A stretch of DNA of 64,000 nt from Arthrinium phaeospermum. Its lineage: Eukaryota; Ascomycota; Sordariomycetes; Amphisphaeriales; Apiosporaceae. The notes below the pieces were generated by a model. That model searched no databases, was not told the origin of the DNA, and worked only from the letters and a program-made list of their open reading frames with translations. A program made the position numbers and the translations under genes. Below are positions 1 through 64,000 of this stretch, piece after piece. Every line of letters begins with the position of its first letter. Position 1 is the stretch's first letter. Where the stretch lies: NCBI GenBank assembly GCA_006503535.1, contig QYRS01000013.1, positions 1,178,001-1,242,000 of the forward strand, in the 5' to 3' direction.

Positions 1-2840
1 CGGTATTTAATTTGCCAAGCCTTTTAAGGCGCGGGTCCAGCTTTGGACCAACCCAAGATGGCAGACCAAGGAGACCCATGATGCGATTCCGGGATGCGCT
101 TCAACCTTTCCATCCCAGATTTTCTCCACCCCCAATGTAGGAAATTGCATCCCATCCACTCTTCCGCTACCAGGAAAAAAAAAAAAACGTGCCGAGTCCA
201 CTTGATATCATCCTGTACCTAGATTTCACCCGGGCGGTTTCCGGGTTCCAAAGAGGTAGTTCATGTACGTCACGTAGGTGGTGTGACCTTTTGCTCCGAT
301 ACGAAAAAGAGGGCCCGGAGGCCCTGGCAACGATTTCAAGACAGCAGTTTTGGAGTGGTGGAGTTGAGGTGGATAGAACAAAGCTGTCAGTCTAAATTCA
401 GCCTCCCTTGCTTCTCGAATCTTTCCGCACGGCCGGGCCAGGAGAAAGGGAGGAGGACAAGACACAGGCAGACGAGGCTGTGTGCCGTCTGGATGTCCGA
501 CCAAGAAGAGCGAGCTGGCCGTCTCCAAATCCAGCCCCGATGCGTGCATTAGTAGTGGCAGATCTCCAGCTCAGCAGGTTGCCGTGAACGGCTGATGTAT
601 TGGCTGAGCTGTGGATGCACCGCGTCGTCCCGCTGCCGTAACGCCCGAGAAACATGCACTATTGGTGTGACAGCAGGATTCTTTATTGCTGATTTTCCTC
701 CCCTCTCGCCCAAAATCCTCCCCACCCCCCTCGCTGCAGGTGATCCCGAGGCTGCCAGCTGCAGAGGCGGCCGAAGCGACATTCGGCGACTGCCCATCTG
801 ACCCAATCACGCCGTGGCGGGGCATCGGCTTGATCGCCTAGGCCGCCCACCCCTGGCGTTGGCCTCTGCACCTGGATGGAGCTGCAATTTCGTCTTCGGA
901 ATCTTGACGCCAGAGGTCTGCGCAAAGTTCTCTCCCAAACACGACCGTGACGCTGACACTATAATTGGACTATGAAGCCTCTGGGGCGCTCTTCGGTTTT
1001 GGTTTTTTGGCTCTGGCTGTGGTTCTGGCCCTGGTTTTTTGATGGACCAAGTCGCGGCTGGCTCACGAGAAAAGGAACCGCAAACCGGAAACGTCCAGTG
1101 TTCCTAATGGTTTGTTATTCCGCCATTGGCTCCCATCCTGGGCATCCTGGGATACTCGACAGTGTGTGCTGGCCAACACCCCCAAGCCCTGCAGTGCAAC
1201 GCCTTGATTGATCCTGGGAGCGAAGGCGGAAAGCGACATATGTAAACCCAGTCAGTCAGCCAGTCAGAGTGATGTTCGTTTGACGCGTCTGAGCAGGGGT
1301 TGGTTAGTAACAAGTATTGATGTGCGTTTGCTGTCGATACATGCATCCCATCGAGCCCATCCTACATGACCAACATACATTGATAGTCTAATAGTAACCT
1401 ACATACATACTTTCTTGCAGGGCCCCGCTGCTGCGAAGTGACACGACACGACACGACACAACACGATAAGACAAGAATACCTACTCCAACCCGTGATGGT
1501 GCCATCAGGGACAATTCTGCCAGCCCTTCAGATGGTAGCGGTCCACACGTTGCTTCTTTTCCCAGAACAAGTCACTGCGCAGATCCCTTCTGAATATCCC
1601 CAGCCATGGGCTGCAGCCACAAGATACCTACTTACTGGGCAGCCAGCAACCAGTTAGCTACGGCTGGAGATAGGTACATTGGGTTGACTGGTCGACTCGT
1701 CACGACTGGACAGTTAACCCCCAACGGCATCCCAAACTCTAATTAACCTGGGCATCATATAGTTCGAACGTGCAACGGGGTTTTCTTGGGAAAGCTTCAA
1801 TATATCGTCCGGCGTTTGCACATGGAAGGGAGGAGGGGCCCTTTCAATTGACGTTGGCGCAAGGTACCACCATGGGGGTGGAGGGGCGCAAGAGGGCTTA
1901 CGCACTAGCAAGGTGGGATGGGTTTGCCTAGCTTGCCTAGCCAGCCCGAAGCGGGACCCAGACTTCAACCCTGGTAAGAAAGCAAATTTGGATCACGCCT
2001 CTTGTCGAATCGTCGCACTTCTCGTCGGTCGCTGCCAATCTCCCACAGGTGAGCGAGGGGAATAGGCGCTTCTGATCGGGTGTTTCTGGTTGTCAGCCAT
2101 CGCTCGGCATGGCCAAAACCAGCCAGCCCTTCCAAGTGGAGCAACGATATACTACCGAGATGAGCGGCGTGGTCATGGCACGGTACATACATCAGATGGA
2201 CTACTTGTCGATAACAGGCATGAGTCCAACCTACGACTGGCCTACGACCCGGGTTGGCAGCCGATGTTGAGTTTTCCCTCCTTCTCTTCCTCCCGGTCGT
2301 GAATGTCACCAAATACCCGTCCTCTCGTCATCTTTACATGTTCAAGCTGCTCGCATGAAAGCAGGCCCCCACTGCCCTGTCCTGACGGCCCATGCGTGAT
2401 ATTGGACTTGGCTATAACTCGTTTGATCTACCACTACCTTGTGCGGCCCTGCCACAACATACGTTATCCCCGGGCTGTCCTCCGGCTCTTGTCGTGAACA
2501 CTGCCCAGCAACATCCTTGTCACCAGTCCACACACTTCCTTGTTCAGCTCGAGCCGGCCTGACGGATTCGAGCCCCCCCACCCATCCACCCGTGCTGCGT
2601 GCTTCTTAAGAACCTGCCGCCCGGAGTTCCCAGACCCTCAAGGTCTGCTTGGAAGTCCCAGTGGCTTGTCAGGGTACACTCGCGCCAACATCTCTCATGC
2701 CAATGATGCCTTGTGACAGCTCTTGAACGTCGACAACTAGGTTACAAGAGGAGACAACGTTGCGTCTTAGGAGACTTAGACCTGGAAGGCCCCATCACAG
2801 CCACACCTCCCTATCCGCAAGCAAGCAAGAGGTCGCCATA
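1..2840. other. gene-free upstream region
   Basis: No reading frame here has a plausible protein family, codon pattern or splice structure; all are short and overlap in several frames. The stretch holds a 13-A run (about 175-187), a short ACACG-type tandem at about 1440-1468 and CAGT-like repeats at about 1250-1270. The right end is presumably the promoter and leader of the DUF4203 gene. I see nothing else that I can support. Confidence 0.6.
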
Positions 2841-5800
2841 ATGCTATCCGGAAATATACGATCATGGATGGTGGTGTGCTTGGTGGTGTTGTCGAATGCA
2901 GTGACGGTACAAGGCTTGGGTCCTCTTCGAAGACAGGACACTACAGCCGTGGCCACGACAGGGCCGCCGGCAGGAGAGGCACCCACCAGCACCGCACCGC
3001 CAGCAAACTCGGAAACGACGAAGGCTACATCAATTACCACGACCCGGCCCACAGACGTTCCACACTCTACGGTGGTGTCGTCTCCCACAGCTGCCCCTTC
3101 GGCGCTGAATGGCAACATCACACCTAACAATTCGACAGTCGATAACGGTTAGCTGCCCAGCTTCTCGAGCACATGGCTTTCTTTGTTGAAGAAAATACTG
3201 ACAACTCGTTTGCAGCAACGGTGCCGGCTGGCGAGCTCCCCCTGACACCAGTCGTAACTCCAGGATGGGGGGTTGCTGGCGCTATTCTCATTGTGACAGG
3301 CGTTGTATACACCTTGATCGGCATTAAAAACAACTGCCTACACGCCTTCGGTTCAGCGGCCTACCTATCGAGTTTATGCACTACGGTTCTGATTGTTTAC
3401 GTCATGGTCCTTCCCGTCAGTAACGCGGTACAAGGCGCTTACGTGGTCGCTGTTGTATGTACGGGACTTCTACTTGGCGGCGGCGCAATCGTGTTCAGGG
3501 ATCTGACAGAAAGCTTGGGCTGCTTGCTCGGCGGTTTCTGCTTCAGTATGTGGTTGCTATCGCTTCACGACGGCGGTCTGTTGCAGGATAATACCACCGG
3601 CAAGGTTATCTTCATCATTGCCTTCACGCTGGCAGGCTTTGCGTTGTACTTCAGCCAGTACACCCGGGCGTATGGTCTGATGGGTCTGATGTCATTTGCC
3701 GGCGCCACTGTGATAGTCCTGGGCATCGACTGTTTCAGTCGAGCAGGATTAAAGGAATTTTGGGCATGGATCTGGGATCTCAATTCCAGTCTATTTCCGC
3801 TCGGAGCCACTACGTATCCAATCACTAGAGGCATGCGCGTCGAGCTTGCGCTAACTGTCATATTCTGCGGCATTGGAATCATATCGCAGCTCCGGTTGTG
3901 GAAAGTAATCCAGGAGCGGCGCACCAAGCGAGCTGAAGCCCGCGCGGAAGCTCGCAAACAAATGGACGAGGAAGAAGCAAACCTCGGCCGCCAGGTGGAG
4001 GCCGAGAACGCTCGAGAGAGACGGGAATGGGAGGCTACCTACGGCCAACGGAACCTGACGAGCCCTAGCATCTCGCAAGATTCCGGTGTTGGAGACGTGG
4101 GCGAGAAACCCGGCCGGATCGATGATTCTATCAACAAGGAGGCGCCGGGTGAAACCGTTATTGAGCTGGCCGAACTACCAGTATCATCTCCGACACCGCC
4201 GCCAAAACCGGCCGCGACTGGGTTAGTCACAGCCGACCAAAAAGATGAGAGCAGTGTCACGGTACGAGTGGCGCAAGATGACAGCCCTGTCGATGATGAT
4301 AGCTTGCCGGCAATGCCGGAGCCTGCTCAGCTTCACGGCGAAGGAGATATCAACGAATCTGCTCGACCTATTTCACAGTTGACAGCCGTCACGGAGAAAA
4401 CAGTTGTTAAATCATCCGCGCCCGAGATTATCCCTCTTCCATTCCAAATTCCGGAACAGGCGGACCGAGACAGTGGAGATGAAGATGATCGATCTTCTTT
4501 CGCCACGTTTGCTGACGAAGACCGGTCTGTCAATTTCAGCAAAAGAGACTCCCGAGGTTCCTTGGGCAATCGTTTGTCTGTTGAGTCAGGATATCTACTT
4601 CGCAAGCTGTCTCACCGATCAATTAGATCGTCCCTTTCCAAGAGAAGATCTGGAGCTCTATCTCCATCCCCATTGTCACCCACCGGGGGCGAGAGCCAAG
4701 AAGATCTCGTCACACAATCACCGGATGCTGATGAAGAGGGTACTGGGTCAGTAATTGCAACCGTTGACGGGATGAGCGTCAATGATGAGAAGGCAGAAGA
4801 CGATGACGACGACGACGACCGAGTAACCGTTAAAGGGGGAGGCCTATTACCGTCCATCGAAGTAAGCAATAGTTTGCTGGGCACTCCGCCAGCTATTGCC
4901 AGAAAACGCGCGCTCCGCAAAATTGATAGCACCAATAGATCTCTGCGCCCCGAATCTACAGCAGAGACAGTTGCGACCGATATCCTGAACCCATCGGTCA
5001 TGGATGAGACTGTTGGTGTCAGGTCACCTCGAAACAGCGCAACTGATACTGCCGCTGGAAACGACAAGACGAAAGACGTCACCACGGAGACTCAGAATGC
5101 ATTTGCCACCCCGAAGAGAGTATCTTCAGCGGCACCTTCGACTGATTCCACGCCTAATAGTTTGACGAAAGACCGCTTGCCGTCGAGCCTTTCGCGCGTG
5201 GCCAAATCCTATCGAACCAACGAGTGGGCAAAGCATCTGGCTCTGGCAGATGCCCCCGACCCGGAGGAACTGAAAGTAGACGTGCTGCCAAGCCCGACGC
5301 AGGCTACAGTTGGCGAAGAGGCTGCCGCTCCAGTAGATGTCCAAGGCCTGCAGCAGACTCCTGCGAATGCCGCCCTGCCGCCCGCGGTAATGCCGATGCC
5401 TAGCGCTACTTCCGAACCGGCCCCCATGTCCCGATCCAATTCTCGAGTCTCGATTAGCTCTGCTTTGACGACCGCACCAGAAACAAGCGTCCGCCCGAGT
5501 CATAGCTTCAAGAGACAATCATTCAGCCAGACGAACCGTATGTCAACTGATGTGGGTATGGTCCAACCCATCCCCGAAGAGGAAGCCAGTGGCGAGCTTC
5601 AGGCGAGTCCACGTCAGTCGGCATCGCCGGTGGGATCAAACAAGGTCTCGCCTGCGTCCTCCAGGCGAGTATCGATGGAGCAAACTGGCGACGCTCGACA
5701 GCCTATACCAGGAGTCGTCTCCTACTCCAGCCCCCAGACTCTGCTTGGCATGCGCGAGGTCCTCCTCCGAAGCAGATCCCAGGTCGATATGGTGCCGGAA

Positions 5801-6424
5801 AATCCAGGATACCCGACTCAAACGCCTAGTGACGCTGGTTCAGTCGGTCACTTGCCCATACAAGATGCCGACGATCTTCCCTTGAGCCAAAGGAAACAGC
5901 TCATGCGCCAACAGAGCTTGCAATACGGAGCTTCTCCGCTTGATTCAAAGCAAAGTCCGATGCAACTTCCCGTACGAGGGGCCTCACGCTTATCGTCCGC
6001 CCCGGCCGCGGCGATACCGTTCGACTCGCACCAGCCCCAGAGGTACTCGACCTTGCCATCCCAATCGGCACGTGAAGCCCAAATGCAAAATTTCCGTCAA
6101 TCCGTAGCGCAAGACCTACGGGCCGGTACGCCAATAATCCCAACTGGCGCGAATGGAAGCCAGACTCTCTTGGCCTCATCTTCGAACCCGCTTGTCTCAG
6201 GCGCGGGCATGCTAAACCGCGATGGCGCAGCTCGGCAAAGCATTGAGCAGGGACGCTTTAAGCTTCTGTCGCAAAAAGAGCAAGAGGCGCAGCGCAAACA
6301 GATGTCGCTCTACGAGAAAGAGCGCGCGGAACGCATCTTCGAAGAGCGCATGCGCCGAGGCGACTTGATGGACGCACACCGGGACGCTTTACGACGGATG
6401 CAGAGCTCTGTTAGAGACTCCTAG
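2841..6424 (+). CDS. DUF4203 (TM7SF3/TMEM198-like) multi-pass membrane protein
   Basis: Model: exons 2841-3147 and 3216-6424, 1171 aa. The 68-nt intron has donor GTTAGC, a CTGAC branch and a TGCAG acceptor, and it joins the frames as DN|ATVPAGE. The ATG at 2841 opens a hydrophobic signal peptide (residues about 8-25, WMVVCLVVLSNAVTV). A Ser/Thr/Pro-rich, N-glycosylation-prone segment follows to about residue 110. Then come about seven transmembrane helices (residues about 115-350), arranged like the DUF4203 domain. After a basic, Glu/Arg-rich helix (KRAEARAEARKQ) there is a very long, disordered, Ser-rich cytosolic tail of about 800 residues. It ends in a charged helix (YEKERAERIFEERMRRG). 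Location is probably the plasma or an internal membrane. Family function is not established in fungi. The frame is intact over 3.2 kb, so gene status is secure; the function is not. Confidence 0.9.
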
Positions 6425-8615
6425 ATGCTCGAGAAGAGAACTCGAAAAAAATGACGAAGAAGAAAACGAAGGGAGAAAAAAAAAAACATAACCGAGATGA
6501 ACAAATGAGTTTGACGAGCTGTGAAGAGCTTTGATCGACGACGTACACGACATGAATGGATGTATTATCTTCCTATGGACGTGTTTCTTTTTTTTCCACC
6601 CCACCATTTCCACACATCCTCTTTCTTCCCTTTTCATTACTACGGATGGATGGCTCTTGGCTAGAGACGGATTGGGGAGAACATTCAGAGATACCCTTCT
6701 TTCTTCGCTTCCTTTCTCATTATTATTATTATTGCTATCATTCCCACCTTCCAACACTGGATTGGAATTTGCTTCTTGCATCCTTTGCCAGTCTTCATTA
6801 GACCACGTTACGTTGCCATGGTCACCACCTCGTCGCCTCGCCCTTGCGGTTTCTCTAGATATGGATGATACCCGTTGCGGCTTCATAGAGCAGACTTTGA
6901 TATTGCAACGCCCTTGCATATTGTTTATTGTTTTTGAACCTTTCTTTCCTCCCTTCCTTTACATAATGGACATTGGCGCATGGATGCCAGACATGATCTG
7001 TGGACATCATGGAGTTGTGATTGATCACAAGGGGAAGCAAAAAATCCGGAATTAGTTGGTTTTCTACACGTTCCAAACCTGTCATTTACATTAACATGGC
7101 TGCGTTATACACGTACCTACATAGATAGGCGTTATTAGCCCAGGTGCATGAAGCGCCTTCTGTGCTCAGGAGTATGTAGGAAAACGCCAAATATGGACAA
7201 AGCATTGATGCAAGCAAACATTCAATGTTCCAATTTTTGAGTAGTCACAGTAGAGTCTCTTGTTTGTTTGCAGCCGTGCCGAAACCCTTGCGGTCTTGTA
7301 CGTTTGTTTCGTGCTTGATATGACTGATAGAAAAAGGGCCAACTGATATTGGTGTCCTGGCAAGCCTGGCTGTATGTTATGTACAGTAAGGGAAACCCCC
7401 CAAGGTTCTTCTATGGTCTTTGATGTTCCAAGGTTGCGATATCCACCAATTTTGCTTGTCATTGCACCGAACCAACCAACCCACCAACCAACCTTGCTAC
7501 GCCACACACTTACTTACTGTATGGGCGCATCATGGCATGGCAGGAAATGTGCTCCCTATTTACATACTTCAAAGTAGTGGAACGTATCAAGTGATCTATT
7601 GGTGCAGGATAGGTACATGTTTCTGAATGTGCGCGCACTTGCAAGTAAACGTAAAAGTAGAAGGGGAAAGAGTCATACCGGCTCTGTAGTACCTACCTAC
7701 CTCCTAGACGATCTCCACCAATGGACCCTTGGGCTTTGTGGCCTGCTGTAGCCTGTCATGGGAGAATCCCCCGCAAAGCACCCAGCACCTAGGTAGGCAT
7801 CAGCGCACTAAATTTGGAATGGCTAGATGGGTTTCTGGTTAAGTGGCGCGGCTTCCCACAGGGATCTTTGTTCACGGCCTGGCCACTGACCCGCTCCCCT
7901 ACGTCCATAGCTGCCTTCCACTGAACTGGCCCATCACTAACCTACCTGGAATCGATGCTGAAGCCTGCTGCCTGCCCAGTGACTTGACTTCAATGACTGC
8001 CTAGCACCTAAGTAGCCCAGCTTGATCACTTCAATGTGCCGACCCCAACCCACCGTCAACAACAAAAAGAGGCCGCGCTTCCTCCAGTCTGACCTTGATC
8101 TTTCCGCCTCTTTGTCTGACCATTAATTCATAACACTTCCTTGGTTCTATCCAACAACGAACACCAACTTCTCTACCTGACCTGGTGCGTCGAAAGGAAA
8201 ACAAGAAACTGACTTTGATTGACTGGCACCTGCTGCAAGTGTAAGTTCAACCTGCTCCATTGTGACCCGAACTGCAACTAGCTCATTGTTCTCCATTGCC
8301 TGCACCTGCACCACAACAACACCTTTCTCCGATTCCCTGGAAGGCTGACGGCTTCCCAACTACTTATTTGCACCACTCACCCCACCCAACCTACAAACAC
8401 TTGCCAAATCAAATCCCAACCCACCAACATCTACCATTGCTTCTCTTCTGACAACATCCCAATAAATCCAGAACGACCAGACTCATCTGCGACAAATCTT
8501 TACCCACAACATCCCAGCATTCGGCCATTGGTACAACATCACCAACTGGCTACTACAACCGCAACTCATCACGATATCCAGCAATCGTACATTTACACAC
8601 GTCACAACCGTCAAA
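6425..8615. other. intergenic region with SKP1 promoter and leader
   Basis: This contains the 3' end of the DUF4203 gene (an A-rich tract at about 6474-6486, right after the stop) and the promoter of the SKP1 gene. There is a TTA/TAT microsatellite at about 6719-6735 and an ACCA-rich stretch at about 7468-7492. The last 250 bases are C/A-rich with many CAAC/ACAAC words, typical of a fungal 5' leader. No gene is seen. Confidence 0.55.
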
Positions 8616-9237
8616 ATGGCCGCTACCGAAGGTACCACCATTCGCCTCCAGTCCAACGATAACCAGATTATCATGGTGGACAAGGCTGTCGCTGAGCGCT
8701 CTCTGTTGATCAAGAACATGCTGGAGGATCTTGGTGAAGCCGCTGTTACCGAGACCATTCCCATCCCTAACGTAAGTACCTACCCAATCCTGCATTGCAT
8801 CGTTTCGCCTTGGCTGCATCCCGGACGCCTTTTTTGTATCCTTTTTTTTCTTTTCATTCTGGAAGCGTACTGACATAGTCGTATCATAGGTCACCGAGCC
8901 CGTTCTGAACAAGGTGATCGAGTGGTGCCAGCACCACCGCGGCGATCCCCCTGCCACCAACGAGGAAGAGTCTGATACTCGCAAGCGAACCACCGAGATT
9001 GAGGAGTGGGATCAGAAGTTCATGCAGGTCGACCAAGAGATGCTCTTTGAGATCATTCTCGCATCCAACTACCTGGACATCAAGCCCCTGCTTGATGTCG
9101 GCTGCAAGACCGTGGCCAACATGATCAAGGGCAAGTCTCCCGAGGAGATCCGCAAGACATTCAACATTACCAACGACTTCACGCCGGAAGAGGAGGAGCA
9201 GATCCGCCGTGAGAACGAGTGGGCCGAGGACCGTTAA
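8616..9237 (+). CDS. skp1: SKP1 subunit of SCF ubiquitin ligase
   Basis: Exons 8616-8771 and 8890-9237 give 167 aa. The 118-nt phase-0 intron has donor GTAAGT and ends in CATAG, with a CTGAC branch. Residues 1-70 form the BTB/POZ-like fold that binds cullin (it begins [15 protein letters not shown]). The C-terminal helices ([17 protein letters not shown], then [16 protein letters not shown]) are the F-box-binding module, and the protein ends in the family's usual acidic tail (ENEWAEDR). Length matches fungal SKP1 (SconC in Aspergillus). It links F-box proteins to Cul1 in the SCF E3 ligase in nucleus and cytosol, and it also belongs to the RAVE and kinetochore CBF3-type complexes in yeast. Identification is near certain from sequence conservation. 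Confidence 0.97.
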
Positions 9238-11569
9238 ATGTTGCTCCGCCTTTACCGGCATGCATGCTTGGCGTTCTCCTCCTGGTTCTGCTTGTAACGA
9301 CTCTGATGATTGGGGCGTGGTGATGGTTTGATATGGTTCTGGGTACAAGGCCATATACATTAGCACCGAAAACGCTGCGAAAGGGTGACAGTATGGACAA
9401 CCTTGGTCTTGGGTTCTCCTGATATCCCAACGTCGCCCAAAGAATGACTGCCTTATGATGACCTGATGGCAGAGGTCCATAGTAATAGAGACTACTTTTA
9501 CTGAAACCACCGCATCCTTCTCTCTCTCTCTCTCTCTAATCCTGGGAGCTTGTAAACCCTATGGTATCTGTGCAGAGAGTGCTCGTGCCTTGTTCAATAA
9601 TTCATGTACTTGATGTTAGCCTTGGTGGTTCTTGAAGGCGATGAAGGCCACAGTGACGTATGACGAACAACTGCAAGCGATGTAGGAACTGACATTGCAA
9701 GTGCAGCCGAGCAGCCGCGCAGGGCTCCATCATGGCTGTCTGATCTTGGACCTCAACTATCGGGAATTTGAATTTTGTAAATATATTGAATAGTTTTTTT
9801 CGTTATTTACTATCGTTTCAAATAATAACGATTTATATTGGCACGATGAGTCAGCAATTAGAAGGGGCGGCTGCAGGAGCGTGAAGCAGGTCATTCGTTA
9901 TCATCGACCCCTTGATCTGAGGGACCATACGTTAGCGGCGCAAGTCAGACTGCAAATGGACGGGAGGCAAATGCAATATATGATCGGCAGCTTCAATAAC
10001 GCAGGCCCGGGTCCTCTCGGCTCCGTCCCTGACTGGCTGGGACGAGGAGGAGGGAGGGCATTCTGGACCACTTCGTGTGACAGAAGCCCACCTCTCATGT
10101 CACGTTTATAAACGCTTTGAAGGTTAGGGGTTTCAAGTGGCAGTATCAGAGCAAATGACAAAAAGCTTAGGTTGGCACGTTATGTGTTATCACGGATACT
10201 GTACTCGTAAGTGTTGCGGGGGTCTGATTCTCCTGGATGGAAGGGCATCGTCATATTCAGGGGGTGGTTTTCTCTGTAAGTGCAAGCAAAGGTGCGGTGC
10301 ATCTCCAGTCAGTCGGAGAAGAAGTCGAGAAGAGAAGTCGTGCAACCAGCAGCCCAAACCATTGAAAGCCTGCTTGGGGCTAATGCGCTTGTGCTTTGAC
10401 TGTAACAGAACAGCAGCAGACACCATTGATTGATGGTTCTTTGTCCAAAGTGAAGGAAGCAGAGCGAAGGGGAAAACATTGAACATCTGATCTTATGTCT
10501 GTCTCGCTCTCCCTCTCTCGCAATAACTGCATCTAGTGGCACTGCCTACTTGGGGGTGTATTCCGACAATCTCCCTCAGTCGAAACTACCTACATAACTG
10601 CAGCAAAGCTTCACCATCTTCATCATCATCATCATCTTCATCATCATCATCGTTCAAGCTTGGGCGCATACCTAACGTTTGTCCCCCTCCCTCCCCCTCC
10701 CCCTCCACTGCCCGGCCAGCCAGCAGCTGCCCTTGCCCTGTACGTGTGCTTAAAAGGCACGGCTCCTTGCCGCGCATCAGTGTATGTATGTACCTGCACG
10801 CTTAGCTTGAGTCTTGCGTGTGACATATACCGTTCTTGCTGGGTTCCCATTGGATTCCTATTGATTGACTGGTTAATTTGGCCTTGTTTCGAGAGCAAAA
10901 GCCCCCCCCCGACTCGCTCAGGCGCTTCCAGACCGACTGGCAGGCCCCTCCCAGCTCCTGAGAGGCCCCCACCATCAACGGTGAGAAAGCTCGCACAGTC
11001 GCCGGCTTTCTTGGACATTACTGGCCTAGCCCACCCATCCAAGCCCACCCAGCGCCCGCGTGTGTGGATTGTGTGTGTTACAGCAGGGAAAAGGAAGCAG
11101 CAGCCATTTGCCATCATCGAACAAGCACAACAACACCAATACCAACCCTACTGCCATTCTTCAAAAATCGGGCAGCAGCTCCTCTTGCAGCATATCCCAC
11201 ACATTGCTGCTGGACCCAAGCCCTCTGGATTGCTGGTACGGATACTCCTCCATCCCTACCTACTTTTGCCCGCAACTCTCGACTCCAGTCCCGCGGGGTA
11301 ACATCGTCCGTTCGTCTTAGGTGCGAGACAATTCCCTATCGCGCCCAACGTGTCGCCTAATCGAAGCGCCCCCCCTGGCCTGTCAAGGGGATAGACTCAG
11401 GTTGGCCATCTGCCGCCCATCGCTCCAGTCCTGCTCTCGAAATCGCTGCATGATCGCATAAAGGCTCTCAGGGCTTTTCTGCCGCGAACACCACGCTTTA
11501 CCCGTCTTCTGGTCCGGTCTCATTACTTACCCGAATCACCCTCCATCGCCCGTCGCCACTCCGCCCGAC
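9238..11569. other. intergenic region with long leader of the MAPKK gene
   Basis: No convincing gene is present. Features are a CT microsatellite (about 9519-9538), an AT-rich stretch (about 9770-9840), a CAT/CTT repeat (10614-10651), a C-rich tract (about 10680-10712) and a leader-like C/A-rich stretch before 11570. A 213-codon plus-strand frame at 10660-11301 is low-complexity (Pro, Leu, Ser) and ends 270 nt before the MAPKK start. I treat it as leader or noise. Confidence 0.5.
10614..10651. repeat. CAT/CTT microsatellite
   Basis: A run of CAT and CTT triplets about 0.9 kb upstream of the MAPKK start. It is an imperfect simple repeat, likely length-variable between strains. Confidence 0.85.
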
Positions 11570-13291
11570 ATGGCCGATCCATTTGCCCCGCGCTCCATGA
11601 AGCGCAAGAACGTTAAGGGTCTCGCCCTTACGCCCGCCGCCCCAAAAGCCTCGCCATCCAGTAATAACGACAACGCCGGGGGCTGGGGCGCAGGCGGCTC
11701 CAGGCATGAAGATGGCAACGAAGCCCAGCTGGAGATTGGCATCGAGTTCAACTTGGACCTGAGACAGGAGGATCTCGAGATAATAAAGGAGCTCGGCTCA
11801 GGCAATGGAGGTACCGTCAGCAAGATCAAGCATCTGCCCACGGGAACAACCATGGCCCGCAAGGTCTGCATCCCATCCAGGGTCCGCCCAAGCTGAAGAC
11901 AGGCCGCTGATACCACGATTTACAGATTATCCATGTGGAGGCCAAGAAGGAAATGAGGAAGCGAATCGTGCGCGAGCTCCAAATCATGCACAGCTGCAAC
12001 TCCGAATACATCGTCAACTTTTACGGAGCATTCCTGAACGAGCACAACGATGTGATCATGTGCATGGAGTACATGGACGTTGGGTAAGTCATGCATGGAA
12101 AGCTGCACATCTGTGGCGAAGCTAATGGGTTGGCCACAGATCTCTCGACCGCGTATCCCGTGTCTTCGGCCCCGTGCGAGTCGATGTACTGGGCAAGATC
12201 GCAGAGGCAACCCTGGGCGGCCTGACATACCTCTACGAGAAGCACCATATCATGCATCGCGATATCAAGCCGTCCAACATCTTGGTCAACTCTCGGGGCT
12301 CCATTAAGCTATGCGATTTTGGCGTGTCTGGAGAACTGATTAACTCGATCGCGGACACTTTCGTTGGCACCTCGACTTACATGGCACCTGAGAGAATCCA
12401 GGGCGAGAGATACACGGTCAAGTCCGATGTCTGGAGTTTCGGCCTGTCCATCATGGAGCTGGCTATCGGCAAGTTCCCTTTTGCTGCCAGTGAGCAGCTG
12501 TCCGATGGCGACGGAGCACCGGCTGGTATCTTGGATCTTCTGCAGCAGATTGTCCACGAGCCCGCGCCTAAGCTTCCCAAGAGCGATGCGTTCCCGGCCA
12601 TCCTCGAGGATATGATTCAGAGGTGTTTGTCCAAAGTACCCGATGAACGGCCGACCCCGCAGGAACTCTTTGTAAGATACCCATCATGAAAGCGCATAAG
12701 AAGAAATGCTTTACTAATATATATTTTCAGGAGCGCGATCCGTTTGTCCAGGCGGCCAAGCGCACGCCTGTCGACTTGCGGGCCTGGGCTGTCGGGCTCA
12801 TGGAGAAGGATAACCGGAAATCCCACTTGGCACCGCAGCTCTCGCCGACATCACAAGACCTGTTGCGCCACAGCGACTCGCCAACTTACCAGGGTGATGG
12901 TGGCTACACGCCTACATCCGGAGAGATCCCTATTGCGGGAGCCATTTCATCGCCACGGGAAGCAGCCAGTCACTCGCAGAACCGGTCACCAACGCGCAAC
13001 GGAATGGGTAGCCTCGGGCGTGCAGGTGGTGCAGCAGCCCATCCTGGTTTAGGTCAGCGATCGGCCACGGCCACATCCGTACCGCGGGTGGGAACCCCTG
13101 ACAAGAACTTGCCGGCTAGCGCGAGCCAAGCAACTTTCACACTGCCCGTGAGATCTGGTCCAGGAGGGCCAATGCCTCCCCCGCCGCGGAAAGAGACGCC
13201 CGACGAGTTGAGGAAAGACAGCCGACGACAGGCTGCTTTCCTCCCCCCATCAAACGGTGGCTACGGCAGCGCGGGATACCCGCCAAAGTAG
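11570..13291 (+). CDS. ste7: MAP kinase kinase, Ste7/MEK type
   Basis: Four exons (11570-11863, 11926-12083, 12140-12671, 12731-13291) give 514 aa; all three introns join in frame with GT-AG ends. The kinase domain starts at about residue 67: Gly loop ELGSGNGGTVSK, then ARK|IIHVEAKKEMRKRIVREL, whose first Lys is the ATP-binding residue. It has catalytic loop IMHRDIKPSNILV, DFG motif LCDFGVSGEL and activation segment SIADTFVGTSTYMAPE, with the S/T pair phosphorylated in MEKs. The C-terminal 190 residues are Pro/Ser-rich and disordered. This form matches the filamentous-fungal Ste7 orthologue (Mst7 of Magnaporthe, mek-2 of Neurospora) rather than the wall-integrity Mkk1 or the Pbs2 type. It acts between a Ste11-type MAPKKK and a Fus3/Kss1-type MAPK. 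That pathway controls fusion, mating and, in pathogens, host invasion. The short N-terminus carries the usual basic MAPK-docking patch (MKRKNVKGLAL). Confidence 0.96.
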
Positions 13292-13879
13292 CTTACTCCA
13301 TGAATCAGAAAAGCACTTTGTTGGTCCTAATAACCACCCGATTTGCGCCCTCCCTCGTCGCGGGTACCTTTGTCTCTTCGGGAGAGATGATCCATTGGCA
13401 AGCTGGACCGTTTGAGGGCAGTGATCGCATGATAGGTATGTCCCAAGTATCTATGCTATGGGACCGCATTGACTGTAAACCATGACGTCGAGGGAGGTGC
13501 AAAATGAAGGCCTAGCCAGGGCCGTTCAAAGGGGTTTCAGCCAGGGATGGTTGATCGTGAGTCAATATGGGCATCATGTTATATGGAATGGGGAGCACGT
13601 TGAGACCAGCATATCTTTTTGTAGACATCCAAAATCCCCCAGCGATGAACAGAGCATGTCGCGAGAGATACGGTTACATGTTATGATGTGCCCTGTGGAC
13701 CTGTGTTTTTGAGAGGCTTATCTTGCCCCGAAATTTTGCGTTGACCCAACACCATCCCGGTTTATATAGTGGTGAGCTGAGACCAGATGGTGCATGGGCG
13801 CCCTATTAGATACAAACCCGAACGAGTCCAGTATTCATGGCCGTCACTGTGTCGGGTTCACATGGTTATCAGGGGTTTC
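13292..13879. other. convergent 3' intergenic region
   Basis: 588 nt between the MAPKK stop and the stop of the minus-strand HAD gene. There is no recognisable gene, repeat or RNA; it should hold both 3' untranslated regions. Confidence 0.6.
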
Positions 13880-14913
13880 TCAATTCTCTGTTATGTGGCG
13901 GCCAGCGAAGCCCCTTTCTAGCAGATGTACTAATTCATCCAACTTGGTAATGACCATATCCGTATGTGCGTGCTCTGACAGGTGCTCGTTTGCCTTGTTG
14001 ACCAGCAACACGGTTGCCGCTCCCGCCTTTCGGCCTGCCGTCATATCGTCGATGCTGTCGCCGACCATGATGAGCCCGCTCGCATCTGCTGCTTGGTTGG
14101 CGCCATCTTGTTCGGGGTTAGCGGCGGCGGACTGGACGAGGCCCCAGCTCCGGGCGATGAAGAGGATGCCGGCGGGGTCCGGCTTGGGGGGACGGAACTC
14201 GCGGGTGATGACGGGGTGGAAGACGGAGCCCGGAAGGAACTTGGTCAGCAGGTGGTTGACGGGGGCGTCGAAGTTGCGGGTGCAGATGGCCTTGGGGACG
14301 CCGCGGCGGTCGAGGTAGGCCATGAGCTCGGCGAGTCCCGGCTGCGGCGTCTGGCGGGCCATTTCGCGGCGCTCGATGGCCCGGATGGACTCCATGGCCT
14401 CGTCCTGCGCCGCGGGCGGGGACAGCGAGTAGACGTGCTCCAGGATGTCGACCGACTTGGGGATCCCGAGGACGCTGCGCATCTCGCCGAACATGTGGTT
14501 CTGGGGTTCGCTGGCGAGGGAGAGTGTTAGTCGATGTCGATTGATTGCCCTAAGAATCATACTAGACGGCAACACCCATGCGCTAGCCACATTTATGCCA
14601 TGGTTGGTTGGTCGGGACGGATTTCTTCCTGTCGTGCACGCCACGTGAAGCTGAGATTGGACTTATACCGCTCCTTCGGGTAGTATTGGCAAGCAAACAG
14701 GCAAGGGTCATGATGTAACCAGGATCAAGCGAGGGGGTGGGCAAGTATGAACACATAACACAGTCAGACGTACCACAAAGTGCCATCGACATCGAAGACG
14801 ACGCCTTTCAGTTTGGGCAAGTTGCTCATCTGGTCGGCCGCTATTCCCTGCTGCAGGGGAGCGAACCGTCTCGGGCTCGCTTGTTGTGCCATAGTGCCGA
14901 TCAACCTGCGCAT
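13880..14913 (-). CDS. HAD-superfamily phosphatase, yeast YOR131C-like
   Basis: Minus-strand exons 14913-14774 and 14510-13880 give 256 aa. The 263-nt intron is long for this window (donor GTACGT, CTAAC branch, GCCAG acceptor). Splicing creates DVDGTL|CEPQNHMFGEM, exactly where the family continues. HAD motif I is VVFDVDGTL (nucleophile and acid Asp). Motif II is the Thr of ICTRNFDAP, motif III the Lys of FRPPKPDPAG, and motif IV GDSIDDMTAGR. The small cap and TREFRPPKP match the YOR131C family of uncharacterised HAD hydrolases. The likely reaction is dephosphorylation of a small cytosolic metabolite; the substrate is unknown. A TAA lies in frame upstream of the ATG at 14913. The ATG at 14892 is an alternative start seven codons inside. 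Confidence 0.9.
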
Positions 14914-15486
14914 GGAGGCGGAAATGCGGTGGTTACGGATATGGATGATGCTATTCTGGCGCAGTTGTGCTTAGCAAACGCCGTTTTCTTTGGGCTTCTC
15001 AGTTGTTTATGACTTGGATCATATCCTCTTCAATTGTGTCGAGGTAGGTTCAGGTTTGGCCACTCGAGGTCAAGAAGTCATGGTGACTGAAGTAAGTATT
15101 GAATCAATCATTGATGTGAGTGGTGGAAGCTGGTGTGGCTGATGCGGCACAGAGCCTATACTCGCGCCTAAAGTGATTGGTCCACTGATCATGTACTTTG
15201 GCACCTGGATTAGGTACGGAGTACTTGGGTACCTAAGGTAGAGCTGATGCTTGAGCTGTGGCCATGCTGGCACCAGCGCTGCTGCATTAGTGGTACGGAG
15301 TAATACGTAAGATATCGCAGCTTCCATCAATTGGATGAATGTTCCACCTCTAGCTATTAACTGCTAACTCGACACATCAGCAAGCCAATTGCTCCATTCC
15401 TCCAACCATAATTGATCAATCCTGAGCACCGGCTCTGTCACCATTCCCGTCGCATTCTCAAGACACACCACTTCGCGATATACACT
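14914..15486. other. divergent promoter region
   Basis: Shared 573-nt upstream region of the HAD gene (leftward) and the coiled-coil gene (rightward). Two perfect copies of TACGGAGTA lie at 15215-15223 and 15294-15302. A TACCTAAGGTA word lies at about 15229-15240. No coding signal. Confidence 0.55.
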
Positions 15487-17362
15487 ATGGCCGACGACGC
15501 TGAGAAGGCCGAGAAGCTGGCCGCCGCCAAGAAGAGGGTATGTAAGATAATATGCACTGCATCCTGATGCTTGCACTGTCTGTGTTGTAGTTTTGTGCTT
15601 GTCTAATTGCAACCACATCTACCAGGTCGAGGCATTGAAGAAGAAGAACGCCAAGAAGGGCGGCTCCTCCAAGAAAGACAAGAAGGAAAAGGACGAGACC
15701 GCCCCCGCCGCCCACGACGAGGCCGAGGCCGAAACCCCAGCCGAGGATGCCGCTGCGGCCGACGAGCCCGAGGAGAAGAAGAAGATCTCCATCCCGGCCA
15801 TCAAGGACCTCAAGATCGAGGACAAGGCAGTCACCGGCGGCGACGAAGGGATCCCAGATGTGACGTCACCCTCCGTCCAGTCCAAGATGCGGTCCGCCTC
15901 CTTCAAGGCTGGCGGGCCGCTCTCCCCGGGCTTCCCCTTCACCACCCCCGACGGCGAGGTAGCAAGCGCTGCTGATATCTACCGGAAACAGGTTGCGCGC
16001 ATCGAGGATCTAGAGAAGGAAAACAAGCGACTCGCCAAAGAGGCTGCCGACGCCGAGAAGAGATGGCAGAAGGCCGAGAACGAACTGGACGATCTGCGCG
16101 AGTCCGGCGGCGACGAGAACAAGGCCGGCGCCGGCGCCGAGGGGGAGGTTGAGAAGCTGGTACGTATCCTTTGGCAAAGGCCACCCTGCACTTGGCTTGT
16201 ACTGACACACGACGCGCTGCAGCAAGCAGAAATCGCCTCGCTCCAACGCCAGAATGATCAGTTGCAATCAGCTGCCACTCGCCGAGGCCACGGCTCATCC
16301 CCCTCCGTTGCAGCATCCTCACCACCCGCTGCCGAGCTCCAAGCCCAGCTCGACTCCAAGGCTGCCACGATCGAGAACATGGAGCTGGAACTCTCGCGCC
16401 TCCGTGCGCAAGCTGCCCGCCAGGAAGCCTCTGGGGGCACGGACAAGGACCAGATCGTCGCATTGGAAGAGAAGCTGGCGCGCGCTGAGCAGGCCGCCTC
16501 CAAGGCCACCCGCGAGCTCGTGGACCTGAAGCGAAACCTCGAACGCACGACCGAGAAAGCCGTGCGCGAGGGCAGCAGCCGGACCAGCGCCGAGACCCGC
16601 GTCAAGACGCTCGAGCAGGAGAACAGCACCCTGAACGACTCCCTCGCGGAGCTCCAGAAGAAGCACGACGCCCTGGAGAAGAAGGTCCAGGCTCTCGGCA
16701 ATCTGCACAAGGAGAACGACAGCCGGACCCAGGCCCTGCGACGCGAGAAGGAGGCTGCCGAGAAGGAAACGGCCGAACTCAAGTCCAAGGTCGAGAGGCT
16801 CGAGGCCGAAAACACCAAGCTCCGCAAGAAGGACGCGGCCGAGGGCGGGGGCGATGATGACGGCATTGACGAGCTCGAGAATGAGGAGCGCCAACGACTT
16901 GAGAAGAAAATCCGGGACCTCGAAGCCGAGATCTACGACTTGCGTCGCGGCATCTGGCACCAACGCCGACGAGACATGGAAACAGGCGCCGAGGGTGATG
17001 AAGCCTCGCCCGGCGGCGACTTCACCAACATCGACCTCTCAGGACCTTTATCCCCGACGAGCGCCGCGCGCAAGGCGTCCGGCCGGGGAACGGGTCTGGG
17101 CGACTTGTTCACGAGCGGGCTCAACGCACTCACGGGAGCGGCGGAGAAGGGGGCCGGCGACGACGAAGGTCTCCTGGAGGACGACGACTTCGAGTTTGAC
17201 GAGGACGCGTTCCGCCGCGCCCACGAGGAGGATGCCAAGAAGCGCCTGGAGCGCATCAAAGAGATCAAACGCGGCCTCACGAGCTGGGAGGGCTGGCGGC
17301 TGGACCTGGTGGATACGCGGAGGGGCGGTGGCTACGGCGTGGGCGAGGTTTTCGAGATCTAG
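15487..17362 (+). CDS. long coiled-coil protein, fungal M-protein-repeat type
   Basis: Exons 15487-15537, 15626-16159 and 16223-17362 give 574 aa. The 17-codon first exon (MADDAEKAEKLAAAKKR) joins in phase 0 to VEALKKKNAKK. The second intron (63 nt, GTACGT...GCAG) has a length divisible by three and no in-frame stop, so it can be mistaken for coding sequence. The N-terminus is Lys/Ala/Glu-rich with SIPAIKDLKIED. Residues about 125-460 form heptad-rich coiled coil (IEDLEKENKRLAKEAADAEK, then VKTLEQENSTLNDSLAELQK). A conserved-looking C-terminal box follows (YDLRRGIWHQRRRD, then FDEDAFRRAHEEDAKKRLER and GLTSWEGWRLDLVD). This is the form of fungal golgin- or tether-like proteins annotated as M protein repeat protein. 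I see no GRIP or GRAB domain. Function is not assigned. Confidence 0.85.
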
Positions 17363-18187
17363 CCAGGGTCCTTGTGGATGTGTCGGCTATAGCGGGACGG
17401 GCATTCCGGTTATTGAAGGCTTATGAAGAGGTTAACAAAGCAGTATTAAGTACGTTATGATGAGAATATTGCCAGTAAGAATTGGTATAGATCCGCAATG
17501 GTCACTTGGCTTCCTGGATTCCGACTGTGATTTGTTCCAGTCTCGTTGCCGAAACGCCAGATGTTCATGCCCAAGTGGACCGGTGATTAGCAATATGTGA
17601 ACAAAAACACGCTGGTGACCTGAGCGATGTTACAACGAATCGTATTTCAATCAGATGATTAAATAGAAGTAACCTATATACAGAGTGAAAGCCACCTAAA
17701 CAAGTATAACACACTTGGCCCGGTCTCGGAGGGGGGCCAAGCAATGAAAGCAACCACAGCCTATTGTCTATGTGTGAATTTTGATAACCATCATCCCATG
17801 CAATCCCACTCCACCCATGCGAGCTTAGTAAAGGAGAAGAAAGGGAGCAGAAATCTACCATTAGTGGCCTCGCCCCTATATATTAAACGGCATATGTATG
17901 TTCTGACCACCCTGTCCTCCATTGGGTGGCAGCCTTCCGTGTGTGATATGCCACGCCATTGTCATCACGTAGGCATATAGAAATGATCAAGGAGCCTCAG
18001 GGGTCTGTCTGCCTGTGAGCCGAACTTCCTACCAAGCGCTTGCGTCGAGTATCGCATGTAGTGTAATAACGACAACCAGAACTCAAGATTTAGTCACTGC
18101 GCAAGTAAGTTGGTTAGCATGCTACATATATCAACTAGGAAGGGGAACAGGGGCGGGATATATGTAGATAAAGGCAGTTGGGACTTA
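17363..18187. other. convergent 3' intergenic region
   Basis: 825 nt between the stops of the coiled-coil gene and the minus-strand phospholipase D gene. It is moderately AT-rich with no gene, RNA or repeat that I can support. Confidence 0.6.
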
Positions 18188-21100
18188 CTAAATCTCCTTG
18201 GGCGCCAGCAGATCGGCTTGATAGAGCCAATGGTCGCCCTTTTCTTCGCTCTCGAGCCAGTCGTAGGGGAATTGGACGAGATGGCCCTGGACCAGGTTGC
18301 ACAGGTTCTCGGCCTCGTCCACGCCGAGGACTTCGTACGGGAAGACGGGACCCCGCCGGCTGCCCTTGGTAGTGGCGCGGCGGCGGCGGCGAGTCGAGCC
18401 CGTCGCCGTCATGGGCGGGTGCGTCGAGCCCGTCGCCGTCATGGGTGGGTTACCGCCGCCCGAAGACGAAGGCGGCTTGTCGGCCGAGGAGAAAGTGGTG
18501 CGTCGGTCGCGCGTCTTCTGCGTTTGCGTTGCGTTGTCGGCCGCCACGCCTTCGAAAGCGGGGAAGGGTATCTCTCCCGCAGGCTGGATGGGAGACGGGG
18601 GCTCGGCCGTCGCCGGTCTTGCGTTCAGGTTGTCCGGGTTGAAGCTGATTTTGGGGATCCCAGGCTGCTCTGCGTCTTGGGGTTCGGATGAAGTGGCTTT
18701 TTCGTTTAGGGCAGCATCTCCGGCAATCGAGGGCACGTCCACGTGTGGCTCGGCTCTGTGTTGGTTTTCGGTCTTTTCAGACACCTCGGCACCCCCAGCC
18801 TGTCCGTTCGGTCCCTTGGCTTCAGGCTTCGCGCCCTTCTTTTCGCCAGTCATGCTCTCATGGAAGCGGGTGGCATAATCTTCGAAATCCTGGTAATCTT
18901 TCCATGTGGTGACTTCGCTGTCTGGCATGCACCTAAAGACCCGACGGTAAAGCTTGGTGTTGTTACCAGCCACGCGGTTCCACACGTCATCCCAGAACGC
19001 CGGTTCCAATGGATCAAGCATGCAATCCTTATCGATGACAGCGGCCTGTATGTCTGCTGCGAGCGGGTTGATTTTATCCGAAGGGCCGCCGATGTCCGTG
19101 TCGTTCGTTACTGGTAGGTTCGGGAGTTGGGTCAGTCGCGGCAAGCCAAGCTCAGCTGTCGATTGGCGGCGGAAGTCGGGGGGCGGCAGCTGGTCGTTAC
19201 TCTTGACGTTATTCTGCTCGACAGATTCTCGACTTGATGCGTGGGTGGTCGTGGTAGTTAGGTTGTGTTGGGGGTTAAGCAGAACCTCGTGGCCGTTCAT
19301 GATAGCAGTGTCTCGGAGTCTATCCAGGCCCTGCTCTTTGGCTGCCTTCCAGTGGTCAGTGTCAGTTCCTTCCAGAGCGGCATCGAGTCTGTCTTTCTTC
19401 TGAGCTTCTGCCTCCGATCGCCGTTTGGCTTCCGACGATGAGCTTGAAGACGATGTAAACCCGGGATCCTCGGTAGCTGTGGCGTCGTGGTTAAAGCTGG
19501 TCCCCTGCGACGGCGCGGGACGGAGTTGTGTGTTACTCGAGCTGGGACCCGCGGCAGGGACATCATCCTGCTCGTCTTCGTTTATACCATAAATCTGATC
19601 CATCTCGGATTCATACATGGCGTCGTTTTCGGCTTCCGCAGCTCGCTCGTTCTCCGTGATCTCGTCGACCGGCAGGCCGAGATGTTCACGCATGAGGCGC
19701 ACACGAAGAGAGTGGGCATACCTGCCGACTTCGTACGGTTGGCCGGCCATGGTCGACCAGAAGGTCTCCGTGTCCCGGACGACGGCTGCAAGCTCCGAGT
19801 CTCTGTTGCCCAGCATCGAACGTTCGTTGATGTTGGCAGAGCCAATGAGGACGACCCTGTCATCTACGATGAGAGTCTTGGCGTGGATATAGAGCTGCTC
19901 CGTCACCAGATGGGTGTTCCTCAGCTTCCCCCATTGTCTCAGGCTGTAGAACTGGATATATTCCTCGGGCTCGATTCCAGCTTCACGCAGGCGGCCGAAG
20001 ATCGAGTTAGGACCTCGGCAGATGCTGCGGTACTGGAATTGCATGATCAATCGCACACTACTTCCCGAGTCTTGGGCCACCGTATTCTGGAAACCAGGCA
20101 TCAGAGGGATCATGATACATGCCTGCCAATCCTCGCCGCGTTCGTGGGCCTTGATGATACGTTCAACAAGTGCGTCGCCGATTCGGTTGTGTACCTTGGT
20201 GCCCAGAGTCTCCGTGCTTGTGATGAAGAACTGGTTCTCCATGTAGACAAAGTGATCGGAGCGTTCGATGAGCTCAACATACGCATTTTGAATGCTATGT
20301 TCAACAAGGTCTTTCGGATAACCCAACGACCAATCTCCAGCAGACCTTAGGATTTGGACCTCACATGTCCCGGTAAGCCCCAGCTGCTCAAGATCGGCAT
20401 GGTTTGTATCCGGCGGCGGAAGGAGGAACGGAATGGGTCGCGTCGGCTTTCGCTCCCGGCGGAGGTAATTCCATCGCTGGATAAAGTGCCGGGTGAGGTC
20501 GCGCGCAGGCTGGCCGACAATCTGCATGGCAATATCGTGCCAGGGCATTCTCGGGGTCCGGCTTCGGTCATACATTTCCTCATACGGCTCGTTGAGCTTG
20601 AAGAAATCGAGCACACGAGGATTCGAGTAGTCCTTGCCAGGGTACATCTGGCAGTGCTCGGAATCCTTGGGGATTTCCGAGTTGGGTTCGAACCCGGTCG
20701 GACGATCATCGGTCAATGGGTGCTGCGGGCTGTCCCAACGCCCGAAGCAAAGATCAATGCCACCTAGGAAAGCAACATCGTGGTCGACGATGCAGAGCTT
20801 CTCGTGGTGGGCGTAAAAGAACTGGTTTTTCTTCAGCTGGTTCGGGGATCTCTGTACCATGATGTTGGAGTGGAGATGCAGAAGCGAAGACTTGGTGTAC
20901 TCTGAGTCGATAGGGATGGCCTGCTCAACGTTTCTGTAGACGATGACGAAGATCTTGACGCCTTCTTGGGCCTTTCTCTGGAGTAGTCTGTCCAGTCGCC
21001 ACTTATGACTGATAGCAGCCGGCCGTCGCATGTATAACTCGGGGCTGAGCCACCAGTCGTGGATGTAGATGACATCCTGTGCCATGCTGATGGCACGCGA

Positions 21101-23689
21101 TAGATTCCACATGTAATCACGGCCGTCGACCAACCATTGAGCAAACACCCCGGTTCGAACTGGCGCAAAACTGTCAAACCTCTGGTGTTCATGCCACGGC
21201 GTGTTCCTCAGCATCTCATTGACGGATTGGTCGAACTGCTGCATGAGATGGCCGTTGCGCGAAAACAACTTAATTTTGCGTTCCGACGTATAGATCTTTA
21301 CCGAATGATGATTGCCCGAGACATCCTCGTCTTCAGCAGCCTCGTCGTCGTCGTCTTCTTCGTTAGGGGTCGGCCCTTCCTTCTCTTTGCCCTTTTGCTT
21401 GGACTTTCCTTTGAGCGCCTTCAACTTATTCCGTTTCGCCACAATCCTGAACCGGGGGTCAACAAGATAAACATCGTAAATGTTCATGTTCGAGGGGGAC
21501 TCGACTACGACAATATAGTTCTGCCGCACGAGAAACCATTTGCGAGTATGCCGCGCGATAACTTTCGACGGAGTAAGGACTCTCCGAAAATCAATGCCTT
21601 TAGACGATTGGATATGAAGATAGCACTCCTTGCCATGGTACGTTCCCTCGGCGGCAAGGCGAACTCCCAGTGCGGACAATTCAAGGAATCGGCACAGGCG
21701 GTTGCTGTCAGCTCGGAACATCAACCAGTGGACCATGTCTTGCAGGTACTTCTCCAACAATGCACGTTGCCGGTCCACGAATCTCTGTCTTTTTAGTGCG
21801 GCTTCCATCGCGGCTTTCTGGGGATTCAAGTTGGACCCCTCAAGCCCTTCTGCGACGCTGGATGACTGACGTCTACCCAGAAGGCCCATGCGTGACTTCC
21901 TTCTCCTTGCCGTTGCGGGCCGATCTGCCTCACTTGCTGTTCCTTCCGCAGCTGTCATCTCTCCTGCGGTAGCTTCAGCGGCGGTCTCATCACCCCGCAT
22001 TTCTGGGGGCTTGTCGTCGTCTTCAGAGTCATCGGCTCCGCGAGCGCCTCGAAGGTATGGGAATGCTGAGTACGGGAAATGCGGTTGCTTCGGCTTCTTG
22101 CGCAAGGTCGCAGTCTGTAGATATTGGTTATTCAGCGAGAGCTTGTAGCGCGCATGGAGGTTGATAATGTCGGTGATCGAGCGTTCCACAGTCCACGTCA
22201 TGCGACTGGGACCGCTGCCGTACTCCAGGGCGAACGTGAAGATCGAATGCCGTTCACGGCTGTTATCGTCTTTGTCGCTCTTGTCGGGTTTGCTGTCCAA
22301 GACCCTGATCTTAACCTGTTCAAGCAGCACTGGTATGCGCTTGTTGCCGTGCTCGTCTCGTTGCAACATACTAGCGAACATGACAACAGCTGGAGTTACG
22401 GCTCTGAGCTCAGCCATTAATTCGGCCGATTTGTGTAAATCGAACTGCTCCGCCTTCTTCTTGCCGCCAAGCAGTTTAAAGGTATTTTTCACTTGCTTCC
22501 AGCGATGAACTCCAAAGGTGGTAGCTCTATCAGCCCCGAACAGCGGTCTGCGAGGGCTCATCGCATCGCCCTCGGAAACGCCTCCGCCACCTCCACCAAA
22601 CATCTCGGATATCTTACGTCTATGCATGCGAGCAGCCCGTGGGCTATCTGGTTCTTCGCCGGCAGTGTCATATCGTGGATTCCCGACCCACGAGGTACCA
22701 CGGCCCCATGTCCTTCGGTGTGTGCCGGTCAAATGATCACGACCTTCTCCCTCGGAAAGACCACCCCGATGTTCAGTGGCGTCAGGCATGGTAGATCGCC
22801 TCACCATGGTCCTAAACCTACTGGGCCCAGGTGAGTCGATCTCATTGGCGATCCTAGGCGTATTCTGTGTCGATCTAAGTTCAAGATTCTTGAGTCGCCG
22901 GCGCATCCTCTTGCGGCGGGTTGCCTTCGTTGCCTGCTGTTCGGCCCCTTCGCCGTCTCCGTCGTCGCCGCTCTCTTCCACGTCTGCATCGCTACCTTCT
23001 TCGTCCAAAGTATCGGGGATGCGGTTCGGTCGAGTTGCGACAGGAGAACTGGCCGTCGAAGGTAACCCGGCATCAGATGGCCCAGCTCCAGGCGATTTAG
23101 GGCCTGGCGTTCCTCCGGTTGCAGCCAAGGATTTCAATTTTAACATGAATCGTTCACTGCGAGAGCGCCCAAACGCATCGGTCGAGTCCCCAGAATCCTG
23201 TCGGACGTGTCCAAATTCAGGTGGCGCTTCGAGCACCTCATCGTCTCTCGCAAACTGCACACTGCGTCGCCCGGAGGCCATGCCATCAGGTGCGGATCCA
23301 TCAAGCTGTGCCTGTAGGCTCGAAGCCGCCTGGCGGTTTGCCCTAGGAATTCCCGACGGAGAAGCAGCAGTCGAGCTATTATGGGGCGACGGGATTTCAT
23401 GCGGCAATCCGCCATTCAAGTAATCGGGCGCTTCATCAAAGACCCGGCCGGAGGTCGACGCCACCAGCCCGTTGCCCAAAGGGAGAAACTCACGATCGGG
23501 CGAGCTTGTCCCAGGAGGGCCACTGAATGCTCGTGCTATCGGAGGGCGGCGAGAGCTGTCAGGGGTTGGGATCGCGTCCATCGGCGTTCTCGACATGGGG
23601 GAAACCGAGTCGTCTCGTTCGGTAGGGGGATTCATCGTCGGGAAATTTGGGGGGCTGAAGGGTGCTTTGGTCGGTTGATCAGTTCCCAT
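18188..23689 (-). CDS. pld1: phospholipase D, PX-PH type (PLD1/Spo14-like)
   Basis: One uninterrupted 1833-codon minus-strand frame, ATG at 23689. It hydrolyses phosphatidylcholine to phosphatidic acid and choline at membranes. Residues 1-430 are disordered, with basic and phospho-acceptor-rich patches. A PX domain runs from about 440 to 600 (from NKRIPVLLEQVKIRVLD to INLHARYKLSLNNQYL). A PH domain runs from about 680 to 835, split by an acidic loop. HKD motif 1 (HHEKLCIVDHD) is at about 960, and HKD motif 2 (IHAKTLIVDDRVVLIGSANI) at about 1265. The downstream NRDSELA box and a C-terminal piece after about 200 disordered residues (DPLEPAFWDDVWNRVAGNN, later DWLESEEKGDHWLYQ) complete the fungal family layout. 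Both catalytic His-Lys-Asp sets are intact. The absence of introns over 5.5 kb is unusual among its neighbours. Confidence 0.95.
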   Translation of the reverse strand: MGTDQPTKAPFSPPNFPTMNPPTERDDSVSPMSRTPMDAIPTPDSSRRPPIARAFSGPPGTSSPDREFLPLGNGLVASTSGRVFDEAPDYLNGGLPHEIPSPHNSSTAASPSGIPRANRQAASSLQAQLDGSAPDGMASGRRSVQFARDDEVLEAPPEFGHVRQDSGDSTDAFGRSRSERFMLKLKSLAATGGTPGPKSPGAGPSDAGLPSTASSPVATRPNRIPDTLDEEGSDADVEESGDDGDGEGAEQQATKATRRKRMRRRLKNLELRSTQNTPRIANEIDSPGPSRFRTMVRRSTMPDATEHRGGLSEGEGRDHLTGTHRRTWGRGTSWVGNPRYDTAGEEPDSPRAARMHRRKISEMFGGGGGGVSEGDAMSPRRPLFGADRATTFGVHRWKQVKNTFKLLGGKKKAEQFDLHKSAELMAELRAVTPAVVMFASMLQRDEHGNKRIPVLLEQVKIRVLDSKPDKSDKDDNSRERHSIFTFALEYGSGPSRMTWTVERSITDIINLHARYKLSLNNQYLQTATLRKKPKQPHFPYSAFPYLRGARGADDSEDDDKPPEMRGDETAAEATAGEMTAAEGTASEADRPATARRRKSRMGLLGRRQSSSVAEGLEGSNLNPQKAAMEAALKRQRFVDRQRALLEKYLQDMVHWLMFRADSNRLCRFLELSALGVRLAAEGTYHGKECYLHIQSSKGIDFRRVLTPSKVIARHTRKWFLVRQNYIVVVESPSNMNIYDVYLVDPRFRIVAKRNKLKALKGKSKQKGKEKEGPTPNEEDDDDEAAEDEDVSGNHHSVKIYTSERKIKLFSRNGHLMQQFDQSVNEMLRNTPWHEHQRFDSFAPVRTGVFAQWLVDGRDYMWNLSRAISMAQDVIYIHDWWLSPELYMRRPAAISHKWRLDRLLQRKAQEGVKIFVIVYRNVEQAIPIDSEYTKSSLLHLHSNIMVQRSPNQLKKNQFFYAHHEKLCIVDHDVAFLGGIDLCFGRWDSPQHPLTDDRPTGFEPNSEIPKDSEHCQMYPGKDYSNPRVLDFFKLNEPYEEMYDRSRTPRMPWHDIAMQIVGQPARDLTRHFIQRWNYLRRERKPTRPIPFLLPPPDTNHADLEQLGLTGTCEVQILRSAGDWSLGYPKDLVEHSIQNAYVELIERSDHFVYMENQFFITSTETLGTKVHNRIGDALVERIIKAHERGEDWQACIMIPLMPGFQNTVAQDSGSSVRLIMQFQYRSICRGPNSIFGRLREAGIEPEEYIQFYSLRQWGKLRNTHLVTEQLYIHAKTLIVDDRVVLIGSANINERSMLGNRDSELAAVVRDTETFWSTMAGQPYEVGRYAHSLRVRLMREHLGLPVDEITENERAAEAENDAMYESEMDQIYGINEDEQDDVPAAGPSSSNTQLRPAPSQGTSFNHDATATEDPGFTSSSSSSSEAKRRSEAEAQKKDRLDAALEGTDTDHWKAAKEQGLDRLRDTAIMNGHEVLLNPQHNLTTTTTHASSRESVEQNNVKSNDQLPPPDFRRQSTAELGLPRLTQLPNLPVTNDTDIGGPSDKINPLAADIQAAVIDKDCMLDPLEPAFWDDVWNRVAGNNTKLYRRVFRCMPDSEVTTWKDYQDFEDYATRFHESMTGEKKGAKPEAKGPNGQAGGAEVSEKTENQHRAEPHVDVPSIAGDAALNEKATSSEPQDAEQPGIPKISFNPDNLNARPATAEPPSPIQPAGEIPFPAFEGVAADNATQTQKTRDRRTTFSSADKPPSSSGGGNPPMTATGSTHPPMTATGSTRRRRRATTKGSRRGPVFPYEVLGVDEAENLCNLVQGHLVQFPYDWLESEEKGDHWLYQADLLAPKEI

Positions 23690-25291
23690 TCAACGTCTTC
23701 CTAATGCTGCGTTGAGGAGTTGGCCGACCAATGCCGGAATATAACCCGTTGCTTCAAGACTTAGTTATCAGCAACTGCATCCCGGAATAGAGTACGGAGC
23801 TGGAATTCGTCGAGCGAGTGAGTGCGAGCGCAGCTGGTCGGGTCGGAGCACAGGAGTGACTATTTGGCTTCAAGACCATTCGCTTCGGCGTACTTTAGAA
23901 CGGAGGCCGTCTCATCAAAAGATGTTACAGCGGGAGGGAGTGTGGTCAAGAAACAAACAGCTCGCGCGCGCGGCCAGTTGCTGGATTGCTGCTGCAGATG
24001 CTGCCAACAAGACGTAACGAGGAAAAGAGAGGAAGTAGTAGTCCGACGTCGACAATTGGCACGTTTGAAGCACGTGGGGTAGGTATAAGAATGATAGTTG
24101 GGAATTATTTGGCAGCGGAATAATGAAGCGCTATCATGTCATTCACTCACCATCCCTTTTCCAAATTCCACTTCTTGTTGCACGTAGCTGCTGCTGGGTC
24201 ATGGGTCCAGGTCCAACCTGCAAATGCGTTAGTGCTACCAGGCCTACAGCAACAGCACCACCGCGTTGCATCTCACAATCCGATGAGATCAGCTAGCGTG
24301 GTTCCACACTAACGTTAAAGACCACAGGGGGCCAATGGGGACCCAACACCCCCTTCAGCAGGCAGGGTGCCCTTAATTAGCTATGGGGCGTCCCGTTGGC
24401 CCTCATGGCTGGCAGCTGGCTCCGGGGCGTGTGGCTATGGGTGCAGACAAGGGTGCCACATGCGAGTTGAGTCTGGTATTTGCAAATCATGGTGATCTCT
24501 TGGAGCCTTTTTGAGTTACATTACAACTTCCCTTATGCTGCGATGTTGCATTGTAGACGGGCAATGCCTCTCTCATTTCTCGCCATATAATTTACTGTAC
24601 CATGTTGAAGCTGAATACGCGCCTCGAGGATGTAGGCAGTGGTCAAATGGATCAATGGAATGGATCTCTTGTGCGTTCAATGTTGTGGTTTTCACCAGAG
24701 GTTGACTGCCACATGTACACTACCTAACATATGTACAGCATATCAACCTTCCAGTTGAGGGATGTACATGCAGGCAGGTGGACCAACCAAATCCAAAGCC
24801 TTCGGGGTCGTAGCTTCCACTTAATACACTGACTGCACCACGAACAGACATCGGGGCTGCTGGCTGATGCGATGAATCTTTTCCGCATGCACTGAAGCTA
24901 TTCTTTCTGTGATAATTAATAATTTGTATTCATTTGTGATTCGAGTCTTGTTTTGTTTTGTTTTCGTTTTTCGGTATTCCATTTACAAGTGGTAGACGGC
25001 TGAAGTTGTCGGAATGTGTAGGTACCTAAAGTGATTCGCTGCCAGCTGAAATCAATCAATTGATCAATTGAATGGCCCATGCTTGGATGTCATGTGACTG
25101 ACGTGACTGCCTAATGGGCATGGGCAGACGACGTCGCGTCCCACTACTTCCTTGAACGCGTCACAGCCGGAATATCGCCTGTTCACCTTCACGTTTTCGC
25201 AACAGACACAAACCAGAGAGGACATCTGCACTTCTAGGAGCATTGGCGCTTGTAGGGTTTTCAATGTTAGGCCACCAGTGAGAGCTTCATC
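23690..25291. other. divergent intergenic region (PLD and RAD52 promoters)
   Basis: 1.6 kb between two genes read outward. It has a TTTTG repeat at about 24950-24970 and several AT-rich stretches. No reading frame has support. A C-rich transition at about 24310-24440 may be part of either leader. Confidence 0.5.
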
Positions 25292-27028
25292 ATGCCTGCG
25301 TAAGATCATTTTCATGACGCCACTGCACACACACAAGATTGCTAACATGGCCAACAGTCCGGGTGACCAGCATAACGTGGCTGCCAACCCCTTTGCGGAG
25401 GCAAAACCGCGCATCTCAGAGTATACAGCAACTGAGATTGCCACGCTACAGTCCAGGCTTGAGAAGCAGCTTGGGCCTGAGTACCTCTCGGCCCGTAGTG
25501 GGCCATCTGGGCAGAAGGTTCATTACATCGCGGCTGAAAAGTGCATCGCGCTCGCAAACGAAGTTTTTGGCTTTAACGGATGGTCCTCTAGCATTCAGAA
25601 CATCCAAGTCGACTTCGTCGATGAGAACCCCCAGACCCTCAAGATATCTCTTGGCCTGTCTGTTGTAATCCGGGTGACACTGCGAGATGGCACTTACCAC
25701 GAGGATATCGGTTACGGCCATATCGAGAACTGCAAGGGCAAAGCGGCAGCGTTTGAGAAGGCAAAGAAAGAAGGTACCACAGATGCTTTGAAGAGAGCCC
25801 TGAGAAACTTCGGAAACGTGCTCGGCAACTGCATCTACGACAAGGACTACCTGGCTAAGGTGACCAAAATGAAGGTCGGCGCAACAAAGTTCAATGAGGA
25901 CAATCTGCACCGGCACCCTGATTTCGCCAAGAAGGAGGTTATCGTGAAGAGAGAGGGCGGCGGTGCTGCTGAAAAGGGCCGGGCCAATCCTGCACCCCAG
26001 GCGGCACAAACTGGTGGGTTGGACTCTGACGACTTTGACTGGGTAGATACTGATGTCTTGGACCTGTAGATCCGACGGACCCGCTTGACGATGACTTTGG
26101 GGACTTTGACATGGCAGATTTTGGGGTGACAGAAGACGGCCACCCAGACGAAGTAGTTCTACCTACGTCACACGGCATCAATGATAAGCCCCAGGCACCT
26201 TCATCTGGCCCTAATAGCGATCAGAGCAAGGCTTCTACGAATAGCATAGCCGGCCCGGTGAAGCCCATGCAGCCTCCTGCAAGAGCAGCCCAGGGACGCC
26301 CGGGTCAAAATGGCCCACCTCCCCGACCACAACCCCAGACGCCCAACCAGGCTCCGCAGCGTCCAGGCCCAGCTTTCAATGGGCGGCCAAATCCCCAAAT
26401 GCACGGAAAGCCCATGCCGGCCAATGGGAGTGCTGCTCAAGGCCACGTAGCTCCCGCCCAGCAAGCTTCGTCAAATGCTAGGGTAAATACGCCTCCTCCA
26501 GCCAACGCGGAGCCCACGGGCCCTGTCGGCTTCTTCTCCGCCCGTTCAGTCAATCAATTGCCGGAAGACGCCCCGCCCGGAACAGCCAGCGTGGCGCCGG
26601 ACAAGGCCAAGGTCTTCAATCCTCATGCAGAGAGTCCATCGATTCGAAAGACGCCAGGCATCGATCACAAGTCATCCAAGCCGGTTGCCAAGGACATCAA
26701 ACATGTACCTCCGATGAAGAGAGACGAGGAGCCTCCGGTAAAAGCCAACGCTGCGAGTGGTGCTGTTCATGGTTTTGGTCCGGGCCAGGGCTTGGGAAGG
26801 CCTGCAGGCCCAGGACAAGCGATGAATGCATCGCTGGCCGGCACTCGCCAGATCGGTGCCCCTGGCGGAGGGATGAGCCCCATGGGCAACAGGGGTCAGT
26901 TCAGGCCACTAAGTGTGAAGCGGCCTGCAGCCGACGGTGCAGGCCGACCGGCGTTGAACGATGTCTCTACCAACAACAGCGTCAATGCTGCTGCTGCAGC
27001 AGATGCAAAGAGGCAGAAGACGGGCTGA
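25292..27028 (+). CDS. rad52: RAD52 recombination mediator
   Basis: My model has exons 25292-25299 (8 nt), 25358-26013 and 26070-27028, giving 540 aa. The first intron (GTAAGA, GCTAAC branch, AACAG) converts the start to MPAPGDQHNV, the usual N-terminus of the fungal family. An ATG at 25347 inside that intron would instead give MANSPGDQHN. The second intron (GTGGGT...TGTAG, 56 nt) joins QT|DPTDPLDDDFGDFD, which removes an in-frame TAG at 26067. The Rad52/Rad22 annealing domain spans about residues 20-185 (VHYIAAEKCIALANEVFGFN; DIGYGHIENCKGKAAAFEKA; TDALKRALRNFGNVLGNCIYD). The C-terminal half is Pro/Gln/Ala-rich, with VGFFSARSVNQLP as a possible conserved Rad51-interaction region. It loads Rad51 and anneals strands in double-strand break repair in the nucleus. 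Confidence 0.95.
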
Positions 27029-27923
27029 GCGACTGCCGGCCAAAGCCGGCCAAGAAGCTCTGCTGGTCATTACGAAAGCGCCAGCTCACATCATGATGCC
27101 TGGCGTCTGGAACGGTTACTAATTTACGAGAATTTGCATTGCTAGGGGCGCAAGGCGTTTGATGACCCAGAAAGGACTCTGTGGGAGTTGATCAGTGGCT
27201 TTTGTACATATAGCTAGACTTTACGGAGTATACTGGCAGCAATCTGGTAATACACCGGTGGCATTGTTTCGACCAACCCAACGAATCAGTAGCACATCTC
27301 ATGTGATGTTGCGATGTGCGTCTTTCGTGATAATTGAATTGACTAACTGCAAAATGCTACGTTCAACCTTGGGTATAGACACCTAACTCCATCAAATCAA
27401 CCCAGCAGTGCCAGGTGGTTTACCGAAACGCCAGTCATTAGCCGCAAAAATGCAATGCGATGCGGCACGGTGCTAAAGCCCGTATCCTAACAGCGACTCC
27501 TGAACTACCTGCCGTTGCCTCTGATAGCCGCGTGTATGTGTGCTGACTCATAGCCTCCTGGTCTGCCTTCTGCCCAGTAGAGACCGCTAAGGGGTCACTA
27601 TCCAGCAACAACCGGCTTAGACACGACCTCCCTCCCGACTGATATCTTTCTTGATTCTGTATGTGTGTGCGGCAATGAGCAAAGGATCTTCGCTTACTGT
27701 AGTAAGGTGTGATTGAATTGCGCGATTGCGTGATTGGGAGACAACCCACATTGCGTCATGTCGTAGTGGTTGTAGTGAAGATCTTATTTCCCAGCCGTTT
27801 TTGTATGTGATGATATATTCCTCCTGCGCGAATCTCAAGCTAAAATGACGAGATAGGGAGAGAGGCGATAGAGGCCCCCCTTCTTTTCTTTTCTTTTCTC
27901 TCTCTCTCTCTCTCTCGCTTCTC
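27029..27923. other. 3' intergenic region
   Basis: Follows RAD52. It has a TACGGAGTA copy at 27222-27230 and a pyrimidine tract at the right end. No gene is seen. Confidence 0.5.
27881..27917. repeat. TTTTC/CT pyrimidine microsatellite
   Basis: TTTTC units followed by about ten CT units, directly beyond the stop of the small minus-strand ORF, so probably in its 3' untranslated region. Confidence 0.85.
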
Positions 27924-28169
27924 TTAGCGGTTGCCCCAGCGCCAGCTGGAGGCTGAAGAGGACCGCGACATGGGAGAGGAGGGGGACGACATGGAGTCGC
28001 TGCGGTCGCTGTCCATGGAGCGCTTCTCGGGCGACGGGGAGCGTCGCGACGGCAGCGTCATGGTCGTTGTCGCGGTCGAGGACTCGGGCACGGGACCCTG
28101 TCGCGCTTGGCGCCAGGACGTGGTGATTTGTTTGCACAAATGCGCGGACATTGTGTATGTGGGCGACAT
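27924..28169 (-). CDS. small Ser/Arg-rich protein, uncharacterised
   Basis: An 81-codon minus-strand frame with ATG at 28169. It starts MSPTYTMSAHLCKQ and has a Ser/Pro/Arg-rich middle with SP and SxSP motifs (SRRSPSPEKRSMDSDRS). It ends in a compact WRWGNR tail. The third codon positions are strongly G/C-rich and the composition is not that of the surrounding spacer, which argues for a real gene. Long spacer with leader-like sequence lies upstream. I recognise no domain. It may be a small conserved fungal protein or a chance frame; the conserved-looking aromatic/basic C-terminus favours the former. Confidence 0.45.
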   Translation of the reverse strand: MSPTYTMSAHLCKQITTSWRQARQGPVPESSTATTTMTLPSRRSPSPEKRSMDSDRSDSMSSPSSPMSRSSSASSWRWGNR

Positions 28170-30981
28170 GGCGGCGGTGGTGGTGTTTTGGTGGTGGGGG
28201 TAATAGTTGTACGTAGTAGCAGTAATAGAACAAGTCGTACGATGTTTCGAAAGGTGGTGTCCAGCGTAGGGGTTCTCTGGTGCCTTTTTGTTTCTCTCTC
28301 ACTGTAGTCAAGCCGAAGCGATGGGGATGTTGGATTTGTGGAATGTGAGAAACGTGAAACAAAACTTGTTCGGGTTCGTGACGAGAAGAAATACTGGCAG
28401 CAAGGTAAAGGTAAAAGACGGGATCAGGAGAAGAAGGTGGAAGAGAGGGATCGACGCTTTTAGCTGTCGTATGTCGTGTAAGTCAAATCGCAGGTAACCA
28501 GGCGTTGCTAGGACTAAATGACAGAAAGAATGGGGAGTCGGGTGAGTTTTATTCCTACCACGTACGACGGAGAGACACTACTTGCCGTGCGCCTATTTGC
28601 TCCTGGGGCCTTGCTGGCAATCCGGGACCGTCATTTGCTGCACACGCCTTGGTTGATTGCGAGTTATGATCATGCCCTGGCCTTCCCAAAGAAAGGTACC
28701 AGTACTGGCAGCAGCACGTCTTCGGGTGCGCCCCGCCCTTCGCTCGGAGGGCTCTCCAGGGATTCAGGGATCCAGGGAGCCAGGCATGACCGACGGAGGG
28801 GGGGCTTGGGGCCAATGGGACGCCTCGCAATGGTGCTGACACTGGCAAGCAATGCCAAATGCGGCAGTGCAGCGCATTCCGCCGGATTGTATCGTACGAC
28901 GTTTTGGCTGGCCGGAATGGAGACACTGGGTGGGTGCCGGCATTGTGGCCTCACTGTGGCCCCATTTCCCTCCTTTTGGGCATTCCCAAGTCTGCCTGGA
29001 CCCGAAGGTACGGTGTGGACTGTGGACTGTGGACGGCCTGGACGAACGCGTTATTAGCCTAGTCGATTGCGCCAGTCTTCAAGCAGAGCAGACAAAGCAA
29101 AGGGTCTGGTGCAGGCTGCTGGCTGCTGCTTGACCCCACCGAATCCGTCCGACTGGTCTGTCGTCGGCAGATGTTGCTCCCGGCTTGCCTTGCCATGCCA
29201 TCAGATGAGGTGGTAGACGATTGAAAAAAGAAGAAAGCACACCATGGCAATATCCGGGGTCGATGGATGACATCGGCTAGAATTGCCTGCTAAAACTTCA
29301 AGTACCGGTACTTTTGCGTTGATTGCGTGCACGTGTCTCTGGATGCAGAGTCGCAAACACGCATCAATATGGATAGCTGCTGGACAGACTTCAGCCCTGT
29401 TTCGGGTCGGTTCGGCTCGACTAGGAGTGTATTCCTGCGGTATCCTTCGGGGAATTGGCATGGAACCCGCGGGATTGGCCCTTTGCCCGATTTACCCGAC
29501 ACGATCAACATCCATTGATTGATGATCCGGCAGCCCATTTTGATTGCTATTGAACAACGAATGGTTCTGTTTCATGACTGGCTGACTGACTACCTTGCAT
29601 CCTTTCTTGGGAAATAGTCCATGTAGCCTTGGAAAGCTTGTCTAGAGAGGAACCAGAAGGACCCTGGATTCGACGCATGATCACCAGGGTGCCAGGTGAT
29701 CCCCAGCAAATTCGCTGTCTGCTGTCAAAAACGTCGCCCGGCAATGCCATCTTAACACGAAAGTGTCTAAATCAGTCTGCGTATAAACAACTCAACAGGA
29801 CAGATGGGCACCCGCTTCTCATGGGACTGGTCGCGTGCCATCGTCCCAGCACCATGGACTTGGGCATCGTGCAATCAGGGTCGAGTTCGGCTTGATTCGG
29901 GCGCCCCGCCCGTCTGCGGGAACGTCGTGTGCCGGATGAACACTCGGCTGTCATCCGGCCTCCCGCTCTCTACCAACAAACAGATGATGGAGTGATTGAT
30001 ACCCACAAGGCGAGCACGGCTACGGCTTGTTTATGCTTAAGTTGGTGGCAAGACCTTGCGCCGGCTCTTTTCCCCCACCAGGTGTCTTCGCCGCACTGCG
30101 ACGGCTGCCACGACCAGGCTGCCATCGCATAAGCATCGAGCCAAATAAGAAGACACTGTCGACAGGGGACAACCAACGACGTGTGGGGTAAGTGCGGACA
30201 GTGTCCGGGGCACTCGTCCTAAAAATAAGTAATAATGTCCGCAAGCTCCTTGGACTCCGTCAGGCGCCTGGGTGACATTGTCCCTAACGTAACGGCGCGG
30301 TCAATCCATCATCTCTTGTTCAGTACTACCACAGGTTCCTGCACTAACCGCCGCCCCATCCTCAACTTCGGCAGCTTGAGTTGTTGCGCTCGAATCGTTA
30401 CCGCTCCGAGATATAGGCATACAGTAGTCCTGCCTACCTCCCTCCTTTACACGCCGCGCAGATGCTGATACCGACAGCCTCCCCCTAGTCGACTCAAGTT
30501 GCTTGATATTTGCTCTAGTGATGGCGTGAGCTACTCACCAGCAAGACGCCAGCAATGTCTTGTTCCGAATCGGCGCGCCGCAGCAGGTCTCCGAGAGCGT
30601 GGCCACCAGCGCCGCGAGCTTCTCCTTGACGTGCGTGCTAATCCCGCTGGCGACCGGAACACTTAAGCATCTCATCATATAGCACGTGCCGAAGAGGGAT
30701 TCATTCGGTTCTCTACTCCCAGCCTCTGCTTGTTTTAAACTGCAACACCTTTCTTTGGTTAATCAAGTGTATTAGAATCCCCCAGAGCTCAATAATATGA
30801 GATATATGGGACCGATAAGTGGGTATACGTTGAACCCCTAGGTATGTAATAGCGTGAAGCCTTCTAGCGTCGCCACCCGATCTATATAAGACCGCCAAAC
30901 CGGCTTAGCTACGTGCTGTCGTACTTCCCGCTACGCTTCCAACCCCCCAAAAAGAACACAATCAACATCGGCGAGGACGTC
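28170..30981. other. gene-poor spacer
   Basis: 2.8 kb with only short, mutually overlapping frames. It probably includes the promoter of the small minus-strand ORF. No transposon ends, long repeats or RNA genes were recognised. Confidence 0.5.
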
Positions 30982-30986
30982 AAAAA
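30982..30986 (-). terminator. Pol III terminator of tRNA-Arg
   Basis: A run of five T on the minus strand, ten bases beyond the acceptor end of the tRNA-Arg gene. Confidence 0.7.
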
Positions 30987-30995
30987 GAAGTGGTC

Positions 30996-31094
30996 AGGTC
31001 TGCCTGGGGCTCGAACCCAGAATCTCCTGATTAGAAGGGAATCTCTTGAAGAGTCGAATCGTAGTCAGACGCCTTACCATTGGGCCAACAGACC
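30996..31094 (-). tRNA. tRNA-Arg(ACG) with 27-nt intron
   Basis: Reading the minus strand, acceptor GGTCTGT pairs with GCAGACC (one G-T). The D-arm is GCCC-AATGGTAA-GGC, the anticodon arm TCTGA-CTACGA...A-TCAGG, and the T-arm CTGGG-TTCGAGC-CCCAG. The anticodon ACG reads CGU-type Arg codons after A34-to-inosine editing. A 27-nt intron lies at 31032-31058, after position 37, the canonical site for nuclear tRNA introns removed by the Sen endonuclease. The body closely follows the yeast tRNA-Arg(ACG) sequence pattern (TGGCCCAATGG; GTCTG.CTACGA). The internal A and B boxes are intact. Confidence 0.92.
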
Positions 31095-31385
31095 GTGGAG
31101 TTGATCAGTGATGATGATGATGATAACTTCACATGATTTGATGTCACGAAGGGTGTTTGACTCGCTTTATATTAAGGGCAGACACGATTTGGACTGGAGC
31201 GACTGAGCGTGGGTCAACGAAAAGCTGCTGGCAAAAGCTCTTGGTCGTTGACGACCAAAGACGGAGTTGGGGAAAATAAGCTTGGGAAAACCAGGCCCCC
31301 TGGGTATCTACTAGCGAAGGAATTCTCCTGGCCCCTTTTTGTATAGACCATAAGCCGGGAGGAACATGCCAGGCTTGATCGCCTA

Positions 31386-32442
31386 CTATGTCTCCCCTGG
31401 CAACTCGGATACGTGCTCCCTCTTTGTAGCCCCCCGGGTCGGCAGCTCGGATCGCGTGGTAGGATCACCAGACAATTCGGGTTTGTCCCACATCCCTGCG
31501 TCGAGCTCAGGGGATACGGTGTTCGTCCGGACAGTCGTGAGCTCCGGAGACGCCTGCTGTGCTCGATCAGGGTCTCCGGCGTTCCCGGGATCTGGGGACA
31601 CCGTCTGTGGCCTACCCTCTTGATGTTGCTGTTGTTGCTGCTGCGGCTGATGCTGCGGTTGCGTTTCGTATTGTGGCGGCGCCGCCGTCTTCTTCTGGCG
31701 CCGCAGCCTGTACACCATGAAGGCTATGATGGCCAGCAGGATGGCACCGCCAACTCCGACTCCGACGCCGACCCCGATTTGGGCGGAGTGACTGAGGCCA
31801 GAGGAACCACCCGAAGACCCTCCCGAGGTGGGTCCGGGGATCGAGGCAGATGCGGATGCTGTACCGCTTGAACTGGAGGAAACATCGCCCGCTCCACGGG
31901 TGGGGAGCGCTGTTGGGTTGAAGGAGATGCTGCCCATGACAGTTTGTGGCAGGCTGGCGATCTCGTCGAAGCTCGACTTGCCATTCGGGTTCCGGATTAG
32001 GGGGGCCGTAGATGTGCAATCACAGTCTTCTTTCTGTATGGCAGTTACGTTGGGATGTTTGGCGCATCCGCTCCATATATCAATGTTGGGAGAGTCGCAT
32101 CTCGCCATCGCAACCCATTGTTGGTTTGGGTAGCCGTTCTTCTGGATGCACTTGGAGGAGCTGAACGAAGGATCCGTACATCCGGCAACGTAAGTCACGA
32201 TGGCTAAGACGCTTGTGTGAGTAAGTGCAAGGGCGTCAAAGCCATGGTCTAGGGATCAACATCCTCTGCTTACTTGTGTTGTCCCAGCATGTGTTGCTCG
32301 AAAGGCAGAAATCCCCCTCATAGCAGCACGCTTGCGGCCCATTCTCGACAGCGTTGCCGCAGGGGATGAAATGTCTGTCGGCGATCTGGCCACGCCCGAA
32401 GTAGCATGTGCCGTTCGACACGTATAAGTCGCCGTCGCTCAT
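31386..32442 (-). CDS. single-pass membrane protein with Cys-rich ectodomain
   Basis: Minus-strand exons 32442-32274 and 32203-31386 give 328 aa. The 70-nt intron has donor GTAAGC and an acceptor TTAG that joins WDNT|TIVTYVAGCTD. The N-terminal half has eleven or more Cys and patterns such as GTCYFGRG, QACCYEGDFCLSSNTCW and CIQKNGYPNQQW, as in a common family of fungal secreted or surface proteins. A Ser/Gly stretch leads to one transmembrane helix (ILLAIIAFMVYRLRR, about residue 210). The cytosolic tail is Gln/His-rich and Ser/Pro-rich. The oddity is that no signal peptide is present at the ATG at 32442, although the Cys-rich part should be extracellular. Either a short upstream exon is missing from the model or the start is damaged. 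It could act as a wall sensor-like protein; that is inference. Confidence 0.75.
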
Positions 32443-35400
32443 CTTGAGGACAGTCTAGCTTCACAACTGTAGTAGACTGATCCGTATGGAAATGGGGAGA
32501 AATGTGGAAGGCCTGGGGGGGCGAAGGACCGCCGTGGGACCGCCCCGGAAGAAAAGGCAGAAACCCAAGCTGGTGCCACCGGCTGACATCTTGTATGTCA
32601 GATACCAGAACGGCAAGATCTGCAGGATATATCGAAATACTCCGTCATGCCCAGTCCCAAGGGTGGTTCGGCATGTGCTCGATAGCAAACGAGGCCGTCT
32701 GGGGAGTTCCCATCCTCGACAGACTATTTGTCTAACAACCTTAGTCCTGCAGTAGCTCACCCCCAAGACGATGTTATAAGCAAGCCGCAACAAGCCAATC
32801 ACGAGCATTCTGCGTAGTGGACGTCTCACAGCAGGAAGCGGCCCGTAGCACAGTACCTCATTTGGGTGGTAGATCATCGGGGTGCAGAGCCGAACTTCGA
32901 TGACGCTCCGGGTTCATGGAATGCCACCTACCCCAAAGGGAAAGAGACTTTTGTATGGCAGGATAGCCAACACCTAACGTCCAGATACCACCGCCGGAGA
33001 CACCCATACCAACCCAGGCTTGATGGTAGAGGAGCGACTGCATCGGCGCGAGAAATACCGCTGGACAGTTTGTGAGCTATGCGCAGCTGCTGAACGATCC
33101 CCTGGTGTCAGAAGAGGTGGAGGCGCAACGGTACAAGTATAGACGGGTGAACTGAGACTTAGAGGTTGACATCTGGGTTGCTGACCCCGCATCGAGCTGA
33201 TTGTGTGATAGGATTACTGATAGGATTGCATCCCTTGCCTTATGGAGATGGTGGTGTTAGCCAAACCCAACAGAAGGCCGCCAATGATGGAGCGCAGATC
33301 TATGCAGCTTGCTGTCCAAACAAATATTGGGAATGATTGTCCCGTCTTGGCCAGTTGAGCGAAGCCAGCTTGTCCTCGGCTGGGTGGTCTGAGGCGGAGA
33401 GAAGACCGGAATATCATGGCATACATGTCAACAAGCACTGTATGAATTAATTACAGATAACACATCCAGTGTGTGTGTGTAAAGCCGGGAAGTGATTGGA
33501 GCGGGATATGCAATAGGGGTCTTGTGGTCAAACTGGGATTGAAGCGACATGGTGGGGCAATGGGGATCGATAATACCTGCAGTTACTTATACGAAAGCCG
33601 AATAAGTTGGAGCTGACAAAAACGACCATCACAGGCGCTGACATTCAAAGGTGCGATCGTCGTCAGGCAATTGCCTCATAACCTATTGTTGCCAGATATT
33701 GGTGAAATGTCAGTCCTCAGGCAGGCTTCGGCGAAAGTCCCTGGGCCTTGTCACAGCTGCGGCTTCTGTACGGGAGATCAAAAGGGCCATTCCATCCCCA
33801 CCCATCTTGTCGGCGAGGCGCAAAACACAACTGTATCCATCCACTCGTCGAGGCTCATGTACCACTAGATAGGCCAATCACCCAATTACAGCACGGCGTC
33901 CACAGGACAACCTCCGCTCCAGCGGCAGAGCCAACTGCCTCCGAATGCCCACGTCGTTGCCCATTACCTCATTTCCGACCACTGCGCGCAATCCAGCCAA
34001 GGCAACGGAGAAGAGGTCAAAGTCTTTACCCTCTCATCCTCCGAGCTCAATACCCCCGCAGTATGTAGATCAGATCAGATCGATTAGATAGAGGCGGCCC
34101 GGCCCCGGTCTAAGCTAAGCCTCCACTGTGAATTACAATACGCCTGTCAGTGGTCTACCCCAGATCCCTGCTACCGCATTTCCAAGTCAATATAAGACTG
34201 ATCAGGAGCTGTACAGGAAGAAGCGCAGGAGTTTTTGGAGATCCTCTCCTCTTGCTGAGTGAAGCAGAATCAACCGGCGGAGAGAAGAGGAAGTTATCTC
34301 GTAGGGGGGAGAGGAAGGTCACTTGGAGGTCAAGCGACTGTACCCACGTTATGGACGCTCAACAAAGTTCTCCCTAGCTTGGCTTGGGGAACACACGTGG
34401 ACATTGGAGAATGCCGATTGCCATGCTTCTTGGGAGGGTGTACAGTAGGACGGGTTGGGTGACGCCAATGGAAGCAGCAGCTGCCGGCAGTAATGATATA
34501 GGGGGGGAAGTCACCATGCAACTACATACATATAGAGAAGAAGAAAAAGGCACGCTGGGGAGAGGGCCTGCGAGAGGATGACGGCGGGAGCGGGAAGGGA
34601 AGACACTTACCGCACTGGCTTCGTTGATGGGCTGGATGATGAGGTACCAACTATTGCCGAGTCTGTTTGCTGCAATGCTGTAGACGGTTGTTGCCCCCCT
34701 GTAGGAGAACATCCAGCCGGGATCTGATGTCAGCTTCGTTCGTCCTATCCGGCCATTCTTGTACTTGCTGACGCTTTCGCAGCTCTGAACCAGAAGGCCG
34801 AGCGTATGCATGCAGCGGTCCAGCCTCTACGGAATATCTGATTTGACGTGGGATGGATTCCTGTATGATAGAGCCGGCGGATGAGTGGCAACTGGGATCC
34901 GGTGGCCCAATGTCAGGTACTGGGGTATACCGGCCGACCAATTGTTTTCTTTTGGCAGTCCCGCGAATCATATAGCACACCCCCAACTTATAAGCCTTTG
35001 ATCCATCCATGCTCAACTTGAATGGCTGTGTCTATCGACTGCCTTTCAAGCGTGCCATCGCTGTTTTGTATAACCAAACCACAAGATCGCAGGACTCGAC
35101 ATGCCGGCAGAATCAGGTGCGGTATCCAAAAGCGCCGCGGGAGAGAAGAAAACGAGACAGCAAACAAACGACGGCGGCCAGGAAGACAGACCACCCTGTC
35201 AACTTACCCTTGACCCCTTATCTCCTTCTAGTTGCCGGCGGCATGGCACAGCATTGTAGCGACGCTGTGCCATCGGTGGACGTGGTCGAAGCTGAGTTGT
35301 AGAACGGACCTGAGCCCCCGGAGCCGAACCAGGTGGTACGCCCTGCTGTCCAGTTGTCTCCGGGATGCCCATAGCGTACTTATCGAGGAGCCAATTCGAA

Positions 35401-35934
35401 GTTCCCGCATGCTGAAAAGCCAGTGGCAAAAGCCCATCTGGGCCCTTTTCTTTTGCAAGCAACAGGCAACCTCTTCACGGACACCAGTATGGTGGAAAGA
35501 CTCATAAGCTTTACACTGTGGTGGGGGTTCGGTCTCGGCTTAGACGACGAGCTTCAAGCCGCAATTCGCGAATTTCTGGTAATGACACGAGACCAGACGA
35601 AAGAAGTCCCGACCGACGAGGGGCTGGGAATTCCGCCATTTGAAATTGTAGCTCGGTCAAATGAGTATTATTCCAAAAAGGCCAAGAGCGTTGAGTTCCT
35701 GATCGCGTGCTGTACGGAGTCGTGTAGTGGAAAACAACATTTCAGCACGTAGGAGATAGCTAGCATAGTATAAACGGTTCATGGAGCCGTGGAGAATCAG
35801 CTGGAGCATTGAAGCACACTGGTATAAGTTATTAAAGGGGGGTGGGCTGCATATTGACTTGACAACCATTGATAGGATGTCGCATAAGCTACATAATACC
35901 CAAAAACAGAACTTCGACCATCCCTAGGGCACGC
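32443..35934. other. gene-poor block with broken-looking reading frames
   Basis: No intact gene is recognised in 3.5 kb. Several stretches look like decayed coding sequence. At about 33010-33150 (plus), sensible peptides such as LHRREKYRWTVCELCAAAER and then EEVEAQRYKYRRVN lie in different frames. At about 33930-34060 (plus) there is NAHVVAHYLISDHCAQ before a GTATGT donor-like site. An 87-codon frame occupies 35489-35752 (plus). I cannot assign any to a family. No inverted repeats or transposase motifs were found by eye. Confidence 0.4.
34611..34811 (-). CDS. putative first exon of an unknown small protein
   Basis: ATG at 34811 opens 67 codons that end in phase 0 at a perfect GTAAGT donor (34610-34605). 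The peptide looks genuine: KNGRIGRTKLTSDPGWMFSY, then TTVYSIAANRLGNSWYLIIQ. I could not settle the acceptor; candidates are CGCAG near 34572 and GGCAG near 34480. No family is recognised. It may be a lone exon of a broken gene, in keeping with the surrounding block. Confidence 0.35.
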
Positions 35935-36100
35935 GCCCCCATGGCCTAATGGTAAGTCTACAAAAATGAGCCAACCATTTCCTAAGAAAAGAACGCTAAC
36001 GTTCCAATCACAGGTTAAGGCGCCGTTCTTATACATCTTTGAGCAATTAAATGTGTATGAAGACATGCGGAGATTGCGAGTTCGAGTCTCGCTGGGAGCA
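35935..36100 (+). tRNA. tRNA-Ile(TAT)-like gene with two introns, one spliceosomal-type
   Basis: Acceptor GCCCCCA (35935-35941) pairs with TGGGAGC (36093-36099) with one C-A mismatch at pair 3:70. D-stem GCCT pairs with AGGC. T-arm GCGAG-TTCGAGT-CTCGC is perfect. Anticodon stem CCGTT faces TGCGG (one wobble, one T-T at 31:39). The anticodon is TAT at 36030-36032. A 31-nt intron follows position 37 (36034-36064), and its ATGTGTA pairs with TATACAT around the anticodon, as in normal pre-tRNA. The D-loop is also split by 62 nt (35952-36013). Removing both leaves a 73-nt tRNA with A73. A box TGGCCTAATGG, a B box and a T5 terminator are present. Two stem mismatches leave open a pseudogene. Confidence 0.7.
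35952..36013 (+). other. GT-AG spliceosomal-type intron inside tRNA D-loop
   Basis: The insertion begins GTAAGT and ends CACAG. It carries GCTAAC (35995-36000) thirteen bases before the terminal AG, the same signals and length (62 nt) as mRNA introns elsewhere in this window. The flanks join as CCTAATG|GTTAAGGC, a textbook D-arm. The exact point of insertion is ambiguous by one shared G, as is usual for such junctions. Confidence 0.65.
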
Positions 36101-36104
36101 TCCA

Positions 36105-36109
36105 TTTTT
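36105..36109 (+). terminator. Pol III terminator of the tRNA-Ile-like gene
   Basis: Five T beginning five bases after the discriminator A73. A second T4 follows at about 36113-36116. Confidence 0.65.
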
Positions 36110-36520
36110 ATGCTTTTACTTTTTGAGAGATAGTCTTCCCTTCTGTACATTGTCTTTTTTGACATTTTCTCCTTCCTCTCTTTTTGGACGCTTCCTACTA
36201 CGCATCTAAGTTGGTGGTCATAGCATTGCGTGTTGCCAGGCAGGAAATCATTCACTTGCGCCATGCTGATTGCCTAAAGCTCCCCCGGAACGACGCTTGA
36301 GCCGATTGAAAGCCTCGGGATGTACCCCGCCAACCCTCGAACTACCGGAGAGGCCTGCACTGCTGGGGGTTTAGCTGCCAGACCACTCTAGCTACCCCAT
36401 CTCTCCTAAACAAGCTCATTACTCGAGATACTGTTCGACCAGCAAGCGCCCTGACAGCTGCCGGAAACCCAGTCCCTACATCATACTTCGATACCAATTA
36501 TTTCGTATTGTTACAACGAC
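36110..36520. other. short intergenic region before PEX19
   Basis: 411 nt. A tRNA-like stretch at about 36310-36400 was examined and not accepted. The rest should be the PEX19 promoter and leader. Confidence 0.5.
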
Positions 36521-37745
36521 ATGTCCGAAAGTCATGATGGCCCCGCGAACGGGGAAAGTGCCACGAAACCCGATGTCGCAACACCCGCCGAGCATGTGAC
36601 AGAGGCCGCGCCGGCATCGACAGCAGCCCCGACGACAACAGTCGACCCCGGCGACCCGGATGAAGACGACCTGGATGACTTGGACGACATGCTAGAAGAG
36701 TTCTCGGCTGCGAAAATCGACCCTAAGAAGACTGGCGCATCGGCACCTGGCGCGGCGAAGGCTGCGACGAATCCGACAACAACAGCCAAATCAGTACCAA
36801 CCGTTCCCACATTAGCTGGCGATGTGCCAGGCGCAGACCTGGACGAATTCTCCGAAGACGAATTCCAGAAGCAGTTACAAGCCGGCATGGTAGAGTTGAT
36901 GGGTGACCTGGACAAGAATGTAGGCGGGCAACCAACCCCCGCACCGAACTTACGTGACGACTGGTACTAACAAAGCACAGCCCGAGATGCAGGCCCAGTT
37001 CGAGACCATATTTAAGGAGCTAGGTGCCGCTGCTGCAGTGGACGGCGAGACACCGCCCGCGCCGGCGGCCGCAGCAACCTCGTCGTCGTCTGCCCCCAAG
37101 CAGGCCGCCGGCGGCAGTAGCGCCCCGAAGAGCGCCGACAAGATCGCGGCCGACCTCAGCGCCGACGCGACGTTCCAGGAGACCATCCGACGCACCATGG
37201 CGCGCATGCAGGAGTCGGGCGACCAGGCCACGGCCGCCGCCGCCGCTGAGGGGTCCGAGGAGGACTTCATGGCCGAGATGCTCAAGGCCATGAAGGATAT
37301 GCCCGGCGGCGGCACCGGCGAGGGGTCCGAGGAGGAATTCAGCAAGATGCTGATGGGCATGATGGAGCAGCTGACCAACAAGGAGATCCTGTACGAGCCG
37401 ATGAAGGAGCTCAGCGACAAGTACCCAGGCTGGCTCGAGAAGAACCGCGCGGGGCTCAGCGCGGACGACAAGACCAAGTACGAGGAGCAGTGCCGGCTGG
37501 TGCGGGAGATGGTGCAGAAGTTCGAGGAGCCCACGTACAAGGACGAGAACGTGGCGGATCGCGAGTACATTGTGGAGCGCATGCAAAAGGTAAATCCTTC
37601 ATCCGATGAGTGACGTATTGCGCACTATGCTGACTTGCAGATGCAGATGCAATCAAGTGGCTCACCGCCGGCTGACCTCGTGGGCGACATGCCCTCGGCT
37701 AAGGAGGTTCTCGACATGCCTGACGAATCATGTGCGCCCCAGTGA
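36521..37745 (+). CDS. pex19: PEX19 peroxisomal membrane-protein receptor
   Basis: Exons 36521-36919, 36981-37589 and 37641-37745 give 370 aa, with both introns in phase 0 (61 and 51 nt). The N-terminus is acidic and disordered (DPDEDDLDDLDDMLEEF), the PEX3-binding region. The helical cargo-binding domain covers about residues 180-335 (FMAEMLKAMKDMPGG; EILYEPMKELSDKYPGWLE; KFEEPTYKDENVADREYIVE). The last exon encodes the end of the domain and the C-terminal CAPQ, a CaaX farnesylation box as expected for PEX19. It is a cytosolic chaperone that brings membrane proteins to PEX3 on peroxisomes. Identification is secure from the farnesylation motif and domain order. Confidence 0.95.
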
Positions 37746-38183
37746 TCCAAGGGCAAGCAGCAACGATTGAGATACACTACGGCACCTGTTTCATGCGACC
37801 AGGCCGAATAATGATACCATGTCCATGATTATCCACAACACTATGCTTTCATTCGTGCAGACCATTGACAGTGAGGAGACGTATAGGGGCCTTACGACGC
37901 CATTCTACGAGTGCAGATATATATCCAAGTCCATGGGTCCATCATGCATGCATGCATGCAACTTGAACTACTACCAACGGTCTTGAAATTTTACCACCAA
38001 GGGGGCTTTGACATAACCTGACCTATAGTAAAGTTGTATTTCATATCCCTCCAAAATCGCCTCCTCCAACCAGCCCAACCGAGAATGCCATACAGAAATC
38101 GAAGTCCGAAACGCCGGCCAATGCCTCATCCCTCGTAGGGTATCAAACAGAACTTTGTACACAGCTTACAGTCAACCTCTGCT
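37746..38183. other. convergent 3' intergenic region
   Basis: 438 nt between the PEX19 stop and the stop of the minus-strand unknown gene. It contains a (CATG)4 tandem at about 37943-37959. Nothing else is seen. Confidence 0.6.
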
Positions 38184-38921
38184 TTATGACATGTCCATAT
38201 CCCCTGATGAGGCGAAATCATGTGGAGTGCGGCCTTCTTGTTCTCGATGGGAGAGTAAGTCCATGAATATATTGTCATAATCCTCGTCGTCGGATATGAA
38301 GGGTGAGTTGGGCCTTGGCGGTGCCCTTTGTTGCGATTGAGTGGAGAGAGCCTCGGCTTCGTACATGGACAGCATCGCATCCTCATCTTGTTCCATAGCG
38401 TCGAGCATCATGTCGTCGAGGTCATCTCCTTGGGGCGTGGAGTTGCCCGTCATCATGGCAGCAGCTTCCCTGGGAATTTCCTCATCGATCTCGTCGTCAA
38501 ACACGAAGCCGTCAATGTCGGACTCCTTCTGCTGCCTCCGCCGACGGTCTAGGATCGACCACTCAAGCTTAAGGACCTCCTGGTCGCCGCCGCGGCGCTC
38601 CCACTGCCGGTCGTCCTGGCGCTGGCGCACGTTCTTGAGGAACAGGTTTCGCCGGCTCTCCTGGGCGTTCTCGCGGCTCTGCCGGAGCGGGTTCGGCTTG
38701 GCGGGCCGCGACGCGTACTTGAAGAGCTTCGGGGCGGGGATGGGCGAGGATCCGAACTGGAAGTTGCACCGGTTGGAGTCGCGCGGAGAGAGGGGCGCGG
38801 GCGGGGAGGACTGCGAGGAGGAAGCCCGGATGGGCGAAGAGGAGAGTGGCGAGGATACGTTGGGCTTGTATGGTGAGGTGAAGTCGAAAGAGACGGTGGG
38901 AGGTGGCATAGTCGCCAACAT
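38184..38921 (-). CDS. uncharacterised acidic fungal protein
   Basis: A single 245-aa frame, ATG at 38921 in good context (ACACCATG); upstream codons in frame lack an ATG. The N-terminal 75 residues are Ser/Pro-rich, with SPIR and SPRDSNRCNFQFGSSP. A basic helix follows (RENAQESRRNLFLKNVRQRQ), ending in LKLEWSILDRRRRQQKESD. Then come two acidic blocks: DGFVFDDEIDEEIPREAAAM, and DDLDDMMLDAMEQDEDAMLS with PFISDDEDYDNIFMDLLS. A long intact frame with clear helices and acidic linear motifs supports a real gene. The pattern of basic helix plus acidic short motifs suggests a nuclear regulator or an adaptor. No family name is offered. Confidence 0.75.
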   Translation of the reverse strand: MLATMPPPTVSFDFTSPYKPNVSSPLSSSPIRASSSQSSPPAPLSPRDSNRCNFQFGSSPIPAPKLFKYASRPAKPNPLRQSRENAQESRRNLFLKNVRQRQDDRQWERRGGDQEVLKLEWSILDRRRRQQKESDIDGFVFDDEIDEEIPREAAAMMTGNSTPQGDDLDDMMLDAMEQDEDAMLSMYEAEALSTQSQQRAPPRPNSPFISDDEDYDNIFMDLLSHREQEGRTPHDFASSGDMDMS

Positions 38922-39826
38922 GGTGTTTTCTTTTCTTCTCGCTGAAGCCAATGAAATGATCCAAGTACAAGAATCTCAAAAGAAGACAAAACCGGGCCCG
39001 ACTTGTAGTTATGCAAAATCGTGGTCGTTGGCGTAGTTGGTGGGAGACAATTCCGACTGAAAGGACGGTGATGAGGAAGAGACGGGATATGTAGGGTAGG
39101 CTCTCTTTGAGCTTAATTGATTTCGAATGGATGAGTCGCGGGTCACGCGTCGGGATACCAATACATTGATAGATAAAGAGAGCTGCCCGGGACTAGGGTC
39201 CATCCTCGAGAGCGCGAACTGCCCCACCACGCGTTATCCCTGCACGTGGAAGGTGCCCATCAATGATCTGATTCGGGACCAAGAGCATCTACGTAATTAG
39301 TCCGAAAGCAGACTAGCCCGCCTCTTCCCTTTTCCCCTGTCACCGCCTATCCATGTCGATGAGGCCTGCTAAAGAAGAAGAAGGAACAAGCCACATGCCA
39401 CAAGTTCATGTTCGCAGTGCAGAGTGCAGGTGCAGTTGCAGCAAGATGCAACTGATAGGTACCTGCCAGTCACGATCGATCCCTGTAGCCCCCCTGTTTT
39501 TCCCGAACAACAACGGCAACAACTGGAGCCCCTATGACGGCGCCGCCGTTTTCTGATTTTATTTTTTTCTGGAGTTTCGGCACCCCAACGAAAAGAACAT
39601 ACTGGCAGTATCACCTTCGCCTTCGATGCTGCTGGTTTCCACTTTTACTCTTACAATTTGCTCCTTTAACAATAAGAATATCTTATTCTTATCTTCTTGT
39701 TTCCGGAAGAGACGAGCCCTGTGTTTAATGGTAATGCGTTTATGACTGGCGATTCTGTAATTTAACCCCGTTAAATACGTCCCTTATTGTAATGCCTCAA
39801 CGGCGCCTTTGGCTTCCCTTGCAATT
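38922..39826. other. divergent promoter region
   Basis: 905 nt between the minus-strand acidic-protein gene and the plus-strand MCP2-like gene. It is AT-rich toward the right (about 39540-39790). No gene or RNA is seen. Confidence 0.55.
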
Positions 39827-41692
39827 ATGAGGGCCCCCCCTTCGACGATCAATGCGCTGAGCCGCTTCGCAGCCCCCAACAGTGCTCGATGGACCTGCTC
39901 GACCTGTCGCAACCAGCTGCTGCCTCGGGTCAGCCCTGCACCGCGCTCATACAATAGACAATACTCCTCCGGCTCGGGCTATTCCGCCGGAGGCAACAGG
40001 CGCAACCCCCGGAATGGAAGAGCAAAGGCAAGCCTCTGGGCCGCTACCGCTACGGGCACTGCCGGCGTCGGCGCCCTGGCCTTTACCGACGACATCAAGC
40101 ATGGATATGAAGCCACAGAAAGAGCAGGCAGAGTAGCATCCACCTTGTTTATCTGCATTAACGAGTGAGTTGCTCCCTCGCTTGCTTGCCGTTCCAAGTA
40201 GGCACCAAACTAACTGTTCCTGCTTCGCAGCTATCGAACGACCCTCAAGAACCGCGATGCCCTTAACGACGAAGACGAGAAAAGTATGATACTGAGCGAA
40301 TGCCATAAGAGATGCTCCAGGAGAACTTTTAAAGTACTGGAGAAGAATGGAGGCATATTCATCAAGCTGGGCCAGCACCTGAGTGCCATGACCTATCTGC
40401 TTCCAGTCGAATGGACCGACACGTTTATACCCTTGCAGGACAGGTGTCCGGTCTCCTCGTTTGAGTCGATCGCCAAGATGTTCAGAGACGACACTGGCGA
40501 AGACCTGGAGGACTACTTCTCCGAGTTCTCTCGGGAACCCATAGGCGCAGCTTCGTTGGCGCAGGTGCATCTGGCTACTATAAAGGAGACCGGCCAGAAG
40601 GTCGCCGTCAAGGTGCAACATCCGACTTTGGCTCAGTGGGCCCCTCTAGACACGACCCTCACCAAGTTTACGTTCTCGACGCTGAAGAAGTGGTTCCCCG
40701 AGTACGACCTCGAGTGGCTGGCGTCCGAGATGGAGGTATCTTTGCCCCAGGAGCTGGACTTCCAACTGGAGGCGACCAATGCTATGAAGACCAAGCAACA
40801 TTTCGCCAACATATCTGGGTTGCCCCTGGTGATTCCCCAAGTCATCTGGGCCAAGAGGCGTATACTCGTCATGGCGAATGAGTCTGGACGCCGGCTCGAT
40901 GATCTAGAGTACATGGACGCAAATGGAATCGACCGAGACGAGGTTTCAGCAACCTTGGCGCGCATCTTCAACGAGATGATTTTTGGTAAGAATGCGCCTC
41001 TGCACTGCGATCCTCACGGAGGCAATATTGCGATCCGCAAGACGTCCCGTCGGGGCCCTGGCGGTGCTAATTTCGAGGTGGTTCTGTATGACCACGGTCT
41101 GTACCGCGACATTCCCGAGGTTCTGCGGCGCAACTACGCCAAGATGTGGTTGGCCGTCATCGATGGCGATATGGACCGCATGAAGCACTACGCGCACGAA
41201 GTAGCCGGGATCACCGAAGAGCAGTTCCCCTTGTTTGCCAGTGCCATCACTGGTCGCGACTACAGTGTCATTTCGTCGTCCATCATGAAGCCCCGGTCCA
41301 CGGGGGAGAAGAAAACAATGGGCGATGCTTTACAGGAGGGCCTCCTCACCGATTTGGTCCAACTGCTGGGCCAGGTTCCCCGAATCATGCTGCTCATCCT
41401 CAAGACGAACGACTTGACGCGAAGCCTGGACGAGAACTTGCAAACCCGCCAGGGCCCCCTGCGCAACTTCATGATCCTGGCGCGGTACTGCGCCCGCACC
41501 GTGCTGGAGGAGCAGATCGACCAGATCTGGGAACACAACGGCAGCCTACTGTGGCCCAGCAACGCCCTTCGATTCCTGGCAGCCTACGTGGGCTTCTTAC
41601 GGGTAGAGCTCAAGTTGGAAGTGTTTGAGATGTGGCTGGCGCTCAAGAGAGTAGTGGGCATCCAAACAAACTTTGGAGCAGCTGTATTGTAA
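39827..41692 (+). CDS. mcp2: mitochondrial ABC1/ADCK1-type kinase-like protein (MCP2-like)
   Basis: Exons 39827-40164 and 40231-41692 give 599 aa. The 66-nt intron (GTGAGT...CGCAG) joins IN|DYRTTLKNRD. The basic, Ser-rich N-terminus (STINALSRFAAPNSARW) looks like a mitochondrial presequence and is followed by one hydrophobic segment (AATATGTAGVGALAF). The ABC1 signature KxGQ is GGIFIKLGQHLSA; the Ala-rich loop is EPIGAASLAQVHLA; the lysine motif is VAVKVQHP. The catalytic loop is LHCDPHGGN, and the metal-binding motif is YDHGLYRD, i.e. DHG in place of DFG as in this subfamily. It matches yeast Mcp2/human ADCK1, inner-membrane proteins tied to mitochondrial lipid homeostasis and coenzyme Q distribution. 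Confidence 0.92.
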
Positions 41693-42140
41693 GCGTTTGC
41701 CCGGGCAACAAACTCTCTCTCGGCCCAGGCAGCGTTGTCTAGACACTTATAATAGATACCTCATAGATTTGATGTTGGAATTGCATTGGACGTCAGCGGC
41801 GGGCGAGGCTTTGCACGACAGAAAGGTGCATGTTAATAGACGTTTAATTATTACACAATCCATATGTCTATTAAGCAGCGTGGTGCTGCGAAGGTCATGG
41901 AAGATTGCGGCCCGAACGAACCCCCTTTTTTTCTTCATATGTGCCGAAGAGGCCCAGACAACCCGATCTTTTCAACAACCCGAAACAGCAGAATAACTCC
42001 ATTCCCAAATCATGACCCAACCTGTTTTTATTTTATTTTCTCGTATCTCGATTTTGTCGTTTTGAACACCCCCTCCTGCTCTCTCCCTCCCTTCCTCCCT
42101 CTCGCTGTCGCACATACCACACCACATTCGCCCCTACTCT
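41693..42140. other. convergent 3' intergenic region
   Basis: 448 nt between the MCP2-like stop and the tyrosinase stop, pyrimidine-rich toward the right. No further feature. Confidence 0.6.
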
Positions 42141-45110
42141 CTACTGACCGGCCGTCGAGTTATTCAGCGCGGCGGCAGCGGCGGCCCCTGCCGACGAAGC
42201 CGAGACCCTCGTGGTCGTGGTGAGGTTCAGACCGGCCGGCGCTTGGATGGCGATGGTGTCTCCGCTGGTGGCCGCGGTGCTGTTGGTGGTCAGGGTCGGG
42301 CCCTTGAGCGGCGCCTTGTAGACGGGGAATTCCTCGACGGAGGCGGCCTGCTCCACGTCCTGTGCCTGGACCTGGATCTTGAGGCTGGGGACTTTGGGGT
42401 TCGAGACGATGGTGCCGTTGGCCTGTTGTTTTGTGCGTTCGTGGGGCGCAGGTTAGCAAGGGGGAGCGTCGGTTTGGATCTATGCATATGTATATATACA
42501 TGTCAAGGGAAAGGATGGGGATGGGGAGCGTGAGGAAAAGGGGGGTCGTTACGACGTACCATTCTGATGGTGGCCTGGAGTAGGGAGGTGAGCTTTGCGA
42601 TGGCGGTGGGGCCGTTGTCGTTGTCAATCTCATCTGTCAGGCCCAACTTATCGATGGCGCGCTTCAGCGGGATCTGGCTGTGGGTCAGGCCGGTGGAGGG
42701 CATGGACAAGACCGTCATCTGACCAGCGGTCTGAGAACCCAGGGCAAAGACGATGCTGCATGGGAGAGGCAGGTCTGACCTCTCCACCTGCACGGCGAGC
42801 GCATACAAGGTGACGGTGGCGTTACCCGTGCTCGTGGCGTTGACGGCGACAGGCTGGACGGGCTGGACGGGCTGGACAGGCTGGACAGTCGTGTTGAGGG
42901 ACGACGGGTTTTCGGTCGGGTAAGTGGCCTCGTAGCTTGTGGCGGCGGCGTTGTTGACCACCGAGGGGGCCGACACGACGTCCTTCTTCTCGCAGCCTCG
43001 GCGGCGCAGCTTGCCTTGCCCCTCGGTGACGGCGCCGGTAGAGGTGCTTCGCTTCCCGCGCCATCCCCGCGGTCCGCCTTTCGCGGCGGGGGGTCCCCGT
43101 GGGCCGCCTTTGGCTGCGGGCGGGCTGGGGGGAGCGGCAGGGGCGGCAGGGGCGGCAGGGGCGGCAGGGGCGGCAGGCGGGGCGCTTGGGGGACCCGGCT
43201 GCCACTGGTTCCATCCTCCCCACGGCCAGCCCCAGCCCCAGCCCCAACCGCCGTTGCCGCCTCCGTTGCCGCCGCCGCCGCCGCCGCTATTGACGGCCGA
43301 GGTGGTGGGCTGCGCTGCGGTGGTGGCCGCTGTCGTGGGCTGTTGAGCGAGGGTTGTGGCCGCCTGGTTCGCCGGGCTCGACGCTGCCTGCTGCTGCGCG
43401 GTCGTGGTCGCTTGGCTCGCGGGGCTTGACGCCGCTTGCTGCTGCGCGGTCGTTGTCGGCTGGACGGATGCGGCGGTGGGACCAGCGGGTGATACCGATG
43501 AGGCCGACGATGGCGACGCTGGGTTTCCGGCCAGCGACCCGTCGCCGTACAGGATGTTGACGGCGCGGATGACCGAGGTGCGCAGCTGGTCCTTGCTGAC
43601 GGACCAGTCGTTGCTGATCTCGGGGTACGTGTAGCCGAAGTTGCGGGTCGTGGCCGCCGTCTTTCCCGTGTGGAAGCTGTTGGCGTCCTTGTAGAAGGGC
43701 TTCAGGGGGGTGTCGGCCGTGATGCTGGACCCGGCCGCCGTGGCGAACAGGCCGCTGGTTCGGTACGACCCCGTCATGAAGGTGTTGTTGTAGTTGATGG
43801 CCTGCCACAGCGCCACGAGGCGGTCGATTTGGCAGTGGTGCAGCCAGCTGCAGTGTTTGGGAAGATTCCGGTTAGCCCAAGTAAATCGGTTGAACCTCAC
43901 GGGGTATACTCGAGGCTAAGAGGGAGCGGAAAGTAGACTTCATTTACTCACAAGATGGGGTCGAAGGCAGAGTAGTCGAGCGAGCTCATGATGGCGTACA
44001 TGCTGTTGTGGACATCGTTATGGGGGTCCTCGAAACTCGTGCCGGCCGTACCGGTCGAGGCCATGGTGTTGAAGTCCTTGACCGAGGACATGACGAGATA
44101 CTGGAACGAGGTCAGAGTCGGTTTGGGGCCTCCAGCAATTGATGACGTGTAACTTACAACTTGGTCCTTCAGGGGACTCGGGTCGGTGCTCAGCTGCTGG
44201 TTCACGATGTTGAGTTGGTCAACGCCCTGGTTGTTCGGCTGGCGGGTGGTCTCGGGCCAGCCCCAGCAGTTGTAGTCGGTGCTGGTGGGGAAATAGTTGT
44301 TGGCGTGGTTGAGCGGGAACTTTTGCCACTTGTAGCTGTACAGGGGGTTCTTGATGGTGGTCTGCCCCTTCGGTCCGTTGACGGTGATGGTGGTCGTGGA
44401 AGCCGACGCCGGAAGCTGGGGACTGGCGGCCCAGTCCCAGTAGGGCATTCTCCACTGCTCCGCGGCAGATTGGTAAGTCGCGGCATTGCTTCCGGTATAC
44501 TGCGCCGCGATCTTGGTCACGTAGGTCCCGAGAACTTGCTGTTGCACTTGTCAGTGATCGCTTGCTCTGGCCCGGATAGTGGCGTCTTGTGGTGTGCTTA
44601 CTTCGTATGCCGAAACGTAGGGTCGGTGCCACGCTGGAAACATAATCTCCTAGAAAAATGGTTAGATAGCCCCCGGCTCTTGGAAGCAGACTCTGGCAAC
44701 GTACACCGTGGGGGCAATAACCTCCGCCGCTACCTCCAGGGACGGCGTTCACGCCGCTGAAAGGGACATAGGGCCGGCCATGGACACCTGCAATGCCAAA
44801 GTACGACAGTTGGTCACTCTCCGAAGCGGACTGGAACGCCTGCAGCCCGAGGATGAATAGATCCCTAAGGTAGATTCCATTAGATATACACGGGCGGCTG
44901 GTTCTGGTGCAGTCGAGCGTACTAACCATTGCGGACCGGCACTGGCCGAGAGAGTATTGACGTTCTGTCTGACAGGTCTCTGGCCTGTGGCCGTGTTGAC
45001 CCGGTGGTACGGCCAGTTACAATGAACTGGCTGGTTTGGCCCGAAACCGTTGATGCCGAGAGCGATAGCACGACGGTCACCAGCCTAAGGCAATTGCTAA
45101 GCGGAGGCAT
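42141..45110 (-). CDS. secreted tyrosinase with long low-complexity insert; one frameshift
   Basis: Minus-strand exons 45110-44927, 44864-44705, 44649-44602, 44538-44158, 44100-43952, 43847-42560 and 42422-42141. This gives about 830 aa if one base is restored. The signal peptide starts at 45110 (LVTVVLSLSASTVSG). Copper A ligands are in GIAGVHGRPY, GGYCPHGEIMF (with the Cys-x-His pair) and PAWHRPYVSAYE. Copper B ligands are in FEDPHNDVHNSMY and FWLHHCQIDRL. All six His are present. A C-terminal lid domain follows an unusual Gly/Trp/Pro/Ala insert. Oddity: in exon 1 the frame changes between VTGRTTG and VNTATGQRPVRQNV at a CCC run (45000-45002, plus strand). The next splice (W|DLFILG) fits only the second frame, so one base is missing. 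It oxidises tyrosine and phenols outside the cell. Confidence 0.88.
43020..43450 (-). repeat. low-complexity coding repeats inside tyrosinase
   Basis: In-frame tandem units: a duplicated block with TTAQQQAASSPA, a Gly run followed by GWGWGWGWPWGGW, about five APA repeats, and two copies of PPAAKGGPRG. At DNA level these are GC-rich direct repeats (for example GGCAGGGGC on the plus strand at about 43133-43175). Confidence 0.85.
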
Positions 45111-45319
45111 GATGATGCCCGGTGTCAAGGGAGAGAAAGCAGCACCAGAACGGCGAGACTTGACAAGAAGTAATGATCGACTGATTGTAGCTCGAATGAG
45201 TGTGGTTTCCAAATCACAGAAAAGATAGCAAGAAGGAGTGGAATGGGTGTAAAGACCGTGAGACTGCTGGTTGCTGGTGGTTGCTATCTTCTCGAAGCAA
45301 TCATCATGCCGGGTTATGA

Positions 45320-45328
45320 GATATATAC
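45320..45328 (-). promoter_or_regulatory. TATA-like element upstream of tyrosinase
   Basis: On the minus strand GTATATATC, about 210 nt before the tyrosinase ATG. Position and sequence suit a TATA box, but start sites are unknown. Confidence 0.35.
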
Positions 45329-46208
45329 ATATCCAGGCATGCCCATGGTGTCCCGCGTCCGCGGACGAATGCGAATGGACAAATTTGCTCTAGAGACGTC
45401 TCATTCCCGCTATGACTTGGGGGCGAAATGACACCGGAGGTGATCGCCAGCTGAACGGTGGCAGTGATTGTTAGCTTAGGCTCGCTATGAGCCGAGTGAG
45501 CCGACATCGCGGCCCCTATCAACACAGGGAGGATGCCCAGAAAGGAGACCTCTTCAGGGGGTCGCCCAGAACTCACCACCAGGTCGTCAAGATGAAATGT
45601 CGTCAGTGGCAGGTGCAACACAAACCCAAACTAAAAAAGGGGTTCTGCTCAGCGGTGGCGCACGCTTGCTTGGTAGCCCGGCTCCTCAGCAACGTCAAGG
45701 GGTCAAACCGTCAGCTCTAGTCTACATCATCCAGGTCCCTAAACGAGGCGACTAGATATTGCATTCCGTCTTTTCGCCGCAACACGGTCCGCCCCCCTGG
45801 AATTGGGAAAAGCTTGTTAGTCATTTCATGAAGGCTACGGCGAAACGCTGGGCCTGGCGGCTTACCACTCGCCAAGCCTGTCATTGCTGTCTCAGAAGCT
45901 TGATGGAGATTACAACCAAAGCCTCGCTTGCTTAGCTGCAGACGGAGAGTGGCTGGGTATTGTCTGAATGGTAGTGTCCTGCCCTGAAATCTCCACCTCC
46001 ACCAATCGCTTCTGTCAACTATGCGCATGTGCAGCCTGACAAGAACGTGTAGCCTTTTTTGAGATCGCAAAGGGGGCTAAACTCGTTGCGCAGTCAGCTT
46101 CGGTGCCAGTCATCATCTTTTGCCCCTATCGTTTCGCCTGTGCCCCTAGGTGAGGTACTCAGGTCAGGCGGGATCGATATACCCGGGTCCTGTAGCGCCT
46201 TGCCGACT

Positions 46209-46216
46209 TATATAAG
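46209..46216 (+). promoter_or_regulatory. TATA box of the collagen-like gene
   Basis: TATATAAG, 182 nt upstream of the ATG and followed by a pyrimidine-rich, CAT-repeat leader. A strong TATA box fits a regulated, highly expressed secreted protein. Confidence 0.5.
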
Positions 46217-46249
46217 GGTTCGCTTCTCGGGCCTTGTATTTCTGCTTCT

Positions 46250-46275
46250 TCATCATCATCATCATCATCATCATC
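46250..46275. repeat. CAT microsatellite in leader
   Basis: About eight CAT triplets between the TATA element and the ATG of the collagen-like gene. Confidence 0.85.
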
Positions 46276-46397
46276 TGCATCTGGTTTCCTGGTTTCCGCT
46301 GTGACCTTCCATTCTTTTCTTGCTCACATTTCACTCGTCACTCGTTCACAAAAGCAGACATCGATTTTTCAGAGTCCCTCACTTGAAACAAGTCACG

Positions 46398-48243
46398 ATG
46401 CGTAACAACGCTGTTTACCTCTTCGCTCTCGTCCTCGGACCAATCGTCGTTTCGGCGACGCCGGTGCCGGGTGGTTATGGATATGGCGGCGGCTCGCCGG
46501 GTGGTGCAGCTCCTGGAGGTGCAGCTCCCGGTGGCCCGGGAGGCCATGCTGGCCCTGGCGGCCCTGCTGGCCCTGGAGGTCCGGGGGGCCCTGCTGGTCC
46601 GGGTGGCCCCGGTGGCCCCGGCGGTCCAGGTGCCCATGCTGGTCCTGGCGCCCCTGCTGGTCCTGGCGCCCTGCTGGTCCCGGTGGTCCTGCTGGCCCGG
46701 TGCCCTGCTGGTAAGCAAACAGCTTTCGGTGTTTCTTTGTTCCTTCTTGAGACATGTTGTTTGTTCCTGAAAGGATGACACTGACGCGGAGAGTCGATAG
46801 GCCCCGGAGGCAATCAGGGGGTCAACTGCGGATACCCTTCGAACGCCCATCTCACTATCTGTGGAGGAAGTGGTACGCCTTCCGGCCCTGGTAATGCTGG
46901 TGTACCGAGCACGAGCACCACCACGAGCGGCGGCTCTAACCCTTGTGCATCCATTGGAACCGGCCCTGGTGGAGCTGGCATGGGCGGGCCCAACGGCGTA
47001 AGTCGCCTTGAACACCCCCCAAATTCGGTTGACTAGCTGCTGACTCACTGATAGATTTGTGTTAACTGTGACTATCGTAAGTTGGAATGGGAGTAACCCT
47101 TGGAACATCGCTGACAGTTCTCTCCATTATAGCCAGCAACAAGGCCCAGCTCGCCTGCCAGAAAGGAAACAAAGGATGGCAACCCAACTGCAATTTGTCC
47201 ATGAATGCAGGCCAGGCTGTTTGTGGCGGCGTCACCAAGAGCCAATCTTCGCCGACTGGCTCCTCGTCTTCAGGAACCTGCGGAAACGTCAACCCGTGCT
47301 CTAGCATTGGAACAGGTCCCGGGATTGGTGGCCCTGGCGCCCCGGGCAGCTCGCTGACTGGGCCGAATGGCATCTGCGTCAACTGCGACTATCCGTCCAA
47401 TCGCGCCCAATGGGCGTGTCAGAATGGGTTCAAGAGCTGGCAGCCCAACTGCAACATGGCCGAGCACAAGAACCTCGCAGCCTGCGGCGGCTCCTGCCCC
47501 TCAACTCCTACGCCGACACTCATCCCTGCCACTTTCACGAGCTTGTCCCCAGTGCCCACTCAAGCCGTCAATTGCAAGTTGCCAATGAATGCGGGCCAGC
47601 CTGAGTGCGCGTGTAGCCTGCCGATGAACTCTGGCCTTCCTTGGTGTAAGCCAACCACGCCCAAGGTTGTTACGACCCCAGCACGCCTACCTATACCCCT
47701 CCGCCTAAGGTCGATTGCACCAACGCGGCCAATTTTGGCATGGCAGACTGCTCGTGCAAACTGCCTCTGTATAGTACTTTGGCTCGCTGCCAGCCCTCGA
47801 CTAGCACGGTCACCATGACGCCCACACCGACGCCCGCTGAGACCTCCGAGACGACCCAAACGACTGCGAACAGCTCCCCGGAAACCGCGCCGGCCTCATC
47901 GTCCCCAACCCCTGTGACCCCCGAGTCAGCCCCTGAAACCTCCCCCACAACGCCCTCGGGAAGCTCCCCCGAGAACGCCACCAGTGCTGAGTCGTACGCA
48001 ACTCCCACTCCCGAGGCACCACAGTCGGTCCCCGTGAACATCCCCTCGCCCGTCCCCACGACAGCCCCTGCGTCAACACAAGGCAGCTCTCCCGTGGCCA
48101 GCACCCCTGCCTCTTCCCCCGGGCAAAGCTACGGCAACAACAATGGCAACAACAATGGCTATGGCTATGAGAATGGCTATGGTTATGAGCATAAGAACCG
48201 CCACAACAACGGCAACAACTACAACTTCAACAACTGGTACTAA
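46398..48243 (+). CDS. secreted collagen-like, Cys-module, Tyr/Asn-tailed protein; frame breaks
   Basis: Exons 46398-46710, 46801-46997, 47055-47076 (22 nt) and 47133-48243, about 547 aa if repaired. The signal peptide is AVYLFALVLGPIVVSA. A Gly-Pro-rich collagen-like region follows (PGGYGYGGGSPGG, then GPGGPAG units). Next are Cys modules: NCGYPSNAHLTICGG, then two near copies of CVNCDYPSN.A..ACQ.G...WQPNCN...ACGG. Shorter ones are CKLPMNAGQPECAC, CSLPMNSGLPWC and NFGMADCSCKLP. A Ser/Thr/Pro stalk leads to an Asn/Gly/Tyr tail (NGYGYENGYGYEHKNRHN) ending NNWY. The frame breaks once at a CCCC run (47676-47679; KVVTTP then STPTYTPPPKVDC). A short stretch at 46672-46705 reads LLVPVVLLARC where the repeat predicts Pro-Ala-Gly units. 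No known family is recognised. It is likely a wall, sheath or adhesive structural protein. Confidence 0.75.
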
Positions 48244-49475
48244 AGCAAAGACTCCAGTGGAAGCTGAAAACCAGCGCAAGAACGGTGCAAGCAAACGAAG
48301 GGAGAGAAGGAGGAGAGGTGTTCATTTGATTTCAAGCGGATGATGGGTTGAGGAAGTTTGAAAACAACAAGAAAAGCTGGGATGATTTGTCGTTTTTGTC
48401 ATTGGGGCAACGGTGCTGCCTGTATGGGTTTGGGTACGGTAACGCGGCGTTTTCATGATTTCTTGTATTTTGGTGAGGGGACTGCGATGCTTACTTCGAT
48501 GATGTACAATAACATTGGTTGACGGGGCAGGCTGGAGATCTACTTGAATACACCCTCTATGCCCAAATCCTTTCCGAAGCTCTTGCATCTACTGTCGTAA
48601 CTAGACAAGGTGTCATTGCTACTGTGTGTTGTAGCGCGGCTTTGCAAGCACATCGGAATAGAACTGCGACATGTTTTTACAGTGTTTTGTCAGACGGGAC
48701 CGGGCACTTATGTGTACATGTAGGATGAAAAGCTGACTACACATAGAATAAGTATTTTAATGTTTATTCATGTGGTTTTCTCTGATGCATGTGAGAGCGA
48801 GGTGGAGGATGAAGTTGATGGGAGGAGTGGGGGAGCCCCTCCCACGGTACCCTCAATAGGCACTGTTAACGCCGAAAGTTAGGTAGGTGCCGGAAGTATT
48901 GGTGTACCTGAGATATGTAGAGCACAATGGAGGGACTTTGAAGATATGCGCATTCACTTCAATTCACAATTGAATTGTTAGACTAGGTAGGTTGGCAAAG
49001 CACATCACTTGCTGAAAAGCAGTTGATTGTACAATCCGGCATTTAAGAGAGGTTTGGCACAGTACTGGCCGTTTGAGAAACATCCAGTCCATCGTGACTT
49101 CCTCCAGTCTGCCTGCAGGCTACCTCTCTTTGAGTAGGCCTCTGCAAAGGTCTTTTAGTTGATTATTTCCATTGAATCAATCAATTACGACAGACCACCC
49201 ACTCAGTACTGCTCCTCACCTCTCATCAATAAAGGAAGCATCAACGCTGTCCAACATCCGCTTCCCACTCACCTTCATTCTCACTTCGCACTGGGCCACA
49301 AGGCTTACATAACCCACCAACCTGCCAACCTTCCACCTTCCACCTTCCACAAGCCAAGCCCGCCCACTTATTTGCCCAGCCTAACTGCTTGTCTCTATTC
49401 GCAACCTTACTTCATACCCTCTATTTTCTGCAGATCTCGGGTCTTTGCGACAACCTCACCCACACAACTGCAACC
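48244..49475. other. intergenic region with UBC9 promoter and leader
   Basis: 1.2 kb. Right part is a C/A-rich leader with CCAACCTTCCACC-like words. No gene or RNA. Confidence 0.55.
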
Positions 49476-50178
49476 ATGGCCTTGTGTCAGATGCGCCTCC
49501 AGGAGGAGAGGTATGTTCTCCTTGGTCATTCGAAATATCCTCAGTAATTACAAACGCGGCTTCGCAGTCACTAACATGGCAGTACTTTAGAAAGCAGTGG
49601 CGGAAGGATCACCCTTTCGGCTTTTGGGCCCGACCCCTCAAGAAACAAGGACGGAGTCATGGACTTGAAGGTCTGGGAGTGCGGTATTCCTGGCAAGGAC
49701 AAGACACTGTGGGAGGGCGGTCTCTTCAAGATGACCATGACGTTTCCCGAAGGTAGGCTGCAGGAAAACGTGTCGACACTTTGGCGAAATCCCTTGCTGA
49801 CATGCGGCGCACTTTCAGAGTACCCGACCAAGCCTCCTAAGTGTAAGTCGACTCCCTTCACCGCCAGCCATTTGCTGGTTCCCTGGCAAGAACAATGTAC
49901 TGATGGATACGTGTGATGCAGGCAAGTTTATACCTCCGCTCTTTCACCCGAACGTCTATCCCTCAGGCACAGTATGCTTGTCCATCCTCAATGAAGAAGA
50001 GGGATGGAAGCCGGCAATTACGGTGAAGCAGATTGCACTCGGCGTCCAAGATCTACTCGACAACCCGAACCCCGAGAGCCCTGCCCAAGCCGAAGCGTAC
50101 AACCTATTTAAGAAGGATCGGGTCGAGTACGAGCGACGAGTGCGTCGTGTGGTCAAGGAGAATGCCCCGGGTTCTTAG
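49476..50178 (+). CDS. ubc9: UBC9 SUMO-conjugating enzyme E2; one frameshift
   Basis: Exons 49476-49510, 49591-49752, 49819-49842 (24 nt) and 49922-50178 give 158 aa if one base is removed. The N-terminus [27 protein letters not shown] is diagnostic of Ubc9. The frame then changes at a CCCC run (49634-49637): with one C fewer it continues [20 protein letters not shown], as the family requires. The third exon encodes EYPTKPPK. The catalytic Cys lies in [15 protein letters not shown], followed by [15 protein letters not shown] and the conserved [19 protein letters not shown]. It transfers SUMO to substrates in the nucleus. This enzyme is essential or near-essential in most fungi and usually single-copy, so the extra base is probably a consensus error. 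Confidence 0.93.
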
Positions 50179-51169
50179 AGATAAACGGACACTCCGAACG
50201 TGTGTTCAGGACCCGGACCCAAGGGCATGAAAAAATGAAGAAGGGAGAAATGAATTTCGCGACGCGGATACTGGAATGGCGTTTTAGGATGCGATACCAA
50301 ATGTGATGCATTATTTGCTTTTGACTCGGGAGTTTATCTGCTGAAATTCTGCAATGGAAGGGGGGTTGACGCACGCATCTTGCCTTTGGTCAGCGATGAA
50401 GGAGGGCGTCTGGCATAGATCAAGTTTCTCTAGCGTCACCAAGATATTCTCACGATGGTTATGACTTTCACCTCATATTTGCACCTCTCTCTTCTGCTCT
50501 GCCGCCCCGCGCCCGTCACGTACGTACCTGAAGAAAGTGGAGTTGCCTGCTTGCTAGCGTCGTGGTACTGCCAAAGCCAGTTCAGCAGGAAACCAATATT
50601 TGAATGTATAAAAGATGACTGTCATATTAGGTCCTTATCAAGACGGGTTTAGGTAATTCATGGCTTGGCTTGGCTCGTGGTTTTCGACTAGAGTATGCAG
50701 GATGATAAGTCGACCCGGGCAGGCCGATTTCGGCGTTGGAAAGCCACAAGCCGCTGAGACGGAGCTAACAGTGTGATTCTGAAGCTGGGTGGTAAACCTG
50801 GTAAATCTGGTAACTGCCCGGCTGGGTCTGCTAGACTAATACGGGACCAGGATGGCCAGGGGAAGTATCCAGCCGTTACAGGAAGACGGGAAGACTCACC
50901 TGCGGCGAGAAACGGCTTTAGAATTTGGAAAATGACTCTTGACCTTATCAGCCAGACCGGCTGCATGCCTTGAGTCCGGGTCTGGTCGCGTGGGGCCTGG
51001 CTCTACTTATTGTTAGGCTCTTGCAATCTCTCTGCAAGTTTAAGGTCCAGGCCAATTCACAGCTTTCGCTCGTCAAAGACTCATACGTTTTCTTTCTCGC
51101 CAACTTTATTCCTCTTGGGCAGAACAGAATATACACTCTTGACCCTCACGAATTCGTAAACTAGCCAAG
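50179..51169. other. intergenic region
   Basis: 991 nt between UBC9 and the asparagine synthetase gene; promoter and leader of the latter on the right. No gene or repeat is supported. Confidence 0.55.
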
Positions 51170-53392
51170 ATGTGTGGCATTTTTGCGTGTCATAGGTAAG
51201 CGCAACCAAACCCAAATTTCCGTTCAGTCACATGAAGGAGGGGCAATCCCAATCCCCTATGAATTCCATCATCCCACGACGACCCCGCCAAATTATTATT
51301 ATTATGCGAACGCCTGCTAATAGACGATTTCCTTGCGCGCAGTCACCCCGACGTGCAGAAGTTCAAGCCGACGGCTCTGCGACTTGCGAAGCAGTAAGCG
51401 ATCCTGTTCCGGTGCTCTGGATTCCCAATTGACCCGTCGTCTGCAGAATCCGGCACAGAGGTCCCGATTGGAGTGGAAGCGTCATCTGCAACAACACAAG
51501 TACGACCAGTCCTCCTCCTTCGCAAGGATTCGTACTAATCCGTCTCGACCGCAGTCCTTTGCCATGAACGTCTCAGCATTGTCGGCGTTGGTAAGTTGTT
51601 TTCTGCCGTTCCTATTGTAACGTATGCCCAGCTCACAAATGGCTACCAGAGTCCGGCGCCCAGCCCCTGACCAACGAAGACGATTCCATCGTTCTCGCCG
51701 TCAATGGCGAAATCTACAACCACAGATTGATCCGAAAGAACTTGAAGACCCCCTATCACTTCAAGACAACCTCGGACTGCGAAGTCATCATTCCCTTGTA
51801 CTTGGAGTATGGCCTGGACGCGCCCAAATACTTGGACGGCATGTTCTCGTTCGTCCTGTACGACAAGAAGCTTGACCGCACCATCGCTGCACGAGACCCG
51901 ATCGGCATCACTACCTTCTACCAAGGCTGGTCTTCGGAGCAGAAGGACTCGACTTATTTCGCCTCGGAGCTGAAGTGTCTCCATTCGGTATGCGACAAGA
52001 TTCGCTCATTCCCCCGGGCCACGTATTCGACACCAAGACGGGCGAGACTACTCGTTATTTCCAGCCCACGTGGTGGGATGGTTCCAAGGTCCCCGAGACA
52101 CCCCTGGACCTCAAGGCCATCCGGGAGAGTTTGGAAAAGTCTGTGCGGAAACGACTCATGGCTGAAGTCCCCTACGGTGTTTTGCTCTCCGGTGGTTTGG
52201 ACTCGAGCTTGGTTGCCTCTATTGCCCAACGCGAGACAAACCGATTGAAGAAGCTGGCTCTGGCTGCCAATGGCAACGCGGAAAGAGGAGGACCCTGATA
52301 AGGGTGAAGGACTGGTCGGAATCGACAACGACAACGAATTGACGACACAGACATTCTTGCCCCAGCTCAACTCCTTTTCCATCGGCCTTCCCGGCTCGCC
52401 CGACAACGAGGCGGCGATCAAGGCGGCCAAGTACCTGGGTACCAAGCACCACGTCATGACGTTCACCATCGAGGACGGCCTTAACGCACTTTCGGATGTC
52501 ATCTTGCATCTCGAGACGTATGATGTGACGACTATCCGCGCCTCGACGCCCATGTACCTGCTGTCGAGGAAGATCAAGGCTATGGGCATCAAGATGGTGC
52601 TCAGTGGCGAGGGAAGTGACGAGATCTTTGGCGGATACCTGTACTTCCACGCTGCGCCGGAAAAGAAGGCCTTCCACGAGGAAACCGTTCGTCGCGTCAA
52701 GAACCTCCACCTTGCGGACTGTCTTCGAGCCAACAAGTCAACGTCGGCTTGGGGCCTGGAGGCCCGTGTTCCCTTCCTTGACAAGGAGGTAGGTCTCCTT
52801 ACTTTCATCTGCCACTTTACCTAATTGCCCGCTAACATTGCCGCAGTTCCTCGAGCTCAGCATGAACATCGACCCCCAGGAGAAGATGATCACGAAGGAG
52901 CGCATAGAAAAGTACATCTTGCGAAAGGCGTTTGACACTTCCGACGAGCCCGAGACCGAACCCTACCTGCCCGACGAGATCTCTGGAGGCAAAAGGAGCA
53001 GTTCTCGGATGGTGTGGGCTACGGCTGGATCGATGCTCTGAAGGACAACGCCGAGCTGCATGTGACGGACGAGATGATGAAGAACCCCAAGCCCGAGTGG
53101 GGCAACGACATCCCCGATACCAAGGAGGCGTAAGTTATGCCCATTGGATCCGCGCGAGTAATACTAATCGGAGATGCAGGTACTGGTACCGATGCATGTT
53201 TGACGAGCATTTCCCTCCTCACTGTGCGGAGACCGTCATGCGATGGACGCCGACGTGGTCGAAGCAGTCCGACCCCAGTGGACGGTAAGTGGATTAGTTC
53301 CGAGGCTAATATTGATGCGAGTACACGTGAGACTAATACCGTGTTCCAGAGCCATCTCTACGCACAACGACAAGTACGCTTCCACCGAATAA
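51170..53392 (+). CDS. asn1: asparagine synthetase (glutamine-hydrolysing); three frameshifts
   Basis: Exons 51170-51195, 51343-51393, 51447-51499, 51555-51590, 51650-52788, 52847-53129, 53180-53284 and 53350-53392, about 578 aa if repaired. Cys2 of MCGIFACH is the glutaminase nucleophile. The glutaminase domain follows ([38 protein letters not shown]). The synthetase domain has the PP-loop [13 protein letters not shown] and [15 protein letters not shown]. The C-terminus ends [12 protein letters not shown]. Breaks: a base is missing at the C run 52011-52015 ([11 protein letters not shown]); one is extra at AAA 52282-52284; one is missing at about 52979-52984 (LPDEI|LWRQKEQ). It makes asparagine from aspartate and glutamine with ATP in the cytosol. 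Every exon is conserved outside the three breaks, so consensus error is likelier than decay. Confidence 0.93.
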
Positions 53393-54527
53393 TTTTTGCA
53401 ACTCAGCTGTAGAGTCGGTTGAAGACGATGTTGCATGCGACGCTGGCCTACAAGTGGTGGGCAGGCTGTCAAGGCGGACCAAAAACAAATCTCAAGCCTT
53501 GGGCGTATGATAGATGTTTACCAGCCCGCTCCCCTTTTCAGTCGGGGGTTTCTCGGATCATGGCCATAGAAAATTGTAATGATTGGAGTTCTCGGGGTGC
53601 TTCGAGGAAGAAAAAAAAGGGGGGTACTTACTGGGCAAAGAAACAAGCGTTGCCAGAGGCGGACAATCTAGATAATATGAGCAGCTTGCAGAACTGCAAT
53701 TCTCAATCATATCAGCGTGTGTTTTGCCGCAATATACATTGATGCTCTTGTAGATGACTTGTGTGATGTCAGGAAATACTCGGTGGTACTTGCAAGCCCC
53801 GTGGCAGGCAGGCAGGCAGTGAGTGTGGCGGCCATTGAAAGGAGCTTCTGTCTAAGGTTGCCTGGCTGCCTGGGGTCTGGACTCTGGAACCAATTCCAGC
53901 TCTGTCCCATCTTGCGGACCAATCAGACGGATTATGGTTTTGCAGCGAATCAGAAGGCGGCGGAAAGGCAGCGGCAGCGGATCGTTGCTGCAGGCAGGGC
54001 TGTCACTGACTGCCATCCCAACCCAATTGGCAATGCCGCCAAATTTACTTTCACCGACGACCCCAGCCGCTAAACCCGATTCTGCGACCGAGGGGTTGTC
54101 ATCGCGAAAAGTCACCGGCGGTATGGTCGCATTCACAGCCCCAATTGGGCCTGTTCGGTCTCTCGAGCCCTCGCCCAGAAATAGATTCGTGGACCTCCGT
54201 CTGCCAGTGAAGTGAAAGTTGCACCTGACCAAAAGTTTGGTTAAATTGACATGACTTGATATTCATCCTCCTCCTCCTCCTCTTCCTTTTTCCGAGGTGA
54301 AGGTGCGAAGGCAACCTGAGCTATTAATAGGCCTCCGATAAGAATGCGACAAGGCTCCGTCACGGACGGCGAAATGAAGTAAACAGCGGCGACACCTTTG
54401 CGATAGCATCGCTCGTCCCGGCTACCCCTTTAACGCTTGTTGGCCTTGGAAAGACTGCACACAATAATACCTACCTACCTACCTCTTTTTCTACCTGATC
54501 GACTCGGCTACGGCTCTGTCCGCCATC
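53393..54527. other. intergenic region
   Basis: 1.1 kb with a CAGG tandem (about 53803-53818) and CCTA repeats just before the next start (about 54471-54485). No gene or RNA is seen. Confidence 0.55.
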
Positions 54528-57500
54528 ATGGGCGACCAACCGCCATACGTGACGCTGAGGACGAGGAGGCCCGCGGATGGGAATAGTATGAGTAGCGGGG
54601 ATTCTGCCGTACGTGGTGAAGTCATGCATAGTGTTCAACGTCGGAATCGATCAGCCCCACTCACCTCTGCTCAGTATGGCTCGAGTGTTGGAGACGACAG
54701 GACGCCGTCGGCGACGCACGACATCAGTCGCGTCAGCTATCATGTCAAGCACCTGTCTGATTTGCGAAATCGCTCGAGGATGTGCGTACTTACTTGCCCT
54801 TGCTTGGTTCTGTCCCGTCGCCGCGTGCTAACACATGGACGAACCCCCACAGTCTGCGGCGCGAGCGTTCCCGAACCGCGGCCGGTCGCAGAGATACAAG
54901 AAGGTGCAGGCGCTGCTCCTCCACTGGAGATCCGACGACCTGTTTGTTCTGCCGGAACTCGAAGACCTCGAGCAGTGTCTGCGGGAGGACTACAGCTTCG
55001 ACACGGACACGTTTGCGATCCCGTCCGACAACTCCCACTTGGAACTTATGATGAGGGTAGGCTCCATGATCAAAGAGCACGAGTCTACTGACACCCTGTT
55101 CATATATACTACGGGGGCCATGCTCGGATAGACGACTCGCGGCAGAGCACGTGGTGCGCGTAAGTCACTACTGAACAGACGCTTGTCTTTTGAACCGTTT
55201 ACTCATCTGCTATCGCAACACAGGGCTCGAAACCCGGACTCGCCATGGCTACAGTGCGTTCATGACTCCTTATCGTTTTTTCTTTTTTCTTTGGGCCACT
55301 AACCAGGTGACAGATGGTCTGCTATCCAGACGCTATTAGCGATCGTTATCCGATGTACTCATCCTACTGGACTGTTGTGCTGGGGCTGCCAGTGCGACGT
55401 TTCCTAACGGCAACAGCACTACCGAGACAATATCAGCCAGTAGCTGGGATGCCATTGCGCCCGATCCAGGAAGATACAGTTTCACGAACGCCCTGATCGA
55501 AGTGTTGCAAGAGTGGAAGCACAGGACTTACTCTGCAGCCATGCTGCATGCCGAGGTGCTGGCCCGGTTAAAGCATCCTCGACCGATCATGCTGAACGGC
55601 AAGCACTTTGAAGCCCGGTCGACGCCGGTTCATTTCATGATGACGTCGAACCACAAAGCCCCCAGTATTGAGATGTCCCGCATCGTCGGCGACGAGATGC
55701 GGCCCCCTTCACCCCCGCAAGAACTCGACGTGGAAGCATCGACGCCCACCGGGAGATCTGGTGGCCCGCAGGAGCTCTTGCCGCCAGAGCCGACGGAGGA
55801 CGTCCCCCACGTCATGATCTCTCTCGCCCTCGAAGACAACCAGAGCCTAGATATCAATGCGTGGGAGAGCTGGCTTGCGGCGTTTCCGGCCATTGCCAAG
55901 TATGTCAAGGTGCAAGGCGTCTTCAAGAGCCATTCCACGCTCATGTTACTGTCCTTGCCGGTGATGGTTTGGGATCTTCTACCGGAGAATCTAGCGACCA
56001 ACTTTATTGCTTTCATACGGTCGAATAACCTAGCAGTCCCCAAGAGAGGAGTGCCTTACACTGTCGAGGCAGAAATACAAATGCCTGGCTCAGAGGCAGA
56101 TTCCGGCTCAATCTTTTCAGGGACCACGATGATGACTGGGGCTCGCAAACAAGATAGCGTTCTGCCCCGAGATGCTGTCGGGCACATACCGCAGGAGACG
56201 AGAACCGCTGCGTCCAGCAGAGCACCGAGTTCACTAACTGGGAGCTCACTGTTCCCGTCAAGCTCGTCGGCATCCCAAGGCCCATCCCGTAAGGAGTGGC
56301 GACCCAGCCCCTTTGGTCCTCCAGGCCGGCATTCTACAGCACCGGCGTCAACACTGCCAAGGACCACATCCAGCGACGCCATTACAAGGACTATGATACT
56401 CAACCAAGCTCGTAGCTCACGAAAGACGTACATCACGTCGGGTGATAACATCCCCGACCGTCCGCGCCTCGCTCCACATGTAGAGGGTCGTTTGGAGAAT
56501 TACTTCCAAGAAGACCCGGCTCCCACGGTCGCCGTCAAAGAGTTCCTGGCATCCAACTTGGGCATTGAGACGACAGATATCGATGTAAGCACACACGCAC
56601 GATAGATTGTAAGTCGTTGTCTGCTGACCACTCTGCAGATTTGGTTCTACCACCGCCGTGAGCAGCAGCAAGTGGCGGTGAGGTTGCAAAACTTGAGCAT
56701 AGATGGCCAACGACGAAACCAGACAAGCGATGGCATCCACATGATACTGCCTGGACATCTGAACCAGCTGCTCGAGACCTTGCTGCCGAATCAAATGCTC
56801 ATTATCGACCTCCGGGCTCCGACCGAATACCAACGGTCACACATTCACGGGGCCATCAACTTCCGCGTACCCGCCTCCTTCGTCCAGCGAGCAAGCTTTG
56901 ACATGATCGAGAAAGCGATTGTTGACGACGCCAGCCGAGACACTTTCCGTCGATGGGCCGAGTTCAAATGCGTCGTCTTCTACGACAGGCACATTGAATT
57001 CGCATGGGAGTGTCCCACGGCGGACGCTCTGGTTCAACGTTTCAAGGCTCAGGGGTGGAGCGGGCATGGCTTCATACCAAAGGGGCATTACCGTGAGTTT
57101 TCGGCCTCGTTTGACAAACACATCGGAGGCTCAAGGATGAGCGCCAATGCAAGCAAGTATCTACAGAGCTTGAGTGAACGGTCAATGGAGAAGCAGGTTT
57201 GTTCTAACAGCCACCCGTACATAGACTACGCTCAAGCTGACATTTCGTTTTCACAGAAGGATAACCAACAAGACTACAGTGACTGGTTAAGACTGGTCAG
57301 GGACGACGACCGAGCCGCGTCCACAGAGCTGGTGCCCGCCGTGAAAGCTGAGCGGACGGAAGCCATGGTACAGCACCAGAAGGATATGGAAGACGAGTTT
57401 GAGAGACGCCTGCCCTCTCTGTACAGGAAGGCCCTGGAGCTCGGAGTGAAGACGCTAGAGAACGAGCCGGTCGACAACTGGGAGCGCAAAGCGCCCCTGG

Positions 57501-57844
57501 TTGAGCACCTCTCTCGAGGCCTGGAGAAGATGCAGGAGGCCAGTGGCGGGCCACGACCGCCTAGCAGCGGGGACGCCAAACACGGTTTACCGAGCTACCC
57601 CGAGAAGAGCCGGGATGTGCACTTTACTGCCGACGATTACGATGTGATCGACGCGGATCACGAACATCTACCGAGCGACGGGGCGTATCAGCCAAAGTTG
57701 GCGGCGGCTACTGAAGTGGATAAGGCACCCTCTTATTCGTCTGGCGACCCAGCAGGATCTACCGGCGATACGCAACAGAAGAAGGGGGCTTCGACAGGCG
57801 GGCGGGGGAGGAATCTCTTCAAAATGTTACGAAGCACACGATGA
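54528..57844 (+). CDS. caspase-like / homeodomain-like / rhodanese-like fusion; frame breaks
   Basis: Exons 54528-54781, 54853-55159, 55224-55253, 55314-56584, 56639-57196 and 57257-57844, about 1003 aa if four missing bases are restored. Residues about 85-330 are a peptidase C14 caspase-like domain: KKVQALLLHW, LEQCLREDYSFDTD, catalytic His in YGGHARIDDSRQSTW, catalytic Cys in VLILLDCCAG. The family's downstream part follows (AWESWLAAFPAIAKYVKVQG). After a Ser-rich linker comes a homeodomain-like helix pair (ASNLGIETTDID|IWFYHRREQQQ). Then comes a rhodanese-like domain (LIIDLRAPTEYQRSHIHGAI). Its catalytic Cys position reads FYDR, so it is probably inactive. Breaks lie at about 54853-54895, 55102-55112, 55335-55340 and 55348-55352; exon lengths fit exactly two missing bases in exon 2 and two in exon 4. 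Confidence 0.78.
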
Positions 57845-59621
57845 GGGGAGGATGAACATGGCCAAGGTGGCGGGAAGGCGCGTACTGACTGACTGGCTGG
57901 CTGACTCGAACGAGCTAGCAAGGGAAGCAAAGTTTTGACTGACGGTTGTCATGTAAGATGAATGTTTGAATGGGCAAGGTCCGGTCCACGACGAGGAAAG
58001 GGGATTGGGGCGGCAAAAGGGCCTGGCCATGGGCGGGGATTAACATTTGTCAGGTACCCGCATCTGCATCGCCTCTTCTTGTTGCTGCCTGTCCCACGAT
58101 GAAGGACGACACGACGCAAGATTTGCCGGAAGGGGTTGGGGGTCGAGCTAGCCGGCCGGCAATGGCGTTGCGATTCATCTGGTGTTGACATGTGGTTTGT
58201 TTAGGGGACCTGTAGTCTCGAGTCTACAGCTCTTGTTGCTGTCCCTCCTGCTTGTCACGTTTAGAGTTTGGCACTGGCAATGTTTCGGGTATCGTCCCAA
58301 GAAGTAAGTAGGACCAAGAAGCTGTCCGAGGGGGGCTTAGCCAGCACCCTGGAAAAGGACGGGACGATGAAATGTGGTTCAGCCGAGCAGTCTGATTGGC
58401 CAGGGGAGGCTTGTCAATCTTGTATACTCACGTTGAACGGCCTATTAGTATAGCAACCGTCGGCGGTGGCGGCGGCGGCGGCATTATTGTTGTTAGCCTT
58501 GGATGGCGGCAGACATGATTTGAGATATTCCAAACCAAGGGCCTACCAAGTACATGAACCAAAGGACCAGGCAGCCACGCGCGTAGGGAGAGACCAGGGA
58601 TCTATCTGGCGTTGCCCGCCAGCTCGGCTTCCTGGGAATTCCCGGGAATGCCTGGGACTGGGCCGCTTCTACCGCTGCGTGTGATCACGGGGTTCGTCCT
58701 ATGTGGCATATAGCATAGCAGGTTGACTGGGTGAGGCCTACATGCGAGCCGGCTTGCGGCAATTCATATTTGTCATTCGCGATAGACAATCCCGGCCAGC
58801 AAACAGTCTTCACTTTTCCCCGGTTTTCTTCTCCCCTTACTCGCCTGAGGCAATGACACTTGTCGCTGACAAGTCGGGCGAGACTGTCGAATGCGCCCTT
58901 GACATGTTTTGAGCCCAGGTCGTTCCTTCCCGGGGCCATGTGTGAATCAAGCCGTCAAACCCAGTGCCGCCTGCCTCCTCCTGGATTGTGGCTTGTCATG
59001 TCACAGAAGTTGTTCTCTCACACACACGCTTCTCTTCCCGCTTCCATGACCCCTGCTGGCAGGCCGGTTTTATTCCCTCTTTTTTTTCCCGCCTCTCACC
59101 CCCGTCCCCGTTTTGCAACGAACAAAACTGACACACAACCACAAGACAAAACGCGGCCTGGCGTGGCGAAGCACGCAAACTAAGTGTCATCCGTCACGTT
59201 TTATCCATAATTTTAAGCTTAACCGCTGCGGGAAGAAAGGGAAGACGACAGACAACCCAGACCACGCCACGGGGAGGGAGAGAGAGAGAGAGAGACATTA
59301 GAGGAAAAAGAAAAGGGCCATTGTTTTTGGGGTGTCAAAAGAGAACATACGAGGCACCTACTAAGAACTGAGCCGTGCCGGGTGCGTGCGGATGCGGATG
59401 CGGATGTTGGATTGCCAGCCAGAGACGATAGTTATTATTAAGATATCGCCGAACAGTTATCGATCGAAATCCAGTGATCGCTTGGGCCTGCACAAGTACA
59501 TGAGGCCGAGCCATGCCAATCCGTTTTATGGATGCTCTATATCAACATACCCATGCAATATCGCGTAAGTAGGAATAACACAACCCTTGTACGTGGGGGC
59601 AGATCATCAAGGCAGTTCATC

Positions 59622-59671
59622 ACTTCTTCTTCTTCTTCTTCTTCTTCGTCTTCTTCTTCCTCGTCTTCTTT
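59622..59671. repeat. CTT microsatellite
   Basis: CTT units with two CGT/CCT interruptions, within the gene-free right end. Confidence 0.85.
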
Positions 59672-60264
59672 ATGCGTTGGGGGGGAGCTCACATGGGAAG
59701 ACCCCGGGATTTCCAGACCAAGCCCAGCAGGAGGTACGGTATCCGTAGGAGGTGGGAATTTCAGAAAAAGGAAAGGAAGCGAGAAGGGAGAAGGGAGGTG
59801 GGAGGGATGTGGTAGTATGTACTTACAGTAGGTAAGTCAAACCACGCCGGCCGCGAGCCGCCTGCCGGAAACGGGCAAGCGACGGGGTTTCAAACCAGGG
59901 GACAGACACACTGACCATACCTTAGGTAGATAATCTGCAAGATGAAGGGCCGGCCGTCGATCATTCACAATCCCTCCCTATGTATTCCCCGTCCTCCTCC
60001 ACCCCCTCTATTCCGAAATGACAGCCGGCCAGTGCCAGTACCAGATTGCGCCTATGCAGTAAATGCACACACGTAAACCCACGCACATATACTCCGCCCT
60101 CCCGCTTATGCGCCATCTAACTGACAAGCCCCGTGCTAACCTCGGAGGCTCGGAGGGGGGGGTTGCTGCTGGTTCATAGTAAGCCTCGGGGAGGGTAACG
60201 CAAGTAGGGTCTGCTAAGGAAAGAGAAGGCGATCTAGCAACCGACTACTGCGTCGTGTAGTAGT

Positions 60265-60296
60265 ATAGATATATATTATATATATATATATATGTA
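60265..60296. repeat. TA microsatellite
   Basis: About 30 bases of alternating T and A with one TTA interruption, in the gene-free right end. Confidence 0.85.
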
Positions 60297-63200
60297 TCAA
60301 TGAACGACAGAGGAGGGCGAGATGCAAGCGCTTATGTATATGCATGTAGCATGCAAGTTCGATGGGTTCTAGTTATGCACAAAGGCTGCAGCATTCGATA
60401 GTTGACCACTCACTACCCTGGATTCGGCATAATCCCATCCTAGTATACTACTACTATACCAAAAGGACGGCGCTGGTGGACGTGGACGTGGACGTGGACG
60501 GGGGAGGGTGTGCCGCTAGACCGGGTGGCAGTCCCGTTGCAATTCCCTTGTTTTGACTCCCTGCTTCGCCCGCTTGCACACGCCCTTCCCACCACCCCCG
60601 CCCGCGCCCCGATTTCCGATCTTGACAGTTTGATTGTCAATCGATACAGGATCTGTTCTAGAAGATCACAACACCATGGAAGGGGGATGGTGACTTGCTG
60701 CGAGGAGAGACAGGCGGCGGCATTTCCACACGAAGGAATCGACCAGAACAATCGGGCATTCTGACTAATATTACGAAATGATCTGTGCTCCGGAAATAAG
60801 AGATGAGATCAAGATGCATTACCCAACTGATATGACGGTAGTCTTATTCATGCATAAAGAACGAAAGACAAGCAGGAGGCAGAAGGAAGGGAGACAAGGA
60901 GAGAAGGAGAGAGTGTGTGGTCGCGTTAGCAAGATGCTGGTTCTTTTCGTGACACCCGGCCTGACTCGGGAAGTCAGCCCGTCCTGTGGTGAGACGATTT
61001 CCGGGCAGCACAGCCTCAACGGCGTCATGATCCGTCATCAACATGATACTGGGCGCTGGGCCACGAAAAATAAAAATGAAATAAAGCAGAACCGGGCGCA
61101 CCTACCAGCTACCTACCGGGGTATGTGTGGTTGTAGCGCAGGAAAATGCAGCCCGCTCTCGCTTCGCTTGTCATGCTGAGAAGTGACAGCCAGAAGCAAG
61201 TAAATACCAAAAACAAAAGTGAGGGTCGAGGGAAAAGGGCTGGCCGGGAAAGAAATACTTAATTAGTTAGGGGGAATAAGAAGAAACGAAGGGGGCCAAT
61301 GACGGGCGAGGAAAGGACCCGAGGAAACAAAACGACTGCTAAAATGGACTACTTGTAGTATATCGTACGGGCCAGGGAAAACGAAAAAAAAAAAAAAAAG
61401 AAAGTGATGACGATTCATTAGATATTCGACTCGCATCACACGTGTCCCGACGAGCGGCCTGACAAGGGCCCAAAAGCAATCTTAACCCCATAGGGCAACT
61501 TATTCGCGGCATTGGAGGACTCGGCCATCGCAGCGTCGCACCCAAGGGAACCCTTCCCCACCGGGACCGCAGCATGTCAAATAATACCTTACCTAGGCGG
61601 GAGGATCTGATCTTGGGTTTGGGGAGGGGGGATGGAAGGGGAGGGGGGCGTGTGCCTACTTACTTAATCCTAGGTAATCGCAGTTACATAACAGACGGGC
61701 AGTCAGGAAGAAAGAGGAATGCAATTCAGCAAGTAACAAGGGTCCCATGACGGCGAACCGAACGGTGGGCTGTTTGTTACCCACTGCCCACGCGTTCTGG
61801 TTTTTGGTGGGCCCTCCTCTCTCTCTCTCTCTCTTTGATCCTCCGTAACCCCGTAAAACCGGAAAACCACCAGAAACCACCACCACGAGCCACCCAGCAC
61901 ACCCCCCCCCCTTTTTTTTCCCCATTCCTTTGTCGTGATGCGATTCGGCCAGCCAGCGTTGCAGGCAATGTGACGTGCCGGGGTGCCTGGCACTTCGGCT
62001 GGTAATGTACGTAGTAGTAAGTATGTACAGTGGAGGGCCGGAGCAGCAAGGCATTCGTGTCGCACGTATAGCAGTACTTCTATGTATGTAGACTCCCTAG
62101 ACTCCTCCTGGGCAATCAATGAGCTTTGACAGCCCGCCGCTTGGACCTTTATCGGAGATCTTGACAACTGACGGTTCCCATCCAGTAAGTAACCTACCGT
62201 ACCGTACCGTACCTCTGCACCAGCAAGTACAGGGCGGGCGGCCGACCACCCACAGCACTGGCCGCCGACTGCCTGCCGGAAGTCGTTGTCCAAGCCCCTT
62301 CCTCCTCCGCCCCAGCCCAGCAGCCAGGGCCGGTTGATCAGCAAAGATCCTGCCATCTGGCCTTGGCGACAACTCCGACTCAATCTGCGTTTCCAAAAAC
62401 ATGCCTGCATGCCACACATTGTCGCTGTCGCGATGGAGCACCATGAAGCCTCGAGGGATGCCCCCCGTTTCCTGCCCCGTCGCCGCCTCGAGTCATTTGG
62501 CAGCATGGAGGACCAACAACTTCAGTCAGGTCAATACATATGTACTGGCCGTGACAGTGGCATACTACATACACCTTCCAAGGAAATACCAAGTTGTGTG
62601 CCTGGGTTTTGCCGACGAGCTGCCAAATCTGAGCAGGGAACCGCTTTTGTTATAGGCAGGGGCCTATACTCTTATACCCTCACCCACCACCAACCCGGTA
62701 GCTGATATGGCCTGTCGTTCGGCACGACAACAGAGAAACGACAAGATTTCCAGGAAGAGAGAGGAGGGGGGAAACGCCTTGCTTGTCCTCCGCTTGCAAG
62801 AGCCATGCATTCTACATAGGAATAATGCACCGGCAGCCGTGGCGCATCATCGCCATTGATCATGGCGACGACACCTGTCTGTTTGCCAGCTGGCGCAAGC
62901 AAGGGATATTATGACACCGGTCACGAGTGCAAGAAAGGTGTACATAGTCCGTAGAGGGCAAACAAATTCAACCCACCACGACCACCCGATCCTTTCTTTT
63001 ACCCGCTTACCTGGCATAGCGCCGAAGTAGTAGTATGTAGTTGATGGAGAACACACAAACGCACGCACGCACCCCTCCCTTCCTGTTTGGCCGTCAAAAT
63101 ACCCCGCTGATGCCGCTGCTGGTGTGGCATAGTATGCACGATATTTGACAACCGCCGTCAGTCGTTTTCGACCCTAGGAAGGGCACCGATTGATCAGCCT

Positions 63201-64000
63201 GACTCGCCCCTGGCCTGCTGGTTCGGGGAACAAACAGACCCGCGCACTAACAGCTGCGCTTCGGTCCAATCTTCGGGTTTGTAAACCGGAACAAGGACTT
63301 GTGCATACCCTGGATTGGCTGGCCCTCCCACGACACTGATTCGCGCCCAGGGCAGGTGGGCTTGGCAGGGAACGCAAACTGACTGGCAGGCTGGCTGGCG
63401 GGGTTGGCTGCACGGAAGGAGCCATGGCGAACCGGGCCTGCCTGGGTGGCCTGCATCGACCGCTCGAATCACGACGTACATGTTTTCATGCACGCTACGG
63501 CAGCCTCAGATCTCTCCGAACACTTCCCAGAGATCAAATGTTACGAGTCGCATCCGTGCCAAGTACGGATGCGGTAGAATAAAACACATGTCATGCGACA
63601 AACAAGAAAAAGCAAGGAGTGGCCTTTACCATCACGAGGTATCGCAAAGAGGCATTGGCGCTGCTATGCAGGTAGCGATGCATGTCTGTCTCTAGGCCCG
63701 TCTAGCGGCCGTTGCAAAAGGACCGGCGCTCCTACCGAGCAGGAGGGAATGGGAGGAAAAAGAAAGCAGAGAGGCGAAAATAAGCAAAGCGAGGAAAGGG
63801 GGAACGGCCAGCTTAACCGAAGCCACTGGCTGGCTGCTCGATACGTACCGTCATGCTAACGCCATATTACATGCCATATTGCAGCCAAGATATCATCACC
63901 CACGCCACCAAATGCCTGGGTGACTGTCCGTTTTGTTTGATGTCGTGTCGTGTCGTTGTCATTGGTTTTTTTTTTCTTACAAGTAGGCAAATCGGCAGTC

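Follow-up and report, generated by a model that had tools for sequence, protein, structure and literature searches.

Can a tRNA gene that already carries the intron removed by the tRNA splicing endonuclease also carry an intron of the mRNA type, and depend on the spliceosome for its maturation? The question is raised by a tRNA-Ile(TAT) gene on the plus strand at positions 35935-36100 of the window, by which we mean the whole 64-kb stretch of DNA that was analysed (G000:C13:1178001-1242000); the genome to which it belongs comprises 48.4 Mb in 19 contigs. The gene is interrupted twice, by a 62-nt insert in the D-loop and by a 31-nt anticodon intron. A sequence-only reading of the locus had arrived at these coordinates and lengths, and re-reading of the exon joins together with ARAGORN shows them to be correct. 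The parts of the locus, all on the plus strand, are the following.

35935..35951, +, exon 1 of tRNA-Ile(TAT), made up of the acceptor strand, T8-G9, the 5' strand of the D-stem and the D-loop to G18 (ARAGORN on the joined exons)
35942..35952, +, A box TGGCCTAATGG, contiguous in the DNA (sequence; putative promoter element)
35952..36013, +, D-loop insert of 62 nt, a spliceosomal-type intron GTAAGT...GCTAAC...CACAG (the sole GT-AG excision among the 52 that restore the D-arm)
35952..35957, +, putative 5' splice site GTAAGT (sequence; GTAAG compatible in the relative P0121)
35996..36000, +, branch-site motif CTAAC, within GCTAAC, 13 nt before the intron end (motif)
36009..36013, +, putative 3' splice site CACAG (sequence; AG compatible in P0121)
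36014..36033, +, exon 2, G19 to A37, with the anticodon TAT at 36030-36032 (sequence, ARAGORN)
36034..36064, +, canonical anticodon intron, 31 nt, after position 37 (ARAGORN intron)
36065..36100, +, exon 3, A38 to the discriminator A73 (sequence, ARAGORN)
36080..36088, +, B box core GTTCGAGTC, 138 nt from the start of the A box (sequence; putative promoter element)
36105..36109, +, T5, likely an RNA polymerase III terminator (sequence)

The D-loop insert separates G18 from G19, and since the first base of the intron is itself a G, the A box can still be read whole in the DNA. That the A box, the B box and the T5 terminator are all present had been reported before and is confirmed in the sequence. 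The second interruption is canonical and pairs with the anticodon, as also proposed: ARAGORN places an intron of 31 nt there, its outer helix has four of five pairs and the anticodon-intron helix three of four. The cloverleaf has two stem mismatches, C3:A70 and T31:T39, both noticed earlier and both real. Elsewhere in the window, an ordinary tRNA-Arg(TCT) gene with an anticodon intron (30996-31094, minus strand) gives the sole gathering-level Rfam match, and a coding sequence that we take to be PEX19-like starts at 36521, 421 nt downstream of the tRNA-Ile(TAT) gene on the same strand.

Exact removal of the insert restores a recognizable tRNA. With an intron limit of 200, ARAGORN finds nothing in the unspliced gene; after excision of the 62 nt it reads tRNA-Ile(tat), and the D-arm is clean. 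The comparison with and without 35952-36013, suggested along with the sequence-only reading, thus separates the two forms, Ile(tat) being read only after removal. With the limit raised to 300 and the whole window as input, the program forces a meaningless tRNA-Phe onto the unspliced stretch, and in cmscan the unspliced gene reaches 20.2 bits, short of the cut-off of 29, its 5' arm being put in the wrong place. Among 2070 excisions tried around the insert, ARAGORN reads Ile(tat) in 101, and in 52 of the 2070 all four pairs of the D-stem form and the loop, 7-11 nt long, contains GG. A single one of these 52 has GT...AG ends, and it is 35952-36013, the excision first proposed, so that the earlier claim of a perfect D-arm upon exact removal is borne out. 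Eight GT-AG excisions are possible in all; ARAGORN reads Ile(tat) in two of them, the second of which (35956-36019) lies outside the 52. The motif GTAAGTN{25,55}CTAACN{4,20}CAG has one match in the 64-kb window, which is the Ile insert, with 0.08 expected and at least one match in 7 of 100 shuffles. An Rfam scan of the window at gathering level gave no match to a group I or group II self-splicing intron family.

The Ile gene has company. Four more tRNA genes with D-loop inserts are found in the same genome, three for Ser(CGA) (L096, L097 and L098) and one for Pro(CGG) (L099). The searches used two patterns, of 22 rows each, in which CTAAC...AG is spaced from a B box as a D-loop would be; the first recovered the Ile gene and the second the three Ser genes and the Pro gene. 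Pattern rows are not enriched over reversed controls (22 versus 31 and 22 versus 35), and it is on structure, not on pattern counts, that the five genes rest. All 44 rows were read by eye over at most the first 80 bases each, and full loci were examined for 2 of the 22 rows of the first pattern and 4 of the 22 of the second. The total of five genes is a lower bound.

The inserts of L096, L097, L098 and L099 measure 60, 59, 60 and 58 nt and begin with GTTAGT, GTATGT, GTTAGT and GTAAGT, respectively; CTAAC lies 13 nt before the end of each Ser insert and 11 nt before the end of the Pro insert, and all end in AG. CTAAC and AG belonged to the pattern by which the four genes were found; the donors, and the cloverleaf obtained on exact removal, did not. 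After removal ARAGORN reads the expected anticodon in all five genes, namely Ser(cga) three times, Pro(cgg) once and Ile(tat); before removal it reads none of the five correctly and returns one false tRNA-Phe. With 35.1 and 35.2 bits, two of the Ser genes pass the cmscan cut-off and have their insert assigned to the D-loop; the third scores 18.1 bits with its 5' part misplaced, and the Pro gene is absent up to E 1.

The Ser inserts lie between G18 and G19, like that of the Ile gene, and the Pro insert one base later; the A box is whole in the DNA of the Ser genes too, and that of the Pro gene lies entirely inside exon 1. All five genes also carry an anticodon intron, of 8-31 nt, and all five have an A box and a B box, whose starts are 120-138 nt apart. 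A T-run follows within 10 nt in four genes, and in the Pro gene a T6 stands 20 nt downstream.

The three Ser copies allow conservation to be compared part by part. Their exons are identical at 81 of 81 positions, their inserts at 34-50 of 61-63 columns, and their upstream flanks at 31-37 of 84-99. This pattern, in which the exons stay the same while the insert drifts yet retains its splice signals, would be expected of a gene that works and is spliced. The Ser inserts are related to one another; those of the Ile, Ser and Pro genes look mutually unrelated by eye, which opposes a recent mobile intron (introner) as their source, as does a blastn search (skipping very common words) in which the 201-nt locus matches only itself in the genome. 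Two tRNA-His genes (L100, L101) were considered and set aside: their 5' leaders, which have CTAAC...CAG directly upstream of the gene, are conserved, and no conserved donor stands at a workable distance. Separately, two tRNA-like loci, L018 (C4:7118) and L028 (C7:2999514), share the same 58-nt match, have an anticodon that ARAGORN fails to read ('tRNA-??? (aa)'), and each lie about 7-8 kb from a contig end.

How far do the inserts resemble the mRNA introns of this fungus? For the features that define U2-type introns, GT...AG ends are found in five of five tRNA inserts (GTAAGT twice, GTTAGT twice, GTATGT once), CTAAC stands 11-13 nt before the end in five of five, and the lengths are 58-62 nt, against 66 nt in the one mRNA intron compared. 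This intron, placed by homology, interrupts the ABC1 gene in the window, runs GTGAGT...ACTAAC...CGCAG and has CTAAC 16 nt before its end; the ABC1-family protein (40286-41692) is 98% identical over 468 aa to a protein of Apiospora saccharicola, which places the fungus in or near that genus.

A closer parallel is offered by U6. The U6 gene L094 (C4:2470400-2470560) holds, between GAAGAT and TAGCATGG, a 62-nt intron GTAAGT...TTACTAAC...CACAG with CTAAC 10 nt before its end and the B-box-like GTTCAAATCC inside it; it is of the kind known from the mRNA-type intron of Schizosaccharomyces pombe U6. U6 is a Pol III product (PMC10484740), and since its gene here carries an mRNA-type intron, it is likely that at least one Pol III transcript is already spliced in this fungus. 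The same source describes the U6 intron as thought to stem from reverse splicing, being near the catalytic bases (PMC10484740). The tRNA genes differ from this precedent in their hosts: U6 is a part of the spliceosome, whereas here the hosts are tRNAs that also carry an anticodon intron. The genome also has a divergent, intronless second gene resembling U6 (L095, G000:C11:298368-298480; 55.8 bits), which could be a U6 variant, a pseudogene or a minor copy.

A relative of the Ile locus was reached through an antisense reading frame (35797-36264, minus strand), which, used as a query, found one protein, P0121, of 125 aa, on a 9,899-base contig. The DNA of P0121 is known only through back-translation of the predicted protein, and its matches are accordingly compatibilities, not read sequence. 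Written as degenerate DNA, P0121 has a single place that accommodates the whole 88 nt between the 3' splice site and the end of the tRNA, with 29 of 29 residues identical over the 3' tRNA part, anticodon intron included. The motif TGGNCTAATGGTAAG also fits at one place only, which gives an insert of 63 nt at the same site. GT, GTAAG and AG are compatible with the back-translation, and within the 375 nt CTAAC fits at 2 places, of which one is 13 nt short of the insert end, and CTGAC at 6. An orthologue without the insert, or without GT-AG ends, had been named as an outcome that would count against an intron; the one relative found fits the insert, both ends and the branch motif at the level of back-translation. 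C3 and A70 are both compatible as well, so that the C3:A70 mismatch could be a long-standing one that does no harm. In the 5' exon the query and P0121 run in different frames, with an apparent one-base shift on either side; therefore the tRNA, rather than an antisense protein, appears to be what is kept.

Other routes to relatives gave less. A chimeric query of several reading frames returned only P0121 again, and a D-loop/anticodon pattern aimed at fungal relatives gave 8 loci in genome contigs and 9 in viral contigs, all of them bacterial or from the viral collection. The Ser pattern had 0 matches in the viral contig collection. One viral-collection contig carries a locus (L088) that by eye is a tRNA-Ile(TAT) with no intron, sharing the D-loop GGTTAAGGC.

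Neither blastn, nor anticodon-loop/B-box patterns, nor a stem script, nor ARAGORN, nor reading by eye brought up a second tRNA-Ile(TAT) gene; an intact TAT set elsewhere, another outcome named in advance as adverse, was not found within the limits of the patterns. In blastn, the joined exons and the locus match only the locus itself in the genome. Patterns combining a TTATA anticodon loop with a B box gave 2, 23, 30, 10 and 10 rows (75 in total, the Ile locus included), and presuppose A37, C or T at 32, a B box of the form GTTCRANYC and introns no longer than about 60 nt. The stem-pairing script and ARAGORN were applied to the loci of the first 65 rows, and the last 10 rows were judged by eye; three of these 10 are on contig C19, which carries a tRNA cluster as a mitochondrial contig would. 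The script gave eight candidates with scores of 14-15 and is not decisive alone, since the Ile locus (L064), at 15, ties with L065 and L015. L065 was rejected as a TAT gene, being a tRNA-Val by ARAGORN with TTATA at its 5' end, as was L015, in which ARAGORN sees no tRNA; L012 and L013 were dropped as tRNAs because they score below gathering level. What decided was ARAGORN, by which 0 of 76 loci are Ile(tat), together with inspection by eye, in which only the Ile locus has a D-arm before TTATA. A search with RF00005 scored 63 of 1391 candidates and is not a census.

ATA codons are in use, making up 7 of the 32 Ile codons of the ABC1 gene. A tRNA-Ile(AAT) with inosine might also read ATA, and a sole TAT gene therefore need not be essential.

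On this evidence we put at roughly 0.85 the probability that the D-loop insert is removed by the spliceosome from a Pol III precursor, before the predicted removal of the 31-nt anticodon intron by the SEN endonuclease. Pol III would be recruited by the A box and the B box and would stop at the T-run; the spliceosome would take out the D-loop intron in the nucleus and thereby create the D-arm; the SEN endonuclease would then remove the anticodon intron, the order of the two steps being the one we favor. A precursor in need of both the spliceosome and the Sen endonuclease is what the sequence-only reading had proposed, and the sister genes and the intron-bearing U6 now strengthen it.

Three other accounts of the insert have to be weighed against spliceosomal removal from a Pol III transcript. 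Spliceosomal splicing is normally tied to Pol II, and this favors a tRNA made also, or only, within a Pol II transcript, spliced like an mRNA and cut out by RNase P and RNase Z; the PEX19-like coding start 421 nt downstream on the same strand points the same way. Against such a route stand the A box, the B box and the T5, all in place, and the lack in the insert of a run of four T, as Pol III needs, although 15942 of 18268 stretches of equal length lack one too. U6, a Pol III product (PMC10484740), shows the same build in this genome, and we hold the Pol II route to be improbable. The gene might instead be a dead copy, an old tRNA gene into which a GT-AG-like stretch was inserted and from which nothing removes it. 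This would suit the two stem mismatches, and it accords with the statement in PMC4090602 that short D- or T-arm insertions in eukaryotes mostly affect a single gene among many synonymous ones and are presumed to mark pseudogenes. It sits badly with several observations: no other TAT copy was found, the three insert-bearing Ser copies keep 81 of 81 exon positions, P0121 fits a tRNA with an insert at the same site, and a GTNNGT donor stands at the cloverleaf-restoring site in five of five inserts. The possibility of a pseudogene, which the sequence-only reading had attached to the mismatches, is thus weakened by the failure to find another TAT gene and by the compatibility of C3 and A70 with P0121, and to a dead copy we give a very small chance.

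Removal of the D-loop insert by the SEN endonuclease, as is thought to happen to archaeal and red algal introns in the D-arm, has precedent in that D-arm tRNA introns exist in archaea, a red alga and nucleomorphs (PMC4090602), and the Ile gene already has one intron of the SEN type. The pairing at the cuts speaks against it. Across the five genes the outer helix has 0-2 of five pairs at the D-loop cuts versus 4-5 of five at the anticodon cuts, and removal by SEN alone is for this reason unlikely; the inner helix, with 1-2 of four versus 1-3 of four, does not discriminate. SEN removal would also leave GTAAGT, CTAAC and CACAG without a reason, and the chance we allow it is slighter still than that of a dead copy.

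The insert can also be compared with other kinds of tRNA intron. Archaeal, nucleomorph and Cyanidioschyzon introns likewise occur in the tRNA D-arm, sometimes beside an anticodon intron; the archaeal and red algal ones are consistent with motifs of the bulge-helix-bulge type and a splicing endonuclease, and those of a nucleomorph are 3-24 nt long (PMC4090602). By contrast, the D-loop inserts described here are 58-62 nt long, carry mRNA splice signals and have no bulge-helix-bulge motif. Compared with canonical eukaryotic introns after position 37, of which the same genes carry one each (8-31 nt), the D-loop insert is at another place and has other signals. Non-canonical tRNA introns are rare in eukaryotes, nucleomorphs and a red alga aside, according to PMC4090602, and tRNA splicing is described as spliceosome-independent in PMC13149111. 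Among the matches listed in a literature search of partial coverage, no title or opening of an abstract mentions tRNA genes with spliceosomal introns, and the string 'spliceosom' is absent from the available parts of PMC4090602 and PMC8450103. What is new here, judged from the genome sequence, is the class of host RNA in which a predicted spliceosomal intron sits.

The wider claim is probable, if somewhat less so than the reading of the single gene: at least five nuclear genes for three isoacceptors would form a class of tRNA unable to mature without the spliceosome, each spliced twice by two unrelated machines, with inserts inside or just after G18-G19 that leave the A box whole. The class is possibly widespread in this fungal order, unseen because its members would pass as 'missing' isoacceptors. 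Finders that expect one anticodon intron miss or misread these genes, and standard tRNA finders can in this way miss whole isoacceptors. The end of the A box is an insertion site at which an intron leaves the box whole. If the genes work, two splicing machines act on one small RNA, a tRNA becomes available on which to test whether the spliceosome requires Pol II and a cap, and translation of AUA, UCG and CCG in this fungus would depend partly on the spliceosome.
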